Assembly (NCBI GenBank): GCA_937998305.1
Contig: CALLDL010000018.1
Coordinates: forward strand, 42,618-106,617
Reading direction: 5' to 3'
Length of the DNA: 64,000 bases
DNA from: an uncultured Desulfobacterales bacterium
GTDB taxonomy: Bacteria; Desulfobacterota; Desulfobacteria; Desulfobacterales; UBA11574
Position 1 is the stretch's first letter, and every line of letters begins with the position of its first letter. Position numbers and translations under genes: made by a program. The notes beneath the pieces were generated by a model. The model made no database searches. It was not told the DNA's origin and worked only from the letters and a program-made list of their open reading frames with translations. This document shows, piece by piece, positions 1 to 64,000 of the stretch.

Positions 1-2110
1 CGGCAATGGCTGCCGGAACAAAAAAGGAGATACAGTTGTTTTTGTAATATTCAAGGTTTGGACGTTTGTTTGCATTGACTTTGAATAACGCGTCGGCGTG
101 AAGTGCGTCCGGGTCTTTGGTAACCTTATCTATAAATTTTCTTTGCACATAAGTGTCAAGCACGCGCTCTATGGTATTCATATGGTCCATTAGAAGAGTG
201 TCGGCCAGTTTGGCTTTTTGAGATAAAAGATAGTTCATATATGTTTCAACGTGGGACATGAGATGATCAAAAGAAAAATTTTTTTTGGCACAGTTCAAAA
301 CAGCAGATGCAACAAGGGCATGGGGCGTTACAACAGAAACACTGTTAATAGCGTTGATAACCCTGTGCCCTAAGTTACGGCAGAGAATGTTAAACTCTTT
401 GGACGTAATATCTTCAATGGGTGTGCCGTATTGAAGCAAAAGATCTTTAAGAGATATGGGTTCATGGAACTGTATATAGATTCTTCCATACCTTTTAGTT
501 AAAAATTTTCTTGCTTTGATCACTTGCATAAAACTCTCAGGCTGCTTTTCTTTTCCCTCGATTTCGTTAAGGTATGAACTTTCTTCCAGAACCCTGTCGT
601 AACCTATGAAAATCGGCGAAAAGATCAGGTCTTCACAAGCCCCGTTTTTATATGCGTTGAGAAGAATCGAGAGAAGCCCCAGTTTGGGAAGAATTAATTT
701 GCCGGTTCGGCTTCGGCCGCCTTCGATGAAGAATTCAATATTAAATCCTTCAGCGAGTAAATTGTGAATATATTCTGAAAAAACCTTTGAATAGAGCACC
801 GCACCTCTGAATGTCCGCCGAATAAAAAAGGCGCCACCCCACCTGAATATCGGGCCCATTGGCCAGAAAGAGAGATTTTTCCCCGCAGCCACGTGTGGGC
901 ATGGCATGTTATTATTATACAAAAGATATGAAAGTATCAGGTAATCGATGTGACTTTTGTGACAAGGAATGAAAATAACAGGCCCCTTTTTTGACATGTT
1001 TTTTACACGATTCAGGCCATCCTCATTGATCGTAACCCCATCAAACAAGGTATTCAGAAACCATGTTAATATGATAGAAGCCAGTTTAATCAAAATGATA
1101 TTGTAGTTGGCAGCTATCTCATCAAGAAAAGCACTTGCTTTTTTGTGTACCTTCTGAATCGGGATATTTCGGGCTTGTGAATGGTGTTCCATAAAATTTT
1201 GAAGTCGTTCTTTTGTGAGGATGTTTTCCTTCATCTCTAATCTTGATTTTAAAACCGGGCCCGTGATGCTTTGACGGTGTCGATTAATTTGAGACAACAG
1301 TGTGCGCCTTAATGCGAGAGCCTGATAATCGACATTTCTTTTTTGATTTTCTTCAAGACTAAGAAAAGTTTTGAGGTTGATCGGTTCGGATGTTTCCACA
1401 AAAACTTTGCCCGGATTCTTAAAAAGCATGAAGAGGCGTCTCATTTTCCCGGGGTTTTCTTTGGTACCAAAGAGAAAATCGATGATACTCGGCATCGATC
1501 GATGGGGATTTTTATCAAAAAACATAAGCTTTGGGACAAGAAAAATAGGACGATCGATGGATTGTTGCATTTTGATAAGATATTGGACCGGGTCTGTCTT
1601 TTCTTTTATAAACCTTCGATGAAAACCTCTTTGTTCAACCAGCGAAAGGAGTGCCGACCGTCCATTTAGGAGTTCCTTTTGAAAGTATCCCCTTTGGTAA
1701 GGATCAGGCAGTCCAAAGTTATGGATAAAGTACTTGATGTTCGAAAATAGGATCTTCCAAATGCGTGATATCGGCTGCCAGATTACCACGCTATAGTCGA
1801 AACCTATTTGAGGAAATGGAAGACCATCCTGTTTATAGCGGGTGTAATAAAAAAGATATCTAAAGTAACTTTTGTGCTTGGTTACATAGACGACAATACC
1901 CTCTTTATGGAGACTATTTAAATCAAGGGTCTGTTCCCTGATAACCTTTACGCCGGAAAAAAAAAGCTTGAGGATAAAGTTTGATATCGCACCGATATTA
2001 TCCGGGAGCTGACAAAAAAAATGATCATAATCGTCCTGAACTGTTGGATCGATCTCTTCTTCCACTTTTTCTTTATATTTTTTCCGTTTTGATTTAATCC
2101 ATTTTAGCAT
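1..2110 (-). CDS. plsB: Glycerol-3-phosphate 1-O-acyltransferase PlsB (3' end cut by window edge)
   Basis: Manual reverse-strand translation from ATG at 2110 (MLKWIKSKRKKYKEKV...) stays open to position 1; contains acyltransferase HX4D block VIFIPCHKSHIDYLILSY and FFIEGGRSRTGK. Not in the ORF track because it runs off the window. Confidence 0.92.
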   Translation of the reverse strand, partial: MLKWIKSKRKKYKEKVEEEIDPTVQDDYDHFFCQLPDNIGAISNFILKLFFSGVKVIREQTLDLNSLHKEGIVVYVTKHKSYFRYLFYYTRYKQDGLPFPQIGFDYSVVIWQPISRIWKILFSNIKYFIHNFGLPDPYQRGYFQKELLNGRSALLSLVEQRGFHRRFIKEKTDPVQYLIKMQQSIDRPIFLVPKLMFFDKNPHRSMPSIIDFLFGTKENPGKMRRLFMLFKNPGKVFVETSEPINLKTFLSLEENQKRNVDYQALALRRTLLSQINRHRQSITGPVLKSRLEMKENILTKERLQNFMEHHSQARNIPIQKVHKKASAFLDEIAANYNIILIKLASIILTWFLNTLFDGVTINEDGLNRVKNMSKKGPVIFIPCHKSHIDYLILSYLLYNNNMPCPHVAAGKNLSFWPMGPIFRWGGAFFIRRTFRGAVLYSKVFSEYIHNLLAEGFNIEFFIEGGRSRTGKLILPKLGLLSILLNAYKNGACEDLIFSPIFIGYDRVLEESSYLNEIEGKEKQPESFMQVIKARKFLTKRYGRIYIQFHEPISLKDLLLQYGTPIEDITSKEFNILCRNLGHRVINAINSVSVVTPHALVASAVLNCAKKNFSFDHLMSHVETYMNYLLSQKAKLADTLLMDHMNTIERVLDTYVQRKFIDKVTKDPDALHADALFKVNANKRPNLEYYKNNCISFFVPAAIA

Positions 2111-2496
2111 GGTAAAGTCCCAATGTGGCTTAATGACGAATAAGAGAAAGATTTTAAAAATGGTAGACTAAAATATAAAAATTTACAAATATAAATTTTG
2201 TTTGTAACTTTTAAAGAAAAATATCTTGTTGGAGCGGGATAGGACAACATTCAAAAATAACAGTGTCATTATAAAGATTCTTGTTTGGCAAATTTAAGCT
2301 TGCGTTACAAAATAAGTTGTGATAGTTTTCAAAATCTTAATCTGCTATTAACAACTATACGTATTTACAAGATATCTTATTCTGGTCCAAGTGTTTTTTT
2401 CCAGCACAAAAAACGTCTGTACGGTTTCAAGGAAAACGCATAATTACAAACAAGCCGATTTAAATTTTAATTCAAATTAAAGGAGGATGATTTTTT

Positions 2497-2781
2497 ATGA
2501 AAACATTAATTGGTGGGGCGGTCGGAGCTGTATTGGGTCTCATTGGCATGTCCATATGGTGGAAACCCTTTTTGCAACTTTTGGCCGGTGCTATCCCGGT
2601 GATGCTTCTTCTTGGCGGTGGTTTGGCTCTTTATCTGGGTTTTGACGAACTTAAAGATTCCTGGAAGAAAGAGGATACAACAGTTGACACTTCTGTCAGC
2701 ACTGACGAAACCGATGAGTACAAAAAGGAAATTGATGATCTGAAAAAGGAAATTGAAACTTTAAAATCTGAAAAAGAATAA
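2497..2781 (+). CDS. Small membrane protein with two hydrophobic segments and acidic/basic coiled-coil tail
   Basis: 94 aa ORF, good SD (aaaggagg) 5' of ATG, hydrophobic N-terminus and heptad-like KKEIDDLKKEIETLKSEKE tail. Confidence 0.7.
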   Translation: MKTLIGGAVGAVLGLIGMSIWWKPFLQLLAGAIPVMLLLGGGLALYLGFDELKDSWKKEDTTVDTSVSTDETDEYKKEIDDLKKEIETLKSEKE

Positions 2782-2984
2782 GATAGAAATTTGTTTCTTA
2801 GATACTGATTTTTCTTGTGGGCAAAATTCTAAAAAGCCAAAACATACAGTACGGTTAAACGTACGTGAAAAGTTTTTACTGACAGGTCTATCGACTGCTG
2901 GCTGACAGTGAATGTTTTTGTGACCTTTTCAAAGACCTATATAAGCGCCTTGCAGATATAAGCGGGCGCTTATTGTCTTTGGTT

Positions 2985-3300
2985 CTTCTCCAATTTAGTT
3001 GGAGAAGAGGGTCCAAGGATTCAAGGGGTCATGGATCCAAGGGTTTGTTTTCTAAAGACTTTATCAGCGCTTTTAACATTCTTTCGATTTATGCGATGTC
3101 TTTTTTAGTGTACCCAATTCACCTTTTTCAATTAAATCTAAATCCCCTGCTAATAATATCTGCGTTTCCAAGTAATTCCTTAGCATTTCACTCGAACCCT
3201 TGAATCCTTGCCCCCTTTTACCCTTTGGGATCACACCTGCCTAATTGGAGATGACTCACTTATTTTACCCTAATTAACTACAACTAATCGGGTGATGGTC
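2985..3300 (-). pseudogene. Remnant of a four-helix-bundle (23S rRNA IVP-type) protein gene within a repeated intergenic segment
   Basis: Reverse strand reads MLRNYLETQILLAGDLDLIEKGELGTLKK then frameshifts relative to the copy at 58155-58463; flanks are also shared with that copy. Confidence 0.6.
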
Positions 3301-3348
3301 CTTATTTTTTATCCCGGTGTTTTCTATGGGAACTTGCCAGGTATTGAA

Positions 3349-4044
3349 TCATTTGATCTTGGCTTTTTTTATGGCAGAAGTCGCAAGAAAATCGGCTCTT
3401 TCATTTCCTTCGATACCGGCATGCCCTTTTACCTTGATGAATTTCAGATCGTTGAATTTTGAGAGGATTTTCTTGATGGATTCAATGATGTCCTGATTTT
3501 TTTTTGCCTTCCACCCTTGAGTCAGGACGCCGTACGCATATCTGCTGTCTGTAAAAACCCGTACCGGAAGATTCGGATTTTTTACAGCCATAAGACCCGA
3601 TCGGATGGCTTCGAGTTCTGCCATGTTGTTGGTGGTAATACCGATATATCTTGATATCTCTTTTTCATGTTTGCCAAAGCTCAAAACCACGCCTATTCCC
3701 GACGGACCGGGATTTCCTGCAGATGCTCCGTCTGTGTAGATAGTTATGGCATCATCACAAGATGTTTCAACCAAAAATTTTGTATCGGATTTTGTTTTCG
3801 CGTTCTTTTGTTTTGTCGATTTTCGGGTTGATTTTTCTCCTTTTTCGGTTTTTTCCTTCCTTTGTAAAGAATCAACGGGCTTTATATTTTTAGAAAGGAC
3901 CCAGTATTCGTAATCCTGGTCAAGCTGATATCGGATCAGTACCTTACCGTTTTTGGTAACAGGTTTTTGATCCTGATCTGTTGCCAGCCAGACTTTGTTT
4001 TTTTTGAAAACCATCCGTTTCCAGTTGATGTTGTCATTTGTCAT
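3349..4044 (-). CDS. rnhA: Ribonuclease HI with extra N-terminal region
   Basis: ITIYTDGASAGNPGPSGIGVVL, NNMAELEAIRSGL, FTDSRYAYGVLTQGWKAKKN, KVKGHAGIEGNERAD are RNase HI motifs; about 95 aa precede the catalytic domain. Confidence 0.93.
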   Translation of the reverse strand: MTNDNINWKRMVFKKNKVWLATDQDQKPVTKNGKVLIRYQLDQDYEYWVLSKNIKPVDSLQRKEKTEKGEKSTRKSTKQKNAKTKSDTKFLVETSCDDAITIYTDGASAGNPGPSGIGVVLSFGKHEKEISRYIGITTNNMAELEAIRSGLMAVKNPNLPVRVFTDSRYAYGVLTQGWKAKKNQDIIESIKKILSKFNDLKFIKVKGHAGIEGNERADFLATSAIKKAKIK

Positions 4045-4238
4045 TGGTCACCGAATTTCAGGTTTTAGGTGTCAGGCATCATGCGGCGGGGAAAAAACTC
4101 TAAAATGAAAGGTTAAATGTGAAAGATTTAAGACGCTTACTAAGTTTAAATAAAGTCGTTAGTCCTATGCCTTGACCTGCCTTTAGCATAGTGTCTTGAA
4201 TCCCGACCCCTGGTCCCTAATCCCCGATCCCTATCAAT

Positions 4239-5414
4239 TTAGGTATAAAGATGAAACCTTCGACTTGTTTCCGCGAACGTTTTCAGATCTATAAACCATG
4301 ATTTTTCTATGGCGTATATATCATCTAAACTTTCGATATGCTGGCGTATTTTTTTATCCCCAATGATAAGGTCTATGGGCAGTTTTTCAAATTCATATTC
4401 GTACGGTGTCCGCTTCCATTGAAACATATTATTGTGATGAAAGATTACGGCCTGGAGGAGTTTAAGCGTCGTGATATATGGCTTGAATTCATATGGATCT
4501 GTTATATGGATTTGAAATCCATTGCATGCCGAACCGCTCCATTTGTTGAATGTCGGTTCAAATACGACCGGTCTGAGTATGATACCCGGGAGTTCGCTTT
4601 CACCTATCGTCGACAGCAAGTGTTTTGTATTAAAAAACGGGGCACCGAATATTTCAAATGGAAGAGTGACGCCCCTGCCTTCTGAAACATTGGTCCCTTC
4701 CCACAATACTTGCCCCGGATAAACCAAGGCAGTTACAGGTGATGGCATGTTGGGTGATGGTGGAATCCATGGAAGGCCCGTATCCGTAAAAAACATATCT
4801 CTTTTCCAGCCTTGCATGGGGATGACATCAAGATCACACTCAATACCGAAATCGTTGTTAAATAAAAGGGCAAGTTCGCCTATGGTCAGTCCGTGGCGCA
4901 TGGGGATGGGATATCTTCCGACAAATGAAGCGCATTCAGGTGTCAAAAGATTCCCTTCTATGATGCGACCATTTACAGGATTCGGCCGATCGAGTACAAC
5001 AACTTTTTTGCCGAACTTTTTTGCAGCTTCAAGGCAATACGACATGGTATAAATAAAGGTATAAACACGCGTGCCAACATCCTGTAGGTCGATGATAAGG
5101 ATATCGATGGGATCTAACATTTTTTTATCAGGAATGCGCGTTTTACCATAAAGACTAAAAACAGGAATTTGTAAGGCGGGGTGAATCGTATCATCCGACT
5201 CGATCATGTTGTCTTGTTTTTCCGAAAAAAATCCATGCTGGGGTGAGTACAATGCCTTAAGTTGATCCGGAAATTTCAGATTGATCAGTTCGCTGGCATG
5301 ACAAAAATTTTGGTCAACCGAAGCAGGATTGCACAGAAGTCCGATTCGATTCCTAAATATCCATTTTGGAGGAGATGCTATGAAATTTTCAAGACCTGTT
5401 TGAACGCGTAACAT
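4239..5414 (-). CDS. namZ: DUF1343 protein, exo-beta-N-acetylmuramidase NamZ family
   Basis: LLCNPASVDQN, LYSPQHGFFSEKQDNMIES, LIIDLQDVGTRVYTFIYTM, VVLDRPNPVNG are family-typical. Confidence 0.88.
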   Translation of the reverse strand: MLRVQTGLENFIASPPKWIFRNRIGLLCNPASVDQNFCHASELINLKFPDQLKALYSPQHGFFSEKQDNMIESDDTIHPALQIPVFSLYGKTRIPDKKMLDPIDILIIDLQDVGTRVYTFIYTMSYCLEAAKKFGKKVVVLDRPNPVNGRIIEGNLLTPECASFVGRYPIPMRHGLTIGELALLFNNDFGIECDLDVIPMQGWKRDMFFTDTGLPWIPPSPNMPSPVTALVYPGQVLWEGTNVSEGRGVTLPFEIFGAPFFNTKHLLSTIGESELPGIILRPVVFEPTFNKWSGSACNGFQIHITDPYEFKPYITTLKLLQAVIFHHNNMFQWKRTPYEYEFEKLPIDLIIGDKKIRQHIESLDDIYAIEKSWFIDLKTFAETSRRFHLYT

Positions 5415-5950
5415 ATCTCAGTATATATAAATTATGGTTTGTCCTCTTAAATTTCTATTATTACATATAAAAATTAATTGATGTCAAGTTGAATCTATGT
5501 GTGGTTTGCAGAGGTCCGGGATCGAGACGCATATGTCATCTTATGACTCCCGATCCCTGATTCCAATAACTATTATGTATCTTTTCGATTTTGAAAAACA
5601 CATGGCGATGATCGTTCACATCTAACATCAGATAAAAGCACCATCATAAAATGAACTTACATATAAATCAGGAGTCAGGGTGTTTTTATTTTCAGAATCG
5701 CTCCATGGATAACGTTTTTTTCAAACCGTGTAATCGCGCCGGAGTCTGATATATAAGTGTTTACAATAAAATCTCTCCGACCTCTCACATATAGGTGCGG
5801 GTGCGAAACTTGAGTCTTGTATAAAAAGAAAGCACTAAATATATTGATTTCATGTTTGAATCTGATATACATGTTGTCGAATTGTAGTTAGATGGTCGGA
5901 TATCATGTCTAAGGCATTGAAATTACACTCAATAGTGTCAAGATTGGATA

Positions 5951-7783
5951 TTGATGAGACGGATAAGATTTGCGAGCATATACTTGTTTTTACTGGCTGT
6001 GTTATTCTTTATTTTAGGGGCCTACAAAGAATGGCATACACTGTCGCTGATTAACGGATTGGAAAACATCCCACCGGACTATCCTCCGAGTCTTCATCTT
6101 CTGTTTTTTCTGGTCGGTTTTTTAGCCCTTTGTGCGATTTATTTTGCAGAGAAGATGGAAGTAAAGATCCTTTCCTCAATTAACGAAGTCCTTCATGAAG
6201 AGATCGCCATGAGAAATCGTACGGAGAAAGCGTTGAGGGAAAGCGAAAAAAGAAATAAGGATCTTTATGCGGAAGCTAAAAAGGCAGAAGAATTATACCG
6301 TTCTTTATTTAGATGTAGTGCTGACCCTATTGTCACCTATGATTTAAAAGGAAAGGTCGAATATATAAGTCCTTCATTTACCGAGATATTTGGATGGACA
6401 TTGAAGGAAATGAAAGGCAAGCAGATACCGTTTGACCATGAATTCAAAAAAGAATCTATTGTGGCTGTTATTCAGGATCTTGTGGAACACGGAACACCGT
6501 GTAATGGTTTTGAGACAAAATGCCGCACGAGAGACAGACGTTTGTTAGATGTCAGCGTAAGTGCTTCGCGCCATAATGACCATGAGGGAAAATCTATGGG
6601 CACACTTTTTCTTCTCCGTGATATTTCGGAGAAGAAAAGGGTTGAAGCCCAGTTGCATTATATCGAACGGATGGAGGCTATTGGAACACTGGCTGGAGGA
6701 ATTGCACATGATTTTAACAATCTGATGATGGGGATGCTGGGGAATATCTCGCTGACTTTGTATGATATCGGGCCCGATGATCCCAATTACAAGCGGTTAA
6801 AAACCGTTGAAAGGTTGATTCAAAGTGGTTCCGAGCTGACAAGCAAACTTCTTGGATATGCAAGGAAAGGTAAATATGAGTTAAAACCCATAAATTTAAA
6901 CAAAATTTTAAAAGAAAGTTCTGCTGCATTTGGCAGAGCAAGAAAAGAGATCGTCATTTCTAAGGACCTTGCTGAAGATCTGTTCTCGGTAAAGGCGGAT
7001 GGGTCTCAACTTGAGCAGGTCCTCCTAAATCTTTTTATCAATGCTGCCGATGCCATGCCAGAAGGAGGAGATCTATTTCTGCAAACTGCCAATGTTACGC
7101 ATAAAGAAATGCAAGGTAAGCCCTATAATCCCAAACCTGGTAAATATGTTATGATAAAAATAAAAGACAATGGTGCGGGGATGGATCAAAAAACCATCAC
7201 ACGCATTTTCCAACCGTTTTTTACCACCAAGGAAATGGGGCTGGGTTCGGGACTTGGGCTGGCATCAGCATATGGGATAGTAAAGGGGCATGCTGGATAT
7301 ATCGATGTTGAATCCGAAAAAGGACATGGATCGGTTTTTAGCATTTATATCCCCGCATCGAAGGAATTGATTCAAAAAGACCCGATAGTTAGCGAGCGCA
7401 TCGAAGAGGGAGATGAAACCATCTTGCTGGTGGATGATGAAGAGATGGTCATTGATGTTGGTGTCCAGCTTTTGGAAAAACTTGGATACACAGTCCTTGA
7501 AGCCAGAGGCGGTAAAGAGGCGATTCAGATATATCAAGAGAACAAGGATAATATTGATATAATTGTTTTGGATATGATTATGCCCGATATGGGCGGCAGC
7601 GAGGTCTATGATAAAATAAAAATAATCGATCCTGAAGTTAAGGTTCTTCTTTCAAGTGGCTACAGTGTTGAGGGACAGGCAACGGAAATATTGAAAAGGG
7701 GATGTAACGGTTTTATTCAAAAGCCTTTTAACCTTAAGAGTCTATCAAGAAAAATCAGAGCAGTTTTAAACAAAAGTGTATAG
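5951..7783 (+). CDS. Hybrid sensor histidine kinase (2 TM, PAS, HisKA/HATPase, receiver)
   Basis: PAS block, GGIAHDFNNLMMGMLGNISL H-box, HATPase DNGAGMDQKTITRIFQPFFTTKEMGLGSGLGLA, C-terminal receiver ILLVDDEEMVIDV...IIVLDMIMPDMGG. Confidence 0.93.
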   Translation: MMRRIRFASIYLFLLAVLFFILGAYKEWHTLSLINGLENIPPDYPPSLHLLFFLVGFLALCAIYFAEKMEVKILSSINEVLHEEIAMRNRTEKALRESEKRNKDLYAEAKKAEELYRSLFRCSADPIVTYDLKGKVEYISPSFTEIFGWTLKEMKGKQIPFDHEFKKESIVAVIQDLVEHGTPCNGFETKCRTRDRRLLDVSVSASRHNDHEGKSMGTLFLLRDISEKKRVEAQLHYIERMEAIGTLAGGIAHDFNNLMMGMLGNISLTLYDIGPDDPNYKRLKTVERLIQSGSELTSKLLGYARKGKYELKPINLNKILKESSAAFGRARKEIVISKDLAEDLFSVKADGSQLEQVLLNLFINAADAMPEGGDLFLQTANVTHKEMQGKPYNPKPGKYVMIKIKDNGAGMDQKTITRIFQPFFTTKEMGLGSGLGLASAYGIVKGHAGYIDVESEKGHGSVFSIYIPASKELIQKDPIVSERIEEGDETILLVDDEEMVIDVGVQLLEKLGYTVLEARGGKEAIQIYQENKDNIDIIVLDMIMPDMGGSEVYDKIKIIDPEVKVLLSSGYSVEGQATEILKRGCNGFIQKPFNLKSLSRKIRAVLNKSV

Positions 7784-8080
7784 CCCACGGCTGTTTATCT
7801 CATGCCCCCGATATTAGTATTTCGGGATTTCGCTACGCTCAACTTGCCTATCTTCGGCAAACTCGACAATCGCTCAATTTAGGTAAAAATTAAATGAATT
7901 GAATAGTTGTGTAACTTACCGAAAACGAAGCGATTTATTTTTTTTGACTTGAATTGGTGGTTGACTTTCCACGAAGGTTATGATTCATTTCAATAATAAA
8001 TCAGATTATCATTTAAACATGTCTTCATCGTGTTGTTTATATAACGTTAGGGTAAATTTAGTGGCTGGAGCTTTGAATCT

Positions 8081-8746
8081 ATGAAATCTTATGCGAGAAC
8101 CTTGGGTATTGTCGGAATATGTCTCTTTTTGTTATCCACAGCAGTGTTGGCTGAAACAAATTATTATATTAATGACAGCATGAAAATAACCGTGCGGACG
8201 GGACCTGCAACAGACCGAAAAATAATTGCTTTACTCGGTGTTGGACAAAAGGTGGAAATTCTGAAAGCTGAGAATGAGTGGACTATGGTCCGATTGCTCA
8301 ATGGCAAGGAGGGCTGGGTGATCAGCCGCTTTCTTACCGATAAAACCCCGGACAGTATACAATTGGAAGCATTAAAGAAAAATCACAGCACTCTTCAGAC
8401 CAAAGCCGCATCACTCATGGAAGAAAATAAGGCATACAAAGCCGAAAATAAAAAGCTCGGCATCGATCTTAACACCAGTGAGACAAAACAAAGAGGCCTA
8501 AACAAATCTTTCGAAACCCTCAAAAAAGAGTCCAAACAATTCTTGGCACTGCAAGCAAAATATAAAGAGTCAACTTCTAAACTCGCTGCGCAGACTCAAA
8601 AAGCTGAAAAGTGTGAGGACGAGTTAACAAAACTGCTTTGGAACAAAAATATTAAATGGTTTTTAAGCGGAGCCGGTGTACTTATTCTTGGATTTATCAT
8701 CGGTTTCAGTACAAAACGCCAACGGCGGCATTCATCCCTGCTATAA
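8081..8746 (+). CDS. TIGR04211/YgiM-like SH3 domain protein with C-terminal TM
   Basis: Signal peptide, SH3b-like NYYINDSMKITVRTGPATDRKIIALLGVGQKVEIL...GWVISRFL, coiled coil, C-terminal TM helix. Confidence 0.82.
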   Translation: MKSYARTLGIVGICLFLLSTAVLAETNYYINDSMKITVRTGPATDRKIIALLGVGQKVEILKAENEWTMVRLLNGKEGWVISRFLTDKTPDSIQLEALKKNHSTLQTKAASLMEENKAYKAENKKLGIDLNTSETKQRGLNKSFETLKKESKQFLALQAKYKESTSKLAAQTQKAEKCEDELTKLLWNKNIKWFLSGAGVLILGFIIGFSTKRQRRHSSLL

Positions 8747-8813
8747 ATTGTTTGAATCTTGCATGAAAATTAATGAGAATTTTTCTCTTACTTGATTGAA
8801 AAGGTTTATTACA

Positions 8814-9005
8814 AGCCATCTCAAAAATACAGATTACGTTCAAAAGCAAGTTGAGCTTTGCGAAATCCCGACATTCGGGAGCGCGAGCCGATGAAAAAGC
8901 GGAGTATACAATGGGAGTATGTGAGTATTTTGAAGAGGCTCGTTGTAAATCCCGTCACGCGGGGCAAAACCGTAATTGGGCGTTAGATGTATTTTTGAGA
9001 TGGCT
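8814..9005. repeat. MITE-like element with 17-bp perfect terminal inverted repeats
   Basis: AGCCATCTCAAAAATAC (8814-8830) / GTATTTTTGAGATGGCT (8989-9005). Confidence 0.7.
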
Positions 9006-9182
9006 CTCAGTCATATTCGGATAAGATACGTGGGTTTGTTTATCCCTTTTTCCCGCGTTCATGTTGGGATAGAAATTCCGAAACGTTTAACATTCCAATA
9101 TTCCATTGTTTCATTATTCTACTTTTGATATTCAATCGAAACTCATCTTCTCATCTTCGAAAAAAAATCATTTTAAACACAA

Positions 9183-11510
9183 ATGACACAGAAAAAACGA
9201 TCCATAAATATAACCCTTAAACGGCTGCTTAAGTGGTATCTGCCCACCGTTGTCCTCATATGTGGAATTATGCTGGTGTATTGCTGGTATCTTTCCATCC
9301 AAATAGACAAAAGATTTTCAGAGCGGCGATGGAGTATACCTTCCAAAGTTTATTCAGACACGACGATACTATACCCTGGGCAAAAAACAAATCGCACACT
9401 TTTTAATGAAAAACTGCGCCGTTTGGGGTATCGGGAAGTTGCCCATAAGCCGGTGAATAAGGGTGAACTCAATCGGTCGGCATCATTTGTACAACTCTAT
9501 CTTCACGATTTTATCGTCCCATCGAGACACAAGGAAGGCATTCCTGTTCAGATCGTATTTGATGAAAATCGAATAGAATCGATAACCAATTTAAATACAG
9601 GTCAGCTGCTTCCCATTTTGGAGCTTGAGCCGGAGGAGGTAATGTTATTTTTTGGCCCTCATCGAGAACGACGGCAACTTATTTCCATAGATCAAGTTTC
9701 TCAGCATGTCATCTATGCTGTTTTAGCCGCAGAAGATCGTCGGTTTTATACACACAAAGGGTTGGACCCAAAGGGAATATTGAGAGCGATTTACACTAAC
9801 CTGCGTCATGCCTCCATACGTCAAGGGGGATCTACCATTACCCAGCAATTGGCCAAAAATTATTTTCTTACACCCAAGAGGACGTTCATTCGAAAACTTA
9901 AAGAGCTTTTCATGTCTCTTACCATTGAGGTGATGTATGAGAAGAATGAAATACTCGAAATTTATCTCAATGAAATCTATCTGGGACAGAAAGCTTCGGA
10001 TGCGATAAACGGTATCGGTGAAGCGTCTTTTTTCTATTTTGGCAAACCTGTGAGCAACCTTTCCCTGGTTGAAGCCGCGACTCTGGCCGGCCTAATCAGG
10101 GGCCCCAACCATTATTCTCCTTATATTGATAAAGACCGTTGTCAGAAACGGAGAAATATCGTGCTGAACGCCATGTATGAGCAGCGATGGATTTCAGATG
10201 AAGAATTGGAAAAGGCGATGCCTTTACCCGTTGAGGCTGTTGGTTATGCGTCTTATGGGAAAAAGGCGCCCTATTTTATGGACTACCTGTCTGAACAGCT
10301 TACAATGCTGTATTCTCCTCAAGACCTATCCAGCCTTGGGTTGTCGATTTATACAACCCTGGACACCCAGGTCCAAATGGCTGCGGAAAACGCACTGAAA
10401 AAGGGCCTGGTTTCGCTGGAGAAGTCAAACCCGGAGTTGCACCGTACAGATCCCCAAAAAAAACTGCAAGGAGCTGTTATTGTTATGCAGCCCAAAACCG
10501 GTTATGTCTTGGCCATGGTTGGCGGGCGCAATTACAGTGCAAGCCAGTTCAATCGAATTACGCAGGCACGGCGACAACCCGGTAGTGCATTCAAGCCTTT
10601 AGTATACTTGAGCGGATTGGATAAATTCACTCCGGCCTCCAGATTGTCCAATGAATCCAGAATTTATGAAATTGATGGGAAGGAATGGATACCCCAGAAC
10701 TATGAACCGATGACGGAGGATCGCGTGCGGATGAGAAATGCTTTGGCGAGATCCGTAAATTTGGCAACGGTTGACCTGGCCATGCAAGTGGGGTTAGATC
10801 AAATCATTACAACGGTGGGCAAGTTCGGGTTTTCGACCCCTTTAAAACCGTATCCCTCCATTGCGTTGGGATCCTTTGAGGTGATACCGTTAGAGCTGGC
10901 GCGTGCGTATTGTCCTTTTGCAGCAGATGGTGTACTATCTTATCCGTTGGCCTTAAAAGAGGTCTTGGACGAGAATGATGTCGTTATGGAACGAAGACAT
11001 ATGAGCATCAAGCAGGTCACAACGCCTGAAAAAGCCTTTATCATGAGCTCATTATTACAAAGTGTTGTGGAGAATGGCACTGCAAATTCATTAAAGGAAA
11101 TGGGAATAGCTTTTCCGGTTGCCGCCAAGACCGGCACCACCAACGATTATAGAGATGCCTGGTTTGTGGGATATACGCCGGACGTTTTGGCTTTGATATG
11201 GGTGGGATTCGATGATGGCGCTTCTATTCACGCCTCAGGCTCAAAAGCCGCCTTGCCGATTTGGGCCGGTCTCATGAATGCCTTGCCCCAATATGTGTCG
11301 GGGGGTTGGTTTAGGATGCCGCCGGGAGTGGTCACACAGGTTGTTTGTTCAGAAAGCGGACAACTGGCTGTAGAAGACAGATGCCCTCATCCAATAGAAG
11401 AATATTTTCTGGCGGATCATGTACCCATAGACCATTGTCGAATTCACGGAGACGGAGATTCATTTGGAAGGATCGTTGATGGGATTAAAGATTTTTTTAA
11501 TGAGTTTTAA
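9183..11510 (+). CDS. PBP1B-type bifunctional glycosyltransferase/transpeptidase
   Basis: GT51 AAEDRRFYTHKGLDPKGILRAIYTNLR..QGGSTITQQLAKNYFL; transpeptidase RQPGSAFKPLVYL, AAKTGTTNDYRDAWFVGYTP. Confidence 0.95.
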   Translation: MTQKKRSINITLKRLLKWYLPTVVLICGIMLVYCWYLSIQIDKRFSERRWSIPSKVYSDTTILYPGQKTNRTLFNEKLRRLGYREVAHKPVNKGELNRSASFVQLYLHDFIVPSRHKEGIPVQIVFDENRIESITNLNTGQLLPILELEPEEVMLFFGPHRERRQLISIDQVSQHVIYAVLAAEDRRFYTHKGLDPKGILRAIYTNLRHASIRQGGSTITQQLAKNYFLTPKRTFIRKLKELFMSLTIEVMYEKNEILEIYLNEIYLGQKASDAINGIGEASFFYFGKPVSNLSLVEAATLAGLIRGPNHYSPYIDKDRCQKRRNIVLNAMYEQRWISDEELEKAMPLPVEAVGYASYGKKAPYFMDYLSEQLTMLYSPQDLSSLGLSIYTTLDTQVQMAAENALKKGLVSLEKSNPELHRTDPQKKLQGAVIVMQPKTGYVLAMVGGRNYSASQFNRITQARRQPGSAFKPLVYLSGLDKFTPASRLSNESRIYEIDGKEWIPQNYEPMTEDRVRMRNALARSVNLATVDLAMQVGLDQIITTVGKFGFSTPLKPYPSIALGSFEVIPLELARAYCPFAADGVLSYPLALKEVLDENDVVMERRHMSIKQVTTPEKAFIMSSLLQSVVENGTANSLKEMGIAFPVAAKTGTTNDYRDAWFVGYTPDVLALIWVGFDDGASIHASGSKAALPIWAGLMNALPQYVSGGWFRMPPGVVTQVVCSESGQLAVEDRCPHPIEEYFLADHVPIDHCRIHGDGDSFGRIVDGIKDFFNEF

Positions 11511-11937
11511 AATGGTTGTCGTCACTTGCATATTCGGATTCTCAATGGTCCTTTCAGGGTGTGCTCCTGTTGTTATGAAGCCCTCGTCGGAGGTCCATCG
11601 GGAAACGACCCGAGAGGCTGGTGAATTAGAGGAAAATGCCGAAAAACCCGGCCTCAGCCCCCGTGCTCTTGCTGCGTTGCAGTTAACCGATCAGGGAAGG
11701 ATGTTTTTAGAAAATAATCAGCCTGATGATGCCATCGGAATACTGGAACGGGCACTGAATCTCAATCCAAACAATGGCCGGAATTACTATTATTTGGCCG
11801 AGGCTTGGCTCATGAAATGGAATATCGGGCAGGCCACGGAATTCAATCGTCTGGCGGAAATCTATCTTAAAGACGACAGTGAATGGCTACATCGTGTCAT
11901 ATTGCAAAGGGAACGGATTAAAGAACAAGAACAGTAA
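11479..11937 (+). CDS. TPR-containing lipoprotein
   Basis: Lipobox MVLSGCAP, TPR-like AIGILERALNLNPNNGRNYYYLAEAWL; overlaps the end of the PBP gene. Confidence 0.78.
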   Translation: MGLKIFLMSFKMVVVTCIFGFSMVLSGCAPVVMKPSSEVHRETTREAGELEENAEKPGLSPRALAALQLTDQGRMFLENNQPDDAIGILERALNLNPNNGRNYYYLAEAWLMKWNIGQATEFNRLAEIYLKDDSEWLHRVILQRERIKEQEQ

Positions 11938-11946
11938 CCTATATTT

Positions 11947-12263
11947 AACTGAGGGGTCGTGGAGTTTTTCTAAATAGTCCCTCCATGGATAATTTTTTTT
12001 TAAAACGCGTGAACTCGTGGCAAGGGCGCGTAAAGAAAGAACAGGAGCCTATCTTTAAAAAATCAATAGGTTCGCTACACGATCTGCAATTTCTTTTAAA
12101 GATGCGATTTCGGCATGCGCCTGTTCTTTCTAACGATCCCTAAGCCACCCTGCCCGCTCGTGCCTTACATGGCAGGCGGGTCAAACAGCACCCGCTTTAA
12201 AAAAAATCATCCATTCCGCTAGTATTCAAGGCTTTAGGAGAGAAACTCCCCGAGGGCTCAGTT
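11947..12263. repeat. Dispersed approx. 300-bp palindromic element, copy B
   Basis: Ends AACTGAGGGGTCGTGGAGTTT / AAACTCCCCGAGGGCTCAGTT; reverse-complement match to 24716-25006. Confidence 0.75.
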
Positions 12264-12320
12264 ATTTAAAATCATTATTTTTTTATTGATTTGTCGCTAT
12301 TTAAAACGCTTAGTTTGGGA

Positions 12321-12349
12321 TTGACATGAAACGGAGATTAACATATCAT
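12321..12349 (+). promoter_or_regulatory. Putative sigma70 promoter for bactofilin gene
   Basis: TTGACA (12321-12326), 17 nt, TATCAT (12344-12349). Confidence 0.5.
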
Positions 12350-12497
12350 TACCCAAGTTTCATGCTCCAATATGGCAAAAATTCCCTTGAAGCGGTGGGT
12401 CGGAATAATTTTTTTCTTACCCAGCCGGCGGGAAGGCAAAATATTTCATCGGGACATGATTATAAATAAATTAATTTTCCCAAAAAGGGGGGATCTC

Positions 12498-12983
12498 ATG
12501 CTCAAGAAATCAAAAAAAACAAATGCCGAGCCTAAAGTCTCCACCAGTCCGGCCACAATGGTTGACAGGACAATTATCGGAGATCAAATTTTTATAGAGG
12601 GCAACATCCGCGGCGAGGAGGATCTGCTTATTGAGGGGTCGGTCAAAGGAAGCATTGAAATGAAGGCCCATCATTTAACGATAGGTTCAAAGGGTAAGGT
12701 CCAAGCCGAAGTTCATGCTGCAAATGTCACCATCAGCGGCAAGTTGGAAGGGAACATTAACGCGACCGGCAGAGTGGAGATAACAAAGGCCGCTGATTTT
12801 CATGGAGAAATCAAATCAAAAAGTATCTCCGTAGAGGACGGAGCCTATCTTAAGGCGGTGATCGAGCTGGAACGCGAGCCGACGCAAAAAGCCGTTCCTT
12901 TAGGAAAGCCCGAAACAAAAGTGTCCCCTGAACCGAAAAAAGAACCATTTATTCTGGCCGGCAAAGACAGCAAGGGGAATTGA
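12498..12983 (+). CDS. Bactofilin (polymer-forming cytoskeletal protein)
   Basis: TIIGDQIFIEGNIRGEEDLLIEGSVKGSIEMKAHHLTIGSKGKVQAEVHAANVTISGKLEGNINATGRVEI; ATG at 12498 with ggggggat SD preferred over the longer ORF start. Confidence 0.9.
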   Translation: MLKKSKKTNAEPKVSTSPATMVDRTIIGDQIFIEGNIRGEEDLLIEGSVKGSIEMKAHHLTIGSKGKVQAEVHAANVTISGKLEGNINATGRVEITKAADFHGEIKSKSISVEDGAYLKAVIELEREPTQKAVPLGKPETKVSPEPKKEPFILAGKDSKGN

Positions 12984-12986
12984 TCA

Positions 12987-13595
12987 TTGGCTGCTTTCGC
13001 TACAGATCTGAACCAAAAGGATCTGAACCAACACCTTGGGTTGGAGGGCTACACCAGCAACGCCCTGAAGCTTTTTATGGAACATCTCGATCAACAACCA
13101 CAGAGCAGATTGTTGGACGTTGGTCCGGTGTGTCAGGAAAATGTCAGGTTTTTTGCCAGCAGGGTTTCGAAACACTATGTTTGTGACATGTTCATCCGGC
13201 TGGATCGGTATATTCGCAAGGGCGAACCCGTTTCTCAAATCTGGAAGGAACTCGACTATCATCCTGAAAGTTTCGATGGAATCTTGGTGTGGGAATTAGC
13301 GGACCGCCTGGATGAACAGGATGTTAACCGTTTGGTAACCTTGTGCCACTCCATGTTAAAGCCAGGGGGAATGGCGGTGGTTATGGTTATGGGTGATCAG
13401 ATAGCGTCATCTGAAACAAAGTCCTTTGTTGTGGGACAAAACTATCGAATTTACTTACGGCCTCAGCCTCATCTAGACCTGCCGTTAAGGGGTCGCCAGA
13501 ACAGAGACGTATTGTCCATGATGGTGCCGTTTATTCCGGCCAAATCCTTCATTTGTCGTCCTGGTTTTATGGAATTCCTCTTCCAGCGCGAATAA
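12987..13595 (+). CDS. Methyltransferase-like protein (class I SAM fold)
   Basis: RLLDVGPVCQENVRFFAS ... FDGILVWELADRLDEQDVNRLVTLCHSMLKPGGMAVVMVMG. Confidence 0.7.
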   Translation: MAAFATDLNQKDLNQHLGLEGYTSNALKLFMEHLDQQPQSRLLDVGPVCQENVRFFASRVSKHYVCDMFIRLDRYIRKGEPVSQIWKELDYHPESFDGILVWELADRLDEQDVNRLVTLCHSMLKPGGMAVVMVMGDQIASSETKSFVVGQNYRIYLRPQPHLDLPLRGRQNRDVLSMMVPFIPAKSFICRPGFMEFLFQRE

Positions 13596-13709
13596 CCCGA
13601 CCGGGCGGGACACAAATTAGTTCGCTTCGCTCACAATTGGAATGATGGCATAAACCATGAGCTATTAAAAGACCTTTAATTTTTACCAATTGTAGAAATT
13701 CCGAGACGC

Positions 13710-15140
13710 CTAGTTAGGCCTTGGTTTAACAACATACACGATTCTCACCTTGTCTTTTGAACCCGGGGCGATTTTCAAGGCAGCAGGGGTGAGGGCAAGA
13801 TTCGCCAATATTGTTCCGGTCCTTTTTAAGTTGTCTAGGTGAACCTTTTCCGTGTATAGGGTTGAAATATTTCCCAAAATCCGTTTTCCTCCGATAATTT
13901 CAATTTTATCCGGGTCCATTTCTATTTCTGAAAGAATTAATCCTTCCGGTAATTCTCCAACCCAGTCGACCTGCAAAGGAATTTCTTTTTTAATCGTTTC
14001 ATCAAGGGTTACCTCTATGACAGATGGAATCACCTTTCTTAAAAAAATTCCGGGTGGCAGCGTAATGCTATCCTGTGTGATGGAAAAAATATTTCGACCG
14101 ATAACAGCATTACCAAGGTCCAGTTTCACTTGAATCTGTTCGGGTTGAACCGATTTTATCAGGGCGCCTGATCCCCCCAAGTGAAGGCGAACGGCATTAA
14201 CAGATGCATCTACGATTTCAAAGCTGGAATTGCGGTTCGTATATTCTACGGGGATTTCAAGGGTAATCAGGGTGTCCAAACCTTTTGAAAAACTGAACCA
14301 GATTCCGGTGATAAAAAAGACGGAAATTATCGCCGCTATGCTCATTTTAAATTTTTCTTTTTGTTGGTAAACGTTCTCCTCTTCATGTATTCCCATGTGT
14401 TCTTGTAATATTGTCGTAAATATTGCGGTACTGTCGATATCCGTGATTTTGGTATCTTTGGCAACGACCACCTTTCCGGTCTCTTCGGATACGACAATAA
14501 CCAAAGCGTCTGTTGATTCGGACAGACCGAGGGCAGCCCGGTGACGGGTTCCGTAGTGTGACGGCAGATCACTTTTGTACGACAAGGGAAGAATAACTCC
14601 GACCCTGGCAATCCGATCCTCCTCGATGATGATAGCGCCGTCATGGACCGGATTGTCTCCCCAGAAAATACTGGTGATCATCTCCTTGGAGATTAATCCG
14701 CGTAAGGGTATGCCGCCCCGAAAGACATCCTCCAAATTTTCTTTTGACGGCAGAACAATCAATGCACCAATATGCCTTTTGGACAATGCTTTTACACTTT
14801 CAACAATGATTTGTATCGTTGTTGGAACACTTTTTTGGGGAAATCCCCATAGAATGGCCCTTAAATTCTTTGCCTGGAGAACACTTCGTATTTCATTTCG
14901 AAATACAATAATGATGATGAGAGCGACAACCGCTGTAATGCCCTGCATAACCCAACTGGTTAAAATGAGACCGAAAAATACAGCGATACGCTGGAAGATC
15001 CAGAGTAAAGCAATGCCGGTGAGTACCCTAAAAACATAGGTTTCTCTAAATAGCACATAGAGACGAAACAGAATGTAGCTGTTTAACAGGATATCGATGA
15101 CATCTTGCCAGCGAATGAATTCTAAAAAAGGCATAAGCAA
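13710..15140 (-). CDS. cdaA: Diadenylate cyclase CdaA fused to YbbR (CdaR-like) domains
   Basis: DAC domain DNPVHDGAIIIEEDRIARVGVILPLS..LPSHYGTRHRAALGLSESTDALVIVVSEETG; N-terminal TM helices; C-terminal TM plus YbbR-like repeats ending VRIVYVVKPRPN. Confidence 0.92.
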   Translation of the reverse strand: MLMPFLEFIRWQDVIDILLNSYILFRLYVLFRETYVFRVLTGIALLWIFQRIAVFFGLILTSWVMQGITAVVALIIIIVFRNEIRSVLQAKNLRAILWGFPQKSVPTTIQIIVESVKALSKRHIGALIVLPSKENLEDVFRGGIPLRGLISKEMITSIFWGDNPVHDGAIIIEEDRIARVGVILPLSYKSDLPSHYGTRHRAALGLSESTDALVIVVSEETGKVVVAKDTKITDIDSTAIFTTILQEHMGIHEEENVYQQKEKFKMSIAAIISVFFITGIWFSFSKGLDTLITLEIPVEYTNRNSSFEIVDASVNAVRLHLGGSGALIKSVQPEQIQVKLDLGNAVIGRNIFSITQDSITLPPGIFLRKVIPSVIEVTLDETIKKEIPLQVDWVGELPEGLILSEIEMDPDKIEIIGGKRILGNISTLYTEKVHLDNLKRTGTILANLALTPAALKIAPGSKDKVRIVYVVKPRPN

Positions 15141-15152
15141 ATTCCAGTTCCG

Positions 15153-15608
15153 TCAGTCGGTGATGCTGAATCTCAAAATACGAAGAAGATTCCCTTTTTG
15201 ATCGGAAATTTCAACGCGCCATGGGCCTTTGTCGGTTTCTCGGAGTTGAATACTGCTGTAGGTCCCCCAGCGGGGTGGCTGAAGTGTTAACCGTTTTTTT
15301 GTGCTGGGGTCATCTCTGTGAAACCATTTATGGTATATAAACGTTTTTTCGGGAACCGGATCAAATGAGGTGAAACAGGAGACTTTTCCAATCTTTATGG
15401 AAAAAGTAACCGCCGGGTTTTGGGGTGTAAAATCTTTAATCTCTTCACACATTACACCGAGATCCATCACCAACTTTTTTTGAGTGGTGCTGGATTTGGA
15501 ATTTTGGATGTTTTGCGAAAACGACCAATGAGAGGAAAAAAGATCTGCACAAAGCATAACAAAAAGGACTATGATAAATCTTAACTTGATATCCATATGT
15601 ATTCGCAC
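15153..15608 (-). CDS. DUF2914-type secreted protein
   Basis: Signal peptide; KVSCFTSFDPVPEKTFIYHKWFHRDD..PRWGTYSSIQLRETDKGPWRVEISDQKGNLLRILRF. Confidence 0.75.
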   Translation of the reverse strand: MRIHMDIKLRFIIVLFVMLCADLFSSHWSFSQNIQNSKSSTTQKKLVMDLGVMCEEIKDFTPQNPAVTFSIKIGKVSCFTSFDPVPEKTFIYHKWFHRDDPSTKKRLTLQPPRWGTYSSIQLRETDKGPWRVEISDQKGNLLRILRFSITD

Positions 15609-15925
15609 TTCCGGTTATTAAAGAACCCGAAAAAGTGATAACAGTTGCTCGGGCACTTTTAATCCTTATATTATAATTGATTTGTTATTGTTTTGTCACT
15701 ATTTGAAACCCTCGGGTTAGGGTTCAATTTGGGTGTCAGCATTTGGATGTAAAATGGGTTTTTAATATTCATCCCATCTATTACGATTAACGGATTTCAA
15801 TACTATCTAAAATTTATAATTTAGCAAGGAAAAATGTCTGTAACTCATTTGCATATACCACATCAAGTCGCTATGCGATTATATTTAAATTCGACTTTAT
15901 TGAAAAATGTTGTGGATCATGAGAT

Positions 15926-16023
15926 AATTGAGGGGTCGGGGAGTTTTTCTAAATAGTTGCTCCATGGATAATCTTTTTTTGAACCGCGTGAACTCGTGGC
16001 AAGGGTTCGTAAAGAAAGAATAG
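15926..16023. repeat. Partial copy C of the approx. 300-bp palindromic element
   Basis: AATTGAGGGGTCGGGGAGTTTTTCTAAATAGTTGCTCCATGGATAAT...GAACTCGTGGCAAGGGTTCGTAAAGAAAGAA as in copies A and B. Confidence 0.7.
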
Positions 16024-16103
16024 ATTTTATGTAAGATGTATAATTTTGAAGAGGACCCATTTTGTTTACGCTCAATTAGGGTGGAAAAAGAGGGGGATGT
16101 ACT

Positions 16104-18113
16104 ATGAATCGAACTGTAAAGTGGGTGTTAATCATTGGCTTCAGCTTGATTGCCGTATTCATCGCAGCCCTTGTCCTGCTGCCGAAGTTCGTGGACGTCA
16201 AACAATACAAACCCCGGATCGAAGCTCAAGTGACCAAGGCTACCGGACGTGCATTTAGTATTGGAGATGATCTTCGTCTTTCTTTTTTTCCATATGCAAG
16301 CCTTTCCTTTTCCGACTTTCACCTGGGAAGCCTCCCTGGGTTTAAGGAAAAAGATTTTATCATCGTGAAATCGTTTGATGTGAGGGTTAAGCTTGTGCCC
16401 CTTCTTTTCAAGGACATACAGATCAAACGTTTTATATTAAAAGGGACTCGACTTGTCCTGGAGACCAGTAAGGACGGCCGGACCAATTGGGAATTCAATG
16501 CAAAAACCACTCCCGAACTTTCTGCTGAAACGCCAAAGGAAACAAAAAAGCCAAGAAAAGCCGAGTCCGGAGAAGGATTCGCTCTAAAAACATTTACCTT
16601 GGGTGAGCTTGCTGTGACCGATGGATCCGTTCTCTGGCTGGATCACAAGAAAAAAGAGCGCAAGGAAATTTCTGATGTGACCCTATTGCTTCAGGATGTC
16701 TCCCTGGACCGACCCATCGGCGTTACCTTCTCTGCCAGGCTCGATAAACAGCCTTTTTCTCTTAAAGGCAATGTGGGGCCAATTGGTAAAATGCCCGGTA
16801 AAGGGACGATTCCCCTGGATTTTTCCGTCAGAGCTTTTGAACAGGTGGATATCGGGCTAAAAGGAAATGTTGTGGATCCGGCCAATCAGCCAAAATTTGA
16901 CTTATTCATAAATGTATCCCCGTTTTCGCCTCGAAAACTTCTGGCCGCAATGGGAAAGGCTTTGCCTGTATCAACATCTGATCCTGGTGTGTTAAATCGT
17001 GTCTCCTTTAAAGCCGCTATCAAAGGGGACTCAAAGAATGTATCGGTTTCAGATGGTGTTATGGATATGGATGAATCGAAGGTAAATGTTACGATAAAGG
17101 CCGGTGATTTTACAAAGCCTCGGATAGCATTCAATATGGATCTTGATCAAATCGACTTGGATCGATATCTGCCGCCCCCAGCCAAAAAAGTGGCCGGAGA
17201 AAAAGAAGGCAAGACTGCTGAACCTAAAGGGGCTAAAAAGACCGATTATTCAAAGTTACGCCGGCTATCCTTGAACGGCAGAATGCGCATCGGAAAACTT
17301 AAAATACAGAATGCTAAAATCGAACGCGTTCATCTCACCCTCACCGGTGAAAAAGGGATTTTTAATCTGCAGCCCCTTACCATGGATCTGTATCAGGGCG
17401 GCTTGTCGGGAAACGGGATTTTCAGTGTACAAAATGATGTTCCGCAGACGAATATCCATCTGGCATTAAACGGTGTTCAGGCTGGACCCCTTCTTAATGA
17501 TCTTTTAAAAAAAGATTTTCTTGAAGGGATGCTGAAGGCGAAGGTTAATCTCAGCATGAAGGGAGATGATGCCGTCGCCATCAAGAGGACATTAAACGGC
17601 GATGGCGATCTTCTGTTTGAAGACGGGGCCATCAAGGGCGTTGATCTGAATGGAATGTTTAATAATGCCAAAACAGCCTTTGGACTGGCCGAAAAAGGTG
17701 GAAAAGCGCCACGGACCGACTTTTCACAACTTCATGTGCCCTTTTCAGTGAAAAATGGTCTTGTGAGCACCGCCAACACTGCCCTTATATCACCCTTGAT
17801 TCGATTGACGGCATCGGGAAACGCCGATTTGATAAAAGAACTGCTTGATTTCAGGTTAGAACCCAAACTCGTGGGAACCATCAAAGGGCAGGGGGATACC
17901 AAAGATCGTTCAGGACTCATGGTCCCCGTATTGGTGGTCGGAAGTTTTTCTTCACCCAAATTCCGTCCGGATCTCGAAGGGATGTTTAAACAAAACATTG
18001 AAAAAAGTCTTCCGGGTGTACAAGATAAGTTGCTGGGCACTGACTCTAAAAAAGAGGAATCAGGATTTATCGAGGAACAAATAAAAGGAATTCTCAAGGG
18101 GTTTGGGAAATAA
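16104..18113 (+). CDS. AsmA family protein
   Basis: N-terminal TM, LPKFVDVKQYKPRIEAQVTKATGRAFSIGDDLRLSFFPYASLSFSDFHLG, AsmA C-terminal block. Confidence 0.9.
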   Translation: MNRTVKWVLIIGFSLIAVFIAALVLLPKFVDVKQYKPRIEAQVTKATGRAFSIGDDLRLSFFPYASLSFSDFHLGSLPGFKEKDFIIVKSFDVRVKLVPLLFKDIQIKRFILKGTRLVLETSKDGRTNWEFNAKTTPELSAETPKETKKPRKAESGEGFALKTFTLGELAVTDGSVLWLDHKKKERKEISDVTLLLQDVSLDRPIGVTFSARLDKQPFSLKGNVGPIGKMPGKGTIPLDFSVRAFEQVDIGLKGNVVDPANQPKFDLFINVSPFSPRKLLAAMGKALPVSTSDPGVLNRVSFKAAIKGDSKNVSVSDGVMDMDESKVNVTIKAGDFTKPRIAFNMDLDQIDLDRYLPPPAKKVAGEKEGKTAEPKGAKKTDYSKLRRLSLNGRMRIGKLKIQNAKIERVHLTLTGEKGIFNLQPLTMDLYQGGLSGNGIFSVQNDVPQTNIHLALNGVQAGPLLNDLLKKDFLEGMLKAKVNLSMKGDDAVAIKRTLNGDGDLLFEDGAIKGVDLNGMFNNAKTAFGLAEKGGKAPRTDFSQLHVPFSVKNGLVSTANTALISPLIRLTASGNADLIKELLDFRLEPKLVGTIKGQGDTKDRSGLMVPVLVVGSFSSPKFRPDLEGMFKQNIEKSLPGVQDKLLGTDSKKEESGFIEEQIKGILKGFGK

Positions 18114-18258
18114 AACCGTATTGCCTGAATTTTGAATGAAAATTGATAAGAATCTTTATAATCCTTCTCTTGGAAGATTCAGGTATTATGATTTTAACTC
18201 GAGATTGATGATCTCGTAAAAACTCAAAAAACAGCCTTTTTTGCGAGTTCATCAAGAT

Positions 18259-18274
18259 TGGCATAAAAATTGCT
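18259..18274 (+). promoter_or_regulatory. Putative sigma54 (-24/-12) promoter
   Basis: TTGGCATAAAAATTGCT: GG (18260-61) and GC (18272-73) with canonical 12-nt register. Confidence 0.5.
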
Positions 18275-18284
18275 ATTATCATAA

Positions 18285-18374
18285 ATCAAATGGAATCAAG
18301 CTTCATGCTTTTTTGATTCCCACCTCCTTTTAACCCTGTTAGGTTGTCGTTATCTAACAGGGTTATTTATTTTT
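18285..18374 (+). ncRNA. Candidate small RNA (two hairpins, single-stranded CACCUCCUUUU linker)
   Basis: Starts about 12 nt after the -12 box; hairpin GGAATCAA...TTGATTCC (18292-18320); linker cacctcctttt (18321-18331); intrinsic terminator 18332-18374. Confidence 0.45.
18332..18374 (+). terminator. Rho-independent terminator
   Basis: AACCCTGTTAG - 11 nt loop - CTAACAGGGTT perfect 11-bp stem followed by ATTTATTTTT. Confidence 0.8.
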
Positions 18375-18570
18375 CGCTCCTGGCCAGGCAAACATCCAAA
18401 CGTCAAATTGTTGTGCATATCTGTCAACGAGTTGTCGGAATCGGTCAGATCTATTTCCCAAAACCTAACCCAGACAAGCCCTGAAAACGGGCCGGGCTGG
18501 TTGTAGCGAAGCGGATTTGTCCGCCTGTGCCGTGTGGCGGAAATCTCGATTTGTCGGGGAACCAAAAATA

Positions 18571-18646
18571 TTTGCCACTAAGGCACTAAGACACAAAGGA
18601 TATATTTATTATTCTTTCTTCGTGCCTTGGTGCCTTAGTGGCAGAA
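18571..18646. repeat. Intergenic dyad (REP-like)
   Basis: TGCCACTAAGGCACTAAGACAC ... GTGCCTTGGTGCCTTAGTGGCA. Confidence 0.65.
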
Positions 18647-18692
18647 TGGAGAAAGTTTTGCCACAAAATGCGCAAAATTTATTTCTAAGGAA

Positions 18693-19517
18693 CTAATTAA
18701 GACGCTGGTCCGTATTTGGATTCCGCTCATTGATCAGTGAAATTTCCACCCGACGATTGGCCTGACGATTTTCAGGTAAAGTGTTATCAAACAGTGGTTG
18801 ATATTCTGAGAATCCCTGGATGGACACTCGCACAGGGGAGACGCCGTTATTGATGAGCGATTTTGCCACATTAATGGCACGGGCTGCGGACAATTCCAGA
18901 TTTGAGGGAAACTTTTCCGTATTAATGGGCGTGTTGTCCGTATGACCGGAAATTACCACCTGGTAACCCTTTTTAGAAGCAATGAATCCTGCTATCTTTT
19001 TAGAAATAAAATGATAGGCTTCGAGCAGCGTTGCTTCTCCTTCCCTGAATGTAATTCGCTCGCCCAGGACAAAGACAAGTCGGTTCTCTTCCCTTCGGAC
19101 GGAAAATACGTCGTTATCTTTTTCGTCCACAACGCTTAACACATCGGTACGGAGTTGATTAATCGCCTTGTCTAAACTTGTGTTTTTGTTCGCGGTAAAA
19201 AGAAGTTCTGTAGGGGTCATATCAGATTCTGCCAAAGATTCATTTTCCAATACCTGTTGAGAAGGGGGTGGTGTTTTGAACCCTATGGTCGGCCGATCAG
19301 TATTGGGACTGCTCGATGTCAGGTGCGTCTTGTCAGCGGACAGAGAATGAAGAAAGAGAAAAAATACCAGAAGAAGGGTCATTAGATCGACCATGCTCCA
19401 GAGCGGGACTTCTTCCTCAACGGTTTTTCGAGCCAGCATTTTCTGAAGCTGTATTCTTTTCCGTTCGGACAATTCAAGCTGATTCTTGAGTGTTTTTGTG
19501 CTGTTGTTCCTAAGCAT
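18693..19517 (-). CDS. motB: MotB-like protein with OmpA/peptidoglycan-binding domain
   Basis: PLWSMVDLMTLLLVFFLFLHSLS plug/TM, OmpA VVISGHTDNTPINTEKFPSNLELSAARAINVAKSLI. Confidence 0.85.
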   Translation of the reverse strand: MLRNNSTKTLKNQLELSERKRIQLQKMLARKTVEEEVPLWSMVDLMTLLLVFFLFLHSLSADKTHLTSSSPNTDRPTIGFKTPPPSQQVLENESLAESDMTPTELLFTANKNTSLDKAINQLRTDVLSVVDEKDNDVFSVRREENRLVFVLGERITFREGEATLLEAYHFISKKIAGFIASKKGYQVVISGHTDNTPINTEKFPSNLELSAARAINVAKSLINNGVSPVRVSIQGFSEYQPLFDNTLPENRQANRRVEISLINERNPNTDQRLN

Positions 19518-20349
19518 TTTGTCTTTTCGCTGTCAATTTTTCCATGGGATTCGAAGAAACCGGCCATTTTGATGGAACCTGTGATTCAAACAAATCCTTT
19601 TGCCTTCCCTGGCAATTCTCCATATAGGATTGCAGGTGGTACGCAATAGCCCTGGAATTTTTGTTTTGTGAAATATCTAGCACACCTTCTATAATTACAT
19701 AAAGGAGTGCGGATTCTATCTTAAGATGTTCAGATAGCTTTTTGTGCAGCGGAAGAAAAAGAAAATTGGCTATCAACAAACCATATAAAGTGGTGAGGAG
19801 TGCGATAGCCATGCCTTTGCCCATATCCGCAGGAGATCCCAGATTGTTCAAAACGTTCATCAAACCGATGATGGTGCCCAAAAACCCGATAACCGGCGCA
19901 AGCTTTTGAAGGGTATTTAAAATGTTGACGAGAGACTCCTTTCGAGAAAAATAAATTTCATATTCTTTTTCCATGATTTTGTGAATTTCAAACGGATCAT
20001 ATCCATCAACAATCAGATCGATTCCTTTGCGCAGAAAAAAATTTTTGATACGATGTGCTTCTTTCTCCAATGCCAAGTTGCCATAGAGCCTTTTTACCCG
20101 GGACAATTTTGCGATATCTTTTACCAAAATCCGATAATCCATTTCTTTGCGGCGAAAAATCACAACCAATGTTTTGAATAAATCTCTATAGCTTTTCATG
20201 GGAAAAGATAAAAAACCGATAACAATGGTACCGCCAAGCACCAGGATACCGCTTTTAAGGTTCAATATCATAGATGTTTCGCCGACAATCTTTGTCGAAA
20301 GCCCCAGAAATAACATTATCCCTGCTGCTGGAATCATTTTTCGGATCAT
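19510..20349 (-). CDS. motA: MotA/TolQ/ExbB-type proton channel
   Basis: LQKLAPVIGFLGTIIGLMNVLNNLGSPADMGKGMAIALLTTLYGLLIANFLFLPLHKKL. Confidence 0.87.
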   Translation of the reverse strand: MIRKMIPAAGIMLFLGLSTKIVGETSMILNLKSGILVLGGTIVIGFLSFPMKSYRDLFKTLVVIFRRKEMDYRILVKDIAKLSRVKRLYGNLALEKEAHRIKNFFLRKGIDLIVDGYDPFEIHKIMEKEYEIYFSRKESLVNILNTLQKLAPVIGFLGTIIGLMNVLNNLGSPADMGKGMAIALLTTLYGLLIANFLFLPLHKKLSEHLKIESALLYVIIEGVLDISQNKNSRAIAYHLQSYMENCQGRQKDLFESQVPSKWPVSSNPMEKLTAKRQNA

Positions 20350-20394
20350 TTTTCCTCTCCATAGTATTATCTTATTTATATTTGATTTACCCCG

Positions 20395-20550
20395 CTGTTT
20401 ATTGGAGCGTTGAGGAAATCCCGCTATCCGGGGTCGGAATGCTGTGGAGATCCCGTCTCAACGGGGTAGCGCGGGATGAATTCAACTAAAAGATAAGATC
20501 CCGCAGTTCACCTGCTGGAGTTTCATAAAATAGTTACACGATTTTATTTG
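20395..20550. repeat. Intergenic repeat related to 39015-39168
   Basis: Shared TTGGAGnGTnGnGGAAATCCCG, AAGATCCC(G/A)CAG..TTCACCTGC.GGAGTTTCATAAAAT..GT.ACACGATTTTATT. Confidence 0.65.
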
Positions 20551-20858
20551 TACACAAATTCATATGCAGCTAGTGTGCCACAAGGATCAATCCGAATATA
20601 TTTCACATAAATATAATAAAAACGTAGTAATCTAAATGGATTGATAGATAATATGGAAAATGTTCAGGAGGAACAAAACACAGGGGTGAGGGGAAAATAT
20701 TTCCTGTTGTTAAATGATACACAGAAAATATCGCCGCATTAACAGATGGTGAAACCATAGGGCAGGATTTGTTTGAAATTCTTTGGATTATGATCCTTTG
20801 GTAGGAGCTGGCAAAAAAACATTGATAATAAAATAAAATTCTTTTATTATTAAAGAAA

Positions 20859-20935
<77 letters not shown>

Positions 20936-21097
20936 ACATAAGAAAAAAACAGTTTTAGGTACCATATGCTCGAATTTATGTCCACAAAAAAGATGTGGAC
21001 AGATGAGTCGGTCAGGTTTTCCCTTGATCAGGATATCAACATTTACTTTTTAAAAATTCCGCCTGTTGTTTATGCAACGTTGGGGTTCATGTGAGTT

Positions 21098-22072
21098 ATG
21101 AACAAGACTGCAAAAAAAAAGGGTTACAAAAAAAGACCCGATAAAATAAAAAAGAAAAATTCGGATGATATTAAAAAGCCGGGGCATTCTTCCTCAGACA
21201 CCGCTCTAGTAAAATTTGATCCGCTTCAGCGCTATCTGTCCGAAATAAGCAAATACAAGCTTCTCACCAGAGAGCAGGAAATCGAGCTGGGTAAAAGAGT
21301 TCAGGAAGAGGGAGACACAGAGGCTGCTTACGTTTTAGTAACAGCCAACCTGAGGCTTGTGGTTAAGATCGCGCTTGAATTTCAGAGGGTCTGGATGCAG
21401 AATCTTTTAGACCTGATTCAGGAAGGAAATATCGGACTGATGCAAGCGGTTAGAAAATTTGATCCCTACAAAAATGTGAAGTTTTCATATTACGCTTCAT
21501 TTTGGATAAAGGCTTATATACTCAAATTTATTATGGATAACTGGCGTCTTGTAAAAATCGGGACAACCCAGGGGCAGCGGAAATTATTTTTTAAGCTCAA
21601 AAAGGAAAAGCAGAAACTCATTGATCAGGGGTTTGATCCCAAGCCAAAACTTCTTTCAGAAAGATTGGGTGTGTCTGAGAGAGAAATCGTAGATATGGAT
21701 CAGCGACTTGATGGATGGGACGTTTCTCTGGATGCTCCGTTAAAGGATGATTCTGATGCGGGAAGGATAGAATTTTTGAGTTCAGAGGTAGAATCTACAG
21801 AAGATCAAGTGGCAAAAAAGGAGATCGAAACCCTTCTTCATAATAAAATTGACGAGTTCAAAAAAACGATGACGGCTAGGGAGCTTGAAATATTCGAAAA
21901 GCGAATTTTTGCAGACAGCCCGGCCACCTTGCAGGATATTGGTGATCGTTACGGTATATCAAGGGAACGTGTTCGTCAGGTTGAAAAAAATATAATCAAA
22001 AAACTAAGAGTGTTTTTTAAACAGGACATGCCTGATTTCGATTCTTACGACAGTGTCAAGGTTTCAAGTTAA
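21098..22072 (+). CDS. rpoH: RNA polymerase sigma-32 family factor RpoH
   Basis: PLQRYLSEISKYKLLTREQEIELGKRV, LLDLIQEGNIGLMQAVRKFDPYKNVKFSYYASFWIKAYI, QRKLFFKLKKEKQKL (RpoH-box-like), C-terminal HTH. Confidence 0.9.
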   Translation: MNKTAKKKGYKKRPDKIKKKNSDDIKKPGHSSSDTALVKFDPLQRYLSEISKYKLLTREQEIELGKRVQEEGDTEAAYVLVTANLRLVVKIALEFQRVWMQNLLDLIQEGNIGLMQAVRKFDPYKNVKFSYYASFWIKAYILKFIMDNWRLVKIGTTQGQRKLFFKLKKEKQKLIDQGFDPKPKLLSERLGVSEREIVDMDQRLDGWDVSLDAPLKDDSDAGRIEFLSSEVESTEDQVAKKEIETLLHNKIDEFKKTMTARELEIFEKRIFADSPATLQDIGDRYGISRERVRQVEKNIIKKLRVFFKQDMPDFDSYDSVKVSS

Positions 22073-22090
22073 AACAGGACATTTTTAAAA

Positions 22091-23809
22091 ATGAAAGTCA
22101 GCTCACTAAACCTGGCCATTGTAATTATGGTCATTTTATTTTTATCAGGTTGTGCACCTGATAGAAAAAAAACATTGCGATTGGATGAAAAACAGACAGA
22201 CACGGCGGTGGATGGCGTTGAACCTGAAAGTTCCTATTTCTATTTTACGGAAGCACAGTTACATCGGAATAAAGGTGATTTGGATAAGGCCATTCAATAT
22301 CTCAATAAAGCCATTCAACATGATCCGGAGTCTTCATATTTACAATTAGAATTGGCAGTTCTTTATCTTCAGCAAAAGGATAATACAAGCGCGTTAAACA
22401 TTGTCGAAAAGGTCATAAAAAAAGATCCGGAGAACATCAAGGCGCTGATCATTTATGGGAAGGTAAAACAGGAAGCAAAAAATTTTGAGGCTTCGGAAAA
22501 AGCATATGAAAAAATTATTAACATAGATCCAAAGCAAAAAAATATATATCTCCTTTTGGGCGGTTTGTACATGCAGGAAGACAAGCTGGATTCAGCCTTA
22601 AAGACCTTTCAAAAGCTTGTTCATAACTTTCCCGAATCATATGCCGGGCATTTCTTTATTGGAAAGATTTATGTTGCTCAAGACAATTTGGTAGGCGCTG
22701 AAACGGAATTTAAAAAAACCTTGGAATTAAATTCAGATCTTGAAGAGCCACGTTATGAACTTTTGAATCTGTATAAAACATTAGGAAAAGAAAAAGAAAT
22801 TGTTCGGCTATACAAAAGCCTTTTAGCAAAGGATCCCCAAAACATCTTAGCCGCAATGGAACTGGGATACTTTTATTATCAAAAGGGAAAGAAAAAGGAT
22901 GCTGAAAAAATATTCAAGGAGTTGGGCAATAGAAGCATCGTTGAAACAGAAGTGGTGAGAACGGTGGTTCAACTCTATTTAGATAAAAAGAAATATGATG
23001 AGGCCGTTGTTATACTTCAAGGAATGTTGAAGGGGGCGCCGAAAAACTCTGATCTTCATTACGTTATCGCCGTAACTTTTGATGGGAAAAAAGATTGGGA
23101 AAAGGCGATTGGGCATTTTAAAAAAGTAACGTCGGATTCCAAATTTTATTCAGAAGCGACGGTTCATATTGCATTTTTATATCAGAAACATAACAATACT
23201 CAAAAAGCAATCGATTATTTGAAAGGTGTCATCAAGGACACGCCGGACAATCCAGACTTTCTGCTCTATCTGGGCTCGCTTTATGAAGAAGAAGAAGAAT
23301 TTGAAAAGGCTGAAAACGTTCTTAAACAGGGTCTTTCAATTGAGCCCAACAACTCCGGTATCCATTTTCGTCTGGGTGTCGTTTATGATAAATGGGGTAA
23401 GAAAAAGTCTTCCATAGCACAGATGAAAACCGTTATAAGTATTGAACCCAAGAATGCCAATGCATTGAATTATTTAGGTTATACATATGCTGACATGGGA
23501 GAAAATCTAGATGAAGCCGAACGCCTTATCAAGGCGGCGTTAGAAGAAAAACCGGATGACGGTTATATTACCGACAGCCTTGGCTGGGTTTATTTTAAAA
23601 AAGGACTTTTCAACAAAGCGGTGAAATATCTGGAAAAGGCCGTAAGCCTGGTACCTGACGATCCTATTATATTAGAACATATGGGGGATGCATACTTTAA
23701 AATAAGCCATAAAGAAAAAGCACTTCAATTCTATAAACGGTCACTGTCAAAGAAAAAGAAAGACAAGGAACATCTTGAAAAAAAGATCCAGGAACTGACC
23801 GGTAAATGA
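22091..23809 (+). CDS. TPR-repeat lipoprotein
   Basis: Lipobox LFLSGCAP; tandem TPRs throughout. Confidence 0.9.
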   Translation: MKVSSLNLAIVIMVILFLSGCAPDRKKTLRLDEKQTDTAVDGVEPESSYFYFTEAQLHRNKGDLDKAIQYLNKAIQHDPESSYLQLELAVLYLQQKDNTSALNIVEKVIKKDPENIKALIIYGKVKQEAKNFEASEKAYEKIINIDPKQKNIYLLLGGLYMQEDKLDSALKTFQKLVHNFPESYAGHFFIGKIYVAQDNLVGAETEFKKTLELNSDLEEPRYELLNLYKTLGKEKEIVRLYKSLLAKDPQNILAAMELGYFYYQKGKKKDAEKIFKELGNRSIVETEVVRTVVQLYLDKKKYDEAVVILQGMLKGAPKNSDLHYVIAVTFDGKKDWEKAIGHFKKVTSDSKFYSEATVHIAFLYQKHNNTQKAIDYLKGVIKDTPDNPDFLLYLGSLYEEEEEFEKAENVLKQGLSIEPNNSGIHFRLGVVYDKWGKKKSSIAQMKTVISIEPKNANALNYLGYTYADMGENLDEAERLIKAALEEKPDDGYITDSLGWVYFKKGLFNKAVKYLEKAVSLVPDDPIILEHMGDAYFKISHKEKALQFYKRSLSKKKKDKEHLEKKIQELTGK

Positions 23810-24666
23810 ATGGTTCAACTCAAAATATGCAACTCCCAACGATTCTTTTCATCTGCATATTTTTTATCTCTGCCTGCACCAGCCTTTCCCATAGAATTTC
23901 GGAAGAATCAACAGGATATCATTCGCCATCTGAAGCCAAAGCGATTATTTCGATTCTGAAAAGCCAAAATCATAGACTCAAAACCATCAAAGGTGTGGGT
24001 AGAATAAGCTTTTTGGAAAGTGAGGAAAAGGAGATGACCACCCGAATCGCTTGGGTTGCATCCACACCCGATAAAATTCGAATTACACTTAGCAGCGTTT
24101 CAGGGCATCCTATGGTCAGTGCCGCAAACGACGGCCAGTGGTTCTATTTTGTTTCCCATGCCAGTGGTGATTTTTATAAAAAACGCCCTACAAATTTCAA
24201 TATGAAACGTTTTTTTTCAGTATCTATTAAATCCGAAGACATTGTTGATATTTTGTTTGGTCGTATTCCGGTGGTAGAGTATGATTCAACGGATTTCATG
24301 GAAGACAGGTCTTTAAAGGGTCGACCCGATAAAGACTTCGAGAGTGCCGAAGTCTCATTTTTAAATAAGGATATTAAAGGGAACAAAAATTACTCTGTTC
24401 TTGTTCTAAAAAATAAATGGGGAAATATTCGAGAGAAGATTTATCTTAACGATAGACAAGATGTTTACAAGATCGAAATGTTCGACTCAACCGGCGACCT
24501 TGTGTACCGGTTAGAACTAATTAGAATGCAGGAAATTAAATCCTATCGAGTTCCATATCGACTGAAGGTTTTAAATGACGATGGGGCGGGTTTCCAACTC
24601 GATCTGGATCGATACTGGGCTGATGCTAAAGTTTCTACGTCTGTTTTTACGTTGACACCTCCGTAA
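23806..24666 (+). CDS. LolB/DUF4292-like outer-membrane lipoprotein
   Basis: Lipobox FFISACTS; KTIKGVGRISFLESEEKEMTTRIAWVASTPDKIRITL; 4-nt overlap with TPR gene. Confidence 0.7.
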   Translation: MNGSTQNMQLPTILFICIFFISACTSLSHRISEESTGYHSPSEAKAIISILKSQNHRLKTIKGVGRISFLESEEKEMTTRIAWVASTPDKIRITLSSVSGHPMVSAANDGQWFYFVSHASGDFYKKRPTNFNMKRFFSVSIKSEDIVDILFGRIPVVEYDSTDFMEDRSLKGRPDKDFESAEVSFLNKDIKGNKNYSVLVLKNKWGNIREKIYLNDRQDVYKIEMFDSTGDLVYRLELIRMQEIKSYRVPYRLKVLNDDGAGFQLDLDRYWADAKVSTSVFTLTPP

Positions 24667-24715
24667 TAAAGTTGAGTGCAGTAAAAATGTAAGGATTATC
24701 TCCCGAGTTGTAGTT

Positions 24716-25006
24716 AATTGAGGGGTCGGGGAGTTTTTCTACTAAATCCTTGAATATTAGCGGAATGGATGATCTTTTTTTAAAACGGGTGCTGTTTGAG
24801 TGGCTTAGGGATCGTTAGAAAGAACAGGCGCACGCCGAAATCGTATCTTTAAATAAATTGCAAATTATACAGTGAACCCATTGATTTTTTAAAGATTGGT
24901 TCCTGTTCTTTCTTTACGGAGCCTTGCCACGAGTTCACGCGTTTTAAATAAAGGTTATCCATGGAGCGATTTGACAAACAAAAACACCCCGATCCCTGAA
25001 ATAATT
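24716..25006. repeat. Dispersed approx. 300-bp palindromic element, copy A
   Basis: Ends AATTGAGGGGTCGGGGAGTTTTT / AAAAACACCCCGATCCCTGAAATAATT; internal inverted GAAAGAACAGG / CCTGTTCTTTC. Confidence 0.78.
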
Positions 25007-25034
25007 AGCGCAAAATTTAATAATTTATGGACCA

Positions 25035-25502
25035 ATGGATAGTGCAAATGAGATACGCTTTGCTGCGGAGATGACCTTGGGGAAGCTGTCGAAATGGCTT
25101 CGAATACTTGGCTTTGATACCATTTATGCGTCAAATGTTACCGGAGAAAAATTGATCGATACAGCAAGAGGCCGCATCTTGCTCACCCGCACAAAACGAA
25201 TCCGGAACATGAAAATCGCAAAAGAGCGTATCTTTATAACTTCGAACCATCCATTTGAACAGCTTCGGGAAGTCGTTTTGGCGCTGGGCATTGCAAAAGA
25301 GGATATGCGACCTTTTTCAAGATGCATCCAATGCAACGCGTCGATCCGGTGGGTTGAAAAAAATGCTGTTCGGGGAAAGGTTCCCGATTATATCTGGGAA
25401 ACCCAGGACACGTTCCACACTTGCAATCATTGCCGGCGAATATACTGGTCCGGTAGCCATATCCAGCGGAGTCGTGATATCATAAAAAGAGTATTTAAAT
25501 GA
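25035..25502 (+). CDS. Mut7-C RNase (PIN-like) domain protein with zinc ribbon
   Basis: FAAEMTLGKLSKWLRILGFDTIYASN.., RILLTRTKRI, CIQC..CNHCRRIYWSGSHIQR. Confidence 0.88.
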   Translation: MDSANEIRFAAEMTLGKLSKWLRILGFDTIYASNVTGEKLIDTARGRILLTRTKRIRNMKIAKERIFITSNHPFEQLREVVLALGIAKEDMRPFSRCIQCNASIRWVEKNAVRGKVPDYIWETQDTFHTCNHCRRIYWSGSHIQRSRDIIKRVFK

Positions 25503-26290
25503 CATGGAAAAAATCTAAAAAAGTCATCGCGCTCGAAGCCCGTCTCAAAGACTGCAAAAATGTCATTACCCTTGGTGTTCGGCCGAATTTCTGTGATTAT
25601 AGCCCCAAGGAAGCGGTCATGATCCGCGATGCCCGAAAAATATACTATCCGACCACGTTTTATGCCGAACTGTTTGACGCCATGGGAAAAGAAACATTTC
25701 CCAGTTATCATACCTACAAATGTGTACAGGACAAGATCAAGCAGACCGCCTTGTTTGATCTTCTTGAAATACCACATCCTAAGACGAGGGTGTTTTATGG
25801 GAAGCGCCAAAAAAGCAACATTCAGAATCATTTTAAATTTCCATTTATCGCCAAAATTCCTAGAGGATCGGCCATGGGAAGAGGCGTATACTTGATACGA
25901 AATCCGGAAGACCTTTTATCATACTGCAGCCTGACAACCCCGGCATATATACAAGAATATATACCGTTGGACCGCGATATTCGAGTGGTGGTTATTGGAA
26001 ACGAGATTGTGCATGCCTACTGGCGCATTGCGCCTCCCGATGATTTCAGAAGCAATGTTGCAGTTGGTGCAACCATCAGTTTCGACCCTATTCCGCAAAA
26101 CGCCCTCGATCTTGCCCTGGATACTGCCCGAAAATGTCAGTGGAATGATGTTGGAATCGACATCGTTGACGATAACGGAGCACTTTATGTTCTTGAGGCC
26201 AATATGAAATACGGGAAGGAAGGATTTCGCAAGGCAGGAATGGATTACATTAAACTTATGGAGCGTATGATCGAGAATGGACACATTTAA
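25499..26290 (+). CDS. RimK-like ATP-grasp protein
   Basis: FPFIAKIPRGSAMGRGVYLI, YIQEYIPLDRDIRVVVIGNEIVHAYWRIAP, VGIDIVDDNGALYVLEANMKYG. Confidence 0.85.
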   Translation: MTWKKSKKVIALEARLKDCKNVITLGVRPNFCDYSPKEAVMIRDARKIYYPTTFYAELFDAMGKETFPSYHTYKCVQDKIKQTALFDLLEIPHPKTRVFYGKRQKSNIQNHFKFPFIAKIPRGSAMGRGVYLIRNPEDLLSYCSLTTPAYIQEYIPLDRDIRVVVIGNEIVHAYWRIAPPDDFRSNVAVGATISFDPIPQNALDLALDTARKCQWNDVGIDIVDDNGALYVLEANMKYGKEGFRKAGMDYIKLMERMIENGHI

Positions 26291-27446
26291 AGACCAAAAT
26301 CTTAACATCATCAGCCTGGCGCTGAAAGAGCGAGAAACCGAGATATTGTCACCGGTGGCAACATTGAGTGACGACGGGGTGCGTCGTTTTCATGATGCGC
26401 GTCTTGAAGAGGGATATCGTCAGACGTTTTCAGTGGATGTGGATCGTATTCTGCATTCACGCGCCTACACAAGATATATCGACAAAACCCAGGTCTTTTA
26501 TCTGATTCACCATGATCACATTACGCACCGGGTTTTGCATGTTCAACTGGTGTCGAAAATTGCAAGAACCATTGGGCGTTGTCAGGGGTTAAACGAGGAT
26601 TTAATCGAAGCCATTGCATTGGGTCATGATATCGGGCACACTCCCTTCGGACACGACGGCGAAAGGTTTTTATCCGAACTTTGCAGAGCCAGTGGTATTG
26701 GCGACTTCCACCACAACGTTCAGAGCGTTCAGTTTTTAGACCGTGTAGAACGCAAGGGTAAAGGATGGAATTTGTGCCTTCAGACACTGGATGGGATACT
26801 TTGTCATGATGGAGAAGTTCATAACAAGGTTCTTAAACCTGAGCGAAACAAGACATTTGAGTTGATAGAAAAAGAGATGGCGCTGAAAAAGGAAAATCCT
26901 TTGACCCAACTCATGCCCATGACCCTGGAGGGATGTGTGGTTCGGATGGCAGATACCATCAGCTACATCGGTCGTGATATAGAGGATGCCATCCGGCTCA
27001 ATATGATTAAACGATCTGATCTTCCAAAAGAGAGTGTGGATGTTCTCGGAAATACAAACGGAACCATTGTTTATCATCTTGTCACAGATATTATCAATAC
27101 CAGCTTTCAAAACCCCTACATTGCTTTCAGTCAGAAAATATCCGAGGCCTTAAAGCGACTGAAGGAGTTCAACCTTGAGCACATCTACATGAACCCAAAA
27201 ATAAAAAAAGATACAGACACCATAAAAACACTTTTTGGGATACTTTTTGAACAGTATCTTGATGATATTGGAAATGAAAATCGGTCATCCGTAATATTTA
27301 CGGGTTTTTTAAAAGATATGTCTGAAGATTATATTCAAAATCACTGCAAAGAGGAAATCGTCAGGGATTTTATTGCCGGTATGACAGATCAGTATTTTTT
27401 GAGGCAGTGTCCTGAAGACATGCGACCGGAAATTATTAGTAAGTAA
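26277..27446 (+). CDS. dgt: dGTPase-like HD hydrolase
   Basis: RILHSRAYTRYIDKTQVF, THRVLHVQLVSKIARTIGR, AIALGHDIGHTPFGHDGERFL. Confidence 0.9.
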   Translation: MDTFKDQNLNIISLALKERETEILSPVATLSDDGVRRFHDARLEEGYRQTFSVDVDRILHSRAYTRYIDKTQVFYLIHHDHITHRVLHVQLVSKIARTIGRCQGLNEDLIEAIALGHDIGHTPFGHDGERFLSELCRASGIGDFHHNVQSVQFLDRVERKGKGWNLCLQTLDGILCHDGEVHNKVLKPERNKTFELIEKEMALKKENPLTQLMPMTLEGCVVRMADTISYIGRDIEDAIRLNMIKRSDLPKESVDVLGNTNGTIVYHLVTDIINTSFQNPYIAFSQKISEALKRLKEFNLEHIYMNPKIKKDTDTIKTLFGILFEQYLDDIGNENRSSVIFTGFLKDMSEDYIQNHCKEEIVRDFIAGMTDQYFLRQCPEDMRPEIISK

Positions 27447-27448
27447 AA

Positions 27449-27590
27449 AAGTTTAAAGTGCCTAAAGTGAACTAAAGTGACTAAAATTAAGGTATTTTAT
27501 CATTTTTTAAATTGGCTTCGCCGTAGGCGGATTCCACAACTTTAGCTCACTTTAGCTCACTTCAAACTTTAGTCACTTTTACGATTCTTC
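27449..27590. repeat. Intergenic palindrome of the AGTTTAAAGTG-nCTAAAGTGA family
   Basis: aagtttaaagtgcctaaagtgaactaaagtgactaaaattaagg ... actttagctcactttagctcacttcaaactttagtcactttt. Confidence 0.7.
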
Positions 27591-27655
27591 GCCATGTTGA
27601 ATGCGATGGCCTATTATAAAATGCGTTATCGAACTTATGAATCAGAGCACTAAGC

Positions 27656-28435
27656 ATGAAAAAATCCAAAAATCCGTATAAGCAACACGAAAAATTTAAA
27701 TCCCAGAAGCGGTCTTATCGAAATTTGGTCTTAAAAGACAATCTGGTCGATTTCAGGGCAACCGTTAAAGAAACAGATCTATTTGTACAAGCATTAAAAC
27801 CGCTTGAAGGGATTACAAGGGAGCTGATTTTAGAAAAGAGAGGATATATAGAAAACTACTTAAAGAGGTATCCTGAATTCGCTCGGACGCTAAAACCATG
27901 GCGCGTTCAGGGTCCTGAACCGATGATTATCCATGAGATGGCGCTTTCGGGTGAAAAGGCCGGTGTCGGTCCAATGGCAGCGGTCGCCGGTGCAATTGCC
28001 GAATATGTGGGAAGCGCTCTGCTAAAATATAGCGATGAAGTGGTGGTGGAAAATGGTGGGGATGTCTTTTTAAGGTTGGATAATCCTGTTACCATCGGTA
28101 TTTTTGCAGGAGCATCTCCTTTAAGCTTGCGTATGGGAATTTGTGTTGAATCAAGGGAAAAACCTATCTCAATATGCACATCATCGGGAACCGTCGGCCA
28201 TTCGTTAAGCCTGGGAAAGGCGGATGCCGTCTGCGTGGTGTCAGATTCTTGCTCCCTTGCTGATGCCGCTGCGACGTCCATCGGAAATCGAGTAACATCG
28301 AAAACCCATATCCAGCCGGCCATCGATTTTGGGAGACATATTGAAGGCGTTAGGGGAATTGTTGTCATTATCGGCGATGACGTCGGTATTTGGGGTGACC
28401 TGAAGGTGGTGCCGCTTAAATTAGAAAAGGGTTGA
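27656..28435 (+). CDS. UPF0280 family protein
   Basis: VGPMAAVAGAIAEYVGSALL..EVVVENGGDVFLR..ICTSSGTVGHSLSLGKADAVCVVSDSCSLADAAATSIGNRV. Confidence 0.9.
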   Translation: MKKSKNPYKQHEKFKSQKRSYRNLVLKDNLVDFRATVKETDLFVQALKPLEGITRELILEKRGYIENYLKRYPEFARTLKPWRVQGPEPMIIHEMALSGEKAGVGPMAAVAGAIAEYVGSALLKYSDEVVVENGGDVFLRLDNPVTIGIFAGASPLSLRMGICVESREKPISICTSSGTVGHSLSLGKADAVCVVSDSCSLADAAATSIGNRVTSKTHIQPAIDFGRHIEGVRGIVVIIGDDVGIWGDLKVVPLKLEKG

Positions 28436-28498
28436 GTTTTAAGCTCGAAAAGGGTAGATGGACTGGAAACAGCATTCACTGGATGAGGAGTATATCAT

Positions 28499-28984
28499 AT
28501 GAAAACCATGTGGGCGCCCTGGCGTATGGAATATATTCTGGGCGAAAAGGATGAGGGATGTATCTTTTGCAGAGCGCTTTCAGATCAGGATAACCTGACC
28601 TTATACAAAGGAAAGGTAACGATGGTCGTTATGAATAAATATCCTTACATCAACGGCCATCTGTTGATTGCACCCACCCGTCATTTATCCTTGTTGGAAC
28701 AATTGAGTAAAAACGAAATGGGAGATCTTCTTGAGACCGTAGAGAAGTCTGTGGGGATATTAAAAAAGGTGATGAATCCGGACGGCTTCAACGTCGGGCT
28801 TAACCTTGGGAAAGTGGCAGGCGCCGGTGTTGAAGAACACCTCCATTTCCATATTGTCCCAAGGTGGTCCGGTGATACCAATGCCTTGACCGTATTTGCC
28901 GATGTACGTGTCATACCGGAGCATTTACAGGCCACTTTCAATAACCTAAAGCCATACTTTGATAAAATTGAATTAACGAGCTGA
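28499..28984 (+). CDS. HIT family hydrolase / AP4A phosphorylase-like
   Basis: MWAPWRMEYILGEKDEGCIFCRA, NKYPYINGHLLIAPTRH, EEHLHFHIVPRW. Confidence 0.92.
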   Translation: MKTMWAPWRMEYILGEKDEGCIFCRALSDQDNLTLYKGKVTMVVMNKYPYINGHLLIAPTRHLSLLEQLSKNEMGDLLETVEKSVGILKKVMNPDGFNVGLNLGKVAGAGVEEHLHFHIVPRWSGDTNALTVFADVRVIPEHLQATFNNLKPYFDKIELTS

Positions 28985-29001
28985 AACTAAAGGAGATAAA
29001 A

Positions 29002-29376
29002 ATGAAAAAAATTAAGATCGCTCTCTGGATAATCCTTCTCGGCTTTATCGTAATCATCTTTCTTTCGAACAAAGATTATTTTATGGCAAAACAAGGCATT
29101 CAGATAAATATTCCCTTTACGGAACCTCTTCAGATTCAGGAATTGCCCAATGCCATCTATTTTCTTGTTTTTTTCCTTGCAGGTTTTTTGGTCGCTTATT
29201 TCATCAGTCTTTCCGAGCGATTCAAATCGAAAAAGACAATCAAAAATTTAAATGCTGCAGCCACTTCTCAACTGAAAGAAATTTCAGTACTTAAAAAGGA
29301 GGTTGATTCATTAAAGAGTAGCGCTTTTAACAGTCAAACAGCGCCCGAAGATCAAAACATAACCGGCGCGACCTAA
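29002..29376 (+). CDS. LapA-domain small membrane protein
   Basis: Two TM segments, VFFLAGFLVAYFISLSERFKSKKTIK, coiled-coil tail. Confidence 0.8.
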   Translation: MKKIKIALWIILLGFIVIIFLSNKDYFMAKQGIQINIPFTEPLQIQELPNAIYFLVFFLAGFLVAYFISLSERFKSKKTIKNLNAAATSQLKEISVLKKEVDSLKSSAFNSQTAPEDQNITGAT

Positions 29377-29516
29377 ATCTTTCATTAATCCTTTTAAAAA
29401 ACCAAAGTGCACAAACCGGAAAAAAATATCACGAAAGTACGAAAATTCGAAAACACGAAAAAAATGATATATCGTGCTTTCTTTTTTTCGTGCTTTCGTG
29501 ATTCTATTTTATTTGT

Positions 29517-32153
29517 TTGAACGATATGAAACTTTTGAAGAAAACTCCCATGATTAAACAGTATCTGTCCATCAAGGAAAAGTATGAGGATACGATACTC
29601 TTTTACCGGATGGGAGATTTTTATGAAATGTTTTTTGAGGATGCCGAAGTTGCATCCAAGGCCCTTGAAATCACCTTGACTTCCAGGAACAAGAAAGATG
29701 AATTTCCGATTCCCATGTGCGGTGTGCCGTACAAAGCTGCCAAGGGCTATATCGCCCGTCTTATAACTCAGGGTTACAAAGTTGCAATATGTGATCAGGT
29801 TGAAGATCCTGCCCTGGCTAAAGGTTTGGTCAAAAGGGAAGTCGTACGTGTGATCACACCGGGAATGATCCTTGACAATGAACTGCTGGATGAAAAGTCA
29901 GATAATTATGTTCTTGCTCTGGCCCGCAACGATGATACTGCCGGACTCAGCTATTTGGATATTTCAACCGGAGTTTTCCGGGTCACGGAGTCCCATGATA
30001 TGAATTTAATTGTTGACGAGGCACTTCGAATATCGCCCAGCGAAGTTCTTTTGCCGGAATCGTGCAAAAGCGACCGGTTTTTTTCACCGATTCTAAATGC
30101 CATGGCGGACCGATCCATAACCTTTATATCTGACACCGCATTTAAGTTCGGCAGGGGACGTGAAAGACTTGTTGATCAATTCAAAACCCTTTCCCTTGAA
30201 GGTTTTGGTTGCGAACATTTAAAGGCGGGTGTTCGTGCGGCCGGTGCTCTTGTATTTTATATCAGAGAAACTCAAAAACAAAAAATTGAACATTTATCAG
30301 GTATTGAATCATATTACCTTAGTAACTACCTTATTGTTGATGATATAAGCTTCCGCAATCTCGAGATAAATAAAAATATACTCAAAGGATCCAGGCAAGG
30401 AACATTGCTTGGTATTATGGATCGTACGGTTACGGCCATGGGGGGGCGGCTGTTGAAAAGATGGATCAGGTATCCGCTGATGGATGTTCCCGAGATAGAA
30501 TCCAGACAGCACGCCGTTGAAGAGGTAAAGGCCAAGGTACCGATTCGTAGGAATATCCGAGAGAAATTAAAATCGGTGTATGATCTTGAACGTCTCGGAA
30601 GTAAAATTGCCATGGGCCAGTCAAATGCCCGGGATCTTGTTGCGCTGAAACATTCTTTGAACAGCTTGCCGGATATATGGTCTTTGCTTTCAAGCCTTAA
30701 TTCAGAACGCTTTAAATGTGATCAGAATATCGACAGCTTGTGTGAACTGGCGGGCCTGATCGGTAGCGCCATACGTGAAGATGCGCCACCTACAATCAAT
30801 GAAGGCGGTATCATCAAAACCGGCTACAATGCTCAACTCGATGAGCTTATTTCCATGAGCCGGGACGGGAAAAAGTGGCTGGCCAGACTCGAGGCAAAAG
30901 AGAAGGATGCAACGGGAATCAGCACCCTTAAAGTAAAGTATAATAAGGTGTTCGGATACTTTATAGAGATTCCCAAAGCCCGATCGAAAGATGTTCCTTT
31001 GCACTATGTTCGTAAACAGACGCTTGTGAATGCAGAGCGTTATATTACCGATGAACTAAAAAAGTATGAAACAAAAGTACTGGGTGCCCAAGATCAACGG
31101 GCCGTTCTTGAATACGAATTGTTTAATGAGATAAAAGACGAGGTGATTAAGAACAATGTCGCCGTTCAACAGGTGGCACATTTTTTGGCCCGTTTGGATT
31201 GTTTGCTGAACTTGGCTGAAATTGCCGACCAAAATGACTATAACCGGCCGGAGTTTAACACCAATGGCCATATTCTGATTGAGGACGGGCGTCATCCGGT
31301 GGTGGAAAAAATGATTGTCGGAGAACGTTTTGTGCCAAACACCATCCAGATGGATGATACCGAGAATCAAATACTGGTTATAACCGGCCCCAACATGGCC
31401 GGCAAATCGACGGTTCTCAGACAGGTGGCGCTGATGGTACTTATGGCCCAAATGGGCTCTTTTATACCTGCAGCTCGGGCTTCTATGAGTGTTACGGACA
31501 GAATTTTTACACGGGTGGGTGCACTGGACAATCTCTCTCAGGGACAGAGTACATTCATGGTCGAAATGCAGGAGACCGCCAGTATTTTAAATAGCGCAAC
31601 ACAGAAAAGTCTCGTTATAATGGATGAAATCGGCAGAGGGACCAGCACCTTCGATGGACTCAGCATTGCATGGGCTGTGGCGGAATACCTCCATGATTTA
31701 AAGGGGCACGGTGTTAAGACGCTTTTTGCCACCCATTACCATGAATTGACGGAATTGGCAGGTCTAAAACCCCGCTCAAAAAACTATAATATTGCCGTCA
31801 AAGAATGGAATGATGAAATTATTTTTCTAAGGAAGCTGGTAGAAGGGGGTACAAACAGAAGTTATGGAATACAGGTGGCTCGACTTGCGGGTATCCCCGG
31901 TCCGGTTATCCAGCGTGCCAAAAAGATTCTTTATGATATTGAAAATGATGAACACGGGTTGAGGGGAGCATTTGCCCTGCCCGAAGATTTAAATGCCTCG
32001 GAAAAAAAGCATGTGCAGCTTCATCTCTTTTCCAGGCCGGATCGTTTCATCATAGAAAAATTGCAAGAGCTCGACATCTCGAAAATGACGCCGCTGGATG
32101 CTTTAAATTATCTGAATGAATTACAGGAGAAATCTAAAACCATTGTTCTTTAA
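29517..32153 (+). CDS. mutS: DNA mismatch repair protein MutS
   Basis: YRMGDFYEMFFEDA, ITGPNMAGKSTVLRQVAL, MDEIGRGTSTFDGLSIAWAVAEYL, LFATHYHELTEL. Confidence 0.98.
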   Translation: MNDMKLLKKTPMIKQYLSIKEKYEDTILFYRMGDFYEMFFEDAEVASKALEITLTSRNKKDEFPIPMCGVPYKAAKGYIARLITQGYKVAICDQVEDPALAKGLVKREVVRVITPGMILDNELLDEKSDNYVLALARNDDTAGLSYLDISTGVFRVTESHDMNLIVDEALRISPSEVLLPESCKSDRFFSPILNAMADRSITFISDTAFKFGRGRERLVDQFKTLSLEGFGCEHLKAGVRAAGALVFYIRETQKQKIEHLSGIESYYLSNYLIVDDISFRNLEINKNILKGSRQGTLLGIMDRTVTAMGGRLLKRWIRYPLMDVPEIESRQHAVEEVKAKVPIRRNIREKLKSVYDLERLGSKIAMGQSNARDLVALKHSLNSLPDIWSLLSSLNSERFKCDQNIDSLCELAGLIGSAIREDAPPTINEGGIIKTGYNAQLDELISMSRDGKKWLARLEAKEKDATGISTLKVKYNKVFGYFIEIPKARSKDVPLHYVRKQTLVNAERYITDELKKYETKVLGAQDQRAVLEYELFNEIKDEVIKNNVAVQQVAHFLARLDCLLNLAEIADQNDYNRPEFNTNGHILIEDGRHPVVEKMIVGERFVPNTIQMDDTENQILVITGPNMAGKSTVLRQVALMVLMAQMGSFIPAARASMSVTDRIFTRVGALDNLSQGQSTFMVEMQETASILNSATQKSLVIMDEIGRGTSTFDGLSIAWAVAEYLHDLKGHGVKTLFATHYHELTELAGLKPRSKNYNIAVKEWNDEIIFLRKLVEGGTNRSYGIQVARLAGIPGPVIQRAKKILYDIENDEHGLRGAFALPEDLNASEKKHVQLHLFSRPDRFIIEKLQELDISKMTPLDALNYLNELQEKSKTIVL

Positions 32154-33843
32154 TACCCAAAAAACATTTTTTTCATCTATTCTCATCCTATGTATGCTTT
32201 TTATGATGTGGCCACAGGTGTTATCTGCAGCCACGGCAAAGGACAAGTATTATCGGGCCGAAGCCTGCTATAAAAAATTGCGCCATAATCCAAAAAAACA
32301 GAAATATCGAGATAAATGGCTGGGCTGTATTAAAAAATTTGAAGCGGTCTACCGCCACGATCCCAAAGGTCCATGGGCCGCTGCCGGGCTTTATATGTCC
32401 GGGCAGCTTTATCAGGAGCTGTACAAGCGATCATTCAAAACATCTGATAGGCAAACGGCCATTGATATTTATGAACGTATTATGACCGATTTTCCTAAAA
32501 GCAAATACAGACAAAAGGCTAAATATGCCTTAGGTCATATTTCATATAAAAAGACCCCAAAAAGAGCCTCTAAAAAGGAAATGCCTAAAAAAAATGTTGC
32601 CAGGGTTGAAGAGGACAGTATTGAAGCGGAAATTGAGAAATTAACCTCGACGCCGCTTCCAGTAAAAAAGGATTTGAAGGGGTCTTTAGACAAGGACGCT
32701 AAGGTTTTAGGGCTCCGATACTGGTCAAATCCCAGTTACACTCGGGTTGTCATCGATGCAGACAATGAAGTGTCGTATGCCCATAGACTTCTCAAAAAAG
32801 ATGCGTCCATCAAAAAGCCCCAACGTTTGTATGTCGATCTAAACAACAGCAGGCTGAAAAAAGACATCAAAAAAATTGTTCCAATCAACGATGACCTCCT
32901 CATTGACGCGCGAGCTGGCCAGTATGCATCCAATCTGGTTCGGGTGGTTGTGGATATTAAGTCTTTTCAAACATATAAAATATTTTCACTTAAAAATCCG
33001 TTCAGAATCGTTATAGACGTCTGGGGGAAGCAAAAACCGGCACAGCCGGTGGTAAAGGTGGGTAAAAAGAATGCCAAGATTCCAGCCGGCGCCCTGGCAA
33101 AGCAGCTTGCTCTGGGCGTAAGCCGTATTGTCATCGATCCGGGTCACGGCGGACGTGATTATGGCGCGCCGGGATATTTAAGGGGGGTTCATGAAAAAAA
33201 AGTTGTCCTGAAACTAGCCCGGCGGCTTGCAAAAAAAATCCGCAAAGAGTTGGGTTGTGAGGTCATCATGACCCGAAATAGTGATCGAAACCTGACGCTG
33301 GAGGAGCGAACCGCCATCGCAAACACAAAAAATGCAGACCTGTTTATCTCCATACACACCAATGCCGCCCGGGATAGAAGGGCCTATGGCATCGAGACTT
33401 TTTTTCTGAATCTGGCCACGGATAATGATGCCATTTTGGTTGCTGCAAGAGAAAATGCGACTTCAACAAAAAATATCAGCGATCTGGAGACCATCTTGAG
33501 CGATCTTATGCAAAATGCCAAGATCAACGAATCGAGCCGTCTGGCGGTTCATGTCCAGAAATCGATGCATCGTCATTTAAAAAAGCACTACAGCAGAATA
33601 AGGAGCAAAGGTGTAAAACAAGCACCCTTTTATGTTCTTTTAGGGGCCCAGATGCCCGCCATACTCATTGAAACGTCTTTTATCAGCAATCCAAGAGAAT
33701 GTAAAAGATTGAACAATACAGCATATCAGGATCAAATGTCGGAAGCTATCGTTAAAGGAATCAAGGAATATATCAAGGATACGAATCCGACGGCATTGAT
33801 GGAAAAAAACCCCAACCCGGTTTCAAAGAAATACGGAGGTTAA
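32116..33843 (+). CDS. N-acetylmuramoyl-L-alanine amidase with AMIN domain
   Basis: AMIN-like YTRVVIDADNEVSY..; Amidase_3 IVIDPGHGGRDYGAPG, ADLFISIHTNA, ILIETSFISNP. The start may be internal (e.g. TTG 32142). Confidence 0.93.
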   Translation: MNYRRNLKPLFFNTQKTFFSSILILCMLFMMWPQVLSAATAKDKYYRAEACYKKLRHNPKKQKYRDKWLGCIKKFEAVYRHDPKGPWAAAGLYMSGQLYQELYKRSFKTSDRQTAIDIYERIMTDFPKSKYRQKAKYALGHISYKKTPKRASKKEMPKKNVARVEEDSIEAEIEKLTSTPLPVKKDLKGSLDKDAKVLGLRYWSNPSYTRVVIDADNEVSYAHRLLKKDASIKKPQRLYVDLNNSRLKKDIKKIVPINDDLLIDARAGQYASNLVRVVVDIKSFQTYKIFSLKNPFRIVIDVWGKQKPAQPVVKVGKKNAKIPAGALAKQLALGVSRIVIDPGHGGRDYGAPGYLRGVHEKKVVLKLARRLAKKIRKELGCEVIMTRNSDRNLTLEERTAIANTKNADLFISIHTNAARDRRAYGIETFFLNLATDNDAILVAARENATSTKNISDLETILSDLMQNAKINESSRLAVHVQKSMHRHLKKHYSRIRSKGVKQAPFYVLLGAQMPAILIETSFISNPRECKRLNNTAYQDQMSEAIVKGIKEYIKDTNPTALMEKNPNPVSKKYGG

Positions 33844-33846
33844 CTT

Positions 33847-34638
33847 ATGGATTATAAGAACATCATATTTCAAATAGAAGAACAGATAGCAACAATTACG
33901 TTTAACAGACCCGAGGTTTTGAATGCATTAAATGAAGCATCGCTGAAAGAGTTTTCACATGCCATTGATAAAGTTGCCGGGGACGGGGACATCAGAGTTC
34001 TTATCCTGACCGGTGCCGGAGATAAATCTTTTGTTGCCGGGGCGGATATCACGGAGTTTTTAAAGTTTAACGCCCTTAAAGCAAAAATTTTTTCCGAAAT
34101 GGGACACGGTATTGTCAATAAAATGCAAGAGCTGCCGATACCCGTTATAGGGGCGGTTAACGGTTTTGCCCTGGGTGGCGGATGTGAGGTTGTCATTGCG
34201 TGTGACTTTATTTATGCATCTGAAAACGCAATGTTTGGTCTGCCGGAAATTAACCTGGGAATTATTCCCGGATTTGGCGGTACCCAGAGACTGTCGAGAC
34301 TTATCGGAAAAAACAGGGCCAAAGAAATGATATTTACCGGAAAAATGATTCCCGCATCCGAAGCACAAGCCATGGGATTGGTCAATAAGGTATGTGCACA
34401 GGATCAACTCATGGATGAAGTCCTGAATGTCGCCAAGATCATTGTTTCAAAAGGAAAAGTTTCACTGCGCGGAGCAAAACAGGCTATCAACACCGGCATG
34501 GATGTCGATCTCAAGACAGGATGCCGTATTGAAATCGATGCATTTGCCATCTGTCTGGCAAGTCCCGATGCAAAGGAAGGAACACAGGCTTTTCTTGAAA
34601 AACGCGCAGCTGATTTCAAAGGGGGGTTGCATGAATAA
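33847..34638 (+). CDS. Enoyl-CoA hydratase/isomerase family protein
   Basis: ITFNRPEVLNALN, FVAGADITEF, ALGGGCEVVIACDFIYASENAMFGLPEINLGIIPGFGGTQRLSRLIG. Confidence 0.95.
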   Translation: MDYKNIIFQIEEQIATITFNRPEVLNALNEASLKEFSHAIDKVAGDGDIRVLILTGAGDKSFVAGADITEFLKFNALKAKIFSEMGHGIVNKMQELPIPVIGAVNGFALGGGCEVVIACDFIYASENAMFGLPEINLGIIPGFGGTQRLSRLIGKNRAKEMIFTGKMIPASEAQAMGLVNKVCAQDQLMDEVLNVAKIIVSKGKVSLRGAKQAINTGMDVDLKTGCRIEIDAFAICLASPDAKEGTQAFLEKRAADFKGGLHE

Positions 34639-34719
34639 ATCTGTTATCATAACACATCAGGGCCACGTCATTTAAACAAGTAATTGCTTGGAATAAATAA
34701 AGTTACTGGCTTATGAAAA

Positions 34720-34905
34720 TCATGAAAATTCCAAGCACCAAAATACAAATCTCAAATAAATCTCAATAACCAAAATTCAAAATTCAAAACAGTTAGAATG
34801 ACGGCGATACATCCAATAAGTGATCGAAATGTTTTGGTCATTGGAATTTTCAATTTTGATATTGTTTGTAATTTGAGTATTGTGATTTGGGATTTTAGTA
34901 CCGTA
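34720..34905. repeat. AT-rich imperfect palindromic intergenic repeat
   Basis: attccaagcaccaaaatacaaatctcaaataa... and ...ttttggtcattggaattttcaattttgatattgtttgtaatttg...gatttgggattt are mutually complementary word sets. Confidence 0.5.
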
Positions 34906-34982
34906 TCCGGGAAAGCAAATCGCTCTTATCTGAACCAGTTAGAGTTGACTTTGACGTATCCCTGCATAACACATCTTTTTCC

Positions 34983-35011
34983 TTGACATATTGTGATCCA
35001 TCCAATATAGA
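34983..35011 (+). promoter_or_regulatory. sigma70-type promoter of the Phe attenuator
   Basis: TTGACA (34983-34988), 17-nt spacer, TATAGA (35006-35011). Confidence 0.75.
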
Positions 35012-35059
35012 TCTTCAAACAAAGATGACATAATAACTTTAATTTTCAGGAACTAACAG

Positions 35060-35146
35060 ATGAGGTTTCGATTTTTCTACTTTGGTTTTTTTAGTTTTTT
35101 GGATGGCTTCTTTTTTAGGAAGTCTATTCATGGGCCGGCAAGGTAG
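35060..35146 (+). CDS. Phe-rich leader peptide MRFRFFYFGFFSFLDGFFFRKSIHGPAR (attenuator)
   Basis: 28 codons, 10 Phe; located between a strong promoter and an intrinsic terminator; preceded by caggaa. Confidence 0.82.
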   Translation: MRFRFFYFGFFSFLDGFFFRKSIHGPAR

Positions 35147-35168
35147 AAAAGAACCAACTTGTTAAAAG

Positions 35169-35242
35169 CCATGGGTAGACAAAAAAAAGAAACCCATGGT
35201 TTTCTTTTTTAAGGCTGTGGGTTTCAAACCCGCAGCTTTTTT
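35169..35242 (+). terminator. Transcription attenuator: alternative hairpins and intrinsic terminator
   Basis: CCATGGGT (35169-76)/ACCCATGG (35192-99); AAACCCA can alternatively pair with TGGGTTT of the terminator 5' arm; terminator GCTGTGGGTTT-c-AAACCCGCAGC + TTTTTT (35214-35242). Confidence 0.78.
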
Positions 35243-35288
35243 GTTTAAAGAGAGCCGATTAATTTTTTTCAATATTGAGCTATAATAT

Positions 35289-35430
35289 GAGACCTTTGAA
35301 AAATGTTCAAATTTGTTCAAGTCCAAGGCAGGCGAAAATTTTAACCACAGACATACATTAAGTATTTCGAGGATTAAAATTTGAGCCTAATGCCGGAATT
35401 GGGCAAAAGGGGGCGTCTTTCAAAGGTCTC
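35289..35430. repeat. MITE-like element with 13-bp perfect terminal inverted repeats
   Basis: GAGACCTTTGAAA (35289-35301) / TTTCAAAGGTCTC (35418-35430). Confidence 0.75.
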
Positions 35431-35461
35431 CATATAAACTGCTTCTAAAAGGAGTACCGTA

Positions 35462-36763
35462 ATGATTCTCGACATCGGATTCGAAACCATGCCAAGAGAA
35501 GATCTCGAGGCCATCATACTGCGACGGCTCAAGGCAACGATCGATCGTGTTTACGCAAATGTAGCGTTTTATCGTAAAAAATTTGAAGAAAACAATCTGA
35601 CCCCCAATGATATTCAGTCCCTTGAAGATTTAAAACGAATTCCGTTCACGGTAAAAGAGGATTTGAGGGACAATTACCCTTTCGGCATGTTTGCCGTTCC
35701 CATGGACAATGTCGTTCGTATCCATGCCTCATCCGGTACCACAGGAAAACCCACTGTTGTGGGGTATACGGCCAGGGATGTCAATACCTGGGCTGAACTG
35801 ATGGCCAGGTCACTGGCCGCCGGCGGAGCAACACGCGAAGACATCATTCACAATGCTTATGGATACGGACTCTTTACGGGAGGTCTGGGAATCCACTATG
35901 GGGCGGAAAAACTCGGTGCTTCCGTTATTCCGGTTTCAGGAGGTAATACAAAGCGGCAAATTGTCATCATGAAGGATTTTGGTCCAACAATATTGACGGC
36001 GACGCCCTCGTACGCGCTTCACCTCTCGGAAGTCGCCGAAGATATGGGGGTATCTTTTGAGGATTTTAAATTTAAATTTGGAATATTCGGGGCTGAACCC
36101 TGGTCTGAAAATATGCGTGAAGAGATCGAACGAAAGCTAAACCTGGTTGCTGTGGATATTTACGGCTTAAGTGAGGTGATTGGACCCGGAGTTGCCATTG
36201 AGTGTCATGAAGGGAAACAAGGCCTTCACATATTTGAAGATCATTTTATTCCTGAAATCATTAACCCTGCAACAGGAGAAGTTCTCCCTTACGGTGAAAC
36301 CGGTGAACTTGTTTTTACGACCATCACCAAGGAAGCATTTCCAGTTATCCGTTACAGGACGCGTGACATTACGTCGCTGAATCCCGAGCCGTGTATATGC
36401 GGACGGACCCATATCCGCATGAACAAGGTCAGCGGGCGTACAGACGACATGTTGATCATCAGGGGCGTTAATGTGTTTCCGTCACAGATCGAAAGTGTTC
36501 TGATGGAAATGGAAGAAGTTGAACCGCATTATCAGCTTATTGTTGACAGAGAAGATAAGCTGGATACGCTGACCGTTTTGCTTGAAGTCGGTGAACGTCT
36601 CTTTTCTGATGAAGTAAGACACCTTCAGGAACGGGAAAGAAAAATAGCAAAGAACATAAAAGATTATCTTGGTGTTTCAGCAAAAGTAAAACTGGTAGAG
36701 CCAAAGGCAATCGCTCGAAGCGAGGGGAAAGCTGTGCGAGTGATTGACAATCGTGAGATATAA
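35462..36763 (+). CDS. paaK: Phenylacetate-CoA ligase
   Basis: [89 protein letters not shown]. Confidence 0.94.
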
Positions 36764-36767
36764 ATGT

Positions 36768-36815
36768 CAGTGAACAGTGATCAGTGAACAGTGATCAGTG
36801 ACCAGTGACGAGTGA
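36768..36815. repeat. Short tandem repeat (14-bp unit CAGTGAACAGTGAT, degenerating)
   Basis: CAGTGAACAGTGAT x2 (36768-36795) then CAGTGACCAGTGAC and GAGTGAT. Confidence 0.85.
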
Positions 36816-36845
36816 TAAGTGGCCAATGACCAAAGGAGGATAAAT

Positions 36846-37277
36846 ATGCAGGCGGAACAGATTTCAGTCTTTTTGGAAAACAAGGCTGGACGTTTGGCTG
36901 AAGTGACAGGGATTCTTTCCGAAGCAAACGTGAACATCAGGGCGCTTGCCGTGGCGGACACATCCGATTTCGGTGTACTTCGTCTCATTGTAGACGATAA
37001 TATAAAAGCGGTTAAGGCGCTTAAAACCCGTGGATTTACCGTGGGAAGAACCGATGTTGTGGCAGTAGAAGTGGAAGACAGGCCCGGAGGTCTTCATCGA
37101 TTACTGGATATGTTTAACAAAGCCGAAATAAACGTGGAATACATGTATGCCTTTGTTCGGCACAGCGGTGAGAATGCCGTCATGATATTTCGATTCGACA
37201 ATATCGATGAGGCCGTTAGGGTACTTGAAGAAAACAAGGTAAAAGTCATCAACGGCAGTAAGGTTTATACCCTGTAA
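36846..37277 (+). CDS. Tandem ACT-domain protein
   Basis: [47 protein letters not shown] and [31 protein letters not shown] 36846 with AAAGGAGG SD. Confidence 0.92.
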
Positions 37278-37723
37278 TACCTAACCCGGCCAAGCCGGAA
37301 AAGTTACAAGTGATCTAAAGTTAAAGAGTCGCTACGCTCCGGTGTTTATATTGAATTGACGGAATTCCACAACTTTAGTCACTTCACACTTGGTAAGTTT
37401 AGATATTTTTTGCCATAAAATGCACAAAAAATATAACCAATGTACTAAAATGAGGTAATACTGCTTAAATTTTATAAAGCGGCTGATACAGGAGAATCTC
37501 CGTTCCTAGCTAAGGGTTCACGAAAGTAAGTTTGTGAAATTAATTTTGAGCGAACCCTGAGGTTTCAGATGAGATCCATTTGAAACCAAATATGGTTATT
37601 CCAGTATTCCAATACCCCAACTGGATAACATTATCGGGTGGACGATAAAGTCAGTTCGATTGTAAACGAAGTGCGGTTTCCAAAACAGTGGTAGTGCTAA
37701 ACATTTGAAAAAAGGAGGCGTAG

Positions 37724-38896
37724 ATGACACTCAAGAGAATTGCTATTTTCACAACAATCTGTCTATTCTGTCTGGGGCTGATGGTTAGTCCGGCAATGGC
37801 TTTCAAGGGGACCTATAAAGTGGGCGCTGTATTCTCCGCAACCGGTCGAACCTCTTTTTTGGGGGATCCTGAAAAGAAAACCGCCGAGATGATCGCAGAG
37901 CAGATCAACAAAGCCGGCGGTATTAACGGTCACAAACTGGAACTGATTGTATATGATACCGAAGGTGATGCAACAAAGGCTAACCTGGCAGTAAAAAAAC
38001 TGATGACCCAGGATAAAGTCAGCGCGGTGATCGGTCCTTCTTTGAGCGGGACATCTCTTGCGGTTTTACCTTTGGCTGAAAAATACAAAACGCCGCTGAT
38101 TTCCTGTGCAGCAAGCTATAAAATCGTTCATAATGACAAGACCGGCAAACCGTATAAATGGGTCTTTAAAACGCCTCAAACCGATACCATGGCTGTAGAG
38201 GCGATTTATGCACGGCTGCAAAAAAAGGGCATCAATAAGATTGCCATCGTCAGTGTGACTTCAGGATTTGGCGCCAGCGGCCGTGGTGAACTCATCCGGC
38301 TTGCTCCCAAATATAAAATGAATATTGTTGCCGATGAAAAATACGGTCCTAAAGACACGGATATGACCGCCCAGATGACCAAAATCAAGGGCAAAGCACC
38401 ACAGGCCATCATCAACTGGTCTGTGGGTCCGACCCAGGTGACCGTGCTTCGCAACAATAGAGATTTGGGAATGACCAGCATTCCGTTTTATCAGAGTCAT
38501 GGCTTTGGCAGTAGAAAGAATATCAAGCTGGCGGCAGGGGCGGCAGAAGGCGTTTTTTGCCCTCTGGGCTCATGTAACATCGCCGGGCTACTTCCGGCAA
38601 ATGATCCGCAAAAAGGTGTGACCACCAAGTATATGAAAGACTATATGGCCAAATATAACGAACCGCTGTCTTCATTTGGCGGGCATGCATGGGATGCGCT
38701 GCACATGGTAGTAAAAGCGCTTTCGAAAGTCGGCAACGACAAGGCAAAAATTCGGGACTATCTCGAAAACCATATCAAAGGCTTTGTGGGTCAGCATGGT
38801 ATTTTCAACTACTCTGCCGACGACCATAACGGTTTGACAAAAGATGCCTTTAATATGGTTGTTGTTAAAGATGGAGACTGGGCATTAGCGGACTGA
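37724..38896 (+). CDS. livK: Branched-chain/aromatic amino-acid type ABC substrate-binding protein
   Basis: Signal peptide; YKVGAVFSATGRTSFLGDPEKKTAEMIAEQINKAGGINGHKLELIVYDTEGDATKANLAVKKL. Confidence 0.9.
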   Translation: MTLKRIAIFTTICLFCLGLMVSPAMAFKGTYKVGAVFSATGRTSFLGDPEKKTAEMIAEQINKAGGINGHKLELIVYDTEGDATKANLAVKKLMTQDKVSAVIGPSLSGTSLAVLPLAEKYKTPLISCAASYKIVHNDKTGKPYKWVFKTPQTDTMAVEAIYARLQKKGINKIAIVSVTSGFGASGRGELIRLAPKYKMNIVADEKYGPKDTDMTAQMTKIKGKAPQAIINWSVGPTQVTVLRNNRDLGMTSIPFYQSHGFGSRKNIKLAAGAAEGVFCPLGSCNIAGLLPANDPQKGVTTKYMKDYMAKYNEPLSSFGGHAWDALHMVVKALSKVGNDKAKIRDYLENHIKGFVGQHGIFNYSADDHNGLTKDAFNMVVVKDGDWALAD

Positions 38897-38970
38897 TTTT
38901 TCCCCTTATTGATCGTAAACAAAAACTTTCGATCATTTAGGGTTTTAAATTCTTTCCAACATTTTTTAGT

Positions 38971-39005
38971 GAGGGTGGTGTTCCATTTTACCACCCTCGC
39001 TTTTT
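38971..39005 (+). terminator. Intrinsic terminator between livK and livH
   Basis: GAGGGTGGT - GTTCCATTTT - ACCACCCTC then GCTTTTT. Confidence 0.85.
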
Positions 39006-39014
39006 AAATTTGAA

Positions 39015-39168
39015 TTCCCAACTACTTGTTGGAGTGTAGCGGAAATCCCGTCTCTCGGGGCTAGGGGATATGATTTTTAGCCCGCCGGAGGCGGGTAAAC
39101 CTTTCACCAATAAGATCCCACAGGTTCACCTGCGGGAGTTTCATAAAATCGTAACACGATTTTATTCT
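39015..39168. repeat. Intergenic repeat related to 20395-20550
   Basis: Shared words plus ATAAAATCGT-AAC-ACGATTTTAT hairpin. Confidence 0.65.
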
Positions 39169-40071
39169 ATGGAAACGATAACACTATCAGGGCAGCTGTT
39201 TCAATACCTGATCACCGGCATTACCGTGGGCAGTGTCTATGCCATGGTGGCCGTGGGATTTAACATCATCTATAATGTGACCGAGATCATCAATTTCGCC
39301 CAGGGCGAATTCGTCATGCTGGGGGGATTGATCATGGTCTTTTTCCACGTGGTCATGGGGCTTCCTTTAATAATGGCTTTCCCTGCCACGGTTATTCTTG
39401 TGATGCTGGTGGGAATACTTTTAGACCGGTTGGCGATCCGCCCCATCCGCCAGCCCTCGGTTCTTACGCTGATTATCGCCACCATTGCAGCGTCGATTCT
39501 TCTCAAGGGCGCGGCCATGTTTATCTGGGGCAAGGATCCATATGATCTACCGGCGTTTTCCGGCCGCAATCCCATCACTGTTTTCGGTGCCGTGATTCAA
39601 CCCCAGTATTTGTGGGTGATCGGCTTTCTGATCGTTATTGTCATTGTTTTGTCGATCTTTTTTGATCGAACCATTATCGGAAAGGCCATGAGCGCCTGTG
39701 CGGACAATCCGAACGCGGCCAGCCTGGTGGGGATTAATGTCAAACAAATGATTTTGTTGTCTTTTGCCCTTTCAGCGGCCATTGGGGCGGTGGCCGGTAT
39801 TACGGTAACACCCATATCCCTTATGGAATACGATCGGGGAGCCATGCTGGCGGTGAAGGGATTCGGTGCGGCCATCCTTGGAGGACTGGGAAGCTTTCCC
39901 GGGGCGATTCTGGGGGGGCTTATTATGGGAACCATCGAATCATTCGGTGCCGGAGTGATCAGCTCGGGATACAAAGATGCTTTTGCGCTGATCGTGCTTC
40001 TGATCGTCCTGTTTTTTAGACCCAGTGGAATTTTAGGGAGTATAGAGATCAGCAAGATCAAAAGGTTTTAA
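39169..40071 (+). CDS. livH: ABC transporter permease LivH
   Basis: ITVGSVYAMVAVGFNIIYNVTEIINFAQGEFVMLGG; ATG 39169 preferred over ORF start in repeat. Confidence 0.93.
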   Translation: METITLSGQLFQYLITGITVGSVYAMVAVGFNIIYNVTEIINFAQGEFVMLGGLIMVFFHVVMGLPLIMAFPATVILVMLVGILLDRLAIRPIRQPSVLTLIIATIAASILLKGAAMFIWGKDPYDLPAFSGRNPITVFGAVIQPQYLWVIGFLIVIVIVLSIFFDRTIIGKAMSACADNPNAASLVGINVKQMILLSFALSAAIGAVAGITVTPISLMEYDRGAMLAVKGFGAAILGGLGSFPGAILGGLIMGTIESFGAGVISSGYKDAFALIVLLIVLFFRPSGILGSIEISKIKRF

Positions 40072-40073
40072 GG

Positions 40074-41027
40074 ATGTTACGAATCGGAAAAATTCCCATC
40101 GCTGTCTTTGCGCTCTTTATCATCGCCTTTCCATGGGTTACCCACGAAATTCCCTCTATAGAACATTATACCGACATCATGATCTTTGCAGGGATATACT
40201 GCCTGATAACCATGGGACTGAGTTTGCTCATGGGCTATACCGGCCAGATCTCCATCGGGCATGCGGCCTTTTACGGCATCGGCGCCTATACTTCTGCCAT
40301 TCTGACGGCCCAGTATGGTTTGAATCCCTGGCCGTGCATAATTGTCGGTATGGCCATATCGGCGGTGATTGCCGTTTTGGTGGGAGCACCTTCTCTCAAG
40401 CTAAAGGGTCATTATCTGGCCATGGCAACGCTGGCTTTTGGGATTATTGTGTATATCATTTTCAATGAAGAGGCGGCCTGGACCGGCGGCCCGGATGGTA
40501 TGACCGGCATTCCCGGATTAAGCCTGTTCGGATTTGAATTTGATTCTGTTAAAAAGTATTATTATTTGGTCTGGATTTTTGTCTTTGCTGCGTTTATCTT
40601 TACCGTCAATATAATTCAATCGGGCATAGGGCGTGCCTTACGGGCCATTCATGTCAGTGAACCGGCGGCCAGCGCCATGGGTGTGGATATTTCCAGGTTT
40701 AAGATACTGGTCTTTGTCTATTCAGCGGTTTTAGCCTCTTTGGCGGGCAGTCTTTATGCGCATTATCTTAATTTTATCAACCCATCAACCTTCGACCTTT
40801 TCTTTTCCATCAAGCTTCTTATCATGATTGCGCTGGGAGGGATGTACAATATCTGGGGCGCGATAATCGGCGCCGGCCTCATCACCTTTTTAAGCTATGA
40901 ATGGCTCTATTATTTTCAAGAATATGAAGTCATCGTATATGGCGCCATCCTGCTTCTGGTCACCATTTTTTTCCCCAAAGGACTGGTTGGAGTGCCGGGA
41001 ATCGTAAAGGGCTGGTTCAGGGAATAG
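40074..41027 (+). CDS. livM: ABC transporter permease LivM
   Basis: LSLLMGYTGQISIGHAAFYGIGAYTSAIL. Confidence 0.94.
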   Translation: MLRIGKIPIAVFALFIIAFPWVTHEIPSIEHYTDIMIFAGIYCLITMGLSLLMGYTGQISIGHAAFYGIGAYTSAILTAQYGLNPWPCIIVGMAISAVIAVLVGAPSLKLKGHYLAMATLAFGIIVYIIFNEEAAWTGGPDGMTGIPGLSLFGFEFDSVKKYYYLVWIFVFAAFIFTVNIIQSGIGRALRAIHVSEPAASAMGVDISRFKILVFVYSAVLASLAGSLYAHYLNFINPSTFDLFFSIKLLIMIALGGMYNIWGAIIGAGLITFLSYEWLYYFQEYEVIVYGAILLLVTIFFPKGLVGVPGIVKGWFRE

Positions 41028-41034
41028 AAATCCA

Positions 41035-41814
41035 ATGAATTTTGTTGAAGAAGAAAATATTCTGGAGCTAAATCGAGTGGTCATGGCCTTTGGTGGGTTG
41101 ATGGCGCTCAGCAATCTTAATTTTCAGGTAAAAAAGGGAATGATCAAAGCCATTATCGGTCCCAATGGCGCAGGCAAGACAACGCTGTTCAATATCATTA
41201 CAGGTTCTTTTCCGCCCACAGAAGGATCGGTCATGTTCAAGGGATTGCCCATTGAACATCTCAAAGCCCACAAGATTGCGGAGCGGGGTATTTCCAGGAC
41301 ATTCCAGACCGTGGAGCTGTTCGGTAATATGACGGTTCTGGAAAATGTGATGCTCGGCTGTCATACCAGAGTAAGATCATCTTTTTTGTCTTCGGGGTTT
41401 CAACTTCCGCAGTTCAGACGGAAAGAAGCACAGGTTAAAGAAAGCGCTATGAAGATATTAAAATTTATCGGACTTGTCGATAAATTCAATGACCCTGCAG
41501 ACAGTTTGCCTTTAGGGGAGCAAAAGATACTCGAGATCGGGCGGGCCCTGGCCAGTGAACCGGAACTGATGTGTCTGGATGAACCTGCAGCCGGTTTAAA
41601 TGAGACCGAAACTTACGTGGCATCTTCTCTGATCCGGGCCATCAATGCAAAGGGGATTACCGTTCTACTGGTAGAACACGATATGAAAGTGATCATGAAC
41701 ATATCCGATGAGATCGCGGTGTTGAACTATGGGCAGAAGATTGCCGAAGGATCGCCCCAAGAGATACAAAATAATCGTAGGGTTATTGAAGCTTATTTGG
41801 GAAGCGAGATATAA
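41035..41814 (+). CDS. livG: ABC transporter ATPase LivG
   Basis: IIGPNGAGKTTLFNIITG; LPLGEQKILEIGRALASEPELMCLDEPAAGLN. Confidence 0.95.
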   Translation: MNFVEEENILELNRVVMAFGGLMALSNLNFQVKKGMIKAIIGPNGAGKTTLFNIITGSFPPTEGSVMFKGLPIEHLKAHKIAERGISRTFQTVELFGNMTVLENVMLGCHTRVRSSFLSSGFQLPQFRRKEAQVKESAMKILKFIGLVDKFNDPADSLPLGEQKILEIGRALASEPELMCLDEPAAGLNETETYVASSLIRAINAKGITVLLVEHDMKVIMNISDEIAVLNYGQKIAEGSPQEIQNNRRVIEAYLGSEI

Positions 41815-41817
41815 AAC

Positions 41818-42531
41818 ATGCTAAGGATTGAGGGCTTAAACGCTGCCTATGACAGTATCCAGGTGCTTAAAAATGTCTCCCTAAAGGTGCCGAAAGGAAA
41901 GGTAGTTTCCATTATCGGGGCCAATGGGGCCGGCAAGTCGACCCTTTTGAAGTCGATCTCCGGTTTGATGAATATCAGCAAAGGGAGCATTTTTTATAAA
42001 GACAAGGATATTGCCGGAATGCCTGCTAACCGGATCGTAGGTTTGGGTATATCTCAAGTGCCCGAAGGAAGGCAGATTTTTGCCCATCTGAGCGTTCTGG
42101 ACAATATTCATCTTGGAGCCTATCTCTACTTTAAGCGCAACAATCGCCTTGAAATAAAAAAACGCGTTGATCGCATTTATGAGATTTTCCCCATCCTTGA
42201 AACACGTTCCAAACAAATCGCCGGTACACTGTCCGGCGGCGAGCAGCAGATGCTGGCCATTGCCCGTGCTTTGATGGCCCGGCCTGAAATGCTTCTTTTG
42301 GATGAGCCCTCCATGGGCATCGCCCCATTGATCGTTCGCGAAATATTTAACGTCATTCAACAGCTTAATGAATCCGGGACGACGATCCTTCTTGTGGAAC
42401 AGAATGCACGGGCTGCCCTCAAAGTGGCCCATCACTCCTATGTCCTTGAAAGGGGCGAAGTTGTAATGGAAGGTCTGGCCGGCGAATTACTGAACAATCC
42501 CAGGGTGAAAGAAGTATATCTTGGTGGATAG
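41818..42531 (+). CDS. livF: ABC transporter ATPase LivF
   Basis: IIGANGAGKSTLLKSISGL; TLSGGEQQMLAIARALMARPEMLLLDEPSMGIAP. Confidence 0.96.
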   Translation: MLRIEGLNAAYDSIQVLKNVSLKVPKGKVVSIIGANGAGKSTLLKSISGLMNISKGSIFYKDKDIAGMPANRIVGLGISQVPEGRQIFAHLSVLDNIHLGAYLYFKRNNRLEIKKRVDRIYEIFPILETRSKQIAGTLSGGEQQMLAIARALMARPEMLLLDEPSMGIAPLIVREIFNVIQQLNESGTTILLVEQNARAALKVAHHSYVLERGEVVMEGLAGELLNNPRVKEVYLGG

Positions 42532-42678
42532 TTAGTGTCTATCCATAAATGGTCTTTTTGCTCAATTTCTGCGTTATGCTCAAAAAATAATCCTCGGAAT
42601 ATAATACATATGCCTGTGGTTATTTTTTTCGCATGCCTTGATCTCGAACAAAAATCCTCATTTATGGATGGACACTAA
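42532..42678. repeat. MITE-like element with 20-bp terminal inverted repeats (19/20) and possible TA target duplication
   Basis: TTAGTGTCTATCCATAAATG / CATTTATGGATGGACACTAA. Confidence 0.75.
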
Positions 42679-42990
42679 TTTTATTCTCAATGAGCGAATA
42701 TTCGCTTTATTGCGAATTGATCATCTCTTGATTTTATTACGAACATGACTTATTGAGTATAGAGTATTGTGATCGGTATGGGCCAGGGTTAAGGTGTTCT
42801 ATCAATTTTTTATCAGATTGACAGCGCGTTAGCGCTACCTTAACTTCCCCGATGAATTCGGGATAAATAGGCACTTTAGATCACTTCAAACTTTAGGCAC
42901 TTATGAAAGGCTTCGGTACCATTGCCATTGCTGAGGATTATGTCTAGCATCTAACTTACTATCAGTGACTATTGAATTTGAGACAACATC

Positions 42991-43254
42991 ATGAATTCCG
43001 AAAAATTGGACAACAGCCAAAAAGATTCTATGCTTAAAAACAAACCGGTTATTCAGTTCATCTATGGTATTGCGTTGACCCTTGCTGGCATAGGTGTGTT
43101 TTACAGGATACCCCAGGTTATGCCCAAAGTCGAACAGATACAACAGTTTTCATCGGTGATTGGCTTTATCCGTTTTAGTTTCTATCTTATGGGTGTTCTT
43201 CTTATCGGCGGCGGTTTGAAAAAGATTTATGGAAATTACAAAAAATTCAGGTAA
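42991..43254 (+). CDS. Small two-TM hypothetical protein
   Basis: 87 aa ORF with two hydrophobic segments; weak SD. Confidence 0.55.
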   Translation: MNSEKLDNSQKDSMLKNKPVIQFIYGIALTLAGIGVFYRIPQVMPKVEQIQQFSSVIGFIRFSFYLMGVLLIGGGLKKIYGNYKKFR

Positions 43255-43357
43255 TACAAGTTTCGCACACCCCTTGAACACCTACGAAGATAATGGGTGC
43301 GAAACTTAAATCATAGCTTACGCATATGTCTTATTTGAGACACTCCTTTAATCTGAA

Positions 43358-43375
43358 TGCACAGTTTTCTGTACA
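43358..43375. promoter_or_regulatory. Palindromic putative operator TGCACAG-TTTT-CTGTACA
   Basis: Near-perfect dyad with 4-nt centre, same layout as 45366-45393. Confidence 0.35.
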
Positions 43376-43848
43376 TTTGCATCTTTTTTCTTCTTCTGAA
43401 AATGCTTTTCATCTTATCTTATCCATCTATATTTGAAATAATGTATTTTTATCAAGGTTGTCTGAAGTCTCTTATATCTTCGCATTGCGTGATTTCCACG
43501 CTCGACAACTCTTTTCAAATACTGCTTTTTTAAAAAGATGAGAAAGTAATTGCCCTCTAATTATTATGTAAAGCAGTTCAACAACTGGGCGTACCAATCT
43601 TGGCTGTTTACAAGGTAGTAAGCAGAGTCAAAAGGAAAAAGTTAGCCCATTCAAATCTGACTCACATATTCCATAAATTTCGGCGACGATTAAAGTTTTT
43701 TTTCAAATCTACCGATATAGTATAGAATAAGATCCCGATAAAAAAATAGCCCGGATATCTTAACAGCTCGATTCGCTCGTCAGATACATTTTTCAGGAGA
43801 AATTCTGGTTGGAATTCAATTTGCAAATGGCCTGTTCGTGGTGAATAA

Positions 43849-45219
43849 ATGGAACCTATGATGAGTACCCGCCGAATTCTAATTGTTGATGATAGTGCCG
43901 TATTTAGAATGAGCATGAAAAAAATACTGGGGTCCATGAACGCTGAAATCATTTTAGCGGAAGACGGACAAGAGGGCCTCGATTTGGCATTACAAGAAGA
44001 GTTCGATATTGTCGTCAGCGATATCGACATGCCAAAAATAAACGGCATTGAATTGTGTCGCACTCTTAAAAAAACCGCAACCACCCAGGGAACCCCTGTG
44101 GTTATGGTGAGCACCTTTGATTCTGACGGCGATGTCGACAAGGGGTTCCAAGCAGGAGCATCAGCGTATATATCAAAGTATGAAATAGAGAGCCGTTTAC
44201 TTAAAACCGTAGAAAGTGTTTTGTCAAAATCCAAGTTTAAAGGTGATCGCCTTGTCATGGTTGTGGACGATTCTAAGGTTGTGCTCAGGATTGTCGAAAA
44301 AGGTCTGGCGGAAGCTGGATTTAGAGTAATCACTGCCGAAAACGGTAAAAAAGCCTTGAACCTGCTGGATACCATCCAGCCGGATCTTATTCTCAGCGAT
44401 ATCGAAATGCCGGATATTAACGGTTTTGATTTCTGTGGGGCTGTTCACACAAATCCCGATTTATCTTCGATACCGATCATCGCAATGAGTTCTAAAACCG
44501 ACCGCGGTTATATGAAGCGGATGATGCAAAATGGTGCTTCGGCTTATCTTTGCAAGCCATTCAATATCGATGAACTTGTCATCCTCGTTGAAAAGATGCT
44601 GTCTGATCAGTTTCACATGTTGCTAATGGAAAGAGAGCGTCTGGATTCCGAACGGAATTTGATGATTGCAAGCATTACCAGCCTCATCACCGCGCTTGAA
44701 GCTCGAGATAATTATACCAAAGGGCATTCTGAGGCCGTCGGCAAAATAGTATCCGGAATGCTACGAATGGACGGCGGCAGCGCGATGGAAATCGAAACCG
44801 TTACCATCGGCGGAAGACTGCATGATATCGGCAAGATTGGCGTCCGAGACGAAATCCTTCTTAAACCCGGAAGATTGACAAAAGAAGAGTTCGCTCACAT
44901 AAAAAAACACCCGGTCATCGGCGCCAATATTATAAAGTCCATTCCAAGTTTTTCGGATGTCATCCCAATCGTCTTGTCTCACCACGAGCGTCTTGATGGC
45001 AAAGGATACCCTCAAGGCCTTAAAGGAGATAAAATCCATTTATGGGCGCGGATGGCTGCTGTTGCCGACACCTATCATTCTTTGACAAGTGACAGACCCT
45101 ACCGCAAGGGAATGGTTCAGGGAAAAGCGCTTCAAATTATTGAAGATGCCAGCGGTACCCAACTTTGCCCGGATTGTGTGGGCTTATTTTTCAAATGGCT
45201 TGCTCAAAAAGAAAAATAA
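43849..45219 (+). CDS. Response regulator: two receiver domains plus HD-GYP phosphodiesterase
   Basis: RRILIVDDSAVFRMSMKKIL..VVSDIDMPKINGIEL; VMVVDDSKVVLRI..LILSDIEMPDINGFD; GGRLHDIGKIGVRDEILLKPGRL..HHERLDGKGYPQGLKG. Confidence 0.94.
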   Translation: MEPMMSTRRILIVDDSAVFRMSMKKILGSMNAEIILAEDGQEGLDLALQEEFDIVVSDIDMPKINGIELCRTLKKTATTQGTPVVMVSTFDSDGDVDKGFQAGASAYISKYEIESRLLKTVESVLSKSKFKGDRLVMVVDDSKVVLRIVEKGLAEAGFRVITAENGKKALNLLDTIQPDLILSDIEMPDINGFDFCGAVHTNPDLSSIPIIAMSSKTDRGYMKRMMQNGASAYLCKPFNIDELVILVEKMLSDQFHMLLMERERLDSERNLMIASITSLITALEARDNYTKGHSEAVGKIVSGMLRMDGGSAMEIETVTIGGRLHDIGKIGVRDEILLKPGRLTKEEFAHIKKHPVIGANIIKSIPSFSDVIPIVLSHHERLDGKGYPQGLKGDKIHLWARMAAVADTYHSLTSDRPYRKGMVQGKALQIIEDASGTQLCPDCVGLFFKWLAQKEK

Positions 45220-45365
45220 AACATTGCAGACGTTAAGTTAGAGACTGAATAATAATGCTTTGTATTTGTTCAACTTAAAAATAAGGTAAATTGACTGTCC
45301 GTTTCCTCAATTTCAATTAAGGTTTAAGCTTGACGGTCTTTCTTCGCATGCACAATAAACTGTGC

Positions 45366-45393
45366 AGATATGCACAATTTGTTGTGCATATCT
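45366..45393. promoter_or_regulatory. Perfect 12-bp palindrome, candidate enhancer-binding-protein site
   Basis: AGATATGCACAA-TTTG-TTGTGCATATCT, about 195-225 bp upstream of the predicted sigma54 start. Confidence 0.5.
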
Positions 45394-45562
45394 CGATGTT
45401 ATCTTCTTTCATCAATCCCTCTCATCTTATTGTTATTTGCAGTAGAATAAAATAATAGTACTTTTCCAAATATTCCGGAACACCTGTAAATCATGCCTTT
45501 ACGAAGATCTCAGGAACGATAAATACATCTTAAATACCGCTTTGTTAAAGAAACATTTTTTT

Positions 45563-45578
45563 TGGCACGAACGTTGCT
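45563..45578 (+). promoter_or_regulatory. sigma54 promoter of GAF-GspE gene
   Basis: TGGCACGAACGTTGCT, consensus -24/-12, 50 bp upstream of the ATG. Confidence 0.8.
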
Positions 45579-45628
45579 GACATAATGAGAGTAGAATTTA
45601 AAGATGATCAACATTCGGGCGAAAGCAA

Positions 45629-47944
45629 ATGAAAATGTTAAATAAAGCAAGTATAGTTAATGACGAGAAGTCAAACAGCCGGAAACTTAAATCCGAGATA
45701 GATTACCGGAAAAATCTCCAGGATATTTGCAACAAAATCCATGCTGCTGTGAAGCTTGACGAGATCCTGGTGGATTTGAAGGATGAAATTACCCGGCTTT
45801 TTGAAGCCGAAAGATTGACCGTTTATGTAATTGACGGGAAAAAGCGAGAACTGGTATCGCGGTTTAAATCCGGAAATGAAATTGAAGAAATTCGAATCTC
45901 CATGTCAAATAGCAGTATATCCGGGTGCTCGGCCTTTAAGAAAAAACTCATCAATATTAAAAATGTATATGATGAATCAGAGTTGGCCGCCATCGATCCT
46001 GAGCTTAAATTTGATAAACGCTGGGACGAGAAGATGGGTTTTCGGACACAACAGGTTTTAGCAGTCCCGATTATTTTCAAAAAGTATCTTCTTGGCGTCA
46101 TTCAATTGATTAATCGAAAAGGCGGTGGTTCGTTTACCCCGATTGATGAGCAATCTGCAACTGAGATGGGCAATATTCTCGGGATTGCACTGTATAATCA
46201 GAAACGGATGGCAAAGGCAAGGCCGAACAAGTTCGATTATTTGGTTCATAACCATATATTAACCCAAAGAGAATTGGATAAGGCCATTGCCGACGCCAGA
46301 GCAGGAAAAGCTACTGTGGAAACGGTTTTAATGTCTGATTTTAAGATTTCCAAAAAGGAAATCGGAAAATCTTTTAGTCAATTCTATAAGGTACCATTTG
46401 CAGAATATGATCCGGATATACCGATACCGATTAGGCTTCTAAGCAATCTCAAAGTACCTTTCATGCGCAACAATGTCTGGGTTCCGCTGAAGATAGAAGA
46501 CGGGAAGATCGTTATTGCAATAGACAACCCCGGCGATCTTCAAAAGATTGGTGAAATCAAGACGCTTTTTTCAAACAAACCCATTTCGTTCAACGTGGCG
46601 CTAAAACAGGATATCCTTGCTTTTATTCAGCGTTTTGCGCGGAAAGAAAGAAAACTGGCTTCCAGATCACAGATCTTATCTGACCTTAAAACCAGGGAAG
46701 TAGAGATAGAAGATGAAGAATCCGTTTTGTATGAAGAAGACAGTACTATTGTACAGCTTGTGAACAAAATTATTATCGATGCCTACAAATATAAAGCTTC
46801 CGATATTCATATAGAACCCTATCCAGGAAAGACGAATACACGGATTCGGATACGGGTTGACGGCGCTTGCAGGTTGTTTGAGAGCATTCCTTATACTCTT
46901 CGAGATAAAATCGTGTCTCGAATTAAGATCATGGCGGATCTTGATATTGTTGAACGACGCAAGCCCCAGGATGGTAAAATCAAATTTAAAAAATATGGTG
47001 GTCCCGATATCGAACTCAGAGTGGCCACGATACCAACCCAAGGGAGAGTGGAGGATGTTGTTCTGCGAATACTCGATGCCGGTGAGCCGCTCCCTTTGGG
47101 CAAGATAGGTTTTTCAAAAAGCAATTACAATAATTTTGTCAGTGCCATAACACAACCCCATGGCCTTGTTTTTGTATGCGGCCCAACCGGTTCAGGAAAA
47201 ACAACCACGCTTCATTCGGCCGTAGCGTATATCAATACCACCGACACCAAGATCTGGACCGCTGAGGATCCTGTGGAAATCAGCCAGAAAGGATTGAGGC
47301 AGGTACAGGTTAAGCCTAAGATTGGATTCAACTTTGCTTCTGCAATGCGAGCGTTTTTAAGATCGGATCCCGATGTGATCATGCTGGGTGAGATGCGGGA
47401 CAGAGAAACGACATCCATTGGCATAGAGGCATCTTTAACAGGCCACCTGGTACTTTCCACGCTTCACACAAACAGTGCTCCTGAAAGCATCACCCGGCTT
47501 CTTGACATGGGAATGGATCCATTTAACTTTTCAGATGCGATCCTGTGCATTCTCGCCCAGCGTCTGGTCCGCACCACCTGTATCCATTGCAGGGAACCGT
47601 ATCATCTATCAAAAGAAGCGTATGAAGAACTCGTTCGTGAATATGGTTCTTATAATCAGTTTGAGGAGCACATAAATATTCCTTATACCGATGATCTGAT
47701 TCTCTACAGGCCCAGAGGTTGTGAAAGATGCTACAATACAGGATATGCCGGCCGGATGGCGCTTCACGAACTGTTGTTGGGAACTGATGAAATGAAAAAG
47801 CTGATACAAAACAGTTCACCGGTAAAAGTCATCAGAAATCAGGCAATAAAAGATGGCATGAATACGCTGAAGCAGGACGGCATTGCCAAGATTTTCAGTG
47901 GACATTGCGACCTGTTGCAGATCAGGAAAGTATGTATGAAATAG
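45629..47944 (+). CDS. GAF domain-GspE/PilB-type ATPase (GAF + MshEN-like + T2SS/T4P ATPase)
   Basis: GAF-like N-terminus; GPTGSGKTTTLHSAVAYIN, MLGEMRDRETTSIGIEASLTGHLVLSTLHTNSA, tetracysteine CIHC..CERC. Confidence 0.93.
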   Translation: MKMLNKASIVNDEKSNSRKLKSEIDYRKNLQDICNKIHAAVKLDEILVDLKDEITRLFEAERLTVYVIDGKKRELVSRFKSGNEIEEIRISMSNSSISGCSAFKKKLINIKNVYDESELAAIDPELKFDKRWDEKMGFRTQQVLAVPIIFKKYLLGVIQLINRKGGGSFTPIDEQSATEMGNILGIALYNQKRMAKARPNKFDYLVHNHILTQRELDKAIADARAGKATVETVLMSDFKISKKEIGKSFSQFYKVPFAEYDPDIPIPIRLLSNLKVPFMRNNVWVPLKIEDGKIVIAIDNPGDLQKIGEIKTLFSNKPISFNVALKQDILAFIQRFARKERKLASRSQILSDLKTREVEIEDEESVLYEEDSTIVQLVNKIIIDAYKYKASDIHIEPYPGKTNTRIRIRVDGACRLFESIPYTLRDKIVSRIKIMADLDIVERRKPQDGKIKFKKYGGPDIELRVATIPTQGRVEDVVLRILDAGEPLPLGKIGFSKSNYNNFVSAITQPHGLVFVCGPTGSGKTTTLHSAVAYINTTDTKIWTAEDPVEISQKGLRQVQVKPKIGFNFASAMRAFLRSDPDVIMLGEMRDRETTSIGIEASLTGHLVLSTLHTNSAPESITRLLDMGMDPFNFSDAILCILAQRLVRTTCIHCREPYHLSKEAYEELVREYGSYNQFEEHINIPYTDDLILYRPRGCERCYNTGYAGRMALHELLLGTDEMKKLIQNSSPVKVIRNQAIKDGMNTLKQDGIAKIFSGHCDLLQIRKVCMK

Positions 47945-48214
47945 GGGCTTCGCCTAATTGGCCTCCGGCTCGCAGGGCCTACGCCCCGGAGGGAATAATG
48001 GAATAATGGTCCCGGTGAAATAGAAGAAAGTTTCACTGGATAAAAATGATGGGTTTGAAGGATTTTTTGACAATTTAAATAGGTTGTTTCCGCTCTTATT
48101 TCCAATATTCCAGCATTCCATTCTTCCATACAAGCGGCATGAATGAAATGCCGTTAAAAGACTTTTTATTTCGATAAGGTGTAGAAATTAAAAGGCGTTT
48201 GCTCGTCCACCCGG

Positions 48215-49144
48215 TTAATCTTTCGACAACTTGGTGGCAATTTCATAAACATTGCCAAAAGCCTGGCTTGACTGGTCCGGATTGATTAAAGGGACCATAT
48301 CGGAAACCATTGTACGGATGTGTTTGTCATAAGTGACGCAGCCCAAATCCGTGGAAGGTAAGGTCAGGTATTTTTCAGCGACGATCTGAACAATACGACC
48401 CGCGTTTTCTTCTTTTTCATTTTTAACCATGTTGGTAACGACTTCCAGATGGATATCTCCGATTTCTTTTTTTAGAACCTCAATGATATTCTTTTCATCG
48501 GACTCCTCAATAAACTGAAAAAGTTCTTTGACTGTACGGATTTTTAGAACATTTTTGGGGTCCATGGCCATTTTTATCAGAGCCTGGAGAGATGGATTTT
48601 TACTGGAAAGTCTGCTTAATTTTCGGTAGACTGCATTGCGAACAAATATGTATGCATTCTGAATCGATGTTGGTTCCGGAGTAAGGACGACAATTTTTTT
48701 GTGGGCGATAAGAAAGAAATCCAAAACGTTAAAGGAAGTTCCAGCTCCAAGATCAAGCACAACATAATCGGCATCCAGTCTTGACAGGTGGGTCATGAGT
48801 TTGATTTTTTGGCTGAAGTGAGGATTTGCCAGGGAAAGAACATCACTGGCTCCGCTGATGAGGCGAAGGTTTTTCTCACTGGTATCAATGCAAATATCTT
48901 CTAATTCCCCGAATCTTCTTGTAATAAAATCATTTAGCGTCCTATCAGGGCTTTTGATTCCAAGGAGGGTGTGGAGATTGGCGCCGCCCAGATCGACGTC
49001 CATTAGAACCGTCCGATTGCCCATTCTGGCCAGCCAAAATGCCATAATCGTACTGAAGACACTCTTTCCGGCACCACCCTTTCCCCCGCCGATAGCCAAT
49101 ATCTTGGGTGTTGATTTATTTTCCGTGTTTAGTTCCTCTTTCAC
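48215..49144 (-). CDS. MinD/ParA (FlhG-like) P-loop ATPase
   Basis: ILAIGGGKGGAGKSVFSTIMAFWLARMGNRTVLMDVDLGGANLHTLLG. Confidence 0.9.
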   Translation of the reverse strand: MKEELNTENKSTPKILAIGGGKGGAGKSVFSTIMAFWLARMGNRTVLMDVDLGGANLHTLLGIKSPDRTLNDFITRRFGELEDICIDTSEKNLRLISGASDVLSLANPHFSQKIKLMTHLSRLDADYVVLDLGAGTSFNVLDFFLIAHKKIVVLTPEPTSIQNAYIFVRNAVYRKLSRLSSKNPSLQALIKMAMDPKNVLKIRTVKELFQFIEESDEKNIIEVLKKEIGDIHLEVVTNMVKNEKEENAGRIVQIVAEKYLTLPSTDLGCVTYDKHIRTMVSDMVPLINPDQSSQAFGNVYEIATKLSKD

Positions 49145-49332
49145 TTGGCACCTTATTTATTGAACATTAGCAAGACCCTAATCGATCTTTTAGGGTTAGA
49201 GTTTAGCTTGCGCTGCTCCCGTCCGCCTTGCCCCATTTTTATTCCCCGATATTCCATTATTTAGAGCTTTAAAGGTAATAATATCCTTAATTTCGATGGG
49301 GTCGTAAAAATTCCGAAGCATTAAATTTTAAA

Positions 49333-50499
49333 CTACTTTTCCATAAGCGAATTCCATAAGCTCCAGATCAGATTTTGTTCTGCTTCGGATCCAAAGCAGT
49401 AACCTTTCAATATTCCGCGGTCAACATGGTTTATCTCTTTAAATTGAACGCCAACGATGGCTGTTTTTTTACCCTCGACAGGAATTTCCTTGCCCCAGAC
49501 AATAGTGCCCAAGATATTGAGACTGATAGATTCTATGGGTAAACTCATTTGAATCTTAACACTTTTTCCGGTTAAATGGGCTATATCACCGGTTTGATAT
49601 TTCGCCCCCAAGACAACACAGGTCCCACCTATAGAAATATCGTCTGTAAATCCGGATAGATTTAAAGGAGGTTTCCCGTTTTTTTCTTGAAAAACTTTCA
49701 GATTGACCTGCATGGGTAATTGATGCCGGGTTGCCTTTCTGACCGTTCTTGAATAACTTTCGCGGTTAGATTCAAAACAAAATTTACACAGGTTCCGCAT
49801 TAGAAGATTAAGGTTCGGATGTTCTCCGCAAAGTGCAGTTAGTTTTAATTTGGAGATTTTCAACAGTTCAACGCGAGTGATGGTTTCAATTTCTGATTCA
49901 GATAATTTATCCTCCTCAAACGGATAGATCTCGCCAAAAATGTCGCTTTCTATCAGATTTATCGTAGATTTTTTTTGGATCTTTTCATCTGCTTCAACGC
50001 GATGGAAATTGGTCTCTTCCAATGCACCGGATACGACAAAGCACAACTCGTTTACTTCATCACCAAATTTTCTCAGCATGGTATTGGCAGGATAGTTATG
50101 AGGCACAATTTTAGCTATTAAATCGATCATTTCCTCATATGCCAGCTTGGTGAAGAACTCCTGCACCGCTAAATTTTGTGGGTTGGATTCACAAAGGGCT
50201 GAATGCAAGGCCAATCCTTCTTCTTTGGACGGTTTGGTGATTTGCCACTCAAAGATTTTGCATGTAATTGCCTGCAATGGCATGCCTGCTTCTATAAAAA
50301 GTTTGGCTGACGTCTTGTATTCTTCGGCGGCATTTATTGATTTTACTTCTAATAGTCGGTCAGCAAAGACTCTATGGAGTCGCGGGTCATTTGGAAAGGC
50401 TTTGAGAAGGTCTTCGAATTCTTCAATAGAATCGATGGTAATAGAACCGTCGATGATGCGGTTGACCACACTGTCTTGTCTATCAATTCGGTCAATCAT
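49333..50499 (-). CDS. Cyclic-nucleotide-binding-like domain plus PilZ domain protein
   Basis: cNMP-like VPHNYPANTMLRKFGDEVNELCFVVSGALEE..DIFGEIYPFEEDKLSESEIETIT; PilZ-like C-terminus LNLSGFTDDISIGGTCVVLG. Confidence 0.78.
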   Translation of the reverse strand: MIDRIDRQDSVVNRIIDGSITIDSIEEFEDLLKAFPNDPRLHRVFADRLLEVKSINAAEEYKTSAKLFIEAGMPLQAITCKIFEWQITKPSKEEGLALHSALCESNPQNLAVQEFFTKLAYEEMIDLIAKIVPHNYPANTMLRKFGDEVNELCFVVSGALEETNFHRVEADEKIQKKSTINLIESDIFGEIYPFEEDKLSESEIETITRVELLKISKLKLTALCGEHPNLNLLMRNLCKFCFESNRESYSRTVRKATRHQLPMQVNLKVFQEKNGKPPLNLSGFTDDISIGGTCVVLGAKYQTGDIAHLTGKSVKIQMSLPIESISLNILGTIVWGKEIPVEGKKTAIVGVQFKEINHVDRGILKGYCFGSEAEQNLIWSLWNSLMEK

Positions 50500-50533
50500 T
50501 ATCCACCTTCCTGTTAATACATAACAGAAAACC

Positions 50534-50872
50534 CTATTTTTCAGTTAAAATTTTTTGCCCTTTGAGCAGTTCTATTACTGCGTCGATACGCTGGTTCATA
50601 ATCCTGTTCTTTTGATCCGAAAGGCGTAAAATTCCATATAGTAATTTTAATTTCGTATCGAATTTCAGCAAAATATCAGCATATTGAGCAAGATTTTCAC
50701 TTATTGGCAATATCTGTTTTTGTCCATCTTCTGAAACCAGAGTTTCTGATGCGGCAGACTGCTTTTTTCTGAACGCCTTTATCATTTCTTCAAGATCATC
50801 TTTTTCCGCGTCCGATAGGCCAACGGTTATTTCTTCAAGGATTTTTTCAGACATGTTATCCCCTGCATTCAA
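50534..50872 (-). CDS. Hypothetical protein
   Basis: 112 aa, overlaps start codon with stop of upstream AMIN gene and lies in a compact operon. Confidence 0.6.
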   Translation of the reverse strand: MNAGDNMSEKILEEITVGLSDAEKDDLEEMIKAFRKKQSAASETLVSEDGQKQILPISENLAQYADILLKFDTKLKLLYGILRLSDQKNRIMNQRIDAVIELLKGQKILTEK

Positions 50873-51720
50873 GATTCATCATAGTCTTTAAACGCGTTTT
50901 TTAATTGAGCGTCTATGGTCTCAATACTTTCATCAGATGTTTTCATAAACTCCATAATTTCAGAAAGATGGCCAAAATCGATCATGTGTTTTTTCTTCAA
51001 TAGCGTGAAAATCATCAATACAATGATAACACCTGTGAGGACATTCAACACGGCCAGTAGATATATCTGTGTCATGGCGTTTCCGTTAGCAGTAGAGGGT
51101 GGTCCAACGTGTTTCTCAGGTGTTTGATTTGGCACTTTGTTGGAAAAGGCATTTTCAGATGGTTGAGTTTCCTTCAATCCGGATTTTTCCACACCCGAGG
51201 GTGTCATGGGTTGGCTGCCGGCCGCTTTTTCCAATTCTTTTTTTTCGGGCGCTGTTGACGTTTCAGTAGAAGATTTTTCACGTAAAGATTCCTTTTGTTC
51301 GGATTTTTCAGGCGTTGAAGACACCTGGTACGCATCAACAACGATGCGGTTGGGGCCGGAAAGAGGAAACGCTTTGAGTATGAAATAGGGGAAAGATAGC
51401 CGGACATCAGCTACCAAATTAGATTTTTGCCGAGAAAATTTAATGGAGCGGACAAGTTGTATAGGGCCTGTCTTGAATAATGTGAGACGCGGAAGGGTTG
51501 TTGAACTGTCAAGAAAAACCACGGAAAAGTTCCCCTTTCCTTTAATCTCAGGGTTCTCGAATAGAACGTTGTTTTGGAATTCGAACACAACCCGGGTAAA
51601 ATTTTCGTGTTTACCGGTTCTCACATCTCTTAAATTGGCAGCCTGGGCCCATCCAAGCTGGGATAATGTGAAAACAACCGCAACGAGCAGCATTATTCTA
51701 AATTTCATTTGTCTTATCAT
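50869..51720 (-). CDS. AMIN-domain protein with C-terminal TM
   Basis: Signal peptide; LRDVRTGKHENFTRVVFEFQN..FILKAFPLSGPNRIVVDAYQV; TM helix IYLLAVLNVLTGVIIVLMIFTLL. Confidence 0.78.
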   Translation of the reverse strand: MIRQMKFRIMLLVAVVFTLSQLGWAQAANLRDVRTGKHENFTRVVFEFQNNVLFENPEIKGKGNFSVVFLDSSTTLPRLTLFKTGPIQLVRSIKFSRQKSNLVADVRLSFPYFILKAFPLSGPNRIVVDAYQVSSTPEKSEQKESLREKSSTETSTAPEKKELEKAAGSQPMTPSGVEKSGLKETQPSENAFSNKVPNQTPEKHVGPPSTANGNAMTQIYLLAVLNVLTGVIIVLMIFTLLKKKHMIDFGHLSEIMEFMKTSDESIETIDAQLKNAFKDYDES

Positions 51721-51742
51721 ATTAGGTGCTTAGCTAAATCAT

Positions 51743-51762
51743 ATCGACAATTTGTTGTCGAT
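51743..51762. promoter_or_regulatory. Palindrome ATCGACAA-TTTG-TTGTCGAT upstream of AMIN operon
   Basis: Perfect 8-bp arms, 4-nt centre, just upstream of minus-strand start at 51720. Confidence 0.4.
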
Positions 51763-51788
51763 GTTTGTAATATTTTGTATTTATTGAT

Positions 51789-51918
51789 TTATAGTGATCT
51801 AAAGTTTGAAGTGAACTAAAGTGAGCTAAAATTAAGGAAAGCGCCACAGGCGCAACACATTTAATATTTAAACTGATAGAATACCTTCACTTTAGGCACT
51901 TTAGATCACTTTTAACTT
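51789..51918. repeat. Intergenic palindrome of the AGTTTAAAGTG family
   Basis: agtgatctaaagtttgaagtgaactaaagtgagctaaaa ... cactttaggcactttagatcacttttaactttt. Confidence 0.7.
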
Positions 51919-52253
51919 TTCCGGTTTATCCGGGTTAGGTTTTATCTGAACTTTTATTCCCAACCACGTTGTATAATTCAGATTTAATTTCATATAATTA
52001 TAGATTATAGCGGATGTTCTGTCAAATTAAATAAACCTTCATCGAGGTAAAGAAGATATGTGTGAGGTATTACAAAAAAATTAAACCTAAATTGAGCGTT
52101 TCAAACTGCGCCAGATAAACTAAATATAATTATTTTAAATCCTTAAGCCCACTTAGTGCATTAAAGAACCTCACTAACTCGGTAGAAATGAAAGTAAAAA
52201 AGAATGTCGCAGTTTAAAACCCTTCGGCAAACTCGACAATCGCTCAATTTAGG

Positions 52254-54092
52254 TTAAAGAAAGACACTTTCTTTCATGGCAAGCTTAAATTTCAGAAGCT
52301 GTTTTTTGTAATAGTCCCGATTTTTTGTTGTTAGCTCAAAAGCCCGACGCTCTGTGGTAATGGCCTGTTCAAACAGGCCGTTAACATAGTAGCTCTCTGC
52401 GAGCGTGTCGAGAATATGGGGGGATTCTTCAAGTTGAACAGCCCTTTTGGCAAGCGCCAGCGCTTTTTCCGGATTACGAAAGCTTTCGATTTCACACGTT
52501 GCATAGAGCCATGCAAGGTTGTTTAACGCATGGGTGTTATCAAGATCGATCCTGAGCGATTGTTCATAAGCCTTGATTGTTTCAGGATAGTTATTGTAAC
52601 TGTAGTAAAGGTCGCCCAGCGTACTGTAAAGCAATGGATTGTCAGGGGTCTTTTCAAGCTCTCTTTGAATGATCTTTAGAAAAAAATGTTTGTTGAGCTT
52701 CTTGCTGGTTTCACCAAAATTTAGATTGTACCCCACACCACACAACAGGAATATCCCTGCTAAATAAACAGCAATACTTTTCTTTATTTTGTTTTCATGG
52801 CGTGTAATCCATATCTTGTCAGACTCGCATTTTTTTAAATATTCGATGCGTTTTGTGATACTGAAATGATGCCAGTTGGGCCTATCCGGATGTTCTCCGC
52901 TGGTTGCAGCAATTTTTTCAAATGTCGAGATCAGCGGTTTGGCACTATCGAAAAGAGAGTAAACATACGTATCTGCCTGACGCTCGAAATTACGCATAAA
53001 ATAGCCGAAAATAAAGCGAAAGTAGACCAGAAAAACGATGATAATGACCAAGCTGAAAATCGATGTGGTTACTGTAGTTTGATCAAGGCCGGTGCTGTTT
53101 ATGAGGTTGTATATAGTTTCCGAGAAGACAATTGAATAAATCAGCAGGTTAAAGGTGGCGTAGGAGATGATCATGTAGCCGACAAAAAATAACAGATAAA
53201 AAAGAAGATGCTTTTTTTTTATATGCCCAATTTCGTGGGCAATAACCGCATCAATCTCTTCGGGTTCAAGCATGTGAAGAAGACCTTGAGTAACAAGGAT
53301 GTAGCGGAATTTCTTAATCAACCCCATCACGGCGGCGGTGATCATTTTCCCGCCGAAAATGGGCCAGTAAAGAATGTTGGCATATTCCATTCCGGCTTTT
53401 CGGCAGAGTTCTTCAATCCGACTTCTATGGTATCCGATTTCAAGGGGCTTGCATCTCCAGAATTTCTGAATCATCACCGGACCTACCATTGCAATGGCAA
53501 AAAGAAAAACTAAAAAATAGGTTATCTCTCCTTCGGTGGTGGAAAGGAAACGTTTCGGCAGGTCAAATGGCAGCGCGTTGATGATATCTGCTATTCCTGA
53601 AAGCAGAAGCCAGGGTAAAAGTATTGGAATCGAGAATGAAATCTGAGACAGAACGTAAGTTTTTCTTGGCAGATCCGTGGGATAAAGGCGTCGGTAAGGA
53701 TTGTAGGCACATGCCCATACGATTGCCAGGTAACATGTAAAGAGCATGAGAAACAGCAGCGCCTGAAATGTGGGAATGATGTTTAAAAAGGGTGTGTTTA
53801 TCAGAAAGGATGTAAGATTTAAGCCATAAATATCAATTGAAAAGAGTAAGATCGCCAATATGGATTGGCGGGTTAACGTAGATCTGAATTTGTGATCGTG
53901 ATGGATTGAGTGTTGTTTTAGAATCTGTTTTTCAACCCTGTGAAACTGTATCCAGGTGATGGCCGCAAAAATAACAATCAGACATACAAAAAGAAATAGC
54001 GTTTCAGGGGCTGTAAAGTTCGTATTTTCTGAAGGCTGGTACGTGCTGTATATAAGAAGTACGACGATAAAGTATATAAAATTGCTAAACAT
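52254..54092 (-). CDS. M48 family membrane metalloprotease with C-terminal TPRs
   Basis: EIDAVIAHEIGHIKKKHLLFYLLFF zinc motif; NFERQADTYVYSLF; TPR-like C-terminus. Confidence 0.9.
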   Translation of the reverse strand: MFSNFIYFIVVLLIYSTYQPSENTNFTAPETLFLFVCLIVIFAAITWIQFHRVEKQILKQHSIHHDHKFRSTLTRQSILAILLFSIDIYGLNLTSFLINTPFLNIIPTFQALLFLMLFTCYLAIVWACAYNPYRRLYPTDLPRKTYVLSQISFSIPILLPWLLLSGIADIINALPFDLPKRFLSTTEGEITYFLVFLFAIAMVGPVMIQKFWRCKPLEIGYHRSRIEELCRKAGMEYANILYWPIFGGKMITAAVMGLIKKFRYILVTQGLLHMLEPEEIDAVIAHEIGHIKKKHLLFYLLFFVGYMIISYATFNLLIYSIVFSETIYNLINSTGLDQTTVTTSIFSLVIIIVFLVYFRFIFGYFMRNFERQADTYVYSLFDSAKPLISTFEKIAATSGEHPDRPNWHHFSITKRIEYLKKCESDKIWITRHENKIKKSIAVYLAGIFLLCGVGYNLNFGETSKKLNKHFFLKIIQRELEKTPDNPLLYSTLGDLYYSYNNYPETIKAYEQSLRIDLDNTHALNNLAWLYATCEIESFRNPEKALALAKRAVQLEESPHILDTLAESYYVNGLFEQAITTERRAFELTTKNRDYYKKQLLKFKLAMKESVFL

Positions 54093-54169
54093 ACGTATAT
54101 ATTAATCGATATCATTTCAGTCTTGTTTAACAACAAGTCTGATGTATCATTTTTAAATTTTCAATCCGG

Positions 54170-54709
54170 TTAGTTATTTTTTCCCTTGTAATATCGTTCT
54201 TTTTCACTGTAAATGCAACCGCAGTACTGCTGGCGGTACATCCCCAGGCGTTTTGACGTTTCGACACCCTCCTTCCATCCGAGCCGGAAATCGTTGTAGT
54301 AGAACGTTATCCCCACAGATTTCCCCACAGCTTCACCAATGGATTTGATTTCATCATGTTTCTGGAATTTGCTGTATAAGAGTGTGGTGCTAAAACAGTC
54401 AAATTTTCCGCGTTTTGCCATCAGGGCCGTGGACCGGAGTCGCTCATGATAACAAACAACGCATCGATTCGATTCCCTGAACGCCACATTCCGGATAAAA
54501 CCTTCCAGATCATAACCTTCCTGGTAAATGACGGTAAGATCGATGGAAGTCGCATAAGACTCGAGAGTTTCCTGTCTTTTGATGCACTCTGTGTAAGGAT
54601 GGATGTTGTTTCGGTAGAAAAAACCCAAAATATCAAATCCTTCATCTCGAAGAATTCTTGCCGGGTATATGCTGCATGGTGCGCAACAGATGTGAAGAAG
54701 GATCTTCAT
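54170..54709 (-). CDS. queH: Epoxyqueuosine reductase QueH
   Basis: LLHICCAPCSIYPARIL, FYRNNIHPYTECIKR, CVVCYHERLRSTA, YRQQYCGCIYS. Confidence 0.93.
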   Translation of the reverse strand: MKILLHICCAPCSIYPARILRDEGFDILGFFYRNNIHPYTECIKRQETLESYATSIDLTVIYQEGYDLEGFIRNVAFRESNRCVVCYHERLRSTALMAKRGKFDCFSTTLLYSKFQKHDEIKSIGEAVGKSVGITFYYNDFRLGWKEGVETSKRLGMYRQQYCGCIYSEKERYYKGKNN

Positions 54710-55392
54710 CTTCTTTCTCCAAAAATTGCCGTTCCTATCCGTACAAGGGTTGCCCCTTCTTCAATGGCAACTTCAAAATCACCGGTCATACCCATGGAGA
54801 GTTCATTCAGGATAACATCTGGAAAGGTTTTTTGAATCTGATCTCTGAGATTCCGAAGGGCTATGAAATAGGGCCGAGCCTTTTCAGGATTGTTGAAAAA
54901 AGGGGGCATTGCCATGAATCCTTTTACGGATAAATTTTCAAAAAAAACAATGTCTTTGATCAGATTTATCGCATTTTCTATGTCTGATCCTGATTTTGAT
55001 TGTTCTTTACTGATATTGATCTGCATGAGCACGTCTTGAACTTTATCAACTTTTTTTGCCTGCTTGTTCAGTTCACGGGCTATTTTGAGCGTATCCACGG
55101 AATGAATCAAATCAAAAAGCCTGACAGCGTATTTAGCCTTGTTGGACTGTAGATGCCCGATAAAATGCCACGATACCGGGTATGTGCCCAGAGCGTTGAA
55201 CTTGTTTCGGGCTTCCTGAACATAATTTTCACCCAAAATGGTAACACCTGCCTCGATGGCTTCCCTGACTCTGTTTGCCGGAATTGTTTTGCTGACTGCA
55301 ACCAGATGGATGCTTTCAGGGGCGCGGCTGCACTTAAAGGCCGCTTTGTTGATGCGGTCCTTCACATTTTCCAGTCTTTTTTTCAAATTCAT
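54706..55392 (-). CDS. yggS: YggS-family PLP homeostasis protein
   Basis: LVAVSKTIPANRVREAIEAGVTILGENYVQEA, WHFIGHLQSNKAKY, ELSMGMTGDFEVAIEEGATLVRIGTAIFG. Confidence 0.95.
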   Translation of the reverse strand: MNLKKRLENVKDRINKAAFKCSRAPESIHLVAVSKTIPANRVREAIEAGVTILGENYVQEARNKFNALGTYPVSWHFIGHLQSNKAKYAVRLFDLIHSVDTLKIARELNKQAKKVDKVQDVLMQINISKEQSKSGSDIENAINLIKDIVFFENLSVKGFMAMPPFFNNPEKARPYFIALRNLRDQIQKTFPDVILNELSMGMTGDFEVAIEEGATLVRIGTAIFGERR

Positions 55393-55462
55393 TGAAGTTT
55401 AACATAAGTTCGAATTATTGGATTACAAATAACCAAAACAAATTGCTAATATGTATGCAAAA

Positions 55463-55708
55463 GTTTAAAGTGCCTAAAGTGAGCTAAAATGCCTATTTAT
55501 CCCGAATTCATCGGGGAAGTTATGGAGTCGCTTCGCTCTGCTGATTTTATATAATTGACAGAATTCCTTAACCCTGGCCCAGACCGATCATCAATACTAT
55601 ATACTCAAAAAGTCATGTTTGTAATAGTCCATAAGCCAGATCAATATATGAACGATTCGCACCAGGGCGGGCTTTAGCTCACTTTAAACTTTAGTTCACT
55701 TCAAACTC
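55463..55708. repeat. Intergenic palindrome of the AGTTTAAAGTG family
   Basis: agtttaaagtgcctaaagtgagctaaaatgcc ... tttagctcactttaaactttagttcacttcaaact. Confidence 0.65.
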
Positions 55709-55759
55709 TTGGATTCAGCATATACGGGCTAAGGTCCAGATAAAAATACGTCATTGTAT

Positions 55760-56371
55760 TTATGTATTAGAGCGCTTAGCAATAACGATAACGCCTTCCT
55801 TGATTAAAAATTCTATGACTTCGCAAACCGGAAGCCCCACGACATTTGTGTAGGAACCATTGATGCTTTTAACCAAAAAGGTTCCAAGCCCTTGTATGGC
55901 ATATGAACCTGCCTTGTCAAACGGCTCTTTGGTATGGACATACCACTCGATCTCTTCGTGGGTAAGATTTTTGAAAAGAACGTCTGTTTTAACGGTTTCA
56001 GAGAACAGTCTTTTTTTTGCTCTACAACAGACGGCATACCCGGTTAGGACCTGATGGGTTTGCCCGCTGAGTTGTTTTAACATGGTTCGGGCTTCATCCC
56101 TTGATCCCGGCTTCCCAAGTATGTCCTCGTTTTTAAGGACAATGGTGTCCGCTCCGATCACCCATTTTTCAGGATACTTTTTGGAAATGTCATCGGCTTT
56201 GGCTTCAGATAAAATTCTGACATAAGTTTCCGGGGATGATAGGGGTACCCTCGTTTCGTCGATGCTGCTTGGAATTACGGAAAATTTAAGGCCTGCCTGT
56301 TCCAGTAAATATCGGCGCCGTGGAGACTTTGAAGCAAGAATCAATAGAGGTTCTTCATCTGAAATTTTCAT
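55760..56371 (-). CDS. maf: Maf-family nucleotide pyrophosphatase
   Basis: ILASKSPRRRYLLEQAGLKFSVIPSSIDE, VIGADTIVLKNEDILGKPGSRDEARTML, GSYAIQGLGTFLVKSINGSYTNVVGLPV. Confidence 0.96.
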   Translation of the reverse strand: MKISDEEPLLILASKSPRRRYLLEQAGLKFSVIPSSIDETRVPLSSPETYVRILSEAKADDISKKYPEKWVIGADTIVLKNEDILGKPGSRDEARTMLKQLSGQTHQVLTGYAVCCRAKKRLFSETVKTDVLFKNLTHEEIEWYVHTKEPFDKAGSYAIQGLGTFLVKSINGSYTNVVGLPVCEVIEFLIKEGVIVIAKRSNT

Positions 56372-56488
56372 ATCGTATGATGTGTTTGAGTGATTGGTAT
56401 GTTTTTGGTGTAACGTTGCTGAAACCTAACTTGATAGAGTCGCGAAGCGATTGTATCACTTGAATGTCTTGTCCACCATCGGAAAAAT

Positions 56489-57565
56489 TCACCGTTTATA
56501 GGGATCAACCAAAGCTTGATAGCTGGTATAGTAAATATCCGTTAATGTAATAAAAGCCGTTGTAATCAATGGGCCGTAAATAATGCCGAGGATACCGAAG
56601 ATATTTAATCCGCCAATTATTGATAAAAAGACAAGCAGGGTATGCATTTTAACACGCTGTCCCACCAGCCTTGGCTTTAACAGGTTGTCGACACTCACCG
56701 AGAGGATGAGATAAAAAACAATGAAAAATATGCCCACTGCAATCCGGCCTTTAAAAAAAAGATAAATCGCTGCGGGGATAAATACCACTCCTACGCCGAT
56801 GATGGGAAGAAACGCCAAAAATCCCATAATCACACCCCATAAAAATGCCGATTTTAACCCGAAGAGCCAGAAAACAATCCCGCCCGCAACTCCTTGGATC
56901 AGACCTCCCACCCCATTGCCGATTAGAATCGCACCGGACATATCTTTAAATTTCCGAATGAGTTTTTGGTCCTGTTCCTTGGGCAGCGGGGAAAGGTCGA
57001 TAATGAATGAAATCAGCTTGTCGCCATCTATTAAAAGATAATAAATGATCAGGAGCATAAAAAAGAAATATACGAAAAATTTGAATATATTCGAAGCAAT
57101 GGAGCTTGCCTGCTGATACAGGAAAAGGCCGACCACCTTACCCAGCTCCGAGATACCTTTATTGAGTTCTTCACCGGTAATTTCTATATTAAAATTTGAA
57201 AGGATAAGGTTTATTTTGTCTAAAATCTTGCTGGTTTCAAGAATTTGTTTAATCTGGTCGCTGATGACCGCTCCCTTTCCCATGAGATAGAGGTCATATG
57301 CCTCTTTTGACAATATGCCCACAAAAAAGACCGTTGGGATAAAGAGGATAAAGAATATTAAAGCACAGGTCAAAAGAGAGGAAAAAAGCGGACTTATTTT
57401 ACGGTTTAATAACACGTAAACCGGTTTAAAAATGCTGGTCACAACGGCGGCAAGAATAATAGCGGAGATAAAGGGCCAAAAGAGACGCCCGAGCAAAAAA
57501 GCTGAGACTATAAAAAGCGCCAGAAAAAACCACAAAATAATATTGCCGGAGGTTTTGTCTTGCAT
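56489..57565 (-). CDS. AI-2E family transporter
   Basis: Multiple TM; GGLIQGVAGGIVFWLFGLKSAFLWGVIMGFLAFLPIIGVGVVFIPAAIYLFFKG. Confidence 0.92.
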   Translation of the reverse strand: MQDKTSGNIILWFFLALFIVSAFLLGRLFWPFISAIILAAVVTSIFKPVYVLLNRKISPLFSSLLTCALIFFILFIPTVFFVGILSKEAYDLYLMGKGAVISDQIKQILETSKILDKINLILSNFNIEITGEELNKGISELGKVVGLFLYQQASSIASNIFKFFVYFFFMLLIIYYLLIDGDKLISFIIDLSPLPKEQDQKLIRKFKDMSGAILIGNGVGGLIQGVAGGIVFWLFGLKSAFLWGVIMGFLAFLPIIGVGVVFIPAAIYLFFKGRIAVGIFFIVFYLILSVSVDNLLKPRLVGQRVKMHTLLVFLSIIGGLNIFGILGIIYGPLITTAFITLTDIYYTSYQALVDPYKR

Positions 57566-57762
57566 TGCAACTCCAATTCAATACAAAGAATTCCTGTCAT
57601 CGCGCATGGCGGTTACCCATGCCTGGCCCAAGCCTGATAAAAGCGCCATGGATTAAAACATCTATCGGTAATGTATTCGTTTCATTCAACCGGGAATGTC
57701 GAGACGGTTATCAGGAAAGATACCCTGTGAAATTTAGGAGCGGATCATTTCTATTTACTGGT

Positions 57763-57918
57763 CTATTTGCTGGCCAATCCGCCCGCAACAAATAAAAGAA
57801 TGATTTCATAAGCAAAAACAGAAACATAACTGCCAAATAACGCATAAACAATGCCGCCGCCGATGACCGCCGGCACACCAAATACCACCAAAGTACCCAA
57901 TCTTCTACTGATGTTCAT
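57763..57918 (-). CDS. Small membrane protein (51 aa)
   Basis: Reverse strand MNISRRLGTLVVFGVPAVIGGGIVYALFGSYVSVFAYEIILLFVAGGLASK* preceded by AAAGGAG; below the ORF track length cutoff. Confidence 0.6.
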   Translation of the reverse strand: MNISRRLGTLVVFGVPAVIGGGIVYALFGSYVSVFAYEIILLFVAGGLASK

Positions 57919-58154
57919 CTTTAATCAATCTCCTTTAAATATATATTATTATCAAAAGGGAATCCTGAAAAAAAATCGATAAGCAAGAAATAACGTCTAA
58001 TTTAAACACATCACACCGGCCAAAAGTTGAGCTTGCGAAATCCTGCTTTCTGTATTAAATTTTTTAGCAACAATCTATGAAAGATGTTCGTTTGTAGCAA
58101 TAACGGAAAATCAAGTAAAGAAAAAAACAGACAAAATCGTTTTATTTAATAAAT

Positions 58155-58463
58155 GTGGATCATCTCCCGATTAGTTGTAGTTAATTAGAGTAAAATAAGT
58201 GGGTCATCTCCAATTGAGCGGGTGTGATCCCAAAGGATCCAAGGGGTCAAGGGTCCAAGGATTCGAGTGAAAATCAAAAAAATATTCAAAGAGAGTAACC
58301 TATATTATTGCTAGCTAAAGATTTAGATTTAATTGAAAAAGGTGAATTGGGTACACTAAATAAAAGCATCGCAGAAATCGAAAGAATGTTAAAGGCGCTG
58401 ATAAAGTCTTTAGACAACAAACCCTTGGACCCTCTTCTCCAACTAAATTGGAGAAGAACTATA
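58155..58463 (+). pseudogene. Remnant of a four-helix-bundle (23S rRNA IVP-type) protein gene in repeated segment, inverted relative to 2985-3300
   Basis: LLAKDLDLIEKGELGTLNKSIAEIERMLKALIKSLDNKPLDPL; flanking intergenic sequence also matches the other copy. Confidence 0.6.
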
Positions 58464-58476
58464 AATGTAAACAACA

Positions 58477-59256
58477 ATGTGCCTGATCCTTCTATCATAT
58501 GAGATGCATCCGAAATACCGGATGGTACTGGCGGCGAACAGAGATGAATATTATAACCGTCCCACAGCCCCCATCGCCTTCCATGATGATTCGTCGGATA
58601 TTCTTGGTGGCCGAGACCTTAAGCATCACGGAATGTGGTTGGGTATCACCCGGCTCGGACGGTTCGCAGCCATCACCAATTACAGAGATCCGGGCCTGAA
58701 TATATCCGGTGCACCATCCAGAGGTTTTTTGGTTCGAGATTTTTTAACCGGTAAAGAATCGCCTAACAGTTATCTCGAACATGTCAAATCCATTGGACAT
58801 CAATATAACGGATATAATCTTCTTGTTGGAGACCGGTCTGAACTCTACTATTATTCAAACCGTGGAAACACTATTGAAAAATTAAAACCGGGCATGTACG
58901 GCCTGAGCAATCATCTGATGGATACATCCTGGCCCAAGATCACAAAGGGAAAGTCGGACCTTGGGAAACTGTTGAACGGTAAAGAAGATATAGCCCCCCA
59001 AGATATATTCGATCTTTTAAAGGATGGTTCTTGTCCGCCGGACAGCATGCTGCCTGACACCGGTGTGGATCTCGAATGGGAGCGGATTCTTTCTCCGTTA
59101 TTTATTACCAGCGAGTTTTATGGGACACGTTCATCTTCGATCATCCTCATCGAAAGGAAGGGAGTAATCACATTTCTGGAAAGGACATTCATTCCGGATG
59201 GCGGTGTATCCAAAGAGGAAAAAGCCCGTAAATTTACATTTCAGATGTCCGCGTAA
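58477..59256 (+). CDS. NRDE (TANGO2-like) family protein
   Basis: MCLILLSYEMHPKYRMVLAANRDEYYNRPTAPIAFH, GGRDLKHHGMWLGITRLGRFAAITNYRDP. Confidence 0.94.
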   Translation: MCLILLSYEMHPKYRMVLAANRDEYYNRPTAPIAFHDDSSDILGGRDLKHHGMWLGITRLGRFAAITNYRDPGLNISGAPSRGFLVRDFLTGKESPNSYLEHVKSIGHQYNGYNLLVGDRSELYYYSNRGNTIEKLKPGMYGLSNHLMDTSWPKITKGKSDLGKLLNGKEDIAPQDIFDLLKDGSCPPDSMLPDTGVDLEWERILSPLFITSEFYGTRSSSIILIERKGVITFLERTFIPDGGVSKEEKARKFTFQMSA

Positions 59257-59272
59257 TTTTTCTGTATTATCC

Positions 59273-59301
59273 TTGACAAATGGATGATACTTACTTAAAT
59301 T
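59273..59301 (+). promoter_or_regulatory. sigma70 promoter for ssrA
   Basis: TTGACA (59273-59278), 17 nt, TAAATT (59296-59301). Confidence 0.65.
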
Positions 59302-59343
59302 TAGATATTAAATATGTTCTTTTAAATAATCTGCAAAATTTAT

Positions 59344-59699
59344 GGGGGCGAAACGGCTTCGACGGGGATAAAGAAGCACAGGTTGCATACCAAGCTCCTG
59401 CCGGCTTGTAAAAAAGGTGGGAAATTAAACATAATCGCAGATGATTATAATTACGCTCTAGCCGCTTAAAGGCTAGCGTCCTGCCGAACCATTCCTGCTA
59501 ATTCGGCAAGGGCGTCGACGAGCAGGATAGCTGGTCCCTAAATCCTGTTAACGGATCAGCGAATATTCTTACAGGATAGCCTTTTAAGCATCCTGCCTGG
59601 AGGAGACTAAAAAAGGCGAAAGCGAAAGTTCAGGCTATGTATGTAGATGCCTATGCGGAATGTTTTCGGACGCGGGTTCGACTCCCGCCGCCTCCACCA
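59344..59699 (+). ncRNA. ssrA: tmRNA
   Basis: GGGGGCGAAACGGCTTCGACGGGG 5' end, tag ORF gcagatgattataattacgctctagccgcttaa (ADDYNYALAA), 3' GGTTCGACTCCCGCCGCCTCCACCA. Confidence 0.97.
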
Positions 59700-59735
59700 T
59701 TTGAAAATCTAGTCATATCAGGGCGTTAGCCCTGT

Positions 59736-60224
59736 TCAGGGACGTGGATTTTCACGATTGTGACCATAATTGTGACCAATTGTGACCAAATCCGTGTCCC
59801 TTTTGTTTTTGGTGGCTTCCAAATAAAGCTTTTCAAGGGCTGATCCGTCATGCCTTGTCAGATTTGGAATATAGCGACCGTAAGTCTTATACACCATGGA
59901 CGTGTTCACATGCCCTAAGGTTCTGGCCACCCATTCAGGTGATTCTCCGGCGCCTAAAGCCCAGGAAGCGAACGTGTGACGTGTTTCGTACATTCTCCGA
60001 TACCTAAGACCGCTTTTTTTCATGGCCCGCGCCCAGACCTCTCTGGCTTTGTCCTGAAGGATGGGTTTTGCGTTGATGTTTAAAAACACATACGGGTTGT
60101 TAAGATCCTTCGTCAGTTCCCACTGATCTTCAAGAACCTTTCGCATAGACGGTCTGATCTCGATCCTTCGCCGACTTTCTTCGGTCTTTAAATCCGATTT
60201 TTCCCTGTTTCGAACCCTGCTAAG
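59736..60224 (-). pseudogene. C-terminal remnant of a tyrosine recombinase/phage integrase
   Basis: Reverse strand reads SRVRNREKSDLKTEESRRRIEIRPSMRKVLED...RYRRMYETRHTFASWALGAGESPEWVARTLGHVNTSMVYKTYGRYIP; open frame ends at a stop at 60225-60227 with no N-terminal half. Confidence 0.85.
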
Positions 60225-60231
60225 TTATCTC

Positions 60232-62418
60232 CTACCGGGCAGACATCCTGTTGTCATCTGTTTTTCTATAACCGTACAAACACCGGATAAAAGCGAACAC
60301 AGTTTTGAACTTCTCCCTAAGATTCGGCACCAGACGTTTCATAAGCAGAACCAAGGCGATGATCAGGGCGATGAAAAACACAGGATAATAATATACATTG
60401 GCCCGGAATTTGTTGATAACCGTATCATCTTCAAAACTCTCCGAAGGAACTGTCGGGTACGGATGAACAATATCCGCTGCATTCGAGGTTATCTCTTTGA
60501 TCACTGGAATGACGAGCTTTTGTGACCATCTCAAATCATTGAAGTCGATTTTCGGATTATATTTTTTAAGCAGCCAAACCGGCATTTCAAAAGTATCATT
60601 GCACAGGGTCCAGATATTGTCGCCTTTTTGGGCCTGGTATAATTGAACGGTTTCGATTTCATAGAAGCTGAAAAAATCCTCCTGAATCTTTTTGTGGTAT
60701 TCAAACCGCGTTTCTTCAAATTGTTCTTTCGAAATCTTATCAAGGGGTATTTTCACTTTCATGTGCAACTGTAATGTTCTGCTGTAGGGAAATCTATTCA
60801 GCCTTCGGATAATCTTCGTCGGAATTTCAAGCCATTCAGCGAAGTGTCCCAGAGTTTCTCCCATTTTAACCAGGATGATTCCAACGGGTTTGCCCTTTTG
60901 TATCATCACCCGCTCGACCTCCAGGTTGCCCCCTACGATAGCCGGGTCGATTGCCAGCCCGGACGCCGGGGTCGCGGCCTCGTATGCGGAAGATGTACGC
61001 AAAGACGCCATCTCCGGGGCTTGTGTTCTTTGTTGATGGATTTTAGCGATGGAAAGGTGCGGGGCTTCAGACATATTCGCCACTTCACCGGGCAACGGCA
61101 GTCTCAAATGTTGATTGACATAAATGACACCTTTTGAGTTGATCTTGTTGGCCAGGATCAGGTCGGATACTTTGATTCCGTGCATCTTTGCAATTTTTGT
61201 GATGTTATCGCCCTTTTTCACGCGATAAATATGACTCGCCTTCTGATGATGCTTATACATGTTCCAGGGCAATTCCGTGGACGCTCCCATTCGATTTTGC
61301 ACTGCATCTGACGGCAGGCGCAGTGAATATCCTTTGGGTACATATTTTTGCCCTCTGAAAACCGGAGGCCGCAAAGAGAGATTGAGCTTGCGAAGGGTTG
61401 CCATGTCCACGCCAAAATATTGGCCCAGGTCTTTAATGGATGCATAACCGGCCAGCACGATTTTTCGGCTATCAACAGGTGTGTCCGGCGTTATTTTGCC
61501 GAAATATTTTTCATAATTGGTGGCGACTTCCCGTGCGGCCAAAAACTCCGAGTAAAAATTCCTTGAAGCAAATCGAAAGTTTTTGCTTTTGTAATGGTTA
61601 AAGATCTCTTCGTAGCCGCCTTTTGTCCATTTTGCGCTTAACACCCCCGAAATTCCGTGATTGTAGGCTGTAATGGCCAGCGGCCAGCTTTCAAATTTAT
61701 CATAGGAGTGCTTCAGCAACTGGGCCGCTGCCTCGGATGATCGAATGGGATCCCATCTTTCATCTATGGCATAGCCCACGGTCATAAAACGCTTGCCGGC
61801 TTTGCGAACAAATTGCCAGATACCCGCAGCGCCGAATTTACTGTAGGCCTTGGGGTTATATGAGGATTCCACATGGGGCAGATAGACGAGATCTACCGGC
61901 AATCCGTATGAAAGAAAAATCTTTTTGATCTGGTCGATAAAGGCGCCGGAACGAACAATCCCTTCACGAAAGCGATCCTTTTGACCGATCTGGCAGCGGA
62001 TTTTGTACATCGCCTTTCGGAAAGTGGCCCGATTCGCATTCTTGCCAAACAGGGCTGCCACCCGCTTGGCTTCGCCATCAGATACAGAAGGATTTTGAGC
62101 CAATTTTCTTAAAATATTTTTGTATTTACGTTTGGCTTTTTGGGTCCGCTTCTCGTTGATTTTTTTTGCACCGTACCGATCCGGGTCTATGAGGTCGATC
62201 ACCTCATAGATGATATTCAAGTTTTTGCTGTCATGGAGAATGCCCTGGGCTGTTGAGCACTCTGAGTAAACCTTGGTCCAGAACTTTACATTCGGTTCTA
62301 TGCTGGGATAAACAGGAAAGGGTGTGGCGTCACCATTAAGAGCCGCAGGGAAAAAAAAGTTGCTGAACAGGAAAAGAACGGACATGCAGAATTTCAGGGG
62401 CATCTTTTTCATAACCAT
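60232..62418 (-). CDS. MltD-like lytic transglycosylase with LysM domains
   Basis: SLT: YLPHVESSYNPKAYSKFGAAGIWQFVRKAGKRFM..AITAYNHGISG; LysM: HIYRVKKGDNITKIAKMHGIKVSDLI. Start at MVMKKMPLK (62418) preferred over ORF start 62643. Confidence 0.92.
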   Translation of the reverse strand: MVMKKMPLKFCMSVLFLFSNFFFPAALNGDATPFPVYPSIEPNVKFWTKVYSECSTAQGILHDSKNLNIIYEVIDLIDPDRYGAKKINEKRTQKAKRKYKNILRKLAQNPSVSDGEAKRVAALFGKNANRATFRKAMYKIRCQIGQKDRFREGIVRSGAFIDQIKKIFLSYGLPVDLVYLPHVESSYNPKAYSKFGAAGIWQFVRKAGKRFMTVGYAIDERWDPIRSSEAAAQLLKHSYDKFESWPLAITAYNHGISGVLSAKWTKGGYEEIFNHYKSKNFRFASRNFYSEFLAAREVATNYEKYFGKITPDTPVDSRKIVLAGYASIKDLGQYFGVDMATLRKLNLSLRPPVFRGQKYVPKGYSLRLPSDAVQNRMGASTELPWNMYKHHQKASHIYRVKKGDNITKIAKMHGIKVSDLILANKINSKGVIYVNQHLRLPLPGEVANMSEAPHLSIAKIHQQRTQAPEMASLRTSSAYEAATPASGLAIDPAIVGGNLEVERVMIQKGKPVGIILVKMGETLGHFAEWLEIPTKIIRRLNRFPYSRTLQLHMKVKIPLDKISKEQFEETRFEYHKKIQEDFFSFYEIETVQLYQAQKGDNIWTLCNDTFEMPVWLLKKYNPKIDFNDLRWSQKLVIPVIKEITSNAADIVHPYPTVPSESFEDDTVINKFRANVYYYPVFFIALIIALVLLMKRLVPNLREKFKTVFAFIRCLYGYRKTDDNRMSAR

Positions 62419-62855
62419 AAATCTCCATTTTACCCATGCGTTAAAGAGGTCCAAAACATAAGCGGCCAAGATAGTGCAAGAATCATGCGAAGTGACGCAT
62501 TTTTTCTTTTGGAGATGAGAAAAATGGAAAAATATCAAGGAATTATTTGATAGGAAAAAATATAGATACGATGTCGGATGACAATAATTGGCAATGACAT
62601 GGCCATTATTGGGCAGGTTCAACAAGGGCCTAAAAGCCCACAAGTTTAGTAACGAGTCAGTTTGCCTGGCTCATCTCGTAATGCAGTGGGAGAACGCTTT
62701 AAAACCCAACCTTCCAGTATTCCACCATTCCATTATTTTTACCCCTGAAACTTTTTTCTGTTTAACTGGGGCCATATTCAAGGCAAGCGTTCTATGCTCA
62801 ATAAATGTGCTATACTTTCATAAAGTTGTAACATTTCCAAAAACGCTTACAAAAA

Positions 62856-63773
62856 CTATCTGGACAGACGATCCCAAAACGCTTTGCCCTGGTCCAGATC
62901 CATACCTCCACCATGACCTGAAGCGTCTTTCGGCGCTTGAAAGCCCCTTAGCCTTGCAATTCGATCGTTTAAGGGCGGATGGGTTGAGAACAGACTCATC
63001 ATTTTTTGACCGGAAAGGGGATTGACGATGAACATGTGGGCTGTGGATGGATTGGCATCCATGGGACGTTTGCCGGAGTAGGCTCCAAGTTTTTCCAGTG
63101 CCCGGGCCAACCCTTCGTTATTTTTTGCAAAACGTGCACCAGAAGCATCCGCCATATATTCCCGGGATCGGGATATAGCTGTTTGTATGAGAACGGCCGC
63201 AATGGGGGCAAGGATGGACATGATGATCAGTCCAAAACCGCCCATGCCTTCATTATCGTCGCTTCCGCCTCCAAAAATAGCCGACCACCGGGCAATGCTC
63301 GCCAGCATCATGATGGCGCCGGCCATGGTTGCAGCAATTGAACCGATGAGGATATCCCGGTTTTTGACATGGGCCAACTCATGCCCCAGAACACCGGCAA
63401 GCTCATTGCGATTCATGATCTTGAGCAAACCCTCTGTTACCGCTACAACGGCATTTTCCGGGTTTCTGCCGGTTGCAAATGCATTGGGAGATTCCTGGGG
63501 GATGATGTAGACTCTGGGTGTGGGAAGACCGGCCCTGTTGGCAAGATCCTGGACAAGGCCATAAAGTTCCGGTGCCTGGCCGGGAGTTGCTTCACGGGCA
63601 TTGTACATACGAAGAACGATTTTGTCAGAATACCAGTAGCTGAAAAGGTTCATGCCTGCTGCAAAGAAAAAAGCAATGATCAATCCCTGGCGTCCTCCCA
63701 GCAGATGTCCGATAAACATGAAAAATGCCGTCATTATTGTAAGCAAAACGGTTGTTTTAATCTGATTTCCCAT
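62856..63773 (-). CDS. htpX: Zinc metalloprotease HtpX
   Basis: [64 protein letters not shown]. Confidence 0.96.
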
Positions 63774-64000
63774 AGGATAACCTCATTCCTCGAATTTTGC
63801 TGCCGATATTTGGCTTTTTACGAATTTATTTCGTCATAAAAAACCTGGTCCTCCCCCGCGTAGCGGGATCTAAGATGGGCCAAGCCTGTCCCGCATTGCG
63901 GGAGTCAGAGTTCTCTGGCTCTGCCAAAAGAATTGATGCAAGGGTTTGAAGTGAGCTATAGTTAAAAAAGGTTGTGCCCGTCAGCCCGTTATGCCGGTTT

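Follow-up and report, generated by a model that had tools for sequence, protein, structure and literature searches.

A probable, conserved small RNA gene with a sigma54-type promoter and an exposed anti-Shine-Dalgarno linker in uncultured Desulfobacterales

Does the short interval between the convergent asmA and motB genes of an uncultured Desulfobacterales bacterium encode a regulatory small RNA (sRNA), or does it hold only the terminator of asmA? We address this question in a window of 64,000 nucleotides (contig CALLDL010000018.1), in which a sequence-only reading had placed between these two genes a sigma54 promoter in exact -24/-12 register, a hairpin, an exposed CCUCC linker and a terminator. 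Pfam assignments confirm the two neighbouring genes and their orientation (Table 1), and the promoter is present as described, with TTGGCAT at 18258-18264, an AAAAA spacer and TTGCT at 18270-18274, the GG-N10-GC spacing being exact. As the pattern TGGCAYN5TTGC occurs twice in the 64 kb, whereas shuffles give an expectation of 0.36, the promoter pattern taken alone is only suggestive and not decisive. The other perfect -24/-12 box of the window, TGGCACGAACGTTGC, lies at 45563-45577 (+); the window also contains a tRNA gene (20862-20935, -) and a tmRNA (59344-59699, +).

Table 1. The predicted RNA gene, its parts and the neighbouring genes, in window coordinates.
Feature	Position	Strand	Basis
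asmA, upstream neighbour, outside the unit	16104..18113	+	Pfam; gene clusters
sigma54 -24/-12 promoter, TTGGCAT-N5-TTGCT	18258..18274	+	sequence, pattern match, boxes of homologues
predicted small RNA, ~90 nt	18285..18374	+	fold z -7.6; R1 match 18290-18366, 88.8 bits
5' hairpin, GGAATCAA..TTGATTCC	18292..18320	+	fold; alignment of members; covarying helix 1 pairs
single-stranded anti-Shine-Dalgarno linker, CACCUCCUUU	18321..18330	+	unpaired in MFE and centroid folds; conservation
intrinsic terminator, 14-bp stem, 7-nt loop, U-rich tail	18331..18374	+	fold; covarying helix 2 pairs
motB-like (OmpA domain), convergent neighbour	18693..19517	-	Pfam
motA-like (MotA_ExbB)	19510..20349	-	Pfam

The start of the predicted RNA was placed 12 nt past the -12 C and its end at the U tract. 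Folding of 18284-18374 gives -30.1 kcal/mol against -12.1 +/- 2.4 for shuffled sequences. Both arms of the hairpin first read by eye are found (18292-18299 and 18313-18320), and the linker, in which CACCTCC occupies 18321-18327, is indeed unpaired in both predicted folds; the whole linker has the same sequence as the 3' tail of 16S rRNA. In the terminator, 18331-18344 pairs with 18352-18365 and is followed by TTTATTTTT; its presence and its end at 18374 had been read correctly, but its stem is longer than the 11 bp originally given. The interval had also been described as free of plus-strand reading frames; there is in fact a single frame of 8 codons at 18290, which is not conserved among the homologues described below, and a peptide-coding reading was rejected on this ground. 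An opposite-strand transcript was set aside too, promoter and terminator both lying on the plus strand.

Homology settles that 18258-18374 of the window forms a conserved unit. In a DNA search, which also gave more distant copies, matches in three genomes of the genus begin at the -24 box and end at the terminator, and within the genus similarity breaks off between asmA and the unit and picks up again at the promoter. A covariance model (R1) was built from nine RNAs with the promoter purposely excluded. Among the 390 genomes of the order it matches 32 at E<=0.01, from nine families, and 30 of these have E<1e-5; a second model (R2) adds three strong members, which belong to two families beyond the order. 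Although R1 contains no promoter, a -24/-12 box (8-10/10 match to TGGCAC-N5-TTGC) stands upstream of 33 of the 34 non-redundant strong members, nearly always 12-17 nt before the hairpin model, and the three members outside the order have boxes of 9-10/10; the chance of a box of >=9/10 in that slot is ~2e-4 per sequence. The exception is L026, a second, decayed copy in genome G003 (444-526), in which the -24 element and the terminator stem have both degenerated. Genome G015 likewise has second copies (L027 1995-2075, and L054), and the copy represented by L027 and L111 has upstream gene neighbours in common with the window.

Both helices covary, 9 of 21 pairs changing on both sides, with 98.3% of alignment cells paired in register against <=58% when the alignment is slid by 1-3 columns, and the covariation score was reached by none of 500 shuffles. 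CACCTCC is invariant in the nine-member alignment and CCUCC is kept in nearly all of the 34 members. The conservation and covariation proposed as checks of the sequence-only reading are thus both found: promoter, hairpin, CCUCC and terminator are kept together across at least 11 families, mostly without asmA alongside. Five weak matches elsewhere in the phylum (L118-L122), in which no sigma54 box was seen, were excluded from these counts; two of them (L118 and L119, both 1501-1573) are C-rich RNAs of two hairpins with CCUCC in the linker and in the terminator loop, possibly a distant or convergent anti-Shine-Dalgarno (anti-SD) RNA. Pattern matches in Pseudarthrobacter, Gemmatimonadetes, Clostridiales, Microcoleus and L072 were discarded, having no model support at E<=0.001.

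These data bear directly on the view that the element is only the terminator or 3' UTR of asmA, perhaps giving rise to a 3'-UTR-derived sRNA, with a -24/-12 box there by coincidence. The unit does directly follow asmA in the window's genus, but this is the only genus in which asmA adjoins it, most families having no asmA beside the RNA, and in the window itself asmA and the promoter have a repeat between them. Such an outcome, with promoter and CCUCC not conserved, had been named as the one that would count against a small RNA; the opposite was found, and given the conserved promoter we reject the reading as extremely improbable. The repeat itself (18199-18256) is dispersed, an imperfect palindrome GATCTCGTAAAAACT..TTTTTGCGAGTTCATCAAG of which incomplete copies occur on four further contigs of the same genome, and was not seen at the equivalent place in sibling genomes.

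The commonest form of the RNA, GGAAUGAAGUUUCCUCCUUUCCUUCAUUCCCACCUCCGAC..CCCUGUUAGGnACCCCCCCUAACAGGGUUUUU, carries CCUCC twice, in the hairpin loop and in the linker, and its terminator loop is C-rich; the second CCUCC and C-rich terminator loop are found in most families other than the window's. The hairpin loop of the window has no CCUCC, though most relatives have it there, and its genus has the linker motif only, in lengthened form; two members of family f106 have CCUCC in the loop only. Most members are C-rich in the hairpin loop, the linker and the terminator loop alike, which recalls multi-site sponge RNAs, and the RNA could be imagined to bind a protein at these loops, for example by sequestering a regulator, rather than to pair with mRNAs. 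However, CCUCC, which is exactly complementary to GGAGG, is what persists from one context to the next, the repeated unpaired GGA motifs needed by CsrA sponges are missing, and known RNAs of such a layout act by pairing (PMC10746234; PMC11187230), which makes protein binding quite improbable.

What the RNA may regulate is suggested by where its gene lies. In many families the RNA gene sits inside a flagellar and chemotaxis cluster, various members having such genes within 10 kb, a link that the sequence-only reading, beyond naming motB, had missed. Specifically, the neighbourhood of L098 encodes FlgL, FlgK, FlgN, FlgJ, FlgI, FlgH, CheD, PilZ and HDOD proteins together with a response-regulator sigma54 activator; L106 has CheW, MCP, CheD, CheB and CheX as neighbours, L100 has MCP and MotB, and the window has motAB. 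Outside the order, L115 has an MCP gene on one side of the RNA and a CheA-like gene on the other. In G190 FlhA is encoded ~4.5 kb from the RNA. FlhA was found in 29 of 32 carriers against 193 of 358 non-carriers (p = 2e-5, by a statistic that ignores kinship); it was not found in the carriers G000 and G004, both incomplete assemblies, the former of which has a flagellin-like gene. Motility genes are not visibly adjacent in f3 (L105), f106 (L116, L117) and some other members. At 8-10 loci the divergent neighbour of the RNA is an HTH_17 (excisionase-like) protein with a Cys-rich stretch (L098:8607-9407, -), and in L107 and L109 a similar-looking HTH gene follows it.

RpoN is encoded in all 22 carriers tested, by a search that also finds the RpoN family in control genomes, and Hfq was found in none of the 22, while control genomes give Hfq matches. 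GGAGG lies near the chosen start in 12% of the genes in RNA neighbourhoods, thus pairing would be selective. It stands before 7 of 9 flgL genes (p = 8e-6, for a cluster picked after viewing ~17 gene clusters) and also before some genes of a response-regulator cluster; most carriers have AAAAGGAG and no GGAGG at their main flagellin-type genes. Target prediction, another of the checks proposed, gave weak leads: the flgL sites make this gene the best candidate target near the RNA gene, but duplex energies over 344 and then 326 starts, and over the flagellin and FlgM starts, gave no extended conserved pairing on any target.

We propose that the locus is a free-standing sRNA gene at which sigma54 polymerase, switched on by an enhancer-binding activator, would start transcription at ~18285 and stop at the intrinsic terminator to give an RNA of ~90 nt that would act without Hfq. 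Its anti-SD sequence, exposed in the linker (and in most relatives in the hairpin loop too) between two stabilising stems, would pair with GGAGG ribosome-binding sites and keep selected mRNAs from being translated. The RNA would belong, in most families, to the sigma54 motility regulon, therefore its likely job would be to adjust in which order or in what amounts flagellar and chemotaxis proteins are made. Conservation, structure, promoter and context are the observed part of this explanation, whereas we infer that the RNA is transcribed, what it targets, in which direction it regulates and what activates it; we put the whole, a free-standing, Hfq-independent, sigma54-driven and motility-linked sRNA that blocks GGAGG sites, at a probability of roughly two in three. 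As to its parts, genomic comparison makes a real and new family of sigma54-transcribed RNAs highly probable, and repression through the anti-SD sequence is likely, as is a motility role in most families; for the organism of the window itself such a role is less certain.

A real sigma54-dependent anti-SD sRNA could also be a general one, dampening many strong-SD mRNAs or competing with 16S rRNA under the signal of its activator, in which case closeness to motility genes would reflect shared sigma54 control or history and not target choice. The identity of the window's linker with the 16S tail, its clade's retention of the linker motif only, the members away from motility genes and the failure to find extended target pairing would all fit this. 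Against it, the flagellar and chemotaxis linkage recurs in many families and beyond the order, FlhA co-occurs, and GGAGG is uncommon in nearby ribosome-binding sites; we consider a general role rather unlikely.

A candidate activator site is visible in some families. Most members of f28, f30, f8 and f54 have a palindrome, GTCR-N6-TTGAC, 165-181 bp upstream of the -24 box, and the DNA around it is poorly conserved; the window's clade has no such palindrome, the corresponding stretch being asmA coding sequence or repeat. The palindrome is similar to GTCaNTAAAtTGAC, which PMC6120874 quotes as the FleQ consensus while flagging that consensus as unreliable, and a search for the FleQ domain (PF06490) gave borderline weak matches only. 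It is possible, and we hold it only tentatively with the odds somewhat against it, that these RNAs form a phylum-level Hfq-independent family dedicated to a sigma54/FleQ-like flagellar circuit, in which a motility activator would bind GTCR-N6-TTGAC and two to three anti-SD sites would switch off GGAGG flagellar mRNAs such as flgL in sequence, an independent counterpart of the Campylobacter jejuni sRNA CJnc230. A second sigma54 promoter, TGGCA[C/T]-N5-TTGC, was seen on the same strand at L098 10166 and in L099, L113, L097, L107, L109 and L111, at 250-321 bp past the start of the RNA and ahead of an HDOD, HTH or sensor-kinase gene; L109 has a GTCAACGAATTGAC palindrome ~110 bp before this promoter.

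The kind of system is known, and the family appears undescribed in the libraries and papers searched: no Rfam family reaches threshold at gathering or relaxed settings, and no earlier description was found in the literature searched. Against Listeria, MicF and RybB models the window scores far under the cut-off, and these weak matches were dismissed as terminator-like. Vibrio Qrr sRNAs are sigma54-dependent, free-standing genes with a terminator, and are Hfq-dependent. The comparison with Qrr made in the sequence-only reading is one of function only: sequence and targets differ, no Qrr model matches at threshold, and Hfq dependence would not carry over to these carriers. GlmY is not an anti-SD RNA, and its Rfam model gave no match here. 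GlmY is activated via sigma54/QseF and, like members of the present family with their candidate sites, has a sigma54 promoter and activator sites upstream of it (PMC6075780).

The best reading is that CJnc230 and alpha-r14/NfeR1 are the nearest analogues and that the present family is separate from both. NfeR1 blocks ribosome binding, without Hfq, by CCUCC flanked by stabilising stems (PMC10746234). The rhizobial alpha-r14/NfeR1 family (RF02344) shares with ours CCUCC-type anti-SD sequences in unpaired regions, which it repeats, and its Hfq independence parallels the carriers' lack of detected Hfq. However, alpha-r14 has three CCUCCUCCC hairpins, is alphaproteobacterial and has a promoter without a sigma54 signature (PMC10746234), whereas the present family has two hairpins, CCUCC only and a sigma54 box. 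One canonical member (L042) scores 35.3 bits against RF02344 (E = 2e-5) via its CCUCC hairpins, under the gathering score of 58.8 bits, and the window and 12 other loci give no match. CJnc230 (FlmE) of Campylobacter jejuni has the same layout of two stems, in an RpoN-dependent flagellar setting (PMC11187230). Its anti-SD sequence is CCUU rather than CCUCC, and it lies downstream of flgE and is cut from the flgE mRNA (PMC11187230), whereas the present RNA has its own sigma54 promoter and flgE is not among its annotated upstream neighbours; it belongs to another phylum, and no sequence relation was found.

To our knowledge, small RNAs of Desulfobacterota have hardly been described, and the present carriers, which where named are nearly all metagenome assemblies, appear to lack Hfq. 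It is very probable that the stretch is a genuine regulatory sRNA gene absent from the catalogues, and it is conserved in many uncultured bacteria related to sulfate reducers. Together with CJnc230, the family suggests more than one origin for flagellar sRNAs of the anti-SD type, and a structured, conserved sRNA with a visible sigma54 promoter, a candidate enhancer and candidate targets makes post-transcriptional flagellar control outside Campylobacterota directly testable.

Follow-up and report, generated by a model that had tools for sequence, protein, structure and literature searches.

The window, that is, the whole 64,000-nt stretch of DNA analysed here, carries a Phe-rich reading frame, a set of hairpins and an intrinsic terminator upstream of a paaK-like gene. 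Such a leader would assign a signal of phenylalanine shortage to an operon whose paaK would normally suggest catabolism and whose transporter would pass for a generic importer of branched-chain amino acids. In Escherichia coli, pheA (pheL) and pheST (pheM) are preceded by a Phe-rich leader peptide, alternative hairpins and an intrinsic terminator, and low Phe-tRNA leads to read-through. A sequence-only reading had proposed a phenylalanine attenuator at this locus. The proposal survived a comparison with orthologous loci, and several features could be added to it, namely six segments that pair in a chain, a U-tract behind the first hairpin, and related elements in front of other genes. Very probably, the leader regulates the paaK-ACT-liv operon by transcription attenuation, with the translating ribosome as the sensor of charged tRNA-Phe.

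Layout of the leader and its hairpins

The features of the leader and the operon are collected in Table 1. The promoter 5' of the leader, recognized by sequence, was found as first described, and 47 of 50 orthologues have an exact TTGACA with a spacer of 16-18 nt on the 5' side of the leader. A generic promoter scan of the window did not list the promoter at 34983-35011 because the scan requires a T at position 6 of the -10 element. Transcription would start near 35018. The short leader frame, whose translation is predicted, has the 28 codons and 10 Phe codons initially counted, and thereby the repeated codons for the sensed amino acid that are typical of attenuators.

Downstream lie mutually exclusive hairpins, one of which is an intrinsic terminator before the operon. 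The first hairpin, CCATGGGT (from 35169) with ACCCATGG (to 35199), is present as claimed, and the alternative pairing proposed between its 3' arm and the 5' arm of the terminator corresponds to a helix, C:D, that is kept among orthologues with compensatory changes. Two details of the sequence-only reading required correction. The terminator with its T6 (35237-35242) stands, but its stem (GCTGTGGGTT/AACCCGCAGC), described as a perfect 11-bp helix, contains one G-U pair and offers 10 usable bp with a 3-nt loop; an 11-bp version would leave a loop of 1 nt. Likewise, the CATGGG within the leader frame is a real competitor, but these 6 nt belong to a longer segment of 12 nt (35122-35133), which forms 12 bp with CCATGGGTAGAC (35169-35180). 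Six pairing segments, Z, A, B, C, D and E, form the chain Z:A, A:B, B:C, C:D and D:E. A U-tract also follows hairpin B:C: in 36 of the 51 paaK elements six or more of 9 bases are T, a composition found at about 7% of background positions. Two tandem terminators, B:C and D:E, probably act in termination, the stop at B:C being suggested by this U-tract; such a double-terminator layout departs from textbook cases.

Table 1. Leader elements and operon genes in the window
Feature	Position	Strand	Remarks
Promoter TTGACA-17-TATAGA	34983..35011	+	TTGACA 34983-34988, 17-nt spacer, TATAGA 35006-35011; from sequence and orthologues
Probable leader ribosome-binding site (CAGGAA)	35047..35052	+	predicted from sequence
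Phe-rich leader ORF MRFRFFYFGFFSFLDGFFFRKSIHGPAR	35060..35146	+	ATG 35060, TAG 35146; peptide conserved
Segment Y (CTACTTTG)	35077..35084	+	partner 35139-35146 (Y:Y'), flanking Z:A
Segment Z (GGCTTC, codons 16-17)	35105..35110	+	partner 35119-35124; would hold A without a stalled ribosome
Segment A (GTCTATTCATGG)	35122..35133	+	leader codons KSIHG; 12 bp with B
Segment B (AGCCATGGGTAGAC)	35167..35180	+	partner A or C
Segment C (AACCCATGGTT)	35191..35201	+	partner B or D
First U-tract, 3' of hairpin B:C	35200..35210	+	possible upstream terminator
Segment D (GGCTGTGGGTT)	35213..35223	+	terminator 5' arm, or partner of C
Segment E (AACCCGCAGC) and T6	35227..35242	+	E = 35227-35236; intrinsic terminator with D
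paaK-like aryl-CoA ligase, 433 aa	35462..36763	+	
ACT-domain pair protein (ACT_8), 152 aa	36819..37277	+	
livJ	37724-38896	+	
livH	39070-40071	+	
livM	40074-41027	+	
livG	41035-41814	+	
livF	41818-42531	+	

Conservation among paaK leaders

The source is a draft genome from a family that counts 24 genomes. A homologous leader occurs directly 5' of paaK orthologues in about 50 genomes of the family, the order and the phylum, with conservation of the peptide, the promoter and the pairings. The sequence-only reading had staked itself on the persistence of the Phe codons and of the alternative hairpins at orthologous loci; across about 50 of these the Phe run is kept with exchange of TTT and TTC, and the helices are kept with compensatory changes. 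Among 24 leaders that align without gaps, Phe is retained at its columns while the third base exchanges between TTT and TTC. Close relatives share the leader peptide MRFRFFYFGFFSFLxGFFFRKSxHG, and the corresponding peptide of Desulfacinum infernum DSM 9756 reads MDNRFFRFRFFGFFGGFFFRKSAHGRGR.

A covariance model, R1, was built from the orthologues, including the window locus, and scores 116.6 bits at the leader that formed part of its training set; no second strong site was found across the 64-kb window. Applied to 80 public paaK loci, some of which overlap the training set, R1 detected strong plus-strand sites in 41, all just 5' of paaK, and none away from paaK in the 1.08 Mb of the same loci. 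About half of the 80 loci gave no R1 match; the element is missing from many paaK orthologues, and the operon can therefore do without it. In two genomes (L037 and L252, one of them a Candidatus Desulfaltia), the region 5' of paaK has kept the promoter, B:C and D:E and has lost the leader ORF. These would be expected to be decaying attenuators with constitutive termination.

Covariation was counted on an alignment of 50 sequences (A1) against 500 column shuffles and against slid partners. D:E was also judged on A1, as the automatic extraction of segment E was poor. For A:B and C:D, 94.9% of cells are paired (slid partners 29-49%) with 38 doubly changed cells against a shuffled mean of 9.4; for B:C and D:E, 93.2% are paired (slid partners 31-49%) with 54 doubly changed cells against 16.1. 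Neither count was reached in any of the 500 shuffles, and compensatory changes in the four helices A:B, B:C, C:D and D:E are far above both controls. The changes frequently span three segments simultaneously: CCC:GGG:CCC becomes CTC:GAG:CTC through C, D and E at once at locus L005, while L057 presents CTCATGG, CCATGAG and TTCATGG in A, B and C. This degree of conservation and covariation, together with a folding z-score of -4.5, speaks against a T-rich intergenic stretch with a fortuitous ORF and hairpins. The region is AT-rich and generic scans give terminator-like sites elsewhere, but chance is already refuted by conservation and its probability is practically nil.

Z:A and Y:Y' lie above the slid controls and hardly above the column shuffles, and are therefore less firmly shown than A:B to D:E; Y:Y' has 84% of cells paired in 24 leaders with weak covariation. 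Codon choice nevertheless follows pairing at two positions: most Phe columns use TTT, whereas the Phe-17 codon within Z is TTC in 20 of 23 leaders and the Phe-6 codon at the end of Y is TTC in 14 of 20. Moreover, both the peptide tail KSIHG and the GTRGAC after CCATGGG are conserved because A pairs with B over 12 bp. These constraints weigh against a small functional peptide, with a membrane or signalling role, whose hairpins merely end the transcript. The hydrophobic nature and conserved sequence of the peptide would suit such a role, but the conserved tail KSxHG is accounted for by pairing with B, the codons of Phe-17 and Phe-6 obey the RNA, and sister elements keep the RNA design while their peptide turns Trp-rich or mixed aromatic according to the downstream gene, which makes this explanation very unlikely.

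Folding and the proposed switch

When the full transcript is folded with no ribosome on it, Z:A and Y:Y' have pair probabilities of about 1 and A:B of about 0, whereas covering the RNA to 35105 raises A:B to about 1. RNA made to the end of D with A free adopts A:B and C:D; the complete transcript with A masked adopts B:C and D:E. A simpler five-segment model (A-E only), in which an untranslated leader would default to read-through, is contradicted by the full-transcript folding, and inclusion of Z:A and Y:Y' restores termination as the default.

The attenuator is proposed to operate as follows. Transcription would begin near the predicted start and the 28-codon leader would be translated. With ample Phe-tRNA, or on a leader without a ribosome, Z and Y:Y' would sequester A and prevent it from pairing with B, an effect that a ribosome positioned on the stop codon could also have. 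Once A is unavailable, B:C and D:E would form and the polymerase would terminate at D:E, probably already at B:C. If Phe-tRNA is scarce, the ribosome would stall on the Phe run and release A, so that A:B forms and C becomes free for D. Both terminators would then be absent, and transcription would continue into the operon.

A T-box, riboswitch or protein-binding leader with an incidental ORF would also place a terminator with an alternative pairing before an amino-acid-related operon. A search of the leader against Rfam returned no family at gathering score, T-boxes and riboswitches included, and no T-box or amino-acid leader family, Phe_leader included, up to E = 10. As the Phe codons are moreover conserved as codons, this explanation is hardly credible.

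Relation to known attenuators

The enteric his attenuator comprises six alternately pairing segments that lead by default to a terminator, and stalling shifts the register by one. The present leader resembles it in its six-segment chain and differs in the use of Phe rather than His codons and in a B:C hairpin with its own U-tract. With the E. coli pheA and pheST leaders and Rfam Phe_leader, it shares a Phe leader peptide, alternative hairpins, a terminator and the proposed read-through at low Phe-tRNA; relative to pheA and pheST, the sequence is different, the six-segment chain and the U-tract after the upstream hairpin are distinguishing features, and the target is a CoA ligase-ACT-transporter operon. 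Multiply pairing sequences of attenuators are conserved over long distances (PMC1262725), as they are in the present family. The trp attenuators of proteobacteria and Actinobacteria likewise combine a leader peptide with alternative hairpins but were studied in other phyla (PMC1262725), and the His leader peptides of Firmicutes are also cases of leader-peptide attenuation outside the enteric models, in a different phylum and with a different amino acid and targets (PMC2965389). No account of attenuation in Desulfo-type bacteria, or at paaK, came up in a search of the literature. The attenuator is thus ordinary in principle and apparently new as a family, in its target and in its double terminator, where the sequence predicts a stop at B:C.

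Sister elements before aromatic amino-acid genes

With R1, matches at E up to 1 were obtained in 56 of 60 relatives, most of which had several. Among the matches fetched with their surroundings, 57 of 59 precede aromatic or paaK/liv genes by gene content, some of the trpD, DAHP synthase and aroE assignments having been made by reading protein starts rather than by family search. One of the remaining two matches lies at a contig end. The second, a weak match before a class I/II aminotransferase gene (L226, 1094-2407) that has no evident leader, may be a false positive or an unrelated terminator.

In 53 of 54 sister elements, the counterpart of B:C is a terminator-like hairpin with six or more T in 8 bases, and Rfam gave no family at gathering score. 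Leaders before trpE or trpD contain W runs (MKIDKHKHEICKIDLNHWWWWQIQSNGSAPVT in the source genome), those before an aro operon with a DeoC-type synthase and 3-dehydroquinate synthase II are mixed in Phe, Tyr and Trp, and those before DAHP synthase are YFYYWYFF-like. A fusion of DAHP synthase, prephenate dehydratase and ACT domains in the source genome (625 aa; L174, 1436-3313) has a Phe leader, MMNKRCVFRLSNAFGRFFFIFRSVHPDR, within a GC-rich version of the same design. In another genome (G035, L181), an element precedes a liv transporter alone, with transporter domains confirmed and a Phe leader that resembles the paaK leader. In hand-picked examples, the mean numbers of F/Y/W per leader are 9.9/1.3/0 for paaK, 6.5/0.8/0 for DAHP synthase-prephenate dehydratase, 0.9/1.0/3.6 for trpE and 3.9/4.4/0.9 for aro. 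Two DAHP synthase genes (L214 and L219) carry Trp-rich rather than mixed aromatic leaders (FWWW, FFWRWWW), which suggests Trp-specific isozymes.

Since the same architecture stands before trp, aro and phe genes, paaK-ACT-liv belongs to an aromatic amino-acid attenuation regulon. Leader-peptide attenuation would thus be a regulon-wide device in a group without a matching Rfam model. The sister trp, aro and prephenate dehydratase genes supply the sensed amino acid, and for the paaK-ACT-liv genes this is plausible.

Function of the paaK-ACT-liv operon

The ligase aligns over its full length with TIGR02155 (PaaK equivalog) and scores 626.2, just below the cut-off of 646.3; it is therefore designated a PaaK-like aryl-CoA ligase, for which phenylacetate is a candidate substrate. 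The livJHMGF genes (37724..42531) encode an ABC transporter of the branched-chain amino-acid type that may import Phe or phenylacetate. Many relatives share the gene order paaK-ACT-livJHMGF, frequently with mutS-amidase-enoyl-CoA hydratase in front of it. R1 detected no internal attenuator in the ACT-livJ gap.

Activation of the operon by Phe shortage would fit uptake of Phe or phenylacetate together with re-synthesis of Phe. For salvage, phenylacetate could be activated to phenylacetyl-CoA, from which a ferredoxin oxidoreductase running backwards would produce phenylpyruvate. Indolepyruvate:ferredoxin oxidoreductase genes are located elsewhere in the source genome, a draft, and no leader on such genes was among the fetched R1 matches. 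The same Phe attenuator could instead serve an operon for the degradation of Phe or phenylacetate, as PaaK is normally a phenylacetate-catabolic enzyme and phenylacetate is degraded by relatives of the group (PMC5109826). However, attenuation at Phe codons would shut such an operon when Phe is plentiful, the sister elements precede biosynthesis genes, and the ligase and transporter that Desulfococcus multivorans produces on phenylacetate are different ones (PMC5109826). A degradative role is therefore unlikely, and the operon most likely supplies Phe by uptake and/or arylacetate salvage. The salvage or uptake role thereby becomes directly testable. A wider picture is possible, though short of probable: a lineage-wide attenuator family of sulfate-reducer-type bacteria would coordinate trp, aro, phe and arylacetate salvage or uptake, its tandem terminators B:C and D:E would be disarmed together on release of A, and paaK would be a Phe-salvage gene acting with indolepyruvate:ferredoxin oxidoreductase in reverse.

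Several repeats and a mobile-element trace lie in the same window. Between the terminator and paaK, an inverted-repeat element with GAGACCTTTGAAA ends (35289-35430) has 52 matches in the source genome, several of them full length at 79-92%. It is, by its sequence, a MITE-like insertion, which accounts for the unusually long gap between terminator and paaK. The first part of the ACT-livJ gap (37278-37450) is another dispersed genome repeat, with copies at 76-92% identity. Further downstream, a tmRNA gene (59344-59699) is followed on the opposite strand by a 136-aa C-terminal fragment of a phage integrase, and 59344-60146 probably represents what is left of an element that had inserted at ssrA.
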